NCBI GenBank assembly: GCA_037382465.1
Contig: JARRPX010000006.1
Span: forward strand, 1-52,597
DNA: 52,597 bases
From: Anaerolineales bacterium
GTDB lineage: Bacteria; Chloroflexota; Anaerolineae; Anaerolineales; E44-bin32
Direction: 5' to 3'
A program made the translations under genes and the position numbers. Below the pieces are notes generated by a model. It made no database searches, was not told the origin of the DNA, and was given only the letters and a program-made list of their open reading frames with translations. How positions within the stretch are numbered: position 1 is the stretch's first letter; each line of letters starts with the position of its first letter. This document shows positions 1 to 52,597 of the stretch, in pieces.

Positions 1-135
1 GTTTTATGATGGCTAAAGACTTCAAGTATGCTTGCCGCAATTAACGCGAGAGGCAGCGAGCTGCTAACAAGCCGCGGCGCTGAATCTTGTCCGAACACAA
101 TGGTCTCTTTCTAGAAGGCGCTTCCTTGCACGATG

Positions 136-165
136 TTCTGATCTCAGGTAGACTCTCACTATATT
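136..165 (+). promoter_or_regulatory. weak promoter candidate upstream of recA
   Basis: A TATATT box (160-165) follows a poor TTCTGA box (136-141) at 18 nt. The GAAG-GCG-CTTC inverted repeat at about 115-125 lies upstream. I do not see a clear LexA/SOS box of the GAAC-N4-GTTC kind, so SOS control of recA cannot be claimed from this sequence. Confidence 0.25.
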
Positions 166-189
166 TTTTGAAATGAGGTTCAGGTAACC

Positions 190-1206
190 ATGGCCGGTGA
201 GCGGGAAGATGCGCTGGAAGCGGCCGTATCGGACATAACCAAGCGCTTTGGTGACGGGGCGGTTATGCGCTTGGGTGAAGCCGCACATATGACGGTCGAA
301 AGTATTCCGACAGGGTCTTTGGCTCTGGATTTAGCGCTTGGTGTTGGTGGCGTGCCGCGCGGCCGCGTGACCGAAATCTTCGGCCCCGAATCCTCCGGAA
401 AGACCACCCTTTGTCAACACATCGTAGCCGAAGCGCAGCACCGCGGGGGTGTTTGTGCCTTCGTGGACATGGAACATGCGCTCGACCCGGCGTATGCCGC
501 ACGCTGTGGCGTCGATGTGGACAATCTGTACATATCCCAACCGGATATGGGCGAGCAGGCGTTGGAGATCACGGAGCGGCTGGTGCGCAGCGGCGCAGTC
601 GATGTCATCGTGGTGGACAGCGTGGCCGCACTCGTCCCGCAAGCGGAAATCGAAGGCGACATGGGGGATCCACACATGGGAATGCAGGCGCGGTTGATGA
701 GCCAGGCGCTGCGCAAACTCAGCGGAGCGATCAAACAGACGAACACCGTGGTGATCTTCACCAATCAGTTGCGGCAGAAAATCGGTGTCTATTTCGGCAA
801 CCCCGAGACCACGACGGGCGGCAGGGCGCTGAAGTTTTACGCTTCGGTGAGGATCGATATCCGGCGCGCAGAAAGCATCAAACAAGGCCAGGATATCGTG
901 GGCAATCGGGTTCGCGCCCGGGTCGTGAAAAACAAGGTCGCACCGCCCTTCAAGGTGGCGGAATTTGATATTATGTATGATGAAGGCATCTCGAAAGCCG
1001 GGGGAATTTTGGACCTGGCAGCGGAGATGGAAATCATCGAAAAACGCGGATCGTACTACTCGTATGGCGATCAGCGTTTGGGACAGGGAAGAGAGAACGC
1101 AAAGCTGTTTATCAAGGAGAATGCTGAATTGGCACAGGAGCTTGAATCCAAGATCCGCACGGATGCGGGCCTGGATTCCACCGGCGCAGATTTTGACCGG
1201 GAATAA
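190..1206 (+). CDS. recA: recombinase RecA
   Basis: Recombinase that coats single-stranded DNA and drives homologous pairing and the SOS co-protease reaction. At 338 residues it has the usual length. The Walker A motif GPESSGKT is at residues 65-72, the Walker B stretch [12 protein letters not shown] follows, and the L1/L2 DNA-binding loops ([25 protein letters not shown]...[13 protein letters not shown]) are intact. The C-terminal tail is acidic, as usual. ATG 190 is the first start of the conserved N-terminal helix, with a GAGG about 12 nt upstream. It is followed by recX after a 323-nt leader, the common recA-recX order. Identification is certain. Confidence 0.98.
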
Positions 1207-1276
1207 GACGAACTGTGCGCGTGATCATTTATAATGAGGCTGCGCCAAACTGCACGACCTGGATGTGCGCGCGGCA

Positions 1277-1305
1277 TTGACAATGATAATGATCTCAAAT
1301 ATGAG
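1277..1305 (+). promoter_or_regulatory. putative promoter with palindrome, upstream of recX
   Basis: A perfect TTGACA (1277-1282) stands 17 nt before TATGAG (1300-1305). The spacer carries GATAATGAT, which resembles a Fur half-site, and the inverted repeat TCTCA-AATA-TGAGA spans 1292-1305. It could drive recX with a long leader of about 215 nt. No Fur-regulated gene is nearby, so a Fur function is only a resemblance. Confidence 0.35.
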
Positions 1306-1405
1306 ACTTGACACCGCAGGGATGTTTTTAAGTTCGCTTGTTATGAGGCGAAAGGGATTAGCCAAATTTCGTGGGGATTTGATCCTTTAACGTTCGCTGT
1401 TGCTT

Positions 1406-1427
1406 AAGGTTTTTGAACCTTTTCTTT
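1406..1427 (+). terminator. possible intrinsic terminator after recA
   Basis: AAGGTT (1406-1411), a TTTG loop and AACCTT (1416-1421) form a short stem, followed by TTCTTT. The stem is weak (2 G-C pairs), but position and U-rich tail fit partial termination between recA and recX. Confidence 0.35.
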
Positions 1428-1474
1428 AGGCGGCGTCGAATCTACATCTTGAGATCGCTATGATTTGTCATTGG

Positions 1475-1500
1475 CCGTGATCCGGGTCCATGGATCACGG
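1475..1500 (+). other. hairpin in the recX leader
   Basis: CCGTGATCC (1475-1483) pairs perfectly with GGATCACGG (1492-1500) around an 8-nt loop. The tail TTTGTGTTGT is only partly U-rich. It sits 30 nt before the recX start, so it is either a second terminator/attenuator or an mRNA-stabilising stem. The rest of the 1207-1529 gap shows no convincing ORF. Confidence 0.4.
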
Positions 1501-1529
1501 TTTGTGTTGTCTATGTGGAGTGAATCTTA

Positions 1530-2192
1530 GTGGGTGTAATTACCGCCTTGAAAGATCAGACCAAGAATCGCCAGCGGGTCAACGTCTATATCGATGGCAG
1601 CTACAGTTTCGCCATCGACAAGGTGTTGGCAAACAATCTGGCGGTCGGGAATGCGTTATCGCACGACGAGATCGAGGCGATAAAGAAAGAGGACGTTGAA
1701 GAACGACTGTTCCGCCGCGCACAACGTTTGATCGGTCGCAGGCCGCGCGCAGAGCGTGAGCTGCGCCAGCGTTTCGAAAGAGACGAGATTCCCCAAGACG
1801 TGCAGGACGCAGTCGTGCAAAGGCTGAAAGATCGTGGTTTGATTGATGACCATGCTTTCGTCGAAGCTTGGATCGAGAACCGCCAGGTTTTTCGTCCGCG
1901 AAGTGCGCTGGCGCTTCGCACGGAACTGCGCCGGAAGGGTGTTTCGAACGAGATCATCGAACAACATCTGGCGGATTTCGACGAGGAACGAGCGGCGGTT
2001 GCGGCAGCACGCAAAGGCGCTCGCCGCTATCGATCCATGGACCGGGAGACGTTTCGGAAACGTCTCAGTCGATACCTGCTTCGGCGCGGTTTTGGACATT
2101 CAATCGTCTCCCCGGTTGTCGCACGAATTTGGCGTGAGACAGCCGAAAATGGACCCGAAAGTGAGGAAACAAAGTGGATACAACGTGGGTAA
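1530..2192 (+). CDS. recX: regulatory protein RecX
   Basis: Modulator that binds RecA filaments and blocks filament extension. The 220-residue protein has an N-terminal extension (ITALKDQTKNRQRVNVYIDG) seen in many RecX proteins, followed by three-helix repeats; the typical signatures RRPRAERELRQRF, LKDRGLIDDHAFVEAWIENR and FRPRSALALRTELRRKGV are visible. The start is GTG 1530; no better ATG precedes the conserved region. It overlaps rny by 19 nt, suggesting one transcript and translational coupling. Confidence 0.93.
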   Translation: MGVITALKDQTKNRQRVNVYIDGSYSFAIDKVLANNLAVGNALSHDEIEAIKKEDVEERLFRRAQRLIGRRPRAERELRQRFERDEIPQDVQDAVVQRLKDRGLIDDHAFVEAWIENRQVFRPRSALALRTELRRKGVSNEIIEQHLADFDEERAAVAAARKGARRYRSMDRETFRKRLSRYLLRRGFGHSIVSPVVARIWRETAENGPESEETKWIQRG

Positions 2193-3700
2193 TTGGAGTC
2201 GTCGTCGCGTTGGCGGCGGGCGTACTCGTAGGATACATCTTGCGCCACATGCAGTTGGAAAGGAACGTAAGAGGTCGTCAGGCGGAAGCGCAGCGCATAC
2301 TGGAAAATGCGCGCGGTGATGCGAAGGATATCGAGCTGGCCGCGAAAGATCTGGCCCTGGAAATCCGCAACGCAGCCGAAGAAGAGGCGAAACAACGGCG
2401 CTCCGAGTTATCGAAGGAGGAAACGCGTCTCACCCGACGGCGCGCAAGCCTCGATCGCCGCTTCGAACAAATCGACAAGCGAGAACAGGTGCTGAACAAA
2501 CGCCAGAGTTCGATCGACCGCCGTGCCAATGAACTTGAAAAGAAATACGCCGAAACCCTCGCAGAACTGGAGCGCGTGTCCCAGATGACCCAGGATGAAG
2601 CCAAAGCTCAACTCCTGGAGGAAGTGGAGCGGGAGGCGCGCATCGATATGGTACGCATCATTCGCCAGATCGAGGAAGAAGCGCAGGTCGAAGGGGATCG
2701 CCGCGCACGGGAACTGATCGCCGACGCCATCCAACGTGTTGCTTCCGACCACGTGGCGGAAATCACGGTCTCTGTGGTGCCCTTGCCTTCGGACGATATG
2801 AAGGGTCGGATCATCGGGCGCAATGGGCGCAATATTCGTGCATTTGAACAAGCGGCCGGCGTGGATGTCGTCGTGGACGACACACCCGAGGCCGTCACGA
2901 TTTCGTGTTTCGACTCGGTTCGCCGGGAAGTCGCCCGGCGCGCGATGGAAAAATTGGTGCTCGATGGGCGCATCCATCCCGCGCACATCGAGAAAGTCGT
3001 CAGCCAGGTTCGCGAAGAAGTGGATCGAGCCATCGTCGAAGCCGGTGAAGAAGCGAGTTTCGATGCCGGCGTGCCCGGTCTGCATCCGGAAGTGATCAAG
3101 AAGTTGGGGCGCTTGAAATTCCGCACCTCGTACGGACAGAACCAACTGGCGCACGCCGTCGAGACCGCACAACTGGCCGGAATCATCGCCGCAGAACTCG
3201 GCGCCAACGTCGACATCGCAAAAGCCGGCGGTTTGCTTCACGATCTGGGTAAATCGATGGATCACGAAGTGGAAGGCACCCACGCCGCGCTCGGCGCAGA
3301 ATTTTGCCGCCGGCATAACGTGCCCGAACAGGTCGTCAACATCATCGCTTCCCATCACCACGAGATCGAACAGGATTCGGTCGAGGCCGTGATCGTCGAA
3401 TCGGCGGATGCCATCAGCGGCGCAAGGCCCGGTGCACGCCGGGAAAGCCTGGAGCAGTACATCAAACGCATTCGAGCACTGGAGGAAGTGGCCAGTTCCT
3501 TCGAAGGCGTCGAGCAGAGCTACGCGCTGCAAGCAGGACGCGAGATCCGCGTGATCGTGATCCCCGAGGATATCGACGATCTCGAAGCGACGCGGCTCGC
3601 CCGATCTGTGGCGAAAAAGATCGAGGAGGGGATGCAGTACCCCGGTCAAATCAAGGTTACCGTGATTCGGGAGACGCGTGCCGTCGATTACGCAAAATAA
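2174..3700 (+). CDS. rny: ribonuclease Y
   Basis: Membrane-anchored endoribonuclease that starts mRNA decay. The 508 residues show one N-terminal membrane segment (about residues 5-22), a long charged coiled coil (about 25-190), a KH domain (about 200-265; GRIIGRNGRNIRAFE is the GXXG loop), and an HD domain whose metal-binding HD pair is at residues 356-357 (GLLHDLGKSMDHE). The C-terminal region YALQAGREIRVIV is typical. The start is GTG 2174 inside the recX 3' end. Length and layout match the family. Confidence 0.97.
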   Translation: MDTTWVIGVVVALAAGVLVGYILRHMQLERNVRGRQAEAQRILENARGDAKDIELAAKDLALEIRNAAEEEAKQRRSELSKEETRLTRRRASLDRRFEQIDKREQVLNKRQSSIDRRANELEKKYAETLAELERVSQMTQDEAKAQLLEEVEREARIDMVRIIRQIEEEAQVEGDRRARELIADAIQRVASDHVAEITVSVVPLPSDDMKGRIIGRNGRNIRAFEQAAGVDVVVDDTPEAVTISCFDSVRREVARRAMEKLVLDGRIHPAHIEKVVSQVREEVDRAIVEAGEEASFDAGVPGLHPEVIKKLGRLKFRTSYGQNQLAHAVETAQLAGIIAAELGANVDIAKAGGLLHDLGKSMDHEVEGTHAALGAEFCRRHNVPEQVVNIIASHHHEIEQDSVEAVIVESADAISGARPGARRESLEQYIKRIRALEEVASSFEGVEQSYALQAGREIRVIVIPEDIDDLEATRLARSVAKKIEEGMQYPGQIKVTVIRETRAVDYAK

Positions 3701-3739
3701 ATCCAATTTTGATCGACAGCATTGAGAACCGCAATGATC

Positions 3740-3779
3740 CAGGGCGGCCAGGGATGTGATAAATCACCCGGCCGCCCTG
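3740..3779. terminator. bidirectional hairpin between convergent genes
   Basis: CAGGGCGGCC (3740-3749) pairs with GGCCGCCCTG (3770-3779), and the interior GTGAT-AA-ATCAC continues the stem, giving a very stable hairpin. It lies between rny (plus) and the minus-strand gene ending at 3812. There is no clear U-tract on either side, so factor-independent termination is probable but not proven. Confidence 0.5.
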
Positions 3780-3811
3780 AATGTTGATGGCCGCAATCGG
3801 CGGCAGCAATT

Positions 3812-4399
3812 TCACACCCCGTCGTTCAGCACGGGCACGCCGTATAGAAACCAATACTGTTCTTGCGGGTAGCAGGAGCGCAAACGCGCATCCCAGATGA
3901 ATTCCCCCACTTTGAAAATGGAACGCAGTGCGGCATCGACCGGGCGAACGGCCTCTATGCTTTGTTCGGCTTCGGGCTCAGACTCGGCCCATCCCGTGAT
4001 TCGTTCGAAGATGACGCGCTGTTGAACCTCATGGGTGTAGTTATCTGCACGATCTGCGTGTTCAACCAGGTCGTGGACGTAAGCTTTCCATAAATTGAGG
4101 CGGCTGTGCATTTCGCGTGCGGCTTTACGCCCCAGGGCCGCCGACCATTTTTGAAAGATGCTTTCTGCCTGAAGGTTCAGCTTGCGGGATTCGGCTTGTT
4201 GGGCGGGTGTCATGTCTTCGCTTTGGACCTCGAGTTCATCGAGCGTGAGGGCCAATCGTCCCGGCGTGAGTCGTGGGGGGTAAGGGAGTCTTAGAGAGGA
4301 AGAATCAACTGGCCAATACAATTCGTCCGAGAGCAGGTACGCTTCGAATTCTCCGAGCATGATCCGGACGAAGGCGAGATTGGTCTCGGCGGCATGCAT
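3812..4399 (-). CDS. unrecognised protein downstream of a receiver gene
   Basis: A 195-residue soluble, mainly helical protein that I cannot assign to a family. There is no signal peptide or membrane segment; it is rich in Glu, Arg, Leu and Trp, with a segment QSEDMTPAQQAESRKLNLQA and a C-terminal LRSCYPQEQYWFLYGVP. ATG 4399 is preferred because it lies 4 nt after the upstream receiver stop codon, whereas longer readings would run into that gene. The tight spacing suggests co-transcription and perhaps a functional link with the receiver, for example as its output partner; this is inference only. Confidence 0.7.
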   Translation of the reverse strand: MHAAETNLAFVRIMLGEFEAYLLSDELYWPVDSSSLRLPYPPRLTPGRLALTLDELEVQSEDMTPAQQAESRKLNLQAESIFQKWSAALGRKAAREMHSRLNLWKAYVHDLVEHADRADNYTHEVQQRVIFERITGWAESEPEAEQSIEAVRPVDAALRSIFKVGEFIWDARLRSCYPQEQYWFLYGVPVLNDGV

Positions 4400-4403
4400 G
4401 CGA

Positions 4404-4775
4404 TCACACTTCCGGCTTGATGATGTCCTGGATGATATCCAGCAGTTGACCCCGGGTGACGGGCTTGATGATGTAGTTGCGAGCACCGAGGCGGAAACCA
4501 GTCTCCTGATCCTCCGGGCGGTTACGTGCAGTGAAGATCACGACCGGGGGATAGGGTTTGGAATCATTGTTGAGGCGCTGCATAACGTCGAAACCGGAGA
4601 CGTCGGGCATCATCACGTCCAACAAGATCAGGTCGAATGAACCTTTGCGGATGAGATCATAACCTGCGTCGCCATCGGAGGCCAATTCAACGTGGTGACC
4701 TGCCGTCTTCAACGTCAGTTCGACGAGCTTCAACGTGTCTGGATCGTCATCGACGACCAGGATACGAGCTGCCAT
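4404..4775 (-). CDS. single-domain response regulator (CheY-like)
   Basis: A receiver domain without an output domain, about 123 residues. The acidic pocket DDDP, the phospho-acceptor Asp in LILLDVMMPD (residue 53 from this start), the Thr in VIFTARN and the Lys in YIIKPV are all present, so it should accept phosphate. Two ATGs are possible: 4781 directly touches AGGAA, while 4775 gives a normal Shine-Dalgarno distance and is chosen. No kinase is adjacent. It is followed after 4 nt by the unknown gene at 3812. Confidence 0.9.
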   Translation of the reverse strand: MAARILVVDDDPDTLKLVELTLKTAGHHVELASDGDAGYDLIRKGSFDLILLDVMMPDVSGFDVMQRLNNDSKPYPPVVIFTARNRPEDQETGFRLGARNYIIKPVTRGQLLDIIQDIIKPEV

Positions 4776-4805
4776 GGCCATTTCCTGTTTGAACGGTTAT
4801 CGGAT

Positions 4806-4833
4806 TGTATATTGGTTCTTGCTCCCATGCCAA
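4806..4833 (-). promoter_or_regulatory. promoter of the receiver gene
   Basis: On the minus strand TTGGCA (4828-4833) lies 16 nt before TATACA (4806-4811), giving a leader of about 25-30 nt to the receiver start. Confidence 0.5.
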
Positions 4834-4887
4834 ACGAAGTCGATGACATTTATCGGATACACCGAAAAGTGTATCGGTGACTTCGTT
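4833..4887 (-). terminator. large hairpin downstream of the dehydrogenase operon
   Basis: AACGAAGTC (4833-4841) pairs with GACTTCGTT (4879-4887); inside, GATACAC and GTGTATC form a second stem. It lies 50 nt after the E2 stop codon and just upstream of the receiver promoter, so it probably ends the E1-E2 transcript. On the minus strand the run after the stem is short (TT, then TGG). Confidence 0.45.
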
Positions 4888-4939
4888 GCCGGTCTGGGTT
4901 TTCTGAATCTATATTCCTATGTTCCTATGAACGCAGGAA

Positions 4940-6165
<1,226 letters not shown>

Positions 6166-6166
<1 letters not shown>

Positions 6167-7137
6167 CACAACACCTCTTTCACAGCGTCCACGATGTCAA
6201 CCACCTGAGGCAGGGCCATCTGTTCCAATTCGCGGTTGTAGGGCAAGGGCACTTCTTTTTGCGCGATGCGCTTGATCGGTGCATCGGCGTAATCGAAGGC
6301 TTCGTCGTAGAGCCGCGCGGCCACTTCGGCGCCGACGCCGAATGATTTCCACCCCTCCTCCACAATCACGCAGCGGTTGGTCCGTTTGAACGACTCGACC
6401 GCCGGTCCCATATCGAGAGGTCGCAGCGAGCGCAAATCGACGACTTCCACCTCTACATTGTCCTTTGCGAGTTCTTCTGCAGCTTGCAATGATAATTGCA
6501 AACCCTTGGAGTACGCCACCAGCGTGACGGCGTCGCCTTCGCGCTGGACTTTCGAGACTCCGATGGGTTCGAGATATTCTTCCTCGGGCACCTCGCCGCG
6601 CATCTGGTAGAGTGTTGCGTGCTCGATGAACATAACCGGATCGTCGCTGCGGATAGCGGATTTCAACAGTCCCTTTGCATCCCGCGGCATTCCCGGAGCG
6701 ACGACCTTCAGGCCGGGGAAATGCGCGAAGACGACATCCGGGGTCTGGCTGTGGGTTGCACCAAGCTGGCGTCCGCCGCCGCTGACGGTGCGGATCACGA
6801 TCGGGACGGTGAGCTGCCCGCCGAACATGCTGTGCAGCTTGGCGGCCTGGTTTACGATCTGATCCATGGCGAGAAATGCGAAGTTGATCGTCATCAGCTC
6901 GGCGACCGGACGTAATCCGGCCATCGCGGCGCCGTTCGCGGCGCCGATGATGACTCCTTCGGCGATGGGGGTGTCCCGCACGCGTTCGGCACCAAAATGA
7001 TCGTAAAAACCGCGCGTCACGGCGTACGTGCCCCCCCATACACCCACTTCCTCACCCATGATGAATACGTTCTCGTCGCGTTCCATTTCTTCCCAGAGCG
7101 CCTGTGATATGGCTTCACGCATCGTCATTTCGGCCAT
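6166..7137 (-). CDS. pdhB: 2-oxoacid dehydrogenase E1 component, beta subunit
   Basis: Thiamine-diphosphate-dependent E1, beta half (323 residues). Visible family signatures are FIMGEEVGVWGGTYAVT, RVRDTPIAEGVIIGAANGAAMAG and RTVSGGGRQLGATHSQ; the C-terminal transketolase domain has VVDLRSLRPLD and CVIVEEGWKSFGVG. The start lies 3 nt after the E1alpha stop, with GAGGTG upstream. It pairs with E1alpha as a heterotetramer and feeds the E2 lipoyl arm. Confidence 0.95.
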
Positions 7138-7140
7138 GCT

Positions 7141-8100
7141 TCACACCTCTTCCACGTAAACGTTTTCGAACAGCGCTTCCGGTCCAGGATCTGCGCTCGA
7201 TTCTGCAAATTGCACGGCTTTCTGTATTTCCTCGTTCACTTTATCCTCTTCGGCGTCGAGCGCCTTGTCCGTGGCGATCTTCTTCTTGATCAGATAGCGT
7301 CGATAGACGCCGATAGGGTCGTCCTCCGTCCATTTCTGAACCTCTTCGCTCTCGCGGTAGCGCTCGGGGTCCCCCATGGAGTGACCTCGGAAACGGTAGG
7401 TGACGACCTCCAGAAGAAAAGGTCCGTTCTGGCGAACCTGCTCCAACGCGTCCTGCGCGGCCCGGCGCACTTCGATGATGTCCATGCCGTCCGCGCGAGC
7501 GTTGGGCATGTTGTAGCCTTCTGCTTTCTGGCGGATTTCGCTGACCGCCGAGGCTCGATCGACGGCCGTGCCCATGCCGTATTGGTTGTTTTCACAAACC
7601 CACAGCACCGGCAGCTGCCATACTTTGGAGAGATTCAACGCTTCGTGGAAATACCCGATGTTCGTGGCGCCGTCTCCGAAAAAACAAATCGTGACTGCGT
7701 CCGAACCGCGGTGTTTGTCTGCCAGCGCCATGCCGGCTGCCAAGGGAAGATGCGCGCCGACTATGGCGTGACCGCCCCAGAAGTTCAAGTCGACGTCGGC
7801 GAGATGCATCGATCCGCCTTTACCCTTCGAGCAGCCCGTGACTTTACCGAGCAGTTCGGCCATCACGGTTTTCGCTTCCATTCCGCAGGCGATGGCAATC
7901 CCATGATCCCGGTACGCCGTGATGACACGGTCCTGCGGTTTTCGGACGGAAACAACGCCGCATCCAACGGCTTCCTCCCCGATGTAGAGATGCAAGAATC
8001 CACCGATCTTTCCCTGCTGGTAAAGTTCAGCGGCTTTCTCTTCGAGACGACGCACCGTGACCATCTCGTGGTAGAGCTGCAGATGTTCTTTTTTATCCAT
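7141..8100 (-). CDS. pdhA: 2-oxoacid dehydrogenase E1 component, alpha subunit
   Basis: Alpha half of E1, 319 residues. The TPP-binding motif GDGATNIGYFHEALNLSKVWQLPV is present (GDG at its start, NN later in VCENNQYGMGT), as is the regulatory-loop region TYRFRGHSMGDP. ATG 8100 is chosen over upstream in-frame codons because conserved homology begins at LYHEMVTVRRLEEKAAELY and a GGAG lies 6 nt upstream. First gene of the operon; a moderate promoter TTATCA-N17-TAGTAT lies 40-70 nt upstream. Pyruvate and acetoin dehydrogenases both look like this. Confidence 0.94.
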   Translation of the reverse strand: MDKKEHLQLYHEMVTVRRLEEKAAELYQQGKIGGFLHLYIGEEAVGCGVVSVRKPQDRVITAYRDHGIAIACGMEAKTVMAELLGKVTGCSKGKGGSMHLADVDLNFWGGHAIVGAHLPLAAGMALADKHRGSDAVTICFFGDGATNIGYFHEALNLSKVWQLPVLWVCENNQYGMGTAVDRASAVSEIRQKAEGYNMPNARADGMDIIEVRRAAQDALEQVRQNGPFLLEVVTYRFRGHSMGDPERYRESEEVQKWTEDDPIGVYRRYLIKKKIATDKALDAEEDKVNEEIQKAVQFAESSADPGPEALFENVYVEEV

Positions 8101-8186
8101 GATTACTCCGGGATGCGCGGGCCAAAGAATCTCCTCTGTTCGTTCTATGATACTACAAGGCCGCCGGTATGCTGATAACGAAACTA

Positions 8187-8212
8187 TAAAAGTGCCCCGG
8201 AACGCCGGGGCA
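8187..8212 (-). terminator. intrinsic terminator
   Basis: TGCCCCGG (8193-8200 on the plus strand) and CCGGGGCA (8205-8212) form a perfect 8-bp GC stem with a 4-nt loop; on the minus strand it is followed by CTTTTATAG. It fits the end of the lipoprotein transcript (8285) before the E1alpha promoter region. A TATAAT sequence on the minus strand at 8219-8224 lacks a good -35 box. Confidence 0.7.
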
Positions 8213-8284
8213 AATAAAATTATACCAAGGTGGTCTAATTTTTGCATGTCGTGCAACAGCGGCTGAGCAATGCATGGCACTTGA

Positions 8285-9619
8285 CTACGGGTAGAAGCCA
8301 ACGGCCTGGAGATCGAATTCACTCATCACGATGTCCGTGTTCTGCGGCAGGGTCAGCGGCAGGACGAAGTCCAGCGTTTCAGCGGGTGCCAGCGTGTCGG
8401 CGGCGATTGACCATCCGGCGCTCACCAGTTCGCCTGTGGTCGTTCGCAAGGTCCCAATTACGGTCGGCTGCTTGATGATGCTTTCTGCGGTGTTGATGAT
8501 CGTACCGTGCAGCAGGAGTGAACTTCCGACGGATTGATAACGATCGATTTCGATCGCAAGCGGAACGGGCGTTTCATCGAAGCTGCGGGATAAATCGAGT
8601 TCGATGCGGACCTGGATCTCGACGTCTTCCAGCGGAATTCCCTGGCTTTCCGCGTTTGCGACGAGACCCGGAAGGCGACTTTCCAGGAAGGCTCGATTTT
8701 CATCGGGTTGAATCGGAACGGGAAAGCTTGTGACCGTGCAGGAAAGAAGTTCGCCCGCGTGATATGCGGCGATCAGCAGCCTCACCCAGCGAAAGTAGCC
8801 GGCGTCGTTGTGGATTTCACCGAGCACGAAAGGAAGACCCTGGTCGGTAAATTCGAGGGAGGGCTCACGCGTGAAAGTCAACTCAACCGGTGCGATAGAA
8901 CGAGTGACCGTCGCATCCGCGTAGATTTCACGTTCGCCGGCGCCTGGTGGCGTATCAAACAGAAGCAATACGGGTGAGGCTTCCTCGGGCATCAGGTTCG
9001 CAGGTCCAGCGGCCCACCTGGAGAGGTCGATGATCGCGCCGGAGTCGTCTTCCAACAATATTCCGAAGTCGTGCAGAGTCAGTGGCTCGTCGGAAGGATT
9101 GCTGACCGTTCCCAAGACCGCATACTCTCCGTCTTGCGTCGTGAAGGCTTTGGTTTCCTGGAACGCAACGGAGGCGCGGTCGAAGGAAGCAGTCGTGAAA
9201 TGGAGGAGCTCGACCTCTGCCGAAGCGATTCCATCGGCAGCTTCAAAACGAGCAGCATAAGGTGAATCTTCGCCGGGAGCGAGGTGTCTGAGCAGGGGAG
9301 AGACGTGTTGGCTGCCGAGCATATCCCCGTTGATATCCAGAAGTGAAACCTCCAGCGAGATTTCGCCGAAGTCCTGATCCGAATCGTTGCGAACGCTGCC
9401 CACGACGACGGTTCCCGATTCCCGGTCTTTTAGGATCTGCGGCGTATCGATCAGAATTTGCGGCTCGGGGGTTTGTGATGCGGAAGACGTGGTATCCGCA
9501 TCGCTGTGTGTGGATGTCGTTTCAGTCGGAGAGGCCGTCAGGCTGTCCCAAGGAGCTGTGCCGCAGGATGGCACGAGAAAGATTATTGCAGCCAGGATGA
9601 AGGTTGCGGATCGTTTCAT
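8285..9619 (-). CDS. lipoprotein with FxLYD/Ig-like repeats
   Basis: A 444-residue surface lipoprotein. ATG 9619 begins a clear type II signal peptide (MKRSATFILAAIIFLVPSC, lipobox VPSC), then a Thr/Ser-rich linker and three or more beta-sandwich repeats whose recurring pattern is VVGSVRNDSDQDFGEISLEV, AVLGTVSNPSDEPL, FVLGEIHNDAGYFRWVRLL and LLHGTIINTAESIIKQPTV, as in FxLYD domains. The function is unknown; such domains mediate binding outside the cell. It is last in a minus-strand cluster after the S49 peptidase and the DUF4350-like protein, followed by the terminator at 8187. Confidence 0.75.
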   Translation of the reverse strand: MKRSATFILAAIIFLVPSCGTAPWDSLTASPTETTSTHSDADTTSSASQTPEPQILIDTPQILKDRESGTVVVGSVRNDSDQDFGEISLEVSLLDINGDMLGSQHVSPLLRHLAPGEDSPYAARFEAADGIASAEVELLHFTTASFDRASVAFQETKAFTTQDGEYAVLGTVSNPSDEPLTLHDFGILLEDDSGAIIDLSRWAAGPANLMPEEASPVLLLFDTPPGAGEREIYADATVTRSIAPVELTFTREPSLEFTDQGLPFVLGEIHNDAGYFRWVRLLIAAYHAGELLSCTVTSFPVPIQPDENRAFLESRLPGLVANAESQGIPLEDVEIQVRIELDLSRSFDETPVPLAIEIDRYQSVGSSLLLHGTIINTAESIIKQPTVIGTLRTTTGELVSAGWSIAADTLAPAETLDFVLPLTLPQNTDIVMSEFDLQAVGFYP

Positions 9620-9742
9620 AAAGCAAAGCATACCGCAAACGATGATGCTTGTGGGATAGACTGAGAAAGCATGGAAAGGAACCTGCCGCTGCAATTGATA
9701 CGTGCCGCAGTCCAGCTTAAATTGAACAGGGTGGAAACGTTC

Positions 9743-11239
9743 CTAACCTCCGGGTGTTGGCATCGGCTCGAGCAGATCATCTTCGGGAAAGAGGTCCTCA
9801 GGTAGTGGCTCATCGAAGTCGAAATCGAAATCGTATTCGTCGAACCCGAAATCATACCCCGTGGCCTCTCCAGCCTTGCACAGGCCGACATTCTCCCACA
9901 CCATACAGCCGTCGAGCTCGCCGGTTTCAAGCACAGTCGCAATTTCGAGGACATCGTCCATGCTTGCTGCAAGCAGGAAGAGATTCGTATGTTCATCGTC
10001 ATGAACGAGAAGCACGAGGCCGATTCCACCGGGATCGATTTCCCCGAAGTGCGGAACGGTCAGGGTGGCGAAGCTGTCGACCGGCAGTTCCAGATCGTCA
10101 ATGGAATCGAGCGGCTCGAGGTACTTGGATTGCGAATCATACGGCGCCAGCACGATCAAATCCGAATCCTTGTCGGGGTCATCCGTGAAGACGAGATCCT
10201 GGCCGCGTGCATGGAACGAGTCCTGCATGGCGGTGATGCTTTCCAGATTATCGGCAGTGAGATCGAAGTCGTCGCTTCTCAAGAGTGAAATGGATTTCTG
10301 GAAGATAAACGGATAATCTGTCAGATCGGAGCTTCTTTCTCCGCCGAGCAGGAAATCGATCAGACGATCGATGAAGATCGGGTTGTCCGCAACTTGATCG
10401 TAGGGCGGAGTAAGGAATGAAAGGTCACCGATGGCGACGACGCCGCCGTCCAGACTGCGTACTGCGACGGTCAACTCCGTGTCAGCGTCCGCCTGCGACG
10501 AGCGAGTTTGCTCGTCACCCGTGATCAAATTCAGGCCGCTGTCGGTGTGAATGGAACGCGCGCCGTAAAAAACCAACTCAGAAAGATCTTCTGTAAGCGC
10601 ATCTTCGGCGAATTGACGGAAGAAGACGTGCCGGAAGTTGCCTTCATTTTCAACCAGATTGTAAAGGAAGTCGTTTGCATAAGAGATGTCGAACGGTGCG
10701 AGAAGGCTGTCCGCGATGAGGGCTTCCGACAGGTAGCTTTCTGAGAAATACTCGTAGTAATAATCGTAGAGATTCCGGGTCGGATCGCTGATCACCAGGA
10801 GGCGGCCGCCGCGTGCGACGAATCGCTCGACGAGCTGCACCGTGGTTGGTGAAAAACTGGCTTGTGGCGCCAGCACGACGTATGCGCTGGCGTATTTCAA
10901 ACGTTCTGCCAGCGGCAGCTCCCCGGGTTCGTACGTATCTCGAACGAATTCAATACTGGCTCCACGGAGGGTAAGTTCTTCGAGAAACGCGTCGAGTTCA
11001 GCGAAGTCGAATTGGTTGTTGTGATTACAATCGAGTAGAACGACACGTTGGGCGGGTTCGATCTCCTCCTCGGGTGATTGCTCGGAATTCGTTGGCGGAA
11101 TCGGCATGGTAAATGAGGTGTAGTCGGGTGTATCCAGCATCGACGGGGAGCGATACCAGCCTCGATAGAACCACAATCCCCTGGCCAAAATCGGCAGGAG
11201 GAAAATTCCGACAGCGACATAGATGCGGTAGCGTTTCAT
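9743..11239 (-). CDS. membrane-anchored DUF4350-like protein
   Basis: A 498-residue protein with one N-terminal membrane anchor (about residues 5-25) and an extracytoplasmic region. The segment VVLLDCNHNNQFDFAELDAFLEELTLRGASIEFV, followed by YVVLAPQASFSPTTVQLVERFVARGGRLLVISDP and GGVVAIGDLSFLTPPY, looks like the GATase-like fold of DUF4350/GldG-type proteins. The C-terminus is very acidic (a run of Asp/Phe/Glu, then a Pro-rich tail). Its ATG overlaps the stop of the S49 peptidase gene (ATGA), so the two are translationally coupled. Substrate unknown. Confidence 0.7.
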   Translation of the reverse strand: MKRYRIYVAVGIFLLPILARGLWFYRGWYRSPSMLDTPDYTSFTMPIPPTNSEQSPEEEIEPAQRVVLLDCNHNNQFDFAELDAFLEELTLRGASIEFVRDTYEPGELPLAERLKYASAYVVLAPQASFSPTTVQLVERFVARGGRLLVISDPTRNLYDYYYEYFSESYLSEALIADSLLAPFDISYANDFLYNLVENEGNFRHVFFRQFAEDALTEDLSELVFYGARSIHTDSGLNLITGDEQTRSSQADADTELTVAVRSLDGGVVAIGDLSFLTPPYDQVADNPIFIDRLIDFLLGGERSSDLTDYPFIFQKSISLLRSDDFDLTADNLESITAMQDSFHARGQDLVFTDDPDKDSDLIVLAPYDSQSKYLEPLDSIDDLELPVDSFATLTVPHFGEIDPGGIGLVLLVHDDEHTNLFLLAASMDDVLEIATVLETGELDGCMVWENVGLCKAGEATGYDFGFDEYDFDFDFDEPLPEDLFPEDDLLEPMPTPGG

Positions 11240-12096
11240 GGCAGCCTCCTTGCGGAGGGTGGAACGTAGAGTAGGTAGATCCCCGCTTTTTTGGGTAAAG
11301 GCGTGGTAACGCCTTCCTCAGTCTCTGAGAAAAAACCGAAGTCGTACGAAACAGGATAATCGATTCTGTCCAGCAGTTCGACGGCTTCGTAATGCCAGAT
11401 TTTGGCCAGGCGGGCGGTGCGATCGAGGGCTTCACTGAAAGAACTCAGGCCGTCGATCAGCCCATACTGCAGTGCTTCGCTCGCCATCCAGGTCCGTCCG
11501 CTGAGCAAACCTTCGATGTCGAGTTTCAAGCGTTCGCCGCGGCCTAAAACCACGGCCTGGAAAAAACCCTGCTTGATGACGTCGATTTCACGCAGCGTTG
11601 TATCGCGCCCGGTACCGGTCATTTTATAGGGTCCGGTGGTAACGATGTCTTCGATGATGAACGGATCTTCCGGAAGCGTCACGATGACGCCCACGTTGCC
11701 GATAACGGAGGACGGTCCGGAGTAGATCTCGTTCGCTGCGGTGGAAAGGTAATAGCCGCCGCTTGCGGCCATGCCCTGGACGTAAACGACAACGGGTTTT
11801 CGCGCCTGCAAACGGATCAGTTCCAGGTAGACCGCTTCCGTATCGACGACCGTGCCGCCCGGTGTGTTGAGTACCAGAAGGACGGCGCGAATTTGCGCAT
11901 CCTCCCGGGCATGTTCGATTTGCTGGATCAGTGCGTCCGCGCTTTCGAAGTAGATGGCGTCGTTCAAGCGGATTATTCCGATCTGGGGACGGGGAACGAC
12001 GAACGAAAATGCGCTTCCAACGAGCAAGGGCAGTATCAGGAAGAGCAGAATGGTACGCGGGTTTTTCCAATATTCATGAGCCGCTGCATCGTTCAT
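11236..12096 (-). CDS. sppA: S49-family signal peptide peptidase-like protease
   Basis: Membrane serine protease related to SppA (286 residues). ATG 12096 has GGAGG 9 nt upstream. There is one N-terminal membrane segment (about 17-34), then the SppA fold: LVLNTPGGTVVDTEAVYLEL and the serine nucleophile in GMAASGGYYLSTAAN. The usual catalytic Lys about 50 residues later is not clear; the local sequence TLREIDVIKQGFF places Arg or a shifted Lys near the expected spot. SGRTWMASEALQYGLIDG is the usual oligomer-interface motif. Likely role: cleavage of membrane or signal peptides; activity is uncertain. Confidence 0.82.
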   Translation of the reverse strand: MNDAAAHEYWKNPRTILLFLILPLLVGSAFSFVVPRPQIGIIRLNDAIYFESADALIQQIEHAREDAQIRAVLLVLNTPGGTVVDTEAVYLELIRLQARKPVVVYVQGMAASGGYYLSTAANEIYSGPSSVIGNVGVIVTLPEDPFIIEDIVTTGPYKMTGTGRDTTLREIDVIKQGFFQAVVLGRGERLKLDIEGLLSGRTWMASEALQYGLIDGLSSFSEALDRTARLAKIWHYEAVELLDRIDYPVSYDFGFFSETEEGVTTPLPKKAGIYLLYVPPSARRLP

Positions 12097-12226
12097 ATTG
12101 ACTTTCCTCCCGTTCAATTCCTGAATCGATACATCGAGCAGTTGAGGTTCAATGCCAATGCTATATCATTTTCTTGATGTTGGAAAGACGCTCTGGCTGG
12201 TACGAGTGCAGCAAAGCGGAAATCGG

Positions 12227-12269
12227 CCGATGCACCCCGCGCTTGATGCTCCTGCGCGGGGTGTATCGG
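12227..12269 (-). terminator. strong hairpin after trpB2
   Basis: A 16-nt arm beginning CCGATGCACC (12227-12242) pairs, with one mismatch or wobble, with 12254-12269. It begins 13 nt after the trpB2 stop. No clear U-tract follows on the minus strand, so it may be a factor-aided terminator or 3'-end stabiliser. Confidence 0.5.
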
Positions 12270-12281
12270 TTGTATTTGCGG

Positions 12282-13655
12282 TTATTCTTCGAATTCGACC
12301 TGGGGAAGATCTTTCATCGCTTCTTCGATCTTCTCCATGGGATAATCGTAGTCTTGGAGTTGATTGTGAAGATAGGCGTCGTTTGCAGCAAGATCCAGAA
12401 GTCCATGGCCGGAGAGGTTGAAAGCGATCACGCGCTCGGTGCCCTCTTCCTTGCAGCGTAACGCTTCCTCGACGGCCACGCGTACGGCGTGCGCCGACTC
12501 GGGAGCGGGAACGATACCTTCCGCCCGGGCAAACTGCACACCGGTTTCGAATGTGCAAATCTGATCGATGGCGACGGCGTCGATGTCACCATGGGCGTGC
12601 AGTGCACAGATGTGGGGCGCCATTCCATGATAGCGCAGCCCACCGGCATGGATACCCGGCGGCACGAAGGAATGGCCGAGGGTGTGCATTTTGACGATGG
12701 GGGCCATTTTGGCCGAATCGCCGTAGTCGAAGGTATAGAGTCCCTTGGTGAGTGTGGGACAGGCTTTTGGCTCGACGGCGATGAAGCGTGTATCCTTGCC
12801 GTTCTCGAATTTTTCGTGCAGGAAGGGGAATGCGAATCCTGCATAGTTGCTACCGCCGCCAACGCAGCCGATCACCACGTCCGGATATTCGCCCGCCATT
12901 TCGAACTGCTTCAAGGCCTCCAATCCGATCACCGATTGGTGCATGAGCACGGGGCCGAGAACCGAGCCCAGGGAGTATTTGTATTTGCCTTCCGAAGCGA
13001 CGGCCGCTTCGACCGCCTCCGATATGGCGATTCCCAACGAGCCCCTGCTTTCGGGATCTTCCGCCAGAATCGATTTGCCGAACTTCGTCTTTTCCGACGG
13101 ACTGGGTGTTACGTTGGCGCCGTAGGTCTCCATGATGATGCGGCGATAGGGTTTTTGATCGTAAGAGACTCGAACCATGTATACTTCACAGTCCAGGTCG
13201 AACATATTGCAGGCCAACGAGAGGGCGGTTCCCCATTGTCCGGCGCCCGTTTCAGTAGTAAACCCTTTCACACCTTCCTCTTTGGCATAAAAGGCCTGTG
13301 CTATGGCGGTATTGAGCTTGTGTGATCCGACCGGGCAAACCCCTTCATATTTATAGTAAATGTGCGCCGGCGTATCCAGCACCTTCTCCAACCGCCGGGC
13401 GCGGATGAGCGGCGTCGGCCGCCAGAGTTTATAGATTTCACGCACGGGCTCCGGAATCTCGATGTAGCGCTCCATACTCACCGCCTCACCGATGAAGCGC
13501 ATGGGGAACAGCACCGACAGAAATTCAGGCGTGACGGGTTCTTTGGTCACGGGGTGAAGCACCGGGCCTGGCGACAGCGGCATGTCCGGGTTGATGTTGT
13601 ACCATTCCTTGGGGATATCGTTGTCCGTAAGTACAAATTTCGTAGACTCACTCAT
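12282..13655 (-). CDS. trpB2: tryptophan synthase beta chain, TrpB2 type
   Basis: PLP enzyme joining indole (or a related acceptor) with serine to give tryptophan. The 457 residues, longer than the usual 400, and the N-terminus (IPKEWYNINPDMP) identify the TrpB2 group. The PLP Lys is Lys113 in GSHKLNTAIAQ; the phosphate-binding glycine loop is VGCVGGGSNYAGFAFPF; TPLIRARRLE is typical. ATG 13655 has GGAG about 10 nt upstream. There is no trpA or other trp gene beside it, as is common for trpB2, so it may salvage indole. It is controlled by a Trp-specific T-box. Confidence 0.94.
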   Translation of the reverse strand: MSESTKFVLTDNDIPKEWYNINPDMPLSPGPVLHPVTKEPVTPEFLSVLFPMRFIGEAVSMERYIEIPEPVREIYKLWRPTPLIRARRLEKVLDTPAHIYYKYEGVCPVGSHKLNTAIAQAFYAKEEGVKGFTTETGAGQWGTALSLACNMFDLDCEVYMVRVSYDQKPYRRIIMETYGANVTPSPSEKTKFGKSILAEDPESRGSLGIAISEAVEAAVASEGKYKYSLGSVLGPVLMHQSVIGLEALKQFEMAGEYPDVVIGCVGGGSNYAGFAFPFLHEKFENGKDTRFIAVEPKACPTLTKGLYTFDYGDSAKMAPIVKMHTLGHSFVPPGIHAGGLRYHGMAPHICALHAHGDIDAVAIDQICTFETGVQFARAEGIVPAPESAHAVRVAVEEALRCKEEGTERVIAFNLSGHGLLDLAANDAYLHNQLQDYDYPMEKIEEAMKDLPQVEFEE

Positions 13656-13762
13656 CTCGTTTTCTCCTCGTAGTTGATTAGCATTCGAAAAGATCGTCAG
13701 GAACCGGTTTGTGCGCGATAGTTCTCCTCCGGGTTTGATCTCCCCTGGGACATCGATCAACT

Positions 13763-13793
13763 AAAAAACGCTCATCCCCGATGGGGACGAGCG
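13763..13793 (-). terminator. T-box-controlled intrinsic terminator
   Basis: On the minus strand, CGCTCGTCCCC and GGGGATGAGCG form the stem and TTTTTT follows directly, about 107 nt before the trpB2 start. The T-box sequence at 13804-13817 is next to it, as needed for the terminator/antiterminator switch. Confidence 0.9.
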
Positions 13794-14082
13794 TAAGCTT
13801 GCCCGCGGTACCACCCCGCTTAGGCTGGCATCAGGGACAAAAAAACCGCCGGTGGTGCGACGGTTTTTGTGAGCCAGCCTCACTCATTTCGGACATCTCA
13901 ATCGATATCCTTTGCCCAGATAACGGTGGCAGCGCCGGCGCGGGTTACTTGGAATTCCTTTCACCCTGCAGCTCCGAGGTCCATTCCATGCCGGCCAACG
14001 TGCGGTTTCTCAACGCTTCCCGCTCTCTGTATCGTCGCGCCGGCGTGTACTTGTCCTCTTCACAGCCTTTACTTGATTCGTT
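13763..14082 (-). promoter_or_regulatory. T-box riboswitch leader, tryptophan-specific
   Basis: The leader of trpB2. Read on the minus strand it shows the stem I AGTA (14048-14051) and AGAGAG (14023-14028) elements, the lower stem CGCCGG/CCGGC arms that enclose a specifier loop GGAATGGACC with the codon TGG (Trp) at 13981-13983, a large stem III (outer arms GGCTGGC/GCCAGCC), the conserved T-box GGGGTGGTACCGCG (13804-13817), and the terminator hairpin at 13763-13793. Uncharged tRNA-Trp would stabilise the antiterminator and permit trpB2 transcription. The variable base of the TGGN bulge is T, which would pair with A73 or by wobble with G73 of tRNA-Trp. Confidence 0.92.
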
Positions 14083-14088
14083 TGCAAA

Positions 14089-14117
14089 ATTATAGAGTTT
14101 AGAAACGCGCTTGTCAA
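14089..14117 (-). promoter_or_regulatory. consensus sigma70 promoter of the T-box/trpB2 transcript
   Basis: TTGACA (14112-14117) and TATAAT (14089-14094), both perfect on the minus strand, are separated by exactly 17 nt. The -35 box overlaps the stop codon of the macroglobulin gene (14114-14116). The predicted start is near 14082, just before the T-box stem I. Confidence 0.88.
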
Positions 14118-17100
14118 CAAACTGCGTTCTTGAGCAACCTTCTTTCCCTTTCAACATGAAAGCCCGGCGTCCATTTTTGCCCGAAGATCGTCGGCGGTTG
14201 GACGTATCTGACGTTGTTTCTTCTCGTCGCCACCTCCACTCGATTGTCGACAGGCGTCAGTTCGACGTGCGCGCTCTCCTTCACCGAAAGGAATTGCAGC
14301 GTGTCGCTCGCGGAACGTCCCCAGTTGGCAAGGTTGTACATTTCGTAGGCTTCGGCTGGCAAGGCGAGGAACGTTCCTTCCTGCATGACGCGGCTGTAGT
14401 AGCTGAATTGGTGCCGCCCTTGTTTCAACTCGGTGACGAAGAAACTGACCCGGTCCTTGTGGATTTCCTTGTAGTTGTAGCCGAGGTTTTTCCATGAGTA
14501 TTGGGCGTTTCCGTAGTAATCGACGACGTGGCTGGTTGTATTCAAGCCTTCGTTCAACGCTTCCAATCCGCCGGGTAATTTGTCTTCGATGATGACGTAG
14601 GAGCTGGCTTCCGGGACGTCGACGTTGAGTATCACCTGCACCACATCTCCCACCGCCGCAGCTTCTATGGGTTTGCTGGAGCCGAAGATGCGATAGTCCC
14701 GTGTTATTTCGATGCTGCCGGCCGCTTCGACATGGGTCGTGGATAGATACAACTGTGTGGAGACGACGAAATACAAACGATCTGCGTCGGCATTGTAGAT
14801 TTTGAGTCGGTTGATCCCGGATTTCAATTGACTCCTCCTGACATCGATAGACTGCATGGGATGGTCTGCCGTCAGCGTCCCTTCCTGGATGGTTTCACCA
14901 TCGAGTTCGACTTGATAATAAGTCTCTCCTTCAGCTTTCTGAGTCGCAAGCAGATAATCACTGAGCGCCAAGAGCGTAAAGGACGTCTCGTTGGTCGTGC
15001 CCCAGCCCTGGGTCTTCCGTTGCGACATGAGCCAGCGTACGATTTCGGGGATCAATTCATTGTCCGGATCGAGCCGGGTGAAAGCGGATAGTGCCAACGC
15101 CGTTGAACGTGTCGTGGAGGACATCGTTTTCTTGTAGTAATGACCGTCGAGCTGCGGAGACGGCCAGTAGGCGCCCGAAACGCCAAGCAGGGCGGAATCT
15201 TCCAGGAAACCCAGGATTTCGCCGGCGGCCTCGGAAGCATCGAGTTCGTCCAACGCAATAGCCAGGGCGGCCTGACTGAAAGTGTCCAGCTTGATCCAGT
15301 ATTCGTACAGGGTGAGCGTGGCGTCGCGATCGCCGTGGCCTGCGGTTGCCATGCTGAAGAGCGCGAAGGCTTTCGTCCTCGGGTCCATGGTTGCCAGGTT
15401 TTCCTGCAGCCAGTCCACGCCTCGAAGGATGGCGGCTTTATCGACTGCATAACCGGCCTCGGCGGTTGTTGCCAATCCGAACACGACCCATGCTGTCTGG
15501 TAATCGTGAGTCTGGTCGTCGTACCACCAGCCCCATCCACCGTCCTGATGCTGCATCGCATACAGCATTTGGAGGCCGGCCGTAATTTTGGGCTCGAGAT
15601 TGAGGAGACTGGCTTGATCTGTGCTGCCCAGTTGAAAGAGGGCTCTACCGACGACCGCGTTGGGAAGCGCCTTGCTCATGATCTGTTCCACACAGCCGTA
15701 CGGATAGCCGGTCAGATACTCGAGCCCGGATAGTACGTTTCCATCTATCGATCTGCTTAGTTCGATGTGTACGCTGCTTTGATCGAGCGCATCCGGCGGC
15801 AGGAAAATGACGGTATCGTATTCGTCCTCGATGCTCCCAACCTGCGTGGTCACTTCCGGAACGGCCAACGGTTGGATCGTCAATGTTTGCTGGACGAAAT
15901 CGGCGACGCCGTCCCCTTCGGCGCTGATGGTGACCTGCGCATCGCCGGCTTCGGCGGCAGTCGCTGCCCAGCCGATGGTGACGGACTCGCCGGCCGGGAC
16001 CATGCGAGTTACCAATGCGGGATCCGTGATTTCGAGAAGGTCGCTGCTGATTTTGATGGCCATGGACTGCTGGGATTCGCTGTAGTTATGAACGAGAGCA
16101 GTCAGTGTAAATTGATCTCCACTCGTTAAGCTGCCGGGAAGGATGGGCCGCACCACGACCGCTCGATGCGTGATGATGCTTGCAGTCGTTTCGCCGACGA
16201 GTGAGTTGGTGGTCACGGCGCGTGCAGTCAGACGCCAGGTCGTGAGGTTGTCCGGCAGAGGCACCGTCAGCGTCAGTTCGCCCTGGCTGTCGGTCGTCAG
16301 GGTGGGGAACCAGGCCGCCGTGTCCTTGAATGCCGAGCGTGGGCTGCCGGGGGAGACACCGCCGTCACCACCACCGCCGCCGCGGCCGGGCGAGTAGATC
16401 TCGCGCCAGGGGGACATCGAATCGAACGTATGCACATCGAGTTCTCGAGGCCCGTAAAATGCTTCCGTGATCGGATCGACGAGGACCTCACTGAGTGCGT
16501 AAATTCCTTCGTCCACGAGTGCAAGTGAAACCTCTGCACGGACCGGCTTTCCCTGGCTGTCTGTGACGCGTATCGTTATATTGGCGTCCTCTCCTGGCTG
16601 GTACGCCTCCCGATCCGTTTCGATTTCGAGGTCCAGATAACCGTCCGTCGAGTCGATATGCAGTTCGATCGTATCGAAATGCAGGCGGCTTTCCGGTTTG
16701 TTGGAGAACTCGTACTCGCTCAGAGCCGTGGATTCAGGCTGCCAGGCGTTGATGGTTACGAAGACGTTGGGCGCGTCGCTGGCGAGAATGGGAACCTGAA
16801 CTTGCGTGATCGGAGATGTCAGTTCGACTTCCTGCGCCCGATGAACCTTTCCTCGCTCGATGGTCAAAATCGCAGGTCCGTCGAACGAGGATTGGATAAA
16901 GAGATTGGCGGTTTGGTAAGGAGAATAGCTGTCTTGTTCGGCCCATAACGTCAACTCATCCGAGGCGTTGAAATTCATCCAGGGATAGTCGAAATCATAG
17001 ATGCCGATCCAGCGTGTAGTCGATATGTCGATGCCGCGCGCGTCCTGGGCGCTGAGTGTCAATTTGTAATGGCCGTTCTCATTCAACGTCAACGGAAGGT

Positions 17101-20026
17101 GTGCCACGCCGTTCTCGTCCGTCGTGGCCGTCAGCGTTTCGAGGACCGTTTCGTAATCGTAGTAACGGTTGTCCCATTTCATGATTTCCAGACTCAGTGA
17201 GCGGTTGGAAACGGGCTGATCTTCGATCGAATCGACTCGGGCTTCCATGGTGAATTCAGAACCTGGAGTATGTATATAACCGGAAGTCGAGAGAGATATT
17301 TTTTCCGCCGCATCGTAGACTTTCAAAACGATGAAGTTGCTCACCGTCTGATGACTGCCGTCGTCGACGGTTACTTCGATTCCCCAGGTGGAATACATTT
17401 GGCTCGATCCCCAGAACGTTGTTCGATAACCCTCCTGTCCGAGGATGGCATTACTGTGGTAGGTGTATTCCCCATCAGCATTCGTCTTGCCTTTTGCCGC
17501 GTTTCTCGGACTTTCAAACCAGACGTACTCCACATCCTGATCCCCCGTATCTTCCTCCCACCAATACCCATAAAACTCACCCAATTCGTATTCCCGTATG
17601 GTGACTTCCGCATCACCCACAGGTTCCCCGAACAGGTATTCCGCGCTCACGTTTACGGTGAACTCATCACCCTGAACGTATGTGGCTGCGTCACTGGAGA
17701 GTACGACTTGATAATCGGGTTTGCGATAGTCCTGGACTTTGAACCGTCCTTCGAAGACCTCTCCCTCGAGATTGATTTCGAGCTTGTAATCCCCCAGCGC
17801 TGCACCTTCGGCGAGCAAAAAAGATCCGTGAATCGTCCCGAAGAAGTTGGTCTTGAGTTCTTGAGTCTCGATCAGGTTGCTGCGAGCATCTCGGATACGT
17901 ACTTCGACCGCCGTGTTTTCCGGAAGCAAGCTGTAATCTACATCGTCGTCGAGGCGAAGGATCGCCTTGTAATTTACGGTTTGTCCGGGACGATATATCG
18001 GACGCTCGGTATAGATGTAGGCGAAGTGCGTAGAAGCGTATTGCGACGGTGTCCCCGAATAATTCCAATACGACCAGGTGGAGGACCAGGTCGATGAAAG
18101 GCCAACCGCGGTCGTGTCCTGTTCGCCTTGACGGGCAACGACGATCAGCGGCTCATAATTCTCGGGGATCGTCGTTTGGTACAGCCCGTGGTTGTCCGTG
18201 TGGGATTCTCGAATTTTCGATCCCTCCGACGTGTAAACGCGGATTTCGGCATCCGGAACGACATCGCCGTGAATGTCCGTCAACCAGACGAGGAGTTCCG
18301 TGCCGGAGTACTTCGCCACGAGTGTGTTTTGCGAGAGCAGTACGAGCATCTGATCCTGAAGCACGCCATCGATCTCCATGCTCAGCATGTACAAACCAGG
18401 CCGTACATCTTCGGGTAAATACACTTGCTTGATGTTCCAATGTTCGCCCTCCAGATTGGAGGTGATCTCCCAGCGCTTTATCATTTCGGTTTCGCCGCTG
18501 ATCTTGTCCAGCGAGGGTTGGGTGAAATTGGGATCATCGCCGCACAGTTCGACGAATTGGCGGATGCTGAGTTCGTTCAGTTCGAAAAACACTCGAGTCG
18601 GCTCGGTGGGCATCAGCGAAAATTGAACGGCACGCAGGCCATCCGCGTCGACAAGCTGTACTTTCGATCCGACCCACGCAAAATTGGCGTAATGATAGTA
18701 ATGCTCGGCTGAAAACGACCATGTGTAAGGCCGGGAGAGGACATTTTCTCCCTGCGCATCACGCATCGGCGGTTGGAACGTGACGGAGTAAATGGAAGCG
18801 CGATTCATGTTGCTCGTGAAATGAAAATTGAGCGTGTTGTCTTCCCAGGTGAAATACCCCGGCTCGTGGGGCGTGATTTCAAAGGCGTTTTCGACGCTTT
18901 CGTGATCCATCGCTCGATCGAACACCACTTGGATGTCGTCCTCCAAATTCAATGAAAGCTTTTCGTTGGGGAAAACCTTGACTATTGGCGGAGCAGCAGA
19001 ATAAACAAGATCTTCCGGGACGCCGAGTTCGTATCCGCTGGAATTGGAAATCGAGTGGTTGAAACTGAACGTGTATTCCTTGCTGGGCGCTGGTGGAGAA
19101 TCGAGCAGCAGTCTGGCGGTGCGATTGTTTAGCCAATTGATCGTATATTCGAGCGGGGGATTCGTTTCCAATGCAGATTCGACGCTCTCAGGATCGGTGT
19201 CGTAGTTAAACGTGATCCGTATCTGTCTGTCGCCGTATTCCGGCTGTTTGCCGAGATCGACTTTGAATTCGTCCAACCAGTAGGACCAGCGGTACGGACT
19301 TTCGAGTGTCAGTCCACGAGAATCAGCCGCCGAATCCGCGATCGTGAATTGATATCGCTGTCCGGGGGAAAGCGGTTCGGTCAGCTCGATTTTGAGTTTG
19401 CTGCCGGTCGACCAGGTCAGGTCATACTGCGCTTCAGGCTGAACATCGAAGGCACTGGAGACGCTTTCCTTGTCCATGTCGCGGTCGAATTCGATTTCGA
19501 TCGTTCGTGTGTCTATCGATAGCTGCGACGAACCCGGATCATGGCGGATCACGCTCGGTGCGGGTAACACCTCGAAAGTGAGACGTCCGTATTCGTAGGC
19601 GTGATCGCCGGTCACGCTGGCAAATTCGGGTTCGAAGTACACCGTGTAGGTAACACCGGGCTTGAAACCCGTCTCCGGCGTGAATACCAGTGTGTCGCGG
19701 GCAGGGTTCCATTCCGCTTTGCCTTCTACATACGGAGACAATTGCAGCACATCATCGGATTTGTCCACCTGCATGGATTGGTTAAATAGAAGCACGAGTG
19801 GACCAGCAGGCGGCACGTAGCTATTAACGGTGTTGATTGTCCCCACTTCTACGACCCAGCCTTCCGGGGTGGGAGTGGGGCTTTCTATTTTTACCGGCGT
19901 CTGCGTCGCGGTCCCTTTTATCCTGGTGACGTCAGGTGGTGGTGTGTCCGTTATGCTTTCGGCACAGGCTGCGACGAAAATAGCAATTCCGATCAACAGT
20001 CCCAAGATCGATATCGTTCTTCGCAT
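14114..20026 (-). CDS. alpha-2-macroglobulin family lipoprotein with thioester
   Basis: A 1970-residue lipoprotein (signal peptide ending VAAC, residues about 1-21; GGAGG before ATG 20026). After a Thr-Pro linker come several N-terminal Big_5/Ig-like domains (about 45-450), the MG domains, including MG2-like YIYTERPIYRPGQTVNYKAI, and a Gly-rich bait-like segment GRGGGGGDGGVSPG (about 1215). The central A2M signature FPTLTTDSQGELTLTVPLPD follows, then the thioester motif YGCVEQ with Cys at about 1445, and the alpha/alpha-toroid and receptor-binding-like C-terminus. Such proteins covalently trap proteases at the cell surface. No PBP1c gene, the usual partner in Gram-negatives, is nearby. Confidence 0.93.
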   Translation of the reverse strand: MRRTISILGLLIGIAIFVAACAESITDTPPPDVTRIKGTATQTPVKIESPTPTPEGWVVEVGTINTVNSYVPPAGPLVLLFNQSMQVDKSDDVLQLSPYVEGKAEWNPARDTLVFTPETGFKPGVTYTVYFEPEFASVTGDHAYEYGRLTFEVLPAPSVIRHDPGSSQLSIDTRTIEIEFDRDMDKESVSSAFDVQPEAQYDLTWSTGSKLKIELTEPLSPGQRYQFTIADSAADSRGLTLESPYRWSYWLDEFKVDLGKQPEYGDRQIRITFNYDTDPESVESALETNPPLEYTINWLNNRTARLLLDSPPAPSKEYTFSFNHSISNSSGYELGVPEDLVYSAAPPIVKVFPNEKLSLNLEDDIQVVFDRAMDHESVENAFEITPHEPGYFTWEDNTLNFHFTSNMNRASIYSVTFQPPMRDAQGENVLSRPYTWSFSAEHYYHYANFAWVGSKVQLVDADGLRAVQFSLMPTEPTRVFFELNELSIRQFVELCGDDPNFTQPSLDKISGETEMIKRWEITSNLEGEHWNIKQVYLPEDVRPGLYMLSMEIDGVLQDQMLVLLSQNTLVAKYSGTELLVWLTDIHGDVVPDAEIRVYTSEGSKIRESHTDNHGLYQTTIPENYEPLIVVARQGEQDTTAVGLSSTWSSTWSYWNYSGTPSQYASTHFAYIYTERPIYRPGQTVNYKAILRLDDDVDYSLLPENTAVEVRIRDARSNLIETQELKTNFFGTIHGSFLLAEGAALGDYKLEINLEGEVFEGRFKVQDYRKPDYQVVLSSDAATYVQGDEFTVNVSAEYLFGEPVGDAEVTIREYELGEFYGYWWEEDTGDQDVEYVWFESPRNAAKGKTNADGEYTYHSNAILGQEGYRTTFWGSSQMYSTWGIEVTVDDGSHQTVSNFIVLKVYDAAEKISLSTSGYIHTPGSEFTMEARVDSIEDQPVSNRSLSLEIMKWDNRYYDYETVLETLTATTDENGVAHLPLTLNENGHYKLTLSAQDARGIDISTTRWIGIYDFDYPWMNFNASDELTLWAEQDSYSPYQTANLFIQSSFDGPAILTIERGKVHRAQEVELTSPITQVQVPILASDAPNVFVTINAWQPESTALSEYEFSNKPESRLHFDTIELHIDSTDGYLDLEIETDREAYQPGEDANITIRVTDSQGKPVRAEVSLALVDEGIYALSEVLVDPITEAFYGPRELDVHTFDSMSPWREIYSPGRGGGGGDGGVSPGSPRSAFKDTAAWFPTLTTDSQGELTLTVPLPDNLTTWRLTARAVTTNSLVGETTASIITHRAVVVRPILPGSLTSGDQFTLTALVHNYSESQQSMAIKISSDLLEITDPALVTRMVPAGESVTIGWAATAAEAGDAQVTISAEGDGVADFVQQTLTIQPLAVPEVTTQVGSIEDEYDTVIFLPPDALDQSSVHIELSRSIDGNVLSGLEYLTGYPYGCVEQIMSKALPNAVVGRALFQLGSTDQASLLNLEPKITAGLQMLYAMQHQDGGWGWWYDDQTHDYQTAWVVFGLATTAEAGYAVDKAAILRGVDWLQENLATMDPRTKAFALFSMATAGHGDRDATLTLYEYWIKLDTFSQAALAIALDELDASEAAGEILGFLEDSALLGVSGAYWPSPQLDGHYYKKTMSSTTRSTALALSAFTRLDPDNELIPEIVRWLMSQRKTQGWGTTNETSFTLLALSDYLLATQKAEGETYYQVELDGETIQEGTLTADHPMQSIDVRRSQLKSGINRLKIYNADADRLYFVVSTQLYLSTTHVEAAGSIEITRDYRIFGSSKPIEAAAVGDVVQVILNVDVPEASSYVIIEDKLPGGLEALNEGLNTTSHVVDYYGNAQYSWKNLGYNYKEIHKDRVSFFVTELKQGRHQFSYYSRVMQEGTFLALPAEAYEMYNLANWGRSASDTLQFLSVKESAHVELTPVDNRVEVATRRNNVRYVQPPTIFGQKWTPGFHVERERRLLKNAVC

Positions 20027-20112
20027 GGTTGTCCTCCGGTAAGTGGTGCGGAATTCACGTTAGTTCGTTGGCCGAAAGATAAGACAAGCGTGTTACCGCC
20101 GTTCGGGTGGTA

Positions 20113-20147
20113 GATTACGGTTTGGTAATGGATGATTACGATTTGGT
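20113..20147. repeat. two 14-bp direct repeats upstream of a response-regulator promoter
   Basis: GATTACGGTTTGGT (20113-20126) and GATTACGATTTGGT (20134-20147) match in 13 of 14 positions and are 21 bp apart, two helical turns. They end 9 bp before the -35 box of the regulator operon. This is the usual layout of an OmpR-type binding site, so autoregulation by the regulator at 20208 is likely. Confidence 0.6.
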
Positions 20148-20156
20148 TGCCTTCGA

Positions 20157-20186
20157 TTGACACCAAAGAGAACAAACGCCTATACT
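20157..20186 (+). promoter_or_regulatory. promoter of the regulator-kinase-PD40 operon
   Basis: TTGACA (20157-20162) and TATACT (20181-20186) with an 18-nt spacer; the predicted start is about 15 nt before ATG 20208. The direct repeats at 20113-20147 lie just upstream. Confidence 0.7.
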
Positions 20187-20207
20187 GGCAGGCAGAAAGG
20201 TCTACGT

Positions 20208-20927
20208 ATGCCGGAAAATCTCGACACGACCATACTAATCGTGGATGACGAAGATGCGATCCGTTCGGGTTTGGCTTCGGCTTTATCGCGGGCGGGGTTT
20301 ACCGTCCTGGAAGCAAGCGATGGGGAGCAAGCACTCGAGGTAGTCGAGTCACAAAAGCCGGATCTGATCGTGCTCGATATCCTCATGCCAGTTCTCGACG
20401 GACGCGAAGTCTGCAGGAAGCTGCGTCAGGCGGAGAACTGGACTCCGGTGCTCATGCTCACACAGATCGAGGCGACCGGTGAAAAGATTTCGAGTCTCGA
20501 AGAGGGCGCAGATGATTACCTCAACAAGCCCTTCGATTCATATGAATTGATCGCCCGCATCAAGGCGCTGCTGCGCAGGCAGGAAGTCGCGGGACGATCC
20601 GTGCAGATGGCGCACGTTTTGGTCAGCGGGCGCCTGCGTTTGGAACGCGAAACGCAGCGCGCCTGGCTGGAGGGGCGTGAGATCGCGCTTTCGAACAAGG
20701 CATTTGGAGTACTCGCACATCTGATGAGCAGACCCATGGTCGTCGTCACCCGGGAGCAGCTCCTGGATCACGTCTGGGGCTGGGACGATCCAACCGGCAT
20801 GCGAACGGTAGATGTGCGCGTCGCTGAAATCCGCCGTAAACTCGGGGAAACTGCGACGAGCCCCGAGTTTATCGAAACGGTTGCCGGCGTGGGGTATCGG
20901 TTTATCGCTGAGGTAGATTCTGAATGA
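20208..20927 (+). CDS. OmpR/PhoB-type response regulator
   Basis: A two-component transcription factor of 239 residues: receiver domain (about 7-120; Asp57 in LIVLDILMP, Lys in YLNKPF) and winged-helix DNA-binding domain (about 140-237; LLDHVWGWDDPTGMRTVDVRVAEIRRKL). ATG 20208 has AGAAAGG 7 nt upstream and begins the conserved receiver; an in-frame ATG at 20157 lies in the promoter. Its stop overlaps the kinase start (ATGA), so it is coupled with the kinase. Confidence 0.95.
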   Translation: MPENLDTTILIVDDEDAIRSGLASALSRAGFTVLEASDGEQALEVVESQKPDLIVLDILMPVLDGREVCRKLRQAENWTPVLMLTQIEATGEKISSLEEGADDYLNKPFDSYELIARIKALLRRQEVAGRSVQMAHVLVSGRLRLERETQRAWLEGREIALSNKAFGVLAHLMSRPMVVVTREQLLDHVWGWDDPTGMRTVDVRVAEIRRKLGETATSPEFIETVAGVGYRFIAEVDSE

Positions 20928-21820
20928 ACCGGCGTAGAATCACCTGGCTCGGCGTATCGATATCCGTCGTCGGCGTGATCGTCGCCTTGGTGATGCGCCT
21001 GATGGACACATCACCGCTCATCGCCTTTCACTTTGTCATCGATCCGGCCGTCATCGTATTGCTGCTAGCGCTGTGCCTTTCGACAATCATTCTGGTTGCC
21101 AACCTGATTTCATACCGGCAGCATTTGCGTACCGAAAAGGCGCTTGTGGACCTACACGACTCGTTGGAAGAAGAGCGTCGTCGGTTCATCCATCGCCTCG
21201 ATCATGAGATGAAAAATCCGCTCACGGCTATTCAAGTCCAACTCGACAACCTGCAAAGCAGTGAGGCACTGGATTTCGCGGTCGTTGAAGGTGTACGCAA
21301 ACAAGTGGAGCGCTTGATCGCGCTCCTGCGGGGATTACGCCGGTTGACGGATCTGGAGACTCGGACGCTTGAAGTCGAAGAAATCGATGTGGAAGAACTA
21401 CTCGACGAGGTGGTTGAGTTGCTGCAGGCGCCGGAGCGTATCCAACTTGATGTGCAGCACATTCCCTGGTCTGTTCCCCCAATTCACGGAGATCGGGAGC
21501 TGTTGCTGGTCGCCTTCCGCAACCTTGTGCACAACGGATTGCGTTACTCGAACGGCGTGATTCAAGTCCGTGCACGCCACACGGCCGGGCATCTTGTGGT
21601 CGAGATTATCGATACCGGACGTGGTATTGCTGCGGAAGAATTGCCTTTGGTGACGGAGGAGCTGTACCGCGGAACGAACGTTCACGACCTGCCGGGAAGT
21701 GGCCTGGGTCTTTCACTGGTGAAGATAATCGTCGAACGCCACGGGGGACAGCTAGAACTTCGAAGTCGCCCGGAAAAAGGAACCATCGCCACGGTGCAAA
21801 TTCCGTATGAACAAACGTAG
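20924..21820 (+). CDS. sensor histidine kinase
   Basis: A 298-residue membrane kinase, partner of the regulator at 20208. Two N-terminal membrane segments (about 6-26 and 37-61) leave almost no extracellular loop, so the sensor is likely intramembrane. HisKA has the phospho-His in HRLDHEMKNPLTAIQ; the ATPase has N (FRNLVHNGLRYS), G1 (DTGRGI) and G2 (GSGLGLSLVKIIVERHGG). Its 3' end overlaps the PD40 gene by 14 nt. Confidence 0.95.
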   Translation: MNRRRITWLGVSISVVGVIVALVMRLMDTSPLIAFHFVIDPAVIVLLLALCLSTIILVANLISYRQHLRTEKALVDLHDSLEEERRRFIHRLDHEMKNPLTAIQVQLDNLQSSEALDFAVVEGVRKQVERLIALLRGLRRLTDLETRTLEVEEIDVEELLDEVVELLQAPERIQLDVQHIPWSVPPIHGDRELLLVAFRNLVHNGLRYSNGVIQVRARHTAGHLVVEIIDTGRGIAAEELPLVTEELYRGTNVHDLPGSGLGLSLVKIIVERHGGQLELRSRPEKGTIATVQIPYEQT

Positions 21821-22931
21821 CCCACTGCGGCATATCCTTCTCATCACCGTCCCTGCCGTTTTGTTTTGGTTTGTCGTTGCAGCGATCGCAAGAGACCGAA
21901 TCGGGGTCGTTATATCGCTGGCTACGCCTACGCCCGAGGGAAGCGTTGCCCTGGTGACTCGCACGGAGACGGCAAGCGCGGGTTTGACCGCTGCGCCCTC
22001 GATATTTCTCCCCCAAACAATGGAAGCCATCCTGCCTCAACCGACGGACACAAAGGATGCGAAGACGACGCTTCCTCCCACTTTATTTCCACCGCTCGAA
22101 CCGGCCAAACCGGGCGCGACACCCGTGGGATCCGGCACGGGAGTCATCGCATTTGTATCGGAACGAGACGGCAATCCCGAAATTTATTCGATGAACATCG
22201 ACGGAACGGGCATTTCCCGGCTCACCTACAGCGATGCGATCGACGCACAACCGAGTTGGTCTCCCAACGGCCGCAGCATCGCTTTCGTCTCCTGGCGGGA
22301 CGGAAACGCGGATATCCATCTCATGGACGAAGATGGATCAGATCGACGCCAATTGACCTCCGATCCCGGATACGATGAATTTCCGAGTTGGTCGCCGGAT
22401 GGCGCCTGGATTGTCTTTGATTCAGACCGTCGGGGGATGTTCCAGATTTATCGAATTCGTCGAGAGGGCACCGGATTGGAGCGTTGGATAGTAGGCTCGA
22501 GTGATGATGCCATCGCCAGCCTCTCGCCCGATGGCGACACCATTCTATTCGAATCCCGGCGAGAGAGTGATGCCTATCAGATTTACACCATCGACGTTGA
22601 TGGCGATGACTTGAGGCGATTGACTCACACCGGCGCCCGCAACGTGAGGGCGGTGTGGTCGCCGGACGGAAATCGAATCGTGTTCATCTCTGCTCGTGAG
22701 GGCGTTCCTCAGCTCTACATCATGAATTCCGATGGAACGAACCAGCGCAGATTGACGTACGATCTTGGGACGATCAACTCTCCCGCCTGGTCTCCGGATG
22801 GAACGTTAATTCTGTTCAACGCCGATCGAATGGGAAATTTCGACCTTTACGTCATGCGGGAGGATGGTTCGGATGTCCGCCAGATCACAACCCATCCGGC
22901 GGATGATTATCAGGGTTGTTGGCAACCCTGA
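21807..22931 (+). CDS. membrane-anchored PD40/TolB-like beta-propeller protein
   Basis: A 374-residue protein with an N-terminal membrane anchor (about 9-30), a Thr/Pro-rich linker and about six PD40 repeats with the recurring pattern of (S)WSPDG and an Asp-x-x-G turn (FVSERDGNPEIYSMNIDG, FISAREGVPQLYIMNSDG). This is like the TolB propeller but there is no TolB N-terminal domain. ATG 21807 overlaps the kinase gene, so it is the third gene of the operon and may sense or display a ligand for the kinase; this is inference. It converges with the kinase gene at 22943 with an 11-nt gap. Confidence 0.85.
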   Translation: MNKRSPLRHILLITVPAVLFWFVVAAIARDRIGVVISLATPTPEGSVALVTRTETASAGLTAAPSIFLPQTMEAILPQPTDTKDAKTTLPPTLFPPLEPAKPGATPVGSGTGVIAFVSERDGNPEIYSMNIDGTGISRLTYSDAIDAQPSWSPNGRSIAFVSWRDGNADIHLMDEDGSDRRQLTSDPGYDEFPSWSPDGAWIVFDSDRRGMFQIYRIRREGTGLERWIVGSSDDAIASLSPDGDTILFESRRESDAYQIYTIDVDGDDLRRLTHTGARNVRAVWSPDGNRIVFISAREGVPQLYIMNSDGTNQRRLTYDLGTINSPAWSPDGTLILFNADRMGNFDLYVMREDGSDVRQITTHPADDYQGCWQP

Positions 22932-22942
22932 ATCGGCGGGCG

Positions 22943-25153
<2,211 letters not shown>

Positions 25154-25241
25154 GCCCCTTTGCCTTGTACTTCAACTCGTCGACGTGCGGGGCGATCGAG
25201 TCGGTTTCTTCTGCCGATCTCCCGCTGCGGAGATAACCCTG

Positions 25242-25271
25242 ATTATATATGAGCCTGACGGCAGAATCCAA
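25242..25271 (-). promoter_or_regulatory. promoter of the WD40 kinase gene
   Basis: On the minus strand TTGGAT (25266-25271) and TATAAT (25242-25247) are 18 nt apart; the leader would be about 80 nt. It lies directly downstream of the terminator of the beta-helix gene. Confidence 0.5.
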
Positions 25272-25281
25272 ACCAACGCAA

Positions 25282-25312
25282 GCGCGGTGCGGACGCATTG
25301 TCCACACCGCGC
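25282..25312 (-). terminator. hairpin terminator after the beta-helix lipoprotein gene
   Basis: GCGCGGTG and CACCGCGC arms (25282-25289 and 25305-25312), extended inward by GGAC/GTCC, form a 12-13 bp stem. On the minus strand it is followed by TTGCGTTGGTTTGG, a moderately U-rich run. Confidence 0.6.
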
Positions 25313-25350
25313 GATTTTGGTGGCCAGAACTATTGGTCGTGCTGGTTTTG

Positions 25351-27546
25351 TCAATCCTCCGGTGTACAGGGATCGCCGGGTTCTGCACCGTCGGGGCAGG
25401 GCGCGACACAAATCAAATCTGCGCTCGTTTGAGCGTAGACGTAGCAGCCTTCCGGTTCGGGTGCGGGCAATTCGGATGGAACGATCACGGTTAAAGCGAG
25501 AATGTCGCCCGTGAATTCCACCGTGCTGCCCGCCACCCAGCAATGTCCGTAGGCGCTGGGATTGACGATCCACAGCCAGGTTCCGTCCTCGTTGCGCCCA
25601 TCGACCTGGGCGCTTTCCCCTTCCATGAGAGAGCCCGTGACTCTGTAGTCCTTGTGCGGTCCCTCGCGGCAGTTGGCGTTCATGATCGCTCTGGCGGTCG
25701 TCGACTCACCTTCGTCCTCGGGTTTTGGTGTCGGGGTGGATGTAGGTGCTTGCGGTTCCTGCGGTCCTTCCCCGATCAACCCCTCTTCGAGTTCGAAGGC
25801 GCCAATGTCGCATTGCACACCCTGCGGGCGGGCGACTCCGCGTTGATCGCTGGCGGGGCAATCCGCTCCTGCGGCGCCGGCGTCCACCGCCGGACTGGCG
25901 GACATCAGGGCGTGAGTCAACGTCGGTCCGCCGTTGGCGGCCAGCGGATCGAGCAAGGGAGCCGTTCCGGGAATGTCGTTCAGTACAGGGTTGAGGCCGC
26001 AGGTATTGTCGCTGTCCAGATTGTGACCCAGTGTGGAGAAGCCCGTACCGAAGCAATCCGCCACTGCGTTGTCGGCGATGATGCTGCTCAGCATGCGCGT
26101 CACGCCGATGTTGACGTTGGAGATCCCGTGCGACGAATTGCCGGAGACGGTCACGAATTTGAGCAGCGCCTCGCCGTTGTTGGCGATTCCGGCACCTTCG
26201 GGGGCGTGGTTGCCGCTGACCGTGCTGTTCACCATCGTCAGACCGCCGATCGTGCCTCCGCCTTCCTGATAGATGCCGCCGCCGCGCGCCGTGGCCGTAT
26301 TCCCCGAGAGCGTCGAACCCTCGATGGTCAGGATGGCATCGGCGTTGTTCATCAAGCCGCCGCCCCACATGCTGGCTTCGTTTTCCGAGATCGTGCTGTC
26401 CTTGATGGTCATTTCGCCGCGCACGTTCCAGATCCCGCCGCCCTTGGGAGAAAGATTCAAGGTGACGGTGCCGTGGGTCAGGCTCATCGTTTCGTAATTG
26501 AAGATTCCCGTCTGGATGTGCTCGCTTACGGTCACGTCGGTCAGGTCCATGCTGCCGTAATTTATCACGCCCGAACCGACGTTTTGCAAGATCTGCGTAC
26601 CGCTGATGATCGCGTTCGAGGCGGGCTCTAGGTTGCAAATCCCGGCGTAGTAATCCGGAGCGGCGTTGTCAGCCACGACGCCGCCGGTCATTTCGAGAAC
26701 GTCGAAATTCGTGATGCCGCCGCAGTAATCATACGAATTGGTGTTGTTGCGGTAAACGTGGGAATCGGTGAGCGTCATGTGGCCCAGGTTGTACACACCG
26801 CCGGCGGCGAAGTTGTCCTGGATGATGGTGTCGTTGATGGCCGCCGTGGCGCCCGACTCGTTGTATATCCCGGAGCCCAGTTCTTCGGAGGTGTTCATGG
26901 ACACCTGGCAGTTGGACATGGTCAATGTTTCCTGGTTGTAAATTCCGCCGCCGTAGGCGTGATTTCCGGCCGGCAGTTCGGCTTTGTTGAATGACACCTC
27001 CACGTTTTTGAGCGTAAGAACGCCGCGATTGTGAATCCCGCCAGCGTTGATCACCCCGGGTCCGACGGCGGTTCCAACGGCGAGGTTTTCCGACACGCTG
27101 CTGTCGAAGATCGAAACGACCGCGCCGTTGTCGACCAGAAGCCCACCGGCATTTTCGCCGCTGCCGTTGAAAAGAACCAGGTTGCGGATCGTGAGGTTGA
27201 TTCCGGGCAACACGGACATCACGGTGCGCTTCCCGTCGCCGTCCAGTTTCACCGCGCCCACGCCTTCGATGGTGAGATCCTTATCGACTACGACGGAGAC
27301 GTCCGGATCCAGAGCATCGGTTTCGAAGTAATCACCTACCATGATGAATATCGTGTCGCCGTCGACGGCCTTGTCGCTGGCGGCTTCGAGGGTCAGACAG
27401 GCGGTTGCGGGGGTGTGACAATCGTTGCTGTTGTTCCCCGTCGTGGCGACGTACCAGATGTGCGGATCGGGCCCGGGAACGCAGGCCACGAGGGCGATGA
27501 GTGCGAGCGTGGCAAAAGGGAATGTCAACGCGTTGCGGATTTTCAT
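25351..27546 (-). CDS. lipoprotein with parallel beta-helix and SH3-like C-terminus
   Basis: A 731-residue exported lipoprotein (ATG 27546; signal peptide ending LVAC). After WYVATTGNNSNDCHTPATACLTLEAA, a pattern of Chlamydia-type polymorphic outer-membrane/CSLREA-like proteins, comes a right-handed parallel beta-helix of many turns (GGGIYNQETLTMSNCQVSMN, GGGLMNNADAILTIEGSTLS). It closes with FSTLGHNLDSD...DQRGVARPQG, typical of this class. A Thr/Pro linker follows, then an SH3-like segment (NCREGPHKDYRVTGSL) and a Cys-rich tail. Likely a surface adhesin or polysaccharide-binding protein; no catalytic residues are recognised. Confidence 0.82.
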   Translation of the reverse strand: MKIRNALTFPFATLALIALVACVPGPDPHIWYVATTGNNSNDCHTPATACLTLEAASDKAVDGDTIFIMVGDYFETDALDPDVSVVVDKDLTIEGVGAVKLDGDGKRTVMSVLPGINLTIRNLVLFNGSGENAGGLLVDNGAVVSIFDSSVSENLAVGTAVGPGVINAGGIHNRGVLTLKNVEVSFNKAELPAGNHAYGGGIYNQETLTMSNCQVSMNTSEELGSGIYNESGATAAINDTIIQDNFAAGGVYNLGHMTLTDSHVYRNNTNSYDYCGGITNFDVLEMTGGVVADNAAPDYYAGICNLEPASNAIISGTQILQNVGSGVINYGSMDLTDVTVSEHIQTGIFNYETMSLTHGTVTLNLSPKGGGIWNVRGEMTIKDSTISENEASMWGGGLMNNADAILTIEGSTLSGNTATARGGGIYQEGGGTIGGLTMVNSTVSGNHAPEGAGIANNGEALLKFVTVSGNSSHGISNVNIGVTRMLSSIIADNAVADCFGTGFSTLGHNLDSDNTCGLNPVLNDIPGTAPLLDPLAANGGPTLTHALMSASPAVDAGAAGADCPASDQRGVARPQGVQCDIGAFELEEGLIGEGPQEPQAPTSTPTPKPEDEGESTTARAIMNANCREGPHKDYRVTGSLMEGESAQVDGRNEDGTWLWIVNPSAYGHCWVAGSTVEFTGDILALTVIVPSELPAPEPEGCYVYAQTSADLICVAPCPDGAEPGDPCTPED

Positions 27547-27589
27547 GGCGGCTCTCCTGTGATGCATGGATAAAATTGAGGCTCGATGG

Positions 27590-27612
27590 ATGAGGCCATT
27601 TACCGGCCTCAT
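27590..27612 (-). other. hairpin between the MoeB-like and beta-helix genes
   Basis: ATGAGGCC (27590-27597) and GGCCTCAT (27605-27612) form an 8-bp stem with a 7-nt loop. It is in the 221-nt gap, 45 nt before the beta-helix start, so it may end the moeB transcript or belong to the leader. There is no good U-tract on the minus strand. Confidence 0.35.
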
Positions 27613-27767
27613 TCTCTAGAACGCCCATGAGCGGCAATTTGTGACAGATTCGGGTCCAACGTGGGGGATTTTTTCCTTCCCCAGAGGATCGAGTGCGATT
27701 CCATGCTGACTCTACGTCGAAGCGTCGGCGATTGTCAAGCCGGTGGATTGAAGAAACGTACGGGCGT

Positions 27768-28946
27768 TCAGTAGACGGGCTGTGAGGGATCGACCTCCTC
27801 GGCCCAGGCGTTGATTCCGCCGCGCAGATTTTTCACGTTCCTGAATCCGGCGCCGCGAAGGATCCCGAGCGCCCGAGCGGAGCGTGTGCCCGCCCGGCAA
27901 ACCAGAACGATCGGCGTCTCGCGGTCGAATTCGTCCATCGCAGCGGCGAGTGAACCCAGGGGGATCGAATCCGCTCCGGCGATGTGCGAAATTTCGAGCT
28001 CGTGAGGCTCGCGTACGTCGATCAAGCGAATCCGGCCCTTACCCTTCAGGCGGTCGGCCAACTCGCTTGCATCGATTTCCCGCTCCGCCGGCAGCTGCTC
28101 CGCCGCCGAATCGCGCTCGGTGATACCGCAGAAGTCTTCGTAGTCGATCAGTTCACGGATTTCCGGTTCACGTCCACAGATCGCGCAGCGCGGGTTCTTC
28201 TTCAGGCGAATGTCGTCGAAACGCATGGCGAGGCTGTCGTAAATCAGCAGATGCCCGATGAGCGTTTCTCCAATCTCGAGTATCAGTTTCAGCGTCTCGG
28301 TGGCCTGGATCGTGCCGATTACGCCGGGAACTACGCCGAATACGCCGCCTTCGGCACAGCTCGGGACCAGATCGGGTGGAGGCGGTGCAGGAAATATACA
28401 GCGGTAGCACGGGCCGCGTTGGCTCCAGAATACGCTCGCCTGACCTTCATAACGGAACACCGATCCGTAGACGTCCGGTTTGCCGCTGAGTACGCAGACG
28501 TCGTTCACCAGGTAGCGGGTGGGGAAGTTATCGCTGGCGTCGACGATCACGTCGTACGGTTGACTGATTTTCAATGCGTTGCCGGCGGAGAATATTTCGT
28601 CGTAGATGTCCACCTGGATCTGGGGGTTTATATCCAGTAAACGTGACCGGGCGGATTCAACCTTCCGTTCCCCCAGGTTCGACGATCCGTGCAGTACCTG
28701 GCGGTGCAGGTTGGTAAGTTCGACTTCGTCGTGATCGACCAGCCCGATGCGTCCTACGCCCGCGGCGGCAAGATAGATCGCTGCCGGGGATCCCAATCCA
28801 CCTGTGCCGACGATCAGCACGGCAGCCGATTTCAATTTCCGCTGGCCGGTTAGGCCGATTTCCGGCAGGAGCAATTGTCGCGAATAACGCCGGAATTCGT
28901 CTGCGGAAAGACCGGAAATCATGCGGGGTTTCTGGGAGCCGGACAT
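27768..28946 (-). CDS. moeB: MoeB/ThiF-type adenylyltransferase with rhodanese domain
   Basis: E1-like enzyme that adenylates a ubiquitin-like sulfur carrier (MoaD, ThiS or similar) and, through its rhodanese domain, may pass on sulfur. The 392 residues hold the ThiF fold (about 10-250; nucleotide motif GTGGLGSP; zinc Cys pairs in CYRC and CAIC) and a rhodanese domain (about 290-388) with the active-site loop CRAGTRS. FCGI-type linker residues sit between. Start ATG 28946 has GAGGTG upstream. No sulfur-carrier gene is adjacent, so its exact pathway (molybdopterin, thiamin, cysteine or tRNA thiolation) is open. Confidence 0.92.
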   Translation of the reverse strand: MSGSQKPRMISGLSADEFRRYSRQLLLPEIGLTGQRKLKSAAVLIVGTGGLGSPAAIYLAAAGVGRIGLVDHDEVELTNLHRQVLHGSSNLGERKVESARSRLLDINPQIQVDIYDEIFSAGNALKISQPYDVIVDASDNFPTRYLVNDVCVLSGKPDVYGSVFRYEGQASVFWSQRGPCYRCIFPAPPPPDLVPSCAEGGVFGVVPGVIGTIQATETLKLILEIGETLIGHLLIYDSLAMRFDDIRLKKNPRCAICGREPEIRELIDYEDFCGITERDSAAEQLPAEREIDASELADRLKGKGRIRLIDVREPHELEISHIAGADSIPLGSLAAAMDEFDRETPIVLVCRAGTRSARALGILRGAGFRNVKNLRGGINAWAEEVDPSQPVY

Positions 28947-28964
28947 GGTTGCACCTCGTGCTTA

Positions 28965-28993
28965 TTTATATCCTTTCCGGGTAGACATGTAAA
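28965..28993 (-). promoter_or_regulatory. promoter of the moeB-like gene
   Basis: Minus strand TTTACA (28988-28993) and TATAAA (28965-28970), 17-nt spacer, 18 nt before the start codon. Confidence 0.6.
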
Positions 28994-29184
28994 TCGTCAG
29001 CGGTTTGGTTTATTATTTGCATCTACTTCTCGATGAAGGCGAACCCGTGAAGCGGCATTTGACCTCATGATTCCGTCCACCGTATCACCCCCGGGTATAA
29101 TGCCAAGTATCCTCTGGAATTGCGGGTATGGGCGACCGGAGTGCTTGCGGAGACGACCTCTCCCGAGTAGGATAATAAGCCATT

Positions 29185-30006
29185 ATGTCGCAGCGCCGTA
29201 TGCTCCACACTCAATCTCCACCGCTCGAGCCGATCACGGGTCGAGTGATGCGGCATCTGGCGGTGACGTTTCTGGTGGCCGGCGCGCTGGCCACGGTGTT
29301 CACCGCATGGACTCCGGCCAGCCTCGATCCGGACGAACTCGCCGGTCAATTGGCCGCTGCGTTGGAAGACGAGTCGGAAATTCCGCCGGCATTAAGTGGA
29401 TCGGAGGGGCTGGTGTCGGAGGATGGAAGACTTCGCATCGGAATCGTCGCCGGACACTCGGGGCTGTATCCGGAAACCGGTTCTCTGGATCCCGGCTCAA
29501 TTTGCGAGGACGGCCTCACGGAAGCAGAAGTGAATGCGCAGATCGCCTCTTTGACGGTCAAATACCTGGAGGCGGCAGGTATGCAGGTGGATCTGCTGGA
29601 GGAATGGGATCCCAGGCTGCAGGGCTATCGCGCCGTCGCGCTGGTTTCGATCCATGCGGACTCCTGCCTGCCGATCAACGAGTATGCGACCGGTTTCAAG
29701 GTGACGGCCGCGGTCGATACGATCGTCCAGGATAAGGCGCAGCGCCTGGTGGCTTGCATCATCGATCGCTACGGCGCAGCGACGGATCTGTATTTCCATC
29801 CCGGCAGCATCACCCGGGACATGACGGAGTATCACACCTTCCACGAGATCAACGGCCAGACGCCGGCCGTGATTATAGAGACCGGCTTTCTCTATCTCGA
29901 TCGCGATTTCCTCACACGCAGTCCGGATCTCGCCGCACGCGGCATCGCCGACGGCATCATGTGTTACGTGAACAACGAGCCAACGGATCTGAACGGCGAG
30001 AATTAA
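29185..30006 (+). CDS. exported N-acetylmuramoyl-L-alanine amidase (Amidase_3)
   Basis: Zinc amidase that cuts the amide between muramic acid and the stem peptide. The 273-residue protein has an N-terminal membrane/signal segment (about 32-50), then the Amidase_3 domain: GIVAGHSGLYPETGS (first zinc His), EAEVN (zinc Glu), SIHAD (second His) and VIIETGFL (catalytic Glu). It ends 2 nt before the L,D-transpeptidase start, a peptidoglycan-remodelling pair. A GATAAT box lies 8 nt before the start codon, so the mRNA may be leaderless. Confidence 0.88.
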   Translation: MSQRRMLHTQSPPLEPITGRVMRHLAVTFLVAGALATVFTAWTPASLDPDELAGQLAAALEDESEIPPALSGSEGLVSEDGRLRIGIVAGHSGLYPETGSLDPGSICEDGLTEAEVNAQIASLTVKYLEAAGMQVDLLEEWDPRLQGYRAVALVSIHADSCLPINEYATGFKVTAAVDTIVQDKAQRLVACIIDRYGAATDLYFHPGSITRDMTEYHTFHEINGQTPAVIIETGFLYLDRDFLTRSPDLAARGIADGIMCYVNNEPTDLNGEN

Positions 30007-30008
30007 GC

Positions 30009-30992
30009 ATGGAATCGGGAATTCCCGGAAATGGGTATTCGAATCACATCGCGCTGCTTCAGGAAGCGAAGCAGGCTTTCATCGCGGGCGAAAACCAGAA
30101 AGCGCGGCGCTTGTGCCGACGGGCGATCCAGCTCAAACCAAAGGACGAATTGCCCTGGATCCTGCTGGCGAAATATTCGGAGCCTCGGACGGGATTGGAG
30201 TGCCTGGCGCGTGCGCTGGAGATCAACCCCAAGAGCCGGGTTGCCCGCAAGATGATCCGCGAATTGATCCGCCGCATGCCGGGCAATCAACGCCAGGAAG
30301 CCTTCGAAGAAATCACATTCCCCGAATCATTGGCGCACGAACTGCTCCCCTCCGATGCGCTGACGCTGCGCCGTTTACTTTCGTCTCGTGTGGTTATCAT
30401 CGCCTTTGCGATCGTGTTGACGGCCGGAATTTGGCTGGGAGGACAACCGGTAGATGCGCTGCAGCCGCAGATGTCATCGGTGGATCTTGTTAAAGCGACT
30501 TTGACGCCCACCCACACGTTGACGCCTACCCCGACGCTGACGCCCACACCGACGCTGACGCCCACGCCAACACTGACTCCCACCCCGCGCCCGGCGGCGT
30601 CTTCGCACTACACGACCAACCCGGAAGACCTTGCGGACGAAGGACGTTGGATCGACGTCGATCTGTCTGCGCAGCGCGTGACCGCCTATGAAGGTACGAC
30701 GGCGGTGAAGACGTTCATCGTCTCGACCGGCGTGCGCGCACATCCAACCGTAACCGGGCAGTACCGCATTTATCGAAAATACGTCTCCACGCCGATGGCG
30801 GGGCCGGGATATTACCTGCCCGGAGTCCCCTTCACGATGTATTTCTATAAAGGCTATGCTTTACACGGAACCTACTGGCACAACAACTTCGGAACCCCGA
30901 TGAGCCACGGCTGCATCAACCTGCGCACGCCGGACGCAGAATGGCTGTTCGACTTCGCTTCGGTCGGCACGCTCGTCAACGTCCATCCATAG
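30009..30992 (+). CDS. TPR-membrane-L,D-transpeptidase (YkuD) protein
   Basis: Peptidoglycan cross-linking or protein-anchoring enzyme, 327 residues. It has an N-terminal TPR-like cytoplasmic part (about 10-90), one membrane segment (about 126-145), a Thr-Pro linker (about 165-200) made of 18-bp repeats, and an extracellular YkuD domain. That domain has HGTYWHNNFGTPMSHGCINL with catalytic Cys302. Start ATG 30009 is 3 nt after the amidase stop and marks the beginning of plausible coding sequence; longer readings would run through the amidase gene. A cytoplasmic TPR coupled to an external transpeptidase is an unusual order. Confidence 0.9.
   Translation: MESGIPGNGYSNHIALLQEAKQAFIAGENQKARRLCRRAIQLKPKDELPWILLAKYSEPRTGLECLARALEINPKSRVARKMIRELIRRMPGNQRQEAFEEITFPESLAHELLPSDALTLRRLLSSRVVIIAFAIVLTAGIWLGGQPVDALQPQMSSVDLVKATLTPTHTLTPTPTLTPTPTLTPTPTLTPTPRPAASSHYTTNPEDLADEGRWIDVDLSAQRVTAYEGTTAVKTFIVSTGVRAHPTVTGQYRIYRKYVSTPMAGPGYYLPGVPFTMYFYKGYALHGTYWHNNFGTPMSHGCINLRTPDAEWLFDFASVGTLVNVHP
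30516..30587 (+). repeat. four 18-bp tandem repeats encoding a Thr-Pro linker
   Basis: Units start at 30516, 30534, 30552 and 30570 with the consensus ACGCTGACGCCCACACCG, each encoding TLTPTP. They separate the membrane segment from the L,D-transpeptidase domain; such repeats readily change copy number. Confidence 0.85.
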
Positions 30993-31160
30993 GCCGCCGC
31001 TGACTCCGGCGCATATGTTCTCGAACGTCCGTGACTCCCGTTGATTCTTGCTTCCCTGAATCTTTGCCGTATGCGAATATCGCTTCACCCGGCAGTCGTT
31101 GTTTTCAGCGTATATTTGGTAATATTTAATCGTTCAGATTTTACAGGTTGGAGAAATCTC

Positions 31161-31520
31161 ATGCCCAATGTAACTGTTGAAGGCTACGGAACGTTCGAGG
31201 TCCAGAAAGGTACACGCCTGGTGCGCGCCATAGAAAAAAACGGCGTCGATATCCTGCATCGCTGCGGGGGACACGCACATTGCACGACGTGCCGCGTGGA
31301 GTTCCTCGAGGGTGAACCGCAGCGCCGTACAGCTGCCGAGCGTGATAAATTGAAAGAGAAGGGTGAGAGTGGGATTCGTCTTTCCTGCCAGTGCCTCGTC
31401 GAGTACGACATGAAGGTGCGGGTGTTGAACACGCTGCGAAGTACGGGACTGGACAGCCCGGGAGACACACCGGAAGACCATATCACCCCCGAACCGGAGT
31501 GGGTCCCGCTTTCGGAGTAA
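31161..31520 (+). CDS. 2Fe-2S ferredoxin
   Basis: Electron carrier, 119 residues. The plant-type ferredoxin pattern is present: Cys35, Cys41 and Cys44 in HRCGGHAHCTTC and Cys76 in LSCQCLVEY, with the fold region VTVEGYGTFEVQKGTRLVRAIEK. ATG 31161 has TTGGAGA at a good distance. The C-terminal tail is Pro/Glu-rich. It is followed after 6 nt by the hypothetical gene at 31527. Its redox partner is not in the window. Confidence 0.9.
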   Translation: MPNVTVEGYGTFEVQKGTRLVRAIEKNGVDILHRCGGHAHCTTCRVEFLEGEPQRRTAAERDKLKEKGESGIRLSCQCLVEYDMKVRVLNTLRSTGLDSPGDTPEDHITPEPEWVPLSE

Positions 31521-31526
31521 GATGTC

Positions 31527-31955
31527 GTGAGTAACAAAGCGTTGTTCGAAGGGCTCGTCATCGACGAATACGACCGCCCCGTCGATGTCGCCATCGTGGG
31601 CGGTGAGGCATTCTACGTCGTCGATGATGATGGATTCCAGCGTCACATCGAAAGCGAGCACGTCGACCGCCAGGTGCTCGAACATTTCCGTGAGATGATT
31701 GAGGGCCACGAAGACCTGGTGACCGAGGGCACCATGGATATGATCGGTCAGGACGATATCTTTACCAAGGCCATGATCGAAAATCAACTCAAGAACATGG
31801 CTTCCCAATTCGATGCCATTCTCGAACAAGGTCTGCCGGACGAAGCCCGAGCGTATCTGGGCATGCTCGGTTTCCGCGTAGTCATCGATATGCGCGGGGA
31901 TGTCGTTCGAGTCGACCAGCCGCAGGCGCCAGAATCCGGGGAACCCTACGATTGA
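31527..31955 (+). CDS. unrecognised acidic protein next to ferredoxin
   Basis: A 142-residue acidic, soluble protein starting at GTG 31527, 6 nt after the ferredoxin stop. I do not recognise the family. It has no Cys, no signal peptide and no membrane segment; the segment LFEGLVIDEYDRPVDVAIVGGEAFYVVDDDGF suggests a small beta domain and EHFREMIEGHEDLVTE a helical part. The close spacing implies co-transcription with the ferredoxin and suggests an accessory role; this is inference. Confidence 0.7.
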   Translation: MSNKALFEGLVIDEYDRPVDVAIVGGEAFYVVDDDGFQRHIESEHVDRQVLEHFREMIEGHEDLVTEGTMDMIGQDDIFTKAMIENQLKNMASQFDAILEQGLPDEARAYLGMLGFRVVIDMRGDVVRVDQPQAPESGEPYD

Positions 31956-32091
31956 TGCGGTAAACACGACCCATTTGTAATAAGCAACCCGGGCTCCGCG
32001 TTTCGGACGAGCGCCGGGATGCTGGAGCATCTTCATGAAGGACGGTGCTAGAGTATAATCGTATGCAACATTGTGTAAATTGGAGTGCGTC

Positions 32092-32928
32092 GTGACTCTG
32101 TCCGAATATATTCTCGACGTTTCTGAGGGAACTTTTGAAAACGATGTGCTCATGCGTTCCCATGAGACTCCCGTCATCGTGGATTTCTGGGCCGAATGGT
32201 GTGCGCCCTGTAAGATGCTCGGACCACTGCTGGAGCGTCTGGCGAACGAATGGGGCGGCTCGTTCTTGTTGGCGAAGGTCGACGTCGATGAAAACCCGAA
32301 TTTAGCCATTCGCTACGGCGTCCAGGGAATCCCGGCCGTCAAGGCGATCCAAAATGGGGAAGTCGTTTCCGAATTTGTTGGTGCGCAGCCCGAATCGATA
32401 GTACGAAGATTCGTTCAAAACCTGGTGCCCAGTGAGGCGGACAAGGCCGTCGCTGAAGCACAATCCTTGCTGGCTACGCGGCATTGGCCGGAAGCCGAAG
32501 ATGCTTTTCGCGAGGTGCTCGAGCAGGACGAGAGCAACGCCACCGCGGCGTTGGGTTTGGTGAAAAGCTTGCTCATGCAAGGCAAGGGGAAGGAATCGGG
32601 CGAGATCCTGGCCGACTTTCCGGCCGGAACGGAATGGCCGGTTGCAGAGAGTCTGAGACCGTTGGCGGATGCACTCGTCGAAGCCGAGGGAGCCGAGCAG
32701 TCAGCCGATGAGGAAACGCTCAGTGCGCGCCTGCATCGTGCGGCAAATCTGATTGCGCGCGGCAATCTACCGGCCGCGATGGACGGTCTGCTGGACATCC
32801 TGCGTGAGGATAAAACCTACCGCGGCGGTCTTCCCAAACAGATCATGCTGGCGCTGTTCGTGTTATTGGGGGATCAAGATCCGTTGACGCGAGAATATCG
32901 AGAAGAACTCGCTTCCGTTCTATTCTGA
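32092..32928 (+). CDS. CnoX/YbbN-like thioredoxin with TPR domain
   Basis: A 278-residue protein combining a thioredoxin fold (about 20-118; active site WCAPCK, cis-Pro in GIPAV) with a C-terminal TPR-like helical region (about 125-275). This is the layout of CnoX (YbbN), a chaperedoxin that protects clients from oxidation and hands them to chaperones; E. coli CnoX lacks the redox CxxC, while this one has it. GTG 32092 with GGAG 6 nt upstream is the best start; a TTG 7 codons earlier has no good ribosome site. A TATAAT at 32054-32059 may be its -10. Confidence 0.88.
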   Translation: MTLSEYILDVSEGTFENDVLMRSHETPVIVDFWAEWCAPCKMLGPLLERLANEWGGSFLLAKVDVDENPNLAIRYGVQGIPAVKAIQNGEVVSEFVGAQPESIVRRFVQNLVPSEADKAVAEAQSLLATRHWPEAEDAFREVLEQDESNATAALGLVKSLLMQGKGKESGEILADFPAGTEWPVAESLRPLADALVEAEGAEQSADEETLSARLHRAANLIARGNLPAAMDGLLDILREDKTYRGGLPKQIMLALFVLLGDQDPLTREYREELASVLF

Positions 32929-32976
32929 TCGCTGCTTTTTACCGCCGGATTTCGATCATTTTCCGGTGGATGTTGG

Positions 32977-33945
32977 TTATTGGGGAGGTTCCAGAATCAA
33001 CGTCCCCCAGGTCGTGGGATCGGTCGCGCGGCGCGTGTTGACGTTGGAGATCATCGACTGCCAGGTGGAGACGCCCACGGTGTCGTTATCAGAGAGCGAC
33101 AGGGCGAAGCCGAAATGGCTGCCTGCCGTGGGGGTCAATCCAAATGCCGACCAGGGAATCTTTGCTTCCAGATTGTAGTCGTTTCCATCTTTCTGAGCGG
33201 CGATGTCCGCGCTGCTGACCCAGGCTTCCAGGCTTCGCGGGAACCAGCGATAGACTTCGGGATCAAGAGAACCGAAGTTGCCTGGCGAGAGACCGATCTG
33301 GTAATCGTCCTGGCTCATGGTGGCGGTGTAAAAATCACCGGCCAGGTCGGTGTCGAGTTGGATTTCGACGTCGTCACCTTTATACATGTAGCGTCCCCAC
33401 GAAGTCTGTACGAAAGTATCGTCCGTCCGCTTCAATCCGATATAGAGATAATCCGCATCCCAGGCGAGGTAGAACGTCGCCGATGCGTCGCTCGGTCCGC
33501 TCCAGCCGCTTCCTGCGTACGGAACGGTTTCGTCCGCCGTATATGCCGTCGTGGTCCACTCGCCCAGGTCGCCGTCGATCGTGATCGTGGCCGTGCGATA
33601 AGCGGCGATAACCTGGGTGCCGTTCGATCTCGAATCAAGGGTGCTCGATGTGGCATCGGGGATGCTCGTGTCGAACGGCGTTTCATCCGATTCCTCGGGT
33701 GTGGTTGTTGCCGTGGCTTGTTGGTCTTCGGGAGGTGTGAGCGGCGTCTCGCCGGTGAGCACGACGACCGGTGTGTCCGTGGGAGACTCTACGTAGGGAG
33801 TCGATGGAGTGGAGAAAATGGCCGTGTGGGTTAAATTCGGCGTGGGAAACGAAAAAGGAGTAGGTGATGCGGCGCCAGGCAGGGTGCATGATACGATGCT
33901 GGATGCAAGCATGAAGTACAGCAGCAGACGTGCGGACTTTCGCAT
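32977..33945 (-). CDS. lipoprotein with CBM9-like/DOMON-type domain
   Basis: A 322-residue lipoprotein (ATG 33945 with GGAGG; lipobox IVSC), followed by a Thr/Pro/Ser-rich linker to about residue 110. A beta-sandwich of the carbohydrate-binding module family 9 type comes next: ATITIDGDLGEW, FYLAWDADYLYIGLKRTDD, GDDVEIQLDTDLAGDF, YNLEAKIPWSAFGL. Such modules bind sugars at the cell surface. No catalytic domain is fused, so it is probably a binding or sensor protein. It converges with the thioredoxin gene. Confidence 0.8.
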   Translation of the reverse strand: MRKSARLLLYFMLASSIVSCTLPGAASPTPFSFPTPNLTHTAIFSTPSTPYVESPTDTPVVVLTGETPLTPPEDQQATATTTPEESDETPFDTSIPDATSSTLDSRSNGTQVIAAYRTATITIDGDLGEWTTTAYTADETVPYAGSGWSGPSDASATFYLAWDADYLYIGLKRTDDTFVQTSWGRYMYKGDDVEIQLDTDLAGDFYTATMSQDDYQIGLSPGNFGSLDPEVYRWFPRSLEAWVSSADIAAQKDGNDYNLEAKIPWSAFGLTPTAGSHFGFALSLSDNDTVGVSTWQSMISNVNTRRATDPTTWGTLILEPPQ

Positions 33946-34088
33946 GTGTTCCCTCCGGCAGGGCGAAAGAGCCAACTGCTTCCGATTGTACAACGTTAAT
34001 TCCTGCCAGGAAACCAATCTAAACCCGAGCCTTCAATAAAGCATCATGCAGCACCTTTTTCGTCCGTGCTGGATGAAGATCGATTATC

Positions 34089-34143
34089 TTGACACAACCA
34101 TAGTTGTATATATACTAGCTAGTAGTTAGATATAGAACAACTA
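34089..34143 (+). promoter_or_regulatory. AT-rich promoter with nested dyads before the methyltransferase gene
   Basis: TTGACA (34089-34094) and TATACT (34111-34116) with a 16-nt spacer. Three inverted repeats lie in and around it: ACAAC-CATA-GTTGT (34094-34107), the perfect palindrome ACTAGCTAGT (34114-34123) over the -10 box, and TAGTTGT/ACAACTA (34101-34107 and 34137-34143). The base composition is much more AT-rich than the neighbours. This looks like an operator region. Confidence 0.6.
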
Positions 34144-34228
34144 TTATAACTGCAAGTAGAATCTGTAGCTGAAGATGGTACTTGATGATCCAGAAGCGGA
34201 TTCTCGGCAGTATAAGGAGACAGGAACT

Positions 34229-34810
34229 ATGCGATTGAGTCCACGTGAGTTCAAGGGAATGCAAAGTGCGTTACGCCGTTACCTGCAACGCACGATCGAG
34301 TATCCAAAATTCAAACGTATGGGGTTGACTCAGGAGAATCAATCGATACTGGAAATCGGATGCGGCTCGGGATATGGTGCTGCGTTGCTGCTCTCCCTGA
34401 ACCCTGTGAAGTACGTCGGGGTCGACCTGATGTCAGAACAGATCGAACTTGCACAGCAACGCAATCTACCCAATTGTGAGTTTCTGGTCCGTGATGCTTC
34501 TGATTTGAGTGAATTTGACGATGGGAGCTGGGACACCGTCGTCGTTTTTGGTGTTCTCCATCACATCCCTGCTTGGCGAAGTGTGATCGATGAGATACGC
34601 CGTTTATTGCGGCCGGGGGGGATTTTGTTCATCGAAGAACCGGATCTCGATGTGATTCGTATTTGGGATCGATTGTTTCATTGGGGTCATCCAACTGCGT
34701 TCGGCTTGAAAAACTTCGAGGAATACGTCAAAGCTGTCGGATTGTCCATCGAGGAAAAAAGCAGATTGATTGCAGGCTTTTTCGCATACCGAATCGTAAG
34801 ATCCGAATAA
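34229..34810 (+). CDS. class I SAM-dependent methyltransferase
   Basis: A 193-residue methyltransferase with the SAM motifs ILEIGCGSGYGAALLL (motif I), VGVDLMSEQIELAQ (motif II), FDDGSWDTVVVFGVLHHI and LRPGGILFIEE (motifs IV-V). ATG 34229 has AAGGAG 9 nt upstream; the in-frame ATG 34175 would add 18 poorly conserved residues. The N-terminal extension is short and the C-terminus is hydrophobic (LSIEEKSRLIAGFFAYRIV). The substrate is not predictable from sequence. No operon partner is visible. Confidence 0.88.
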   Translation: MRLSPREFKGMQSALRRYLQRTIEYPKFKRMGLTQENQSILEIGCGSGYGAALLLSLNPVKYVGVDLMSEQIELAQQRNLPNCEFLVRDASDLSEFDDGSWDTVVVFGVLHHIPAWRSVIDEIRRLLRPGGILFIEEPDLDVIRIWDRLFHWGHPTAFGLKNFEEYVKAVGLSIEEKSRLIAGFFAYRIVRSE

Positions 34811-34918
34811 CCGAAAGATTGTGCGTTGAAGTCGATCAAGGTTTCTGCGCAGGTATGCGGGGACATGAGCACACCTGAATTCTGATCCCTGTTTCTGTCG
34901 ATCACTTTAGATGGTTTG

Positions 34919-35002
34919 TGGGGCGGGTGGGATTCGAACCCACACGCTCTCGCGAGCAGAGGATTTTAAGTCCCCGGCGTCTGCCAATTCCGCCACCGCC
35001 CC
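34919..35002 (-). tRNA. tRNA-Leu (anticodon UAA)
   Basis: An 84-nt class II tRNA: acceptor arms GGGGCGG/CCGCCCC, D-arm, anticodon loop CTTAAAA (anticodon TAA), a long variable arm TGCTCGCGAGAGCG, and T-arm GTGGG-TTCGAAT-CCCAC. Discriminator A at 34919; CCA is not encoded (CAA follows). A good promoter lies upstream at 35014-35041. Confidence 0.96.
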
Positions 35003-35013
35003 GAACTGATGTT

Positions 35014-35041
35014 ATTGTAGCCGGACAGGGCGAAGCGTCAA
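35014..35041 (-). promoter_or_regulatory. promoter of tRNA-Leu
   Basis: Minus strand TTGACG (35036-35041) and TACAAT (35014-35019), 16-nt spacer, about 12 nt before the mature 5' end. Confidence 0.65.
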
Positions 35042-35162
35042 GGTGCCGTTCAACGACCGTACGGGCATTTTACACTTCATCCTCTGGTCCAACCTGTAGG
35101 AAATTGGGATTTACGGCGGAGTTTTCCCCATTGAATTGGACGCCATGGCGTGAGTGGCGCTA

Positions 35163-35171
35163 TGCTATAAT
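35163..35171 (+). promoter_or_regulatory. extended -10 promoter of secA
   Basis: TGCTATAAT (35163-35171) is a full extended -10 element with no good -35 box. Transcription would start near 35178, leaving a short leader that holds CGGAG about 8 nt before ATG 35190. Confidence 0.55.
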
Positions 35172-35189
35172 GCCAAACGGAGTCGAAAA

Positions 35190-38100
35190 ATGCTGAAATC
35201 GCTTACGCGCATTTTCGGGGGCGATCCCATCCGGCGGCAGCTCGAGAGTTACAGCGATGCTGTGGCCCGGATCGACGCCCTCGAAAAAGAGATGAAAACG
35301 CTTTCCGACGAGGCTTTACGAGCGAAGACGGATGAATTCCGTTCGCGCCTGGTAGATGGAGAGACGCTCGACGAACTGCTTGCGGAGGCTTTCGCAGTCG
35401 TACGGGAAGTGTCCGTGCGTACTGTCGGATTGCGTCATTACGATGTCCAGTTGATCGGCGGCATCGTACTGCACGAAGGTAAAATCGCAGAAATGAAAAC
35501 GGGTGAGGGCAAGACGCTCGTGGCGACGCTGCCCATCTATCTCAACGCTCTGGCCGGCAAGGGAGTCCATCTGATCACGGTCAACGATTATCTTGCCCGC
35601 CGTGACGCGCGTTGGATGGGTCCGATTTTCGATTTTCTCGGCCTCAGCGTCGGTGTGCTGCAGACCGCCTCGCGTTCGGAAGGGGGACGTAAAGCGTTGA
35701 TGTACGCACCGGAGAAGGAATCCTCGCAGGAAGACGTCCACCAACTCGAACTCGTGGACCGCAAGCTGGCCTACACCGCCGATGTGACCTACGGCACGAA
35801 CAACGAGTTTGGGTTCGATTACCTGCGCGACAACATGGCGCGCACTTTGGAGGCGCGCTCGCAGCGGGGACATCACTACGCCATCCTCGACGAGGTGGAC
35901 AACATCCTCATCGACGAGGCGCGCACGCCGCTGATCATTTCCGGGCCCGCACAGGAAGATCCGGAAATGTACATCCAGATGGCGGCCGTGGTGAAGCAGA
36001 TGAACGCCGAGGATTACGAGATCAACGAACGCGATCGCAGCATCTCGTTGACCGAACTTGGAGAGGATCACGCGGAGAAGATCATGGGCAGGTCGCTGCG
36101 CGATCCCGACCGTCCTGAAGACATCACGCCGGAACAGGCGCGATTAATGGGTCATCTCCAGCAAGCACTCCGGGCGGAACACCTGTTCAAACGCAACAAG
36201 GAGTACGTCGTTCAAGGCGGGCGAGTCATTATCGTGGATTCGTTCACCGGCAGATTGATGCCCGGACGCCGGTGGTCGGATGGCCTCCATCAGGCCGTCG
36301 AAGCCAAAGAGGGCGTCCGCGTGCGCCAGGAGAACGTCACCTACGCCACAATTACGCTGCAAAATTATTTCCGCAAGTACGACAAACTCAGCGGCATGAC
36401 CGGTACGGCTTTAACCGAGGCGGAAGAATTCAACGAGATTTACAACGTAGACGTCGTGCCCCTGCCGATGAACCTGGAATACCGTGCGGAGCAGCCGGGG
36501 TCCGATCTCGTGGAAGTGGAATATCGGGAGAATGGCAATCAATTTTCTTACTACGCCGCTGCGGACGATGCCGATGAAACACCGCTTTTCTGGCGGCGTA
36601 AAGATTATCCGGACATCGTCTACCGGACGGAGGAAGCCAAACTACGTTCCGTAACCTCGGAAATCCTCAAGCGTTGTACGCTCGGCCAGCCGCTGTTGGT
36701 CGGCACGACGTCCGTGGAACTATCGGAAATGCTGTCCAAACGGCTGCGCTCGGAACCCTTGCAGCGAGCCGCAATGATCTCGATTTTACGCCGAGTCTAC
36801 ATGGAAGCGAACGACATACCTGCAGAGGGGATGCGGATTGCCGAACTCGAACCGCTGAATAAGCCGCTCGACGAACTCAGGGCATCCGATTTGCGCTCGT
36901 TTGCCCGGGATTTAGACCTCAATTTGAATCCCACTCGTCCGGAAAACCTCGAACGGTTGGCCAGTATTCTCGATCTGGATTCGAACCATCACGAACACCT
37001 TGCCGAGCTGCTGCGCAGCGGGATTTCCCACAATGTACTCAATGCGAAGAAACACACAGAGGAATCACAGATCATCGAGGGGGCCGGGGCGAAGGGATCG
37101 GTTACGATCGCGACCAACATGGCCGGTCGAGGTGTCGACATCGTGCTCGGCGGAAGTCTGCCAGACGAAGTCGCCCAGCGTGTGACCCGCGTAGCGCGCG
37201 ACAGCTACGAACGGGCGGGCCGGATGGAGGAGCGCGAGGAGATGGCGCACCTTTTACGCGCCGGCTCCGGATCGGGTTATGGGAAGGCTTCGCACATCCA
37301 ACGCCTGGAAAAATGGCGGCGAGAATTTGCCGATTTAGACCATTCCGAAATGGGCATCTACGAGGCGGATGTAGAAGCGTTCGATCGATTCATCCTCGAT
37401 CGCGAGCACGTCCTGAAAGCGGGGGGATTACACGTTCTCGGCTGCGTACGCCATGAAGCACGCCGGATCGATAATCAGCTGCGTGGCCGCGCCGCGCGGC
37501 AGGGAGATCCCGGTTCGTCTCAATTCTTCCTCTCGCTGGAAGATGACCTGATGCGCTTGTTCGGCGGTTCCCAGGTTTCCAATTTGATGCAGCGCCTGAA
37601 CATCGATGACGCCATGCCGATTGCCCACAACATCGTAAATCGCGTCATCGAGCAATCTCAGGGCAGGGTGGAAGGCGCGAATTTCGACGTACGTAAACAC
37701 CTGCTCGAATACGATGACGTGCTCAACCAACAGCGCGAGGTGTTTTACTCGCAGCGGGATCGGGTTTTCACCAAGGGCGATTTGAGTGAAGACATTAATG
37801 AAATGCTTCGATTCGAAGTCGAGCGGCATGTGGAATCCCGTTTCGATGATGAGGATGGTGATTGGAAATTGCTCGCGTGGATGGAAGAGATTCAGCCCTC
37901 GTTGAACGTCGATACGGTTGATGCCTATCCTTCCTACATGCTGCGGCTTATTCTCGATGAACTCGGGAACATCGAGGATGGGGAATCCCTTTTCCAGGCC
38001 TTGGTGGAGGTTGCCCGGCAGGCTTTGAACACCCAGCACGATCATGTACGGCAGGCGGTCGTACAGCAGATCGATCGCACCCTCGAGCGCCTCGACGATC

Positions 38101-39236
38101 AAGTCGATCAGCGTGTTGAAATGGCGGAGATGGCGATCGAAGGTGCGCTGCTCGAAGCGGAAGAAACAGGCGAGGATGTGAATCCCAACGCCCTGGTACA
38201 GGCGGTGGAAAAGGCCACCGGTGTACACATCAAGATGGAATCGGACGCCCTGAATCAAATCCGCGAGAATCCCGATAAGTTCCGTAAATTGGTGCCTCAA
38301 TTGATCGAGGGCGGCCTGGGAATTCGTGTGTGGTCGGGTTTGGTCCAATCTGCTGAACGCCGGATCGGCGAAGCGTTGGACATGGAATATCAAATAACGG
38401 CCCCGATCGATTGGTACGAAGCCGGCCAACTACTCCTGGCCGCCGTCGATCGTATCGGGTTGGGTAAGACGGAGCGTTTGCTGGCGGATGTGGAGCGCGA
38501 CTTGCGCAGCGCTCTGGAACGCCTGAAAAAGGTCGATGAGCCGTTAATTCTACGCTTGCTTGTGAGAATGAGTTTCGGGCGGCAGGCATACTTTGACAAG
38601 AAGACCCACCAGCGCAAATCGGCGCTCGTTGCACGCCTCACGTATCCATTTTATGCCGCTCACTATCTGGACAGCCGCGGCGCCGAAGATTTGACCGATG
38701 AGATCATGTCGCATCTTGAAGGCGCACGTCAGGCACTCATTCGCAGCCTGGGACAGGGTGAATCGACGCGCCTGGCGCATATCAAATTCGAAGATTACGA
38801 GGAAGCAATTCGAGTGAGTATGCTGCGTGAGCTCGATCATGAAATCTACGAAAAGCTTGCCAACGGCCAATCCATTGCCTCCCTGGACGAGCCATCTCAA
38901 GCGCAAATCGCTGTCGTATTGGGCAGCCGATTGTTGACCGAAAGCCACCGCAGGCTGATCCTTTCGGTGGGCGATGGACTCTGGATCGATTATCTGACCC
39001 AGATGGAAGCGCTGCGTACATCGATCGGATTGGAAGCCTACGCTCAACGCGATCCTCTCGTGCAATACAAGAGCCGCGCGTTTGATATGTTCGCCGAATT
39101 GCTCGCCACGATGCGTGCGGGAGTGGTCACGCGGATGTTCCGCGTACGAACTGCCGCGCCTGCACAGGCCGCCCCTGGACGTTCGACTTCAGGTTCACGA
39201 AGTACAAAGAAAAAACGACGACGTCGTCGTCGGTGA
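35190..39236 (+). CDS. secA: preprotein translocase ATPase SecA, unusually long
   Basis: Motor ATPase of the Sec translocon. The 1348 residues compare with about 800-900 in most bacteria. Canonical parts are intact: Walker A MKTGEGKT (about residue 105), DEVDNILIDEARTPLIISGP (about 233), GMTGTA, VGTTSVELSE, TNMAGRGVDIVLGG, HEARRIDNQLRGRAARQGDPGSS and EYDDVLNQQREVFYSQRD (about 840). Compared with the E. coli protein there are about 80 extra residues in NBD2 after VGTTSVE, about 55 after DIVLGG, and about 250 more in the C-terminal half. The zinc-binding Cys tail is absent; instead a Lys/Arg-rich end closes the protein. ATG 35190 starts MLKSLTRIFGG. Confidence 0.95.
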   Translation: MLKSLTRIFGGDPIRRQLESYSDAVARIDALEKEMKTLSDEALRAKTDEFRSRLVDGETLDELLAEAFAVVREVSVRTVGLRHYDVQLIGGIVLHEGKIAEMKTGEGKTLVATLPIYLNALAGKGVHLITVNDYLARRDARWMGPIFDFLGLSVGVLQTASRSEGGRKALMYAPEKESSQEDVHQLELVDRKLAYTADVTYGTNNEFGFDYLRDNMARTLEARSQRGHHYAILDEVDNILIDEARTPLIISGPAQEDPEMYIQMAAVVKQMNAEDYEINERDRSISLTELGEDHAEKIMGRSLRDPDRPEDITPEQARLMGHLQQALRAEHLFKRNKEYVVQGGRVIIVDSFTGRLMPGRRWSDGLHQAVEAKEGVRVRQENVTYATITLQNYFRKYDKLSGMTGTALTEAEEFNEIYNVDVVPLPMNLEYRAEQPGSDLVEVEYRENGNQFSYYAAADDADETPLFWRRKDYPDIVYRTEEAKLRSVTSEILKRCTLGQPLLVGTTSVELSEMLSKRLRSEPLQRAAMISILRRVYMEANDIPAEGMRIAELEPLNKPLDELRASDLRSFARDLDLNLNPTRPENLERLASILDLDSNHHEHLAELLRSGISHNVLNAKKHTEESQIIEGAGAKGSVTIATNMAGRGVDIVLGGSLPDEVAQRVTRVARDSYERAGRMEEREEMAHLLRAGSGSGYGKASHIQRLEKWRREFADLDHSEMGIYEADVEAFDRFILDREHVLKAGGLHVLGCVRHEARRIDNQLRGRAARQGDPGSSQFFLSLEDDLMRLFGGSQVSNLMQRLNIDDAMPIAHNIVNRVIEQSQGRVEGANFDVRKHLLEYDDVLNQQREVFYSQRDRVFTKGDLSEDINEMLRFEVERHVESRFDDEDGDWKLLAWMEEIQPSLNVDTVDAYPSYMLRLILDELGNIEDGESLFQALVEVARQALNTQHDHVRQAVVQQIDRTLERLDDQVDQRVEMAEMAIEGALLEAEETGEDVNPNALVQAVEKATGVHIKMESDALNQIRENPDKFRKLVPQLIEGGLGIRVWSGLVQSAERRIGEALDMEYQITAPIDWYEAGQLLLAAVDRIGLGKTERLLADVERDLRSALERLKKVDEPLILRLLVRMSFGRQAYFDKKTHQRKSALVARLTYPFYAAHYLDSRGAEDLTDEIMSHLEGARQALIRSLGQGESTRLAHIKFEDYEEAIRVSMLRELDHEIYEKLANGQSIASLDEPSQAQIAVVLGSRLLTESHRRLILSVGDGLWIDYLTQMEALRTSIGLEAYAQRDPLVQYKSRAFDMFAELLATMRAGVVTRMFRVRTAAPAQAAPGRSTSGSRSTKKKRRRRRR

Positions 39237-39385
39237 TACATACGCCGCATATTCGTGATTTTCACACGGCCGGGATCAGTCCAAACTCGTGCTCGAGGAC
39301 ATCCAGGGCTTCATCAACCGCTGACAGTTTGTCGCTGGGGAATCACCGGGAATACGTCTCACAGTGCGGGATCGATCCGCATTTT

Positions 39386-40177
39386 CTATTGAAGTGCCTC
39401 CCACTTTGAAACGGCTTCCTTTATCAGCTTGCTTACTTTTGGATCAGGCACTTCCTCGATCGCATAGCTGTTGTTGTCAATGAGCACGTGCACGGTTTCG
39501 TCCGGACCTTCATACAATTTGATCCGTCTTTGCTCATTTTCAATTTCCGCCAGATTTTGCTGCAGGAAGTGGTCGATCTGTTCAACCATACTGCGGGGCT
39601 TACTCTCGAGCATATCGCCCGTCTTCGCTTCGATACCTTGATCTTGATCTTCCACGTCCCTGAGCCATGCGGTTAGATCGACGGCAGCGTATTCGACCCT
39701 GCTCCAATCGGGCGAGTCGTGAAGATCTTGCGACGAATGGTACTCGTGATCGCCGACCTTTACGATAAGGTTTCCTTTTTCTTCGTTGCGCAGAAGCGTC
39801 AGAACGTTGATTCGGTTGCTGGTGGGTGGGCTTTTTTCGATGACTTCTGTTTCCGCTTCAAGTTCTTCAACGGCCTCTTCTTGAGGTTCGGCAGGTTCAT
39901 CAGCCTTACTGTGTCCGAGCACCCATTTCCTTACCTTCTGGAGCGAGGCGGCGAGGATTTCTTTGTAATCCTTGTCTTGTTCCTTTCCCGCTTCTTCTTC
40001 CTTGGGCTGTTTTTCCTGCGCCTGATCATCTTCCGCAACATCCGCCTCCAGCTCCGCTTTGGCTTTCTTCTTGGCGGCTTTTTGCTGCTCTCGTAAAATG
40101 GTGAACGCCAACAGGGCAACGAAACCCCCGAGGCTCATCATGACGATGCCGACCAACAACTGGTTATCGGGATTCAT
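39386..40177 (-). CDS. unrecognised membrane-anchored protein with charged linker
   Basis: A 263-residue protein with one N-terminal membrane segment (about 8-30), a long Lys/Glu-rich, probably coiled-coil stretch (about 32-90), and a soluble C-terminal domain (about 115-263) I cannot name. Its ATG (GGAGG upstream) overlaps the mutM stop (ATGA), so it is translated in the mutM operon. The C-terminal domain includes GNLIVKVGDHEYHSS and DETVHVLIDNNSYAIEEVPD, beta-rich segments repeated at different spacing. It might be a membrane scaffold; no function is claimed. Confidence 0.75.
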   Translation of the reverse strand: MNPDNQLLVGIVMMSLGGFVALLAFTILREQQKAAKKKAKAELEADVAEDDQAQEKQPKEEEAGKEQDKDYKEILAASLQKVRKWVLGHSKADEPAEPQEEAVEELEAETEVIEKSPPTSNRINVLTLLRNEEKGNLIVKVGDHEYHSSQDLHDSPDWSRVEYAAVDLTAWLRDVEDQDQGIEAKTGDMLESKPRSMVEQIDHFLQQNLAEIENEQRRIKLYEGPDETVHVLIDNNSYAIEEVPDPKVSKLIKEAVSKWEALQ

Positions 40178-40998
40178 ATACTTGCCTCCGGTTGGCATTT
40201 CGGACAGAAATGCGTGCCTCGTTGCCCGATTACCATGCGTTCGATCGGCGAACCGCAAGTCGCACACGCTTCACCCGCTCGCTGGTAGACGCGAAAGTGG
40301 TTTTGAAATTCGCCCCCACGGTATACCCAATCGATACTGGCGCCGTTGCTTCTGATTCCGCTCTTCAAGGTATCTCGTATCCCCTTCCAGAGTGCTTGGA
40401 CCTCATCCGGCTCGAGGGAATCGCTGCGTCGAAGGGGGTGGACGCCTGCGCGGTGCAAAGCTTCATCGGTGTAAATGTTGCCGAGACCCGCCAGAAAGGT
40501 CTGGTCGAGCAGCAAGGATTTAATGCGTCGTTTTCTCTTGTGCAGGTCTTCCATCAAACGTTCCCAGGTGAAGCTTGAGCTTAAGGGTTCGGGACCGAGG
40601 TCTCCGAAAATTTGCTGCTCATCATCCACGAGATAAACCCGTCCGAACTTCCTAACATCATTAAACCGAAGTTGATAATGATTCTCAAGGAAGAAAATAG
40701 TGTGATCGTGCTGGTCGCGCGGTGTGTCGTTCGACACGATGGAAAGGTCACCGCTCATGCGCAGGTGAATGATCAGGTTTCCGCGATCGAGAAGGATGTG
40801 GATGAATTTTCCCCGGCGCCCGACGTCGCGGACGAGGCGGTTGCGGATACGCCGTCGAAAGGTCGATTCCGACGGCGTTTGGATGTGGCGCGGCCAGTGT
40901 AGCGAAACGCGTTGAATTCTTTGCCCTATCAACGAGGGATCACGATCGCCTTCGCGAAGGATTCTGGCGATAGTCTCAACTTCGGGTAATTCCGGCAT
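40174..40998 (-). CDS. mutM: formamidopyrimidine-DNA glycosylase
   Basis: Bifunctional glycosylase/AP lyase that removes 8-oxoguanine. At 274 residues it has standard length. The N-terminal Pro2-Glu3 catalytic pair (MPELPEVETI), the Lys in RRGKFIHILL, the H2TH region (LAGLGNIYTDEALHRAGVHP) and the C-terminal zinc finger (CATCG...FCPKC) with RGTHFCPKCQ are all present. A TATAAT lies 8 nt before the ATG, so the mRNA is probably leaderless. Confidence 0.97.
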   Translation of the reverse strand: MPELPEVETIARILREGDRDPSLIGQRIQRVSLHWPRHIQTPSESTFRRRIRNRLVRDVGRRGKFIHILLDRGNLIIHLRMSGDLSIVSNDTPRDQHDHTIFFLENHYQLRFNDVRKFGRVYLVDDEQQIFGDLGPEPLSSSFTWERLMEDLHKRKRRIKSLLLDQTFLAGLGNIYTDEALHRAGVHPLRRSDSLEPDEVQALWKGIRDTLKSGIRSNGASIDWVYRGGEFQNHFRVYQRAGEACATCGSPIERMVIGQRGTHFCPKCQPEASI

Positions 40999-41006
40999 AC
41001 GCTGGC

Positions 41007-41034
41007 ATTATACCGTCCGAAGACAGAACAGCAA
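41007..41034 (-). promoter_or_regulatory. promoter of mutM
   Basis: Minus strand TTGCTG (41029-41034) and TATAAT (41007-41012), 16-nt spacer, only 8 nt before the start codon, implying a leaderless transcript. Confidence 0.6.
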
Positions 41035-41073
41035 GTGAATTGCTGGTCACATCGTTCGCCTTCGATCATTTAT

Positions 41074-41634
41074 CTAGCGAACGCAGATGAGATCCCGGAT
41101 TTGGTCGAATTTCGCCGATCCGATGCCCGAAACGTGTGTGATGTCCTCGACTTTCCCGAAGGGACCATATTTTTCCCTGTATTCGACGATCTTCTGCGCC
41201 AGACTAGGCCCGATGCCGGGGAGTCTCTCCAATTCCGGCGCGGTTGCCGTGTTGATGTCGAGTAAATCATGGGCCGACGCATTGGTTTCGGGGCGCGCAA
41301 TGCTGGTCGGATCGCTGGCATCCACCTGGATGGGCACGGTGATTTGTTCCCCATCCGACAAAGTCGAGGCGAGATTGATCCTATCCATGGCTGCGTTGTC
41401 CAGCGCGCCGCCCGCTTTTTCGATCGCCTGGCGGGCGATCGATCCGTCAGGCAATTCGTAAACTCCCGGATTGGCCACCGCGCCGGCAACATGAACTCGT
41501 ATCGGACCCGGCGTCGGCGGCGGCTCCAGAACTACGGGCGTTCCACGCGGTTCGGAAATGAACAGGATCAGCAGTCCGGTTGCGAGTAATCCGCTGAGCA
41601 GTCCTCCGAGAAAAGTGCCAAGCTTCTGCAGCAT
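41074..41634 (-). CDS. comEA: ComEA-like DNA-binding competence protein
   Basis: A 186-residue membrane-anchored protein: N-terminal membrane segment (about 5-26), Pro-rich linker, SLBB domain (about 45-105, IRVHVAGAVANPGVYELPDG) and helix-hairpin-helix pair (about 122-186, LLDINTATAPELERLPGIGPSLAQKIVEYR and HVSGIGSAKFDQIR). This is the ComEA layout: binding of incoming double-stranded DNA in natural transformation. No comEC is in the window. ATG 41634 has AGGGGG upstream. Confidence 0.9.
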   Translation of the reverse strand: MLQKLGTFLGGLLSGLLATGLLILFISEPRGTPVVLEPPPTPGPIRVHVAGAVANPGVYELPDGSIARQAIEKAGGALDNAAMDRINLASTLSDGEQITVPIQVDASDPTSIARPETNASAHDLLDINTATAPELERLPGIGPSLAQKIVEYREKYGPFGKVEDITHVSGIGSAKFDQIRDLICVR

Positions 41635-41670
41635 ATTCAATCCCCCTCTAGTTGCGATCCGAGTGTTTCC

Positions 41671-41700
41671 ATTATAGGCAAAATACGCAAGGTCGATCAA
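41671..41700 (-). promoter_or_regulatory. promoter of comEA
   Basis: Minus strand TTGATC (41695-41700) and TATAAT (41671-41676), 18-nt spacer. It is back to back with the TATAAT of the adenosyltransferase gene at 41707-41712. Confidence 0.5.
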
Positions 41701-41706
41701 ACCGGC

Positions 41707-41712
41707 TATAAT
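41707..41712 (+). promoter_or_regulatory. -10 box of the adenosyltransferase gene, leaderless arrangement
   Basis: TATAAT ends 6 nt before ATG 41719; the usual start distance would place the first transcribed base at the A of the start codon. No good -35 box was found (TACGCA near 41684). Confidence 0.5.
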
Positions 41713-41718
41713 CAACGT

Positions 41719-42264
41719 ATGTCTTCAGAGAAACGGACGGGCGACGACGGTTTTACAAATCTACTCGGTGACGAACGCGTCGCCAAACATCACCTTCGAC
41801 CGAGCAGTTACGGTACGGTCGATGAATCGTCTGCCGCGCTGGGGCTGGCGCGTTCGTTTGCGCTCTCGGACGACACGAAAGATGTGATTCGCGCCGTTCA
41901 AAAAGACCTCTACCACATGATGGCCGAACTCGCTGCCACGAAAGCGGCGGCTTCCCGTTTCCGAGATATCGACGAGGACCGGGTTGGCTGGTTGGAACGA
42001 GAGATCGCAGGATTCGAGCAGAAGATCGAAATTCAGAAGGATTTTGTGTTGGTTGGAGATTCGCCGGCCGCCACGGCGCTCGATCTGGCGCGGGCGATCG
42101 TGCGCAGGGCGGAACGCAGCGTGGCTAAATTATCGCACGAGAATGAAATCGACAACGCCCAGGTCCTTGCTTACCTCAACAGATTATCCCATCTGTGTTT
42201 CGTGCTCATGTTGTGGGAGGATCATCTGGCCGGCAACGAGAAACCGCAGCGGACGAAAGAGTAG
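41719..42264 (+). CDS. cob(I)alamin adenosyltransferase, PduO type
   Basis: Makes adenosylcobalamin from cobalamin and ATP. The 181 residues carry the ATP-binding N-terminal TGDDGFTNLLGDERVAKHH, then YGTVDESSAALGLAR, and the C-terminal ARAIVRRAERSVAKL with YLNRLSHLCFVLMLWED, all typical of the PduO-type trimeric helical bundle. Followed by the DUF554 gene 5 nt downstream. The product is needed for B12-dependent mutases or reductases not present in this window. Confidence 0.92.
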   Translation: MSSEKRTGDDGFTNLLGDERVAKHHLRPSSYGTVDESSAALGLARSFALSDDTKDVIRAVQKDLYHMMAELAATKAAASRFRDIDEDRVGWLEREIAGFEQKIEIQKDFVLVGDSPAATALDLARAIVRRAERSVAKLSHENEIDNAQVLAYLNRLSHLCFVLMLWEDHLAGNEKPQRTKE

Positions 42265-42269
42265 ACCTC

Positions 42270-42998
42270 GTGCTCGGAACCTTGATTAACATCGCAAGCG
42301 TCTTCGTGGGCAGCACCATCGGGATTCTATCCGGACAGCGGTTTCCTGAACGAGTACGGCAAACCGTGATCGCCAGTTTGGGGGTCTTCACGATGGCGGT
42401 TGGCGTCAGTTTGTTCATCGACAGTATGGGAGTCGACGGGGAGAATGTGCTCGTCCCACTGATCAGCTTGCTGGTCGGGGGGATTCTGGGGGAGTGGTGG
42501 CGTATCGAACGGCGCTTGAAGTCGCTCGGAGCGTGGCTCGAGGCAAGATTCGCGGCCGGCGAAGGTGAGGCGGTTGGCGAGAATCGCTTCGTGCGCGGGT
42601 TTCTTTCGGCCAGCCTGCTCTTCTGCGTTGGTCCCATGACCATTCTCGGATCGATACAGGACGGTCTGACCGGAGATTACCGCCTGCTCGTGATCAAATC
42701 CGTACTGGATGGTTTCGCTGCGATTGCTTTGGCATCCACGCTGGGTATCGGCGTGATGTTTTCGGTGATCGTGATACTGCTCTATCAGGGGGGAATCAGT
42801 CTACTCGCGGCGCAGGCCACCGCTTTTTTCAGCGATATCATGCTGGCGGAACTGACGGCAGTGGGCGGGATCCTGCTGTTGAGTTTGTCGATCGGTTCGA
42901 TACTCGAGCTTCGCCCAATCCGCTCCGGCAATTTACTCCCGGCTTTGCTTGTCGCACCGATCCTGGTGCTCGTGTTTCAAGCGTTGGGGATCGGTTGA
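42270..42998 (+). CDS. DUF554 membrane protein
   Basis: A 242-residue protein with about seven membrane segments, matching the DUF554/YdfK family: GTLINIASVFVGSTIGIL at the N-terminus, LLVGGILGEWW, FCVGPMTILGSIQDGLTGD and ELTAVGGILLLSLSIGSI. The start is GTG 42270, 5 nt after the adenosyltransferase stop; conserved homology starts right there. Function unknown, thought to be a transporter. Probably co-transcribed with the adenosyltransferase. Confidence 0.88.
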   Translation: MLGTLINIASVFVGSTIGILSGQRFPERVRQTVIASLGVFTMAVGVSLFIDSMGVDGENVLVPLISLLVGGILGEWWRIERRLKSLGAWLEARFAAGEGEAVGENRFVRGFLSASLLFCVGPMTILGSIQDGLTGDYRLLVIKSVLDGFAAIALASTLGIGVMFSVIVILLYQGGISLLAAQATAFFSDIMLAELTAVGGILLLSLSIGSILELRPIRSGNLLPALLVAPILVLVFQALGIG

Positions 42999-43118
42999 AT
43001 CCCGGAATCTTTCACGATCGCTAAAATCGGGCGGATCGAAGAAAAGGATGATATCTCTCGTTCCTCGCAGTGGTTGGAGTTGATAAATTGAGAATTACGG
43101 CCGGCGTTGGATGGTGGA

Positions 43119-43808
43119 TCAATCCGCGAGCTGCAGTGCGGAATCGATAACTTGTTGAAAATCCACGTAAGGTGCGGCACCGACCAATTCCTGCCCGTTG
43201 ATGAAGAACGTAGGGGTCGAATTTACTCCGCGATCCCTACCGGCAGTGAATTCCGCATCCACTCTGGTATTATAGCGCCCTTCATCCAGACAACTCGAGA
43301 ATTGATCTCGATCGAGATTCAAGGACTCCGCGAAAGCGATTAAGCGAGCGGAGGAAAAGTTGGCGGCGGTTTGATTCGCAAAGAGAAGGTCGGTGTATTG
43401 CCAAAAACGATTCTGCTCGGCGGCACACAGACTGGCGTTCGCCGCGACGGTCGACCCGCTGCCGAGAATGGGAAATTGGCGAAACTCGATTCTCACCTGG
43501 CCTGTTGAGACATAGTTGGCGATGATTTGCGGCAGCGTACTTTGGTCGAAATCGCGACAATGCGAGCATAGAAAATCCGAATAGTCTTCGATAACGACCG
43601 GCGCATCTGGGCTTCCGAGCGAAGTGCCATCGGCGAAGGGATATTCGCGGGCCGCTGGAACGTTGATGTCCTGTGTGGCGTTCAGACTGGGCCAAATCAG
43701 CAATGCTGCAATGATGAGCGCTCCACCGATGATCATGAACAGCCCGATCAAGCGCCTTTGGCTTCGCTGTTTTCTATTCTGGGCGATTTTATCTGCACGT
43801 TTACTCAT
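43119..43808 (-). CDS. membrane-anchored DsbA-like thiol oxidoreductase
   Basis: A 229-residue protein with one N-terminal membrane anchor (about 20-42) and an external thioredoxin-like domain of the DsbA/Thioredoxin_4 type: active site FLCSHCRDF, cis-Pro region GVNSTPTFFING. It probably forms or reshuffles disulfides in exported proteins. ATG 43808 has GGAG 5 nt upstream and is preferred to an in-frame TTG at 43829. No DsbB/VKOR partner is adjacent. Confidence 0.9.
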   Translation of the reverse strand: MSKRADKIAQNRKQRSQRRLIGLFMIIGGALIIAALLIWPSLNATQDINVPAAREYPFADGTSLGSPDAPVVIEDYSDFLCSHCRDFDQSTLPQIIANYVSTGQVRIEFRQFPILGSGSTVAANASLCAAEQNRFWQYTDLLFANQTAANFSSARLIAFAESLNLDRDQFSSCLDEGRYNTRVDAEFTAGRDRGVNSTPTFFINGQELVGAAPYVDFQQVIDSALQLAD

Positions 43809-43896
43809 CGATACTCCATGTTGAGACAATGTTTAATATCCTGCCATAAAAGAGGTAGTTTGTCTACATTGTCGATGAGGTAGATGCTTCGTTAAT

Positions 43897-44721
43897 TTAT
43901 ATCCGTTGAACCACCCACGTCACGATTTCTTCGATCACACCGGCCTTTTCAGGCTCGTTGTGCACCTCATGATACAGTCCCGGAAGGATGCGTAAGGTTT
44001 TATCTTCGCTCGTCGATTGTTCGAAAAACGTTTCACACGCGGAGACGTCGATGATGTGATCCTCCTGGCCACAGATCAATAACAGCGGCTGATGGAACTC
44101 CGCTGCGTGTGCGAGGGTTTCCTCACCGGCTCGGGTTGCTTCAATGAAAAGGCGGGCGCTGGCCCAATCATGTACGAGGGGATCATCGATGTAGGCTTGT
44201 ACGACGGACTCGTCCCGTGATAAATCGTGCGGATTAAGACCGCTGTGCTGCGAAAAGGTCGGCCATACCCTCGACATCAGCCGGCCCAGCAGAAGTTTGA
44301 GCGTTGGCACCTCAAATTTGCGCCTCAAGGCGGGTCCTGTGGCGATGACGCCGGTGAGCGGCGTGGTCGGTCGCAGCCCGAAGCGCAGGGCGAGCAGCCC
44401 CCCGAGACTGTGGCCGTATAGAAAGCGGGCTTTTTCGGCGTTTGCGTGATCGATGAGCAGCCGGATATCGTCGAGCCATTGATCCAAACTGGGCGTATGG
44501 CCGCGCGGGCCTTCGGATTTGCCGTGTCCGCGTAAATCGATGGCATGAAAGGCAATCCCCTTTGCCGTAAACGCCCGGGCGACGTGATCGTATCGCCCGG
44601 CATGCTCTCCGAGCCCATGCAGTAAACACACCGTCGCCTCGGCGTTTCCGTCCGGCTCCCAGGCTTGCCAATACAGTTTCACGCCGTCGCTGGCCGTAAG
44701 CCGCTGAAATTTTCTTTCCAT
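43897..44721 (-). CDS. alpha/beta hydrolase, monoacylglycerol lipase/lysophospholipase type
   Basis: A 274-residue serine hydrolase. Nucleophile elbow GHSLGG, oxyanion region HGLGEHAGRY, family motif DLRGHGKSEGPRGH, Asp in ICGQEDHIID and His in LYHEVHNE make the complete triad of the monoacylglycerol lipase/lysophospholipase L2 group. ATG 44721 follows GGGGAG at 4-5 nt; GTG 44724 is an alternative. It is cytoplasmic (no signal). Confidence 0.9.
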   Translation of the reverse strand: MERKFQRLTASDGVKLYWQAWEPDGNAEATVCLLHGLGEHAGRYDHVARAFTAKGIAFHAIDLRGHGKSEGPRGHTPSLDQWLDDIRLLIDHANAEKARFLYGHSLGGLLALRFGLRPTTPLTGVIATGPALRRKFEVPTLKLLLGRLMSRVWPTFSQHSGLNPHDLSRDESVVQAYIDDPLVHDWASARLFIEATRAGEETLAHAAEFHQPLLLICGQEDHIIDVSACETFFEQSTSEDKTLRILPGLYHEVHNEPEKAGVIEEIVTWVVQRI

Positions 44722-44765
44722 CACTCTCCCCTTCCGTTGTTTGTTCTATCGAATCATCATCGGCG

Positions 44766-45623
44766 TCATGAGTCAAGTTCCATCTCGTAAACCGGGTGCC
44801 TGGGTTCTTTCCGATTGAAACCAAGCTGCTCATAGAGCTGTAGACTGCGTGTATTATCGAGCTGCGTATTCACGGACATCTTCCACTTCGAAGCACGCAT
44901 CAGTCGCCGGATTGCATCTATGACCAACGCTCTGCCGAAACCCTGCCGCTGCCAGGACGGATCTACAGCCAGGCGAGCGAGATGTGCGCCGTAATGGGAT
45001 TCGGTGCTGATTTGGTATGCAGCGATGCGGTTTTCGATCTCGATGACACGAGCCTCGGAAGCCCGGCGGAAGGCGTGGCGCAGCGTTTTCTCGGAATAGC
45101 GCCAAATACCCCCAAAGGCGCGTTCGTCCAGCTCAGCTACGCTCGGAAGATCTTCTCGCTGCATGGTTCGAATCGTACCCCTGGTGAGGTCAGTGGCCGG
45201 CAGGGGTTGCCGCTGCCATTCGAGGAAGACGACATCGTTGCTGTGTCGGAAACCGGTTTTCTCGAGTAGTGGGGCGAACCAATCCGCAGACAGAAGGGCT
45301 GCGGCGTGACGTACGTTCATGGATCGTGCCTGCAGAGCCGCTTCGTGCCAGAGCGGAGTCCAGAGATCGGACGGGGTGTACGAGAGACCGACCGCAAAGA
45401 GTCGTATCCACGAAACCTCCGGTGGATCCGGAGGACAGGCCAAACATCCAATGACGCGATTTCCATGCAGCGCGATGACGTATGGGGGTTGACCTAGAAG
45501 TGAAAGTGCGTCTACCCAATCGAAATGTTGGTGCAAATAGTCTGCTGTTTGGATCAGGTGCAGCACTTCGTCGTGGTCGTTTGGCGTTGAAGATCGAAAA
45601 GTCCATGCAGCGTGGCTGCTCAT
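44766..45623 (-). CDS. GNAT acetyltransferase, tandem domains
   Basis: A 285-residue protein with two GNAT-like halves: a degenerate N-terminal one (about 10-140) and a C-terminal one (about 155-285) with the acetyl-CoA motif LAVDPSWQRQGFGRALVIDAI and the end motif SLQLYEQLGFNR. Substrate unknown. ATG 45623 chosen; ribosome site is weak. It lies next to the TPR/HTH pair on the same strand, 34 nt after the TPR gene stop at 45658. Confidence 0.86.
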   Translation of the reverse strand: MSSHAAWTFRSSTPNDHDEVLHLIQTADYLHQHFDWVDALSLLGQPPYVIALHGNRVIGCLACPPDPPEVSWIRLFAVGLSYTPSDLWTPLWHEAALQARSMNVRHAAALLSADWFAPLLEKTGFRHSNDVVFLEWQRQPLPATDLTRGTIRTMQREDLPSVAELDERAFGGIWRYSEKTLRHAFRRASEARVIEIENRIAAYQISTESHYGAHLARLAVDPSWQRQGFGRALVIDAIRRLMRASKWKMSVNTQLDNTRSLQLYEQLGFNRKEPRHPVYEMELDS

Positions 45624-45657
45624 AATTCGTCGTTTCAGGGCGCCCAAAACATGCGCA

Positions 45658-46203
45658 TCAGCGACCGATTAAACGGAATGGCCATTTCAATAATTGACGC
45701 AGTAGACGGTCACGCGCTCGCGCTTTGGGCATCGTTTCGAGACCACTCTGCATCGTGGAGAGCGCTTCGAGCGGTTTTCCCTGCCGGAGCTGCAGACGCG
45801 AGAGTGCTTGAAGCGTGGAGGAATAATTTTCCGAATCGCTGATCTTGTCGAACAAGTCGATGGCTTGATGATAGGCATGTTCTGCGGCGGAATTTTGGCC
45901 GCAGGCTTCGAGCGCCGAAGCGAGATTGCCGGAAGCCTGGGCAGCTCGGTTTTCATCGCCTTGCGAGAGGAAATAGTCGGGGGTGTCACGAACCAACTCG
46001 AGAGCGGCTTGCGGCTGATTCGCCGCAAGCAAGACGACACACAAGTTATTGGCGATCTCTGCCGCTTTACTCGAGTTTTGATCCTTGCTGTAGTGCTCTC
46101 TGGCGAGGGTATAACGTTCGATACTCCGCTCGTATTGACCCGAGCGATACGACTCCAGTGCGAGTTCTTCGAGTTCTTCCGGCGAAGCTTCGCTCTCTTT
46201 CAT
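45658..46203 (-). CDS. TPR-repeat protein coupled to the HTH regulator
   Basis: A 181-residue helical protein with four TPR-like repeats (ALESYRSGQYERSIERYTLA, NNLCVVLLAANQPQAALELV, GNLASALEACGQNSAAEHAY, ALSRLQLRQGKPLEALSTM). The ATG overlaps the HTH gene stop as ATGA, so both are made together; a TPR partner that senses a peptide or binds the regulator is a plausible reading. Confidence 0.85.
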   Translation of the reverse strand: MKESEASPEELEELALESYRSGQYERSIERYTLAREHYSKDQNSSKAAEIANNLCVVLLAANQPQAALELVRDTPDYFLSQGDENRAAQASGNLASALEACGQNSAAEHAYHQAIDLFDKISDSENYSSTLQALSRLQLRQGKPLEALSTMQSGLETMPKARARDRLLRQLLKWPFRLIGR

Positions 46204-46871
46204 AGAGTTATGTCGAGTAGAGTCTCGGCGAGGATGCGCAGTTTCTCGACGGGAATCTCACTGAGTTGTTTGGCGATTTGTACGTACGTCTCGTTGCCGG
46301 GCTTACAAAGAAATTCGCGAATCTCCGGCGAAAAATCCATGAAATTCTTAAATGCCTTGTTCGTCGTGAGCCATTCCCCGACCGGACCTTCATCGTCGAT
46401 ATAGTCCTCGATCGATTGCCCTAACGCTTCGACGATCAATTCGAGATCGGTGAAGGGAATGGATTTTTCCCCGCGTTCGTACGAGCCCATACTCCTGGAG
46501 GAGATTCCTATGCTTTCTGCCAACGCCTTCATCGTCATTCCGGTATCGCTTCTACGCTTCCGAACGAGCGCACCGATGATCCGCTGACGCAGCGAAAGAA
46601 AGACTTCAGGGTCGAACTCGTCTCTTTCGTCCTTCTCCGGGGCGGTTGGGGCGATCAAGGAATCCAGGGGAGTGTCCAGGTGGAAGGCAAGCAGTTCGAG
46701 TTCAGGTAAAGAGATGATGCGACGACCGTGTTCGTAGGAGGAAAGAATCCCCCTCGTGGTTCCGATCATTTCTGCGGCTTCGCTGAGGCTTAGATGGGCT
46801 TCCGTACGAGCCTCGCGTATAATTGCCCCCAGCATTTTCGCTCGCAATGTAAGCGCAGCTGAATCGGTCAT
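46200..46871 (-). CDS. XRE-family regulator with two HTH domains
   Basis: A 223-residue DNA-binding protein with two Cro/CI-type helix-turn-helix domains in tandem (about 10-65, IIREARTEAHLSLSEAAEMIGTTRG; about 96-150, LVRKRRSDTGMTMKALAESIGISSRSMGSYERGEKSI). The C-terminal helical part is unassigned. ATG 46871 has GGAG at 7 nt; ATG 46877 is too close to it. An extended -10 promoter lies at 46901. It is translationally coupled to the TPR gene. Confidence 0.9.
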   Translation of the reverse strand: MTDSAALTLRAKMLGAIIREARTEAHLSLSEAAEMIGTTRGILSSYEHGRRIISLPELELLAFHLDTPLDSLIAPTAPEKDERDEFDPEVFLSLRQRIIGALVRKRRSDTGMTMKALAESIGISSRSMGSYERGEKSIPFTDLELIVEALGQSIEDYIDDEGPVGEWLTTNKAFKNFMDFSPEIREFLCKPGNETYVQIAKQLSEIPVEKLRILAETLLDITL

Positions 46872-46900
46872 GGTCATTCTCCAAGACGTGAATCGCCGCG

Positions 46901-46909
46901 ATTATAGCA
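46901..46909 (-). promoter_or_regulatory. extended -10 promoter of the HTH-TPR operon
   Basis: Minus strand TGCTATAAT (46901-46909), no -35 consensus at the right place. Identical to the secA extended -10. Confidence 0.5.
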
Positions 46910-47007
46910 GAAGTCAATCGAATAAGCGCATACATGCGCCGGGCGATTCCTGGTTCGCGGATGGTTGGAATCGTGACGATAGAAGCCTCCCCCAGTTAAG
47001 GCTTTTC

Positions 47008-47718
47008 TCATTCATCTTCAGGTGGCATAAGATAGCCGATTCCTTGGCGGGTGACAATGTGAATCGGATTCTTGGGATCAGGTTCGATTTTCTGCCGCAG
47101 GCGGCTTAGGCAGACCCAGAGGATTTCCTTATCGTCCTGGTATTCCGGTCCCCATACCATCGAAAGTAAGTCGTCAGAACTTATGACCTGTCCTATGGAA
47201 CTCGCAAAAGTTTGCAGCAGGCGATACTCCGTCGCCGTGAGTGAGACTCGTTCGCCCGATACGGTAACCAACGCGCGCGGCAAATCGATCGTCAGTTCGT
47301 GATGGGTGAATATCGGTTGATGGAAGCTTTCGTCCATCGTACGTTCTGCGCGCCGCAGGACGGCGCGCACCCGTGCCAGCATTTCTTGCGCCGAAAAAGG
47401 TTTGACGATGTAATCGTCGGCGCCGGCATCCAGTCCGCGGACTCGATCCCGTTCCTCGCCCTTTGCGGTGAGGATGATGATGGGCACGGATGAAAATTCT
47501 CGAATCCTCTCACAAGCTGTGAAGCCGTCCATCACGGGCATCATCACGTCCAGCATGATCAAGTCCGGCTGTTCCTTCGAGACTTCTTCCAGTGCTTCCT
47601 GGCCATCGTTTGCCGATCGCACTTCGTATCCTTCGGTCCGCAAGTTGACTTCGACGAGTTGAACGTATCGAGGTTCATCGTCTACGACCAAGATGGTTTG
47701 TTTCTTGTCTTCACTCAT
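47008..47718 (-). CDS. OmpR/PhoB-type response regulator
   Basis: A 236-residue transcription factor: receiver (about 8-122; Asp57 in LIMLDVMMP, Thr in IILTAKG, Lys in YIVKPF) and winged helix (about 135-232; [21 protein letters not shown]). ATG 47718 overlaps the GAF kinase stop (8 nt), so it is the third gene of a kinase-kinase-regulator operon. Confidence 0.95.
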
Positions 47719-48964
47719 GTTCGTTCTCTCCGCGGTCTATGCCGTTGATGTTAATCGGCAGCGTAAAGTAGAATTTCGAGCCCTGGCCGAGTTTGCTTTC
47801 CACACCGATCTCACCACCGTGCGCTTCGATGATCTTCCGACAGATGTACAGCCCCAAACCCGTTCCTCGGACCGAGCTGCTCGTTTCCGGGACGCGATAG
47901 AAGCGCTCAAAAAGGTGGGGAACATGATCTGTAGGTATGCCCGGTCCCTGGTCGATCACCGACACCCTCAAACGTTGATCGTTTCGCCGGACCTGGATGT
48001 TGACGGCTGAATCGGGGGCATATTTGTGGGCATTGGTAATGAAATTTTCCAGCACCTGGGCGATGCGCGTTCCGTCGATTTCGATCTCGGGAATGTCTTC
48101 GTCCATTTCGGCGGTCAGTCGCATCTCGGGATACAAAGATATCGTGCGCTGGATGACGTCGTTCAGGATGGGTGAGAGGTGGGTGGGGGAGAAGGTCATC
48201 TTCAGCGTTCCGGTCTGCAAGCGAGATGAGTCCAGCAGGTTGTCGATGAGTTCGCGCAAGCGATCGGACTCATCGTCGATGATCGAAAGGAACTGTTTGC
48301 GAGTTTCTTCGTCCCATTCCGTGTCCTCGCGCAGTAAGGTTGTTACGTATCCCTTGATGAAGCCGAGCGGCGTTCTCAGTTCGTGAGACACCGTGGAAAC
48401 GAACTCGTCCTGCATACGCGCCAGCTGGCGCTGCGCTTCCAGGTTTGCGATACGGCGCGCCATGCGGCGATTTTCCAACAGCTGTCCCACGTGCCAACCA
48501 ACGAATTCTGCCAGGCGAATGTGTTCCGCAGGATAGGATGGTCCACCGAAACGGCCAAACGTGAGCCCACCGACTCGACGCCCCGAAACGACGAGAGGGA
48601 GACCGAGATAATCCCGGCGGCGGTCACGGCTTTTTACCATCGGGCCGGCGTCTTCCTGCCGCAGCACGGTCTGGCCCAGACGGAAGGCTTCGACCGCAGC
48701 AGGTGCACCCCAGGCCAGATCCTCCTCTTGCGACCGGCCGCGTCCGAGGGCGCGTGCGTAAATCGGCTCCAATTCACCGGATTCCTGGTTTTGAAGTAAC
48801 AACGCGACTGTGTCGAAAATGAAGATCGTGCGCGCCAGCCGGAAGACTGCATCCAATCCGGCTTCGGTGTCGAAGGTCTCGGCAACCACGCGTGCGATTG
48901 CATACACGGCGTTCAATTCCGTGCCGACGGTCAGTGGTTCTGGGGCAGGCAGAGGTCCGGTCAT
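47711..48964 (-). CDS. GAF-domain histidine kinase
   Basis: A 417-residue soluble kinase: GAF domain (about 20-170), HisKA (about 185-250, phospho-His194 in [17 protein letters not shown]), ATPase domain (about 295-405; N-box [12 protein letters not shown]1 VIDQGPGI, G2 [18 protein letters not shown]). No membrane segment, so it senses an intracellular or diffusible signal. It overlaps the upstream broken kinase by 4 nt and the regulator downstream by 8 nt. Confidence 0.94.
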
Positions 48965-49940
48965 GACGGTAGCACTACGGGGGAGAGCGCGAAGCTAAAA
49001 GTGCTGCCTTCGCCTTCTTCACTTTCCACCTTTAATTCACTGCCGTGGGCGTTTATGATCAGCCTCGCCAGTGCAAGTCCGAGTCCCGCCCCACCGTATC
49101 GGCGCGTCGGGGAACCGTCCAATTGATGGAAAGGTTCAAAAATCTCTTCCATTCGGTCTGGTGGGATCCCGATTCCGGTATCGCTGACCGAGATGATGAC
49201 GAGTTGATCGTCTTGCTTGGCAGACAGACGTACGCTTCCCCCGGAAGGCGTAAATTTGATTGCGTTGTCGATCAATTGAAACAAGACCCAGAACAGCCGA
49301 TCCAGGTCGGCAAACACGGCAGGTATCCCCTCGTCCACATCGTTTTCGAGATCTCTCCAATCTGATCCTCGAGAAGCAATTCGAGATAGCCTTTGATGTG
49401 AGAAAGCGGGGTACGGAGTTCGTGGGAAATGTTGGAAATCAAATTGGCTTTGATCTGATTGACTTCGGAAAGCCGCTCCAGCGCTCGGCGCAGTTCGACG
49501 GTTCGTTCGTGGACTCTTCGTTCCAATGTACGATTCGATTCCTGCAGGGCGGCATGCAGTTGGATGATCTGTTCCGTGATGGCTTTGTCCAATGATTTGC
49601 GATCGATGAAGCCGAGTTGGAGGAGCGTCTGCCCGATAAGATGGTGTTCACCCCTGGCGGTGCTCTCCTTCTGTTTTTCGAGGGCGGTTTCCAGATTGTC
49701 GGCTGAAATCAGCTTTTGCCCCACCAGATATTCACCGATGCGAGGCACCAGAGCCGGAGGGGTCGTGCGGATCGGAGCGGAATCCGGAAGACCTTCAAGA
49801 TACGCTTTTTCGGCCAACAAAGCATAAATGGCGATGTCGACCCCGCATTCCAAACACGTTTTGGAGTCTGTGGGAATTGGGTAGTTGCACTGGGGACAGA
49901 GGATGACTGTCTGGCCGCCCTTCGGATCTGATTTCGCCAC
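48961..49940 (-). pseudogene. histidine kinase with frameshift and internal deletion
   Basis: Two frames together make one kinase. The first (GTG 49940 to about 49330) has a zinc ribbon (CPQCNYPIPTDSKTCLECG), an MshEN-like domain (VGQKLISADNLETALEKQ), a coiled coil and HisKA with the phospho-His in [20 protein letters not shown]. The second (to 48961) has only the ATPase (LIDNAIKFTP, SDTGIGIPP, GGAGLGLALARLI). The frames switch near 49330-49375. Only about 54 residues separate the phospho-His box and N-box, against about 110 normally, so roughly 50-60 residues are missing as well as the frame. The product cannot be a normal kinase. An assembly error cannot be excluded. Confidence 0.75.
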
Positions 49941-49959
49941 CGTTGCGCCTCGTCGGAAC

Positions 49960-50265
49960 TTTTCTATTTTTCGTATCATCGAAGAAGGCATCAATTTTTG
50001 CCGTAACGAACACCCCGATGTCGTAATCTTGGATTTACTCATGCCGGAGATGGACGGCTGGGAAGTCTGCGAACGAATTCGCGAGTTTTCCGAGGTGCCG
50101 ATACTGGTGCTCTCGGCTCTCGGTTCTCCGGCGAGTGTGGCCCGAGCGTTAGATGCTGGAGCGGACGATTATCTTATCAAGCCCATCCATGCAAGTCTGT
50201 TGGCTTCACGGCTGCGCACGCTCGTTCGACGTAATCTGGTACTTCAGGAGCAGAAGATCGCCTAA
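49960..50265 (+). pseudogene. response regulator receiver truncated at the 5' end
   Basis: The frame encodes the C-terminal two thirds of a receiver domain: FCRNEHPDVVILDLLMPEMDG (phospho-Asp), VPILVLSALG, DYLIKPIHASLL with Lys. It lacks the first ~35-40 residues, including the acidic pocket and first beta strand; upstream in-frame sequence (from ATG 49885) reads antisense through the broken kinase and is unlike a receiver. No output domain follows; the frame ends QEQKIA. The break lies near 49950-50000, close to the kinase 5' end on the other strand. Confidence 0.65.
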
Positions 50266-50311
50266 GACAGCTCCTTTGGAATCGCTGGCTGGCAACCGCG
50301 TTTCTCTCTCT

Positions 50312-50339
50312 GAATCACGCAGCATCCGCTGCGTGATTC
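50312..50339. terminator. bidirectional hairpin between truncated receiver and SDR
   Basis: GAATCACGCAGC and GCTGCGTGATTC form a perfect 12-bp stem with a 4-nt loop (50324-50327). It separates the convergent receiver remnant and SDR gene; tails are short, TACTT on plus and AGAGAG on minus. Confidence 0.5.
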
Positions 50340-50360
50340 TACTTAAAGCACAACGTTGAC

Positions 50361-51149
50361 CTATAAAGCCGCTTTAACGGTTCCCCCGTCGAACATGAGC
50401 GCGTGCCCGTGGACAAACGACGCTGCAGGAGATGCCAGCCAGGCGATCGTGCGTCCGAATTCCGTTTCCGTTCCCATTCGACCGAGTGGAACGTCCTGTG
50501 TGACGCGGGCAGCTTCCTGTTCTATGGAAGTACTGCTCCGCTGTGCCCGATCCCGCATGAGGCTTTCTACCCGAGCGGTCCAGGTCCACGCCGGATTGAT
50601 GCTGTTTACCCGAATTCCATGTGGACCCAGATCGTTGGCCAACGATTTCATCAATCCTATGACCGCCATGCGAAGTGAGTTCGAGAGCACGAGATGGTCG
50701 ATGGGTTGTTTGACGGAATAGGATTGAGTGGCGACGATGCTGCCGGAACCTCGCTCCAGCATGTGGGGCACGACGGCGTAACACAGGTGGACCGCACTCA
50801 TGATGGTCAGTTGGATGGCCGCCTCCCAATCCTTCGGCTGCAAGTCGAGGAAGTTCCCCGGTGGCGGCCCTCCGGCGTTGATGATGAGAACGTCGATCCG
50901 GCTGAAGCGCGCCAGGGTTTGCTCAACCAATGCATCGATTTGTTCTTCCTTGCTGAGATCGGCACGCACGGCGAGGACTTCGGCTCCGGTCTCGCTTTCG
51001 ATCTCCTTGGCCGTGATTTCCAATTGATCGCTTCGAGCGCAGATCGCCACACTGGCGCCTTCCTGCGCCAGAGCGGCCGCGGCGGCTTTGCCCAGGCCGC
51101 GGGAAGCCGCTGTAACCAGGGCGACTTTTCCTTTCAATCCAAGATCCAT
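50361..51149 (-). CDS. short-chain dehydrogenase/reductase lacking the usual Tyr-Lys
   Basis: A 262-residue NAD(P)-binding Rossmann protein: TAASRGLGKAAA (cofactor), ADLSKEEQ, INAGGPPPGNF, and PAWTWTARV. At the catalytic place, where YxxxK is expected, the sequence is SYSVKQPIDHLVLSNSLR, so Tyr and Lys are replaced. I recall a conserved SDR subgroup with this LSN-type motif; its chemistry is uncertain. Two adjacent ATGs are possible; 51149 gives a better distance from GGAGG than 51152. It follows DUF503 after 21 nt. Confidence 0.85.
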   Translation of the reverse strand: MDLGLKGKVALVTAASRGLGKAAAAALAQEGASVAICARSDQLEITAKEIESETGAEVLAVRADLSKEEQIDALVEQTLARFSRIDVLIINAGGPPPGNFLDLQPKDWEAAIQLTIMSAVHLCYAVVPHMLERGSGSIVATQSYSVKQPIDHLVLSNSLRMAVIGLMKSLANDLGPHGIRVNSINPAWTWTARVESLMRDRAQRSSTSIEQEAARVTQDVPLGRMGTETEFGRTIAWLASPAASFVHGHALMFDGGTVKAAL

Positions 51150-51170
51150 CATGCCTCCGATTGGATGAGG

Positions 51171-51455
51171 TCAGAGCACGGTGAGAATTTCATCGATGAC
51201 CTGCAGATCCGGTCGATACTTGGCGATCCAGCCCGGAATTTTTGCCACTACTCGCTGGGCGTGTCGGGAATCGTTGCTCACCACGACGCAGGCGATGACG
51301 GTGGAGCTGTGCCGGTCGTTGTGATCGATCTCTGCCGTGGATACGTTGAACTGACGATTCAGACGGTTGAGTAGGGGCTTGATGCGCCTGCGTTTATCTT
51401 TCAGTGAATGGCAGCCAGGCAGGTTTAATTCGATCGTCAAGGCAATCACGTGCAT
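51171..51455 (-). CDS. DUF503/YlxP-like protein
   Basis: A 94-residue protein of the YlxP/DUF503 family: LNLPGCHSLKDKRRRIKPLLNRL at the N-terminus and a ferredoxin-like fold (VIACVVVSNDSRHAQRVV). Function is not well defined; family members often sit in ribosome/RNA-processing operons. ATG 51455 starts MHVIALTIELNLPG. Confidence 0.9.
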   Translation of the reverse strand: MHVIALTIELNLPGCHSLKDKRRRIKPLLNRLNRQFNVSTAEIDHNDRHSSTVIACVVVSNDSRHAQRVVAKIPGWIAKYRPDLQVIDEILTVL

Positions 51456-51507
51456 ATTCCCAGTGTATCTTGGAAGGAACGTGGATACAAGAACCAATCA
51501 GCTGGGT

Positions 51508-51513
51508 TATAAT
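51508..51513 (+). promoter_or_regulatory. -10 box of the DUF4230 gene, leaderless arrangement
   Basis: TATAAT ends 6 nt before ATG 51520. The -35 region is poor. Same layout as the adenosyltransferase gene. Confidence 0.5.
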
Positions 51514-51519
51514 TCAGCC

Positions 51520-52236
51520 ATGCAGAAGCGGACGGCCGTTTGGATCACGATCGTCGTGATCGTGCTCGTTATCGGCATGGTGGGTTATGCCATCGTCTCC
51601 GGTTTTCGCGCCATTACCGCACCCGTGAGTGAACTGCGCCACGATATCGGGACTCAGATCGCACGCATCGTAAATCCCACTCCGACGATCATTCCCGATC
51701 CTGTTACCATCGTGCGCGAGGTGCGTTCGTTGGCGCGCCTGGAAACGATTCATTATTCGCTGGAGAAGATCATCGTCGCCGAAACGGGTCAAGGCCCGTT
51801 CGGCTTTCTCTTCGGGGACCGGCTCTTGTTGGTGGCGCACGGGAACGTCATCGCCGGCGTCGATATGGACAAAATCGACCTGGACAGCGTCTGGATCGAT
51901 GAATTGGGGAGAGTCTACATCGTGCTTCCCGAAGCCGAAATCTTCGTCGCCGCGCTGGATAACGACAAATCCTACATCTACGATCGCGAGAAAGGTTTCT
52001 TCACCCGAGGCGACGTGAATCTCGAGACGGCAGCGCGGCAAGCCGCCGAGGAGGAAATCCTTCGCGCCGCACTAGACGACAACATTCTCGAGCAGGCCTC
52101 GATCAACGCTGAAAACTACCTCTATTCGTTTCTGCACGCATTGGGTTTTTCGGACGTAATATTTACGGACGAGGCGAATCACCCCTCGACTGCACCGAGC
52201 CCCACACCGACCGCGCAATCGACAGCAGCACCCTGA
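51520..52236 (+). CDS. DUF4230 membrane-anchored protein
   Basis: A 238-residue protein with one N-terminal membrane segment (about 7-30), a Pro-rich linker, and a DUF4230-type domain (VREVRSLARLETIHYSLEKIIVAE, GFLFGDRLLLVAHGNVIAGVDMDKI, IVLPEAEIFVAALDNDKSYIYDREKGFF). The C-terminal tail is Thr/Pro/Ser-rich. Function unknown. Divergent from DUF503, back to back. Confidence 0.88.
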   Translation: MQKRTAVWITIVVIVLVIGMVGYAIVSGFRAITAPVSELRHDIGTQIARIVNPTPTIIPDPVTIVREVRSLARLETIHYSLEKIIVAETGQGPFGFLFGDRLLLVAHGNVIAGVDMDKIDLDSVWIDELGRVYIVLPEAEIFVAALDNDKSYIYDREKGFFTRGDVNLETAARQAAEEEILRAALDDNILEQASINAENYLYSFLHALGFSDVIFTDEANHPSTAPSPTPTAQSTAAP

Positions 52237-52308
52237 ACTTCAAATCTTCATTTGACTGTTAATCTGTACTCTCAAGCGACAGCTTCAAGACGACGGATGA
52301 TTTTTAAG

Positions 52309-52597
52309 TCACATCCGGCGCGTCCATTCCTGCGAATCGTAGCGCGATTCGATCAACGCTCGGCTGGTTTTCAACTCGAGCGGGGACAAATTTCCTTCAG
52401 AGAACTCCCAGCCCAGTGCCTGTTCGAAACCTTGCGTGAGGGCACGAACGGCAGTTTCCCAAATCACAGGGGTTTGTAGTATGTCCTCGACGGTTGCAGA
52501 TCGCATGCGTACACCGTAAACTGCCTCCCGACGCGCGGCCTCATCATCGTACTTCACCACCCGGCAAATTCTGGTAATGTCTCCGCTGAGAGGAATG
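52309..52597 (-). CDS. lipoate-protein ligase A C-terminal end (partial, runs off the window)
   Basis: The last ~95 residues of a gene whose 5' part lies beyond the window end. ITRICRVVKYDDEAARREAVYGVRMRSATVED, VSW-like VIWETAVRALTQGFEQALG and SRYDSQEWTRR resemble the C-terminal accessory segment of LplA/LipM-type lipoyl transferases. Stop TGA at 52309. If right, it serves the E2 lipoyl domain at 4940. Assignment is moderate. Confidence 0.6.
   Translation of the reverse strand, partial: IPLSGDITRICRVVKYDDEAARREAVYGVRMRSATVEDILQTPVIWETAVRALTQGFEQALGWEFSEGNLSPLELKTSRALIESRYDSQEWTRRM

Follow-up and report, generated by a model that had tools for sequence, protein, structure and literature searches.

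A tryptophan T-box before a stand-alone trpB2 gene in an Anaerolineales bacterium, with a conserved terminator-like hairpin in Stem III

In the genome of an Anaerolineales bacterium, a T-box leader of tryptophan specificity precedes a stand-alone gene for the type 2 tryptophan synthase beta chain (trpB2), and very likely controls it, probably opening a route of indole salvage when tRNA-Trp runs empty. The leader has the RNA anatomy and the specificity signatures of its class, the gene belongs to the TrpB2 family, and both are part of a Trp T-box regulon of three transcription units that has conserved counterparts in related bacteria. Additionally, the tip of Stem III in the Trp T-boxes of this order forms a conserved hairpin that resembles an intrinsic terminator. 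The features are collected in Table 1; the window is the whole stretch of 52,597 nucleotides that was analysed.

The leader RNA

The Rfam scan of the window yields two matches, one of which is the T-box family (RF00230), at 14072-13780 on the minus strand. The score is 97.8 bits (E 2.3e-20) against a gathering score of 93, and the match spans positions 1-219 of the 219 in the model, that is, without truncation. The earlier note, made from the sequence alone, had recognized a T-box without giving its strand and had proposed a covariance search and a fold of the 320 nt as checks. Both bear out the assignment, the first with the full-length match above the gathering score and the second with a fold that is 3.6 standard deviations more stable than those of dinucleotide shuffles (z -3.6). 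The parts that had been named (AGTA, AGAGAG, TGG specifier, core and terminator) are all located on the minus strand.

The purine string of the T-box discriminator, RRRxG-Stem III-AA (motif as defined in PMC7583486), is present as GAGUG...AA (13885-13820), and the base helix of Stem III is 95% paired across 21 sequences. A hairpin can be drawn in the relatives, too, at the position of the insert that precedes Stem III. The terminator hairpin (13793-13763) has a folding energy of about -20 kcal/mol. It shares the strand CUCGUCCCC, on its 5' side, with the 3' side of the antiterminator, so that the two structures are mutually exclusive. Judged by these elements, the leader is almost certainly a canonical transcription-antitermination T-box of tryptophan specificity.

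The promoter TTGACA-17-TATAAT (14117-14089), in a setting where 0.4 promoter-like sites are expected in shuffles, predicts a transcription start near 14082, which coincides with the upper coordinate given in the earlier note. The upstream alpha-2-macroglobulin gene (1970 aa, 14114-20026) ends within the -35 box (TTGACA, 14112-14117, minus strand), its stop codon being the TGA at 14114-14116.

Table 1. Features of the trpB2 locus, in the direction of transcription
Feature	Coordinates	Strand	Basis
Sigma-70 type promoter TTGACA-17 nt-TATAAT	14089..14117	-	12/12 consensus matches
Whole Trp T-box leader, predicted transcription start to terminator	13763..14082	-	Rfam RF00230 and fold
AGTA element, Stem I	14052-14042	-	read off leader sequence
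Stem I AG-bulge element AGAGAGC	14022..14028	-	Rfam alignment
Specifier context GAATGGACC = GAA-UGG-ACC	13978..13986	-	UGG pairs with tRNA-Trp anticodon CCA
Stem II with S-turn elements (GAA / AGTA)	13942..13966	-	Rfam alignment
F-box CCACCGTTA, part of Stem IIA/B pseudoknot	13921..13929	-	Rfam alignment
Extra hairpin after Stem IIA/B and before Stem III, absent from the Rfam model	13891..13910	-	Rfam alignment
Stem III with flanks, GAGUG-stem-AA	13820..13885	-	RRRxG-Stem III-AA purine string
Stem III tip, terminator-like hairpin AAAAACCGUCG-CACCAC-CGGCGGUUUUUUU	13839..13868	-	terminator scan, conservation, covariation
T-box core GGGGTGGTACCGCG	13817-13804	-	located in leader sequence
Antiterminator with T-box bulge UGGU (13813-13810)	13783..13817	-	Rfam alignment
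Intrinsic terminator, 12-bp stem, ends in T6	13763..13793	-	terminator scan
trpB2, tryptophan synthase beta chain type 2, 457 aa	12282..13655	-	NCBIfam models

The TrpB2 gene and the Trp T-box regulon

The likely start codon of trpB2 is the ATG at 13655, which is preceded by GAGGAG and lies about 108 bases past the terminator. The identification of the product as TrpB2 in the earlier note agrees with the NCBIfam models, whose cut-offs are far exceeded (NF009057, 707 bits, cut-off 366; TIGR01415, 645 bits, cut-off 519); the score against the TrpB1 model TIGR00263, 154 bits, is below the cut-off of 392. The PLP lysine and the TETGAGQWG motif are invariant in the family alignment, in which the catalytic motif columns GSHKxNTA, TETGAGQWG, GGGS and GHG are kept. 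Among solved structures, those closest to the protein are a TrpB chain, at 448 bits, and two chains that bear the name TrpB 2. The best matches of the TrpB2 sequence point to Chloroflexota, class Anaerolineae, as its source.

The genome encodes 10 T-boxes, which precede trpE, trpB2, ileS, pheS, aspartate kinase, trpS, thrS, serS, valS and leuS (names other than trpB2 were read from the translations, without a profile search). Three of these T-boxes, those of the trpE operon, trpS and trpB2, are Trp T-boxes, and the first two are absent from the earlier note. The trpE T-box shares its contig and strand with trpC, trpB1 and trpA. The assertion that the controlled gene is "not the trpAB pair" thus holds at the trpB2 locus but fails for the genome as a whole, where the trp operon has a Trp T-box of its own. 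Replacement of a lost trpAB pair by TrpB2 in the source genome is ruled out by the presence of trpB1 and trpA.

T-boxes before TrpB2 in related bacteria

T-boxes upstream of TrpB2 were detected with Rfam in further Chloroflexota, the phylum to which the confirmed cases among the named loci all belong, with the exception of L104, which is labelled Actinomycetota. The order T-box-trpS-trpB2 is found in four related loci: L021 (genome G019), L087, L095 and L100. A further locus, L182, matches L087 in its T-box spacing and Stem III sequence, and the two are probably of the same species. Among 27 newly fetched TrpB2 loci, a pattern scan located a T-box before the gene in 7 of the 15 from genomes with trpC and in 9 of the 12 from genomes lacking it; Rfam confirms 15 of these 16. 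At seven close TrpB2 loci (L164-L170, 73-77% identical to the gene described here), no T-box was found in the fetched upstream DNA; T-box control of TrpB2 is therefore common, not universal, and these seven loci hint at lost control or gene transfer.

Two irregular arrangements were observed as well. In L026 (genome G005), an open reading frame at 680-1396 that by eye resembles an AAA-type ATPase is located between the Trp T-box and trpB2. In G024, which has neither trpC nor trpA, the TrpB2 pieces in L027 and L036 are interrupted by in-frame stops, and the gene is apparently in decay.

Gene co-occurrence and a probable role in indole salvage

The proposal of indole salvage made in the earlier note gains comparative support from the distribution of the genes. 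Among 201 genomes of the order that are at least 85% complete, 47 encode both TrpB2 and trpC (indole-glycerol-phosphate synthase), 86 encode only TrpB2, 24 encode only trpC and 44 encode neither. In these counts, G182, with one weak trpC match, is taken to lack trpC, and G017, whose TrpB2 lies at a contig end, to have TrpB2; most of the genomes are drafts, and many are incomplete. Thus, 86 of the 133 TrpB2 carriers lack trpC, and the two genes are statistically independent (Fisher odds ratio 1.00), which rules out that TrpB2 simply follows the de novo pathway.

In the family, which is represented by 27 genomes, trpC is present in four, and TrpB2 or parts of it in about a dozen. A trpA gene is present in the same four genomes as trpC, and a divergent TrpA-like gene in one genus. 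The TrpB2-encoding genomes of the family that lack trpC also lack a TrpB1 match and trpA, save one with the divergent TrpA-like gene; TrpB2 accompanied by neither trpC nor trpA is found in G010, G014, G016, G019 and G023, and fragments of it in G022 and G024. The divergent gene (L077, 1453-2271, in G005; also in G001-G003) scores about 122 bits, above the TIGR00262 cut-off, and resides in genomes lacking indole-glycerol-phosphate synthase. Its candidacy as a partner of the nearby TrpB2 in G005 is unsupported, the same gene being present in sister genomes that lack TrpB2.

Retention of TrpB2 where the indole-making pathway is missing is the pattern expected of a salvage enzyme. Taken with the trpS-trpB2 T-box operon in four loci, the co-occurrence of genes suggests that trpB2 probably has a role in indole salvage. 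Indole salvage in Thermococcus kodakarensis involves both of its TrpB paralogues (Hiyama 2014, as cited in PMC11085991).

Two other accounts of the enzyme must be weighed. TrpB2 might be an ordinary beta isozyme that partners TrpA in the de novo pathway, in which case the T-box would merely co-regulate it with the trp operon and no salvage would be involved. This account fits the source genome, where trpC, trpA and trpB1 are all present under their own Trp T-box. We nevertheless consider it unlikely given that TrpB2 is equally frequent in genomes with and without trpC, and that several genomes of the family have kept it in the absence of both trpC and trpA, which implies that a TrpA partner is not required for its retention.

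Some archaeal TrpB2 use phosphoserine. It is conceivable, too, that the product of TrpB2 is not tryptophan, or that its donor is O-phosphoserine or another compound, with the T-box marking only a link to the tryptophan supply. The position of TrpB2 on a separate branch, as reflected in its 154 bits against the TrpB1 model (cut-off 392), is in favor of this possibility, but it appears less probable still, because the presence of three units under Trp T-boxes (trpE operon, trpS and trpB2), together with the trpS-trpB2 operons, points to tryptophan itself as the product.

Tryptophan specificity

The UGG specifier matches the amino acid of the regulated gene, and the cognate tRNA-Trp(CCA) is encoded in the genome, where a pattern search located one tRNA gene with the anticodon CCA and the discriminator base G. 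The specifier context GAA-UGG-[AG]CC is shared by the three Trp T-boxes of the genome and the relatives from the family, and GAA-UGG is found in 11 of 11 Trp leaders of the family set. More distant relatives contain GAA-UGG at the same place, with a few flank variants such as GAG-UGG-CC in L100. The bulge of the trpE and trpS T-boxes and of most relatives is UGGC, complementary to GCCA, whereas that of the trpB2 leader is UGGU, which pairs with the GCCA of tRNA-Trp through one G-U. The assignment to tryptophan in the earlier note thus stands on the covariance model, on the specifier kept in relatives and on the match of the discriminator base in relatives. That the leader instead has a different specificity or has decayed, its UGG being there by coincidence, is hardly credible: the UGGU bulge, in place of the UGGC that in most relatives fits the discriminator G of tRNA-Trp, speaks for it, but UGG stands at the specifier position of the model and is kept in relatives across the order, and the promoter, antiterminator and terminator are all intact.

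A proposed scheme of control

By analogy with the T-box family, from which both the response to tRNA and the direction of control are taken, the switch would operate as follows. Transcription would begin near 14082, and Stem I would read the anticodon of tRNA-Trp through UGG. If the tRNA-Trp is uncharged, its 3' end would pair with the UGGU bulge and hold the antiterminator, so that the polymerase enters trpB2; charged tRNA-Trp would not form this pairing, the terminator would fold and trpB2 would be off. The signal that opens trpB2 would accordingly be uncharged tRNA-Trp. TrpB2 would then join indole, either external or leaked, to serine or possibly phosphoserine, yielding tryptophan, such that empty tRNA-Trp would open a route of indole salvage.

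A terminator-like hairpin at the tip of Stem III

Seven U follow the hairpin at the Stem III tip (13868-13839), which is itself scored as a terminator by the scan. Relatives were scanned for a stem, a loop and a U-run between the F-box and the T-box core. Such a hairpin is present in 17 of 28 Trp T-boxes, where dinucleotide shuffles predict 1.55. Of the 17 non-Trp T-boxes of the family, one has it (0.5 expected), which rules it out as a general trait of T-boxes in the family. Four leaders, three of them from Dehalococcoidia (L115, L130 and L133) along with L104, have no U-run hairpin in Stem III; when these are excluded, the count is 17 of 24. Among further Trp T-boxes that were fetched by TrpB2 rather than by the hairpin, 14 of 16 contain it. 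Overall, the hairpin is found in 29 of 38 distinct Trp T-boxes of Anaerolineae (L182 and L190, whose Stem III sequences were already counted, are dropped), against about 5% expected by shuffling, in sequences that are related by descent and so do not represent independent events.

The shared pattern consists of a GC stem, a CNNCAC loop and the U-run. The stems vary (CCCGUUG/CAACGGG, CCCUGUG/CACAGGG, CCCCGC/GCGGGG and others), and the U-run is constant. In the alignment of 21 sequences, five of the seven pairs of the apical helix have changed on both sides. Covariation, scored over the whole Stem III structure, reaches 0.302, more than in any of the 500 shuffles (mean 0.205) or in any slid register (at most 0.115). 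The 5' strand of Stem III, AGUGAGGCUGGC (13873-13885, minus strand), is almost invariant in the Trp T-boxes of Anaerolineae, although in many of these only GGCU must pair. Pairing of the CNNCAC loop with the GGUG of the T-box or the GGUGA of the Stem I loop was considered and is not claimed, because both are near-universal T-box sequences and the match is therefore indistinguishable from chance.

In the computed folding of the nascent RNA, the hairpin reaches a pairing probability of 0.95-0.99 once its 3' arm is out, when the antiterminator is not yet made. In the Bacillus subtilis glyQS T-box, pausing of 30-60 s at Stem III has been reported (Grundy and Henkin 2004, as cited in PMC6197855). 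The early pairing and the glyQS pausing together suggest a pause or a first terminator. The Stem III tip of the Trp T-boxes of the order may be a second conserved transcription-control element, either a built-in pause or a first terminator that thins transcription, a reading for which we see about as much chance of being right as wrong. The hairpin would give tRNA-Trp time to bind before the usual antitermination decision. We found no description of a conserved U-run hairpin at Stem III in the openly accessible literature.

Relationship to known systems

In Dehalococcoides, Wels et al. (2008, PMC2494555) reported three T-boxes, one each before trpE, a trpB-like gene and the gene of an Ile-tRNA ligase; the trpB2 T-box is thus a further member of a reported kind, with a wider taxonomic reach. 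The two systems, both found by sequence search, share the targets trpE and trpB-like gene and presumably the phylum. Unlike in Dehalococcoides, the regulon described here includes trpS as a third target, the relatives contain trpS-trpB2 operons, and the specifier and discriminator were checked; the long Stem III with its terminator-like tip is missing from the Dehalococcoidia leaders L115, L130 and L133. A 2013 survey that takes in T-boxes from Chloroflexi does not mention trpB in its main text.

With the canonical transcriptional T-box (RF00230; B. subtilis tyrS type), the leader shares Stem I, Stem II, IIA/B, Stem III with RRRxG...AA, the antiterminator and the terminator, and it differs by the extra hairpin between IIA/B and Stem III and by the terminator-like tip of Stem III. 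The gene resembles the trpB2_o group of TrpB2 (COG1350; Merkl 2007, PMC1854888) in standing apart from the trp operon of a genome whose operon includes trpB1, a likeness of location; it differs in being bacterial and under a T-box.

Implications

If the Stem III hairpin does act on the polymerase, these leaders would provide a naturally strong, conserved example with which to test the old suggestion of a pause site in Stem III. The bacterial role of TrpB2 is often left open, and the T-box ties it to tryptophan starvation through a regulatory code that can be read. Many Chloroflexota without the de novo pathway have retained TrpB2 under T-box control, from which indole cross-feeding in their communities is predicted.
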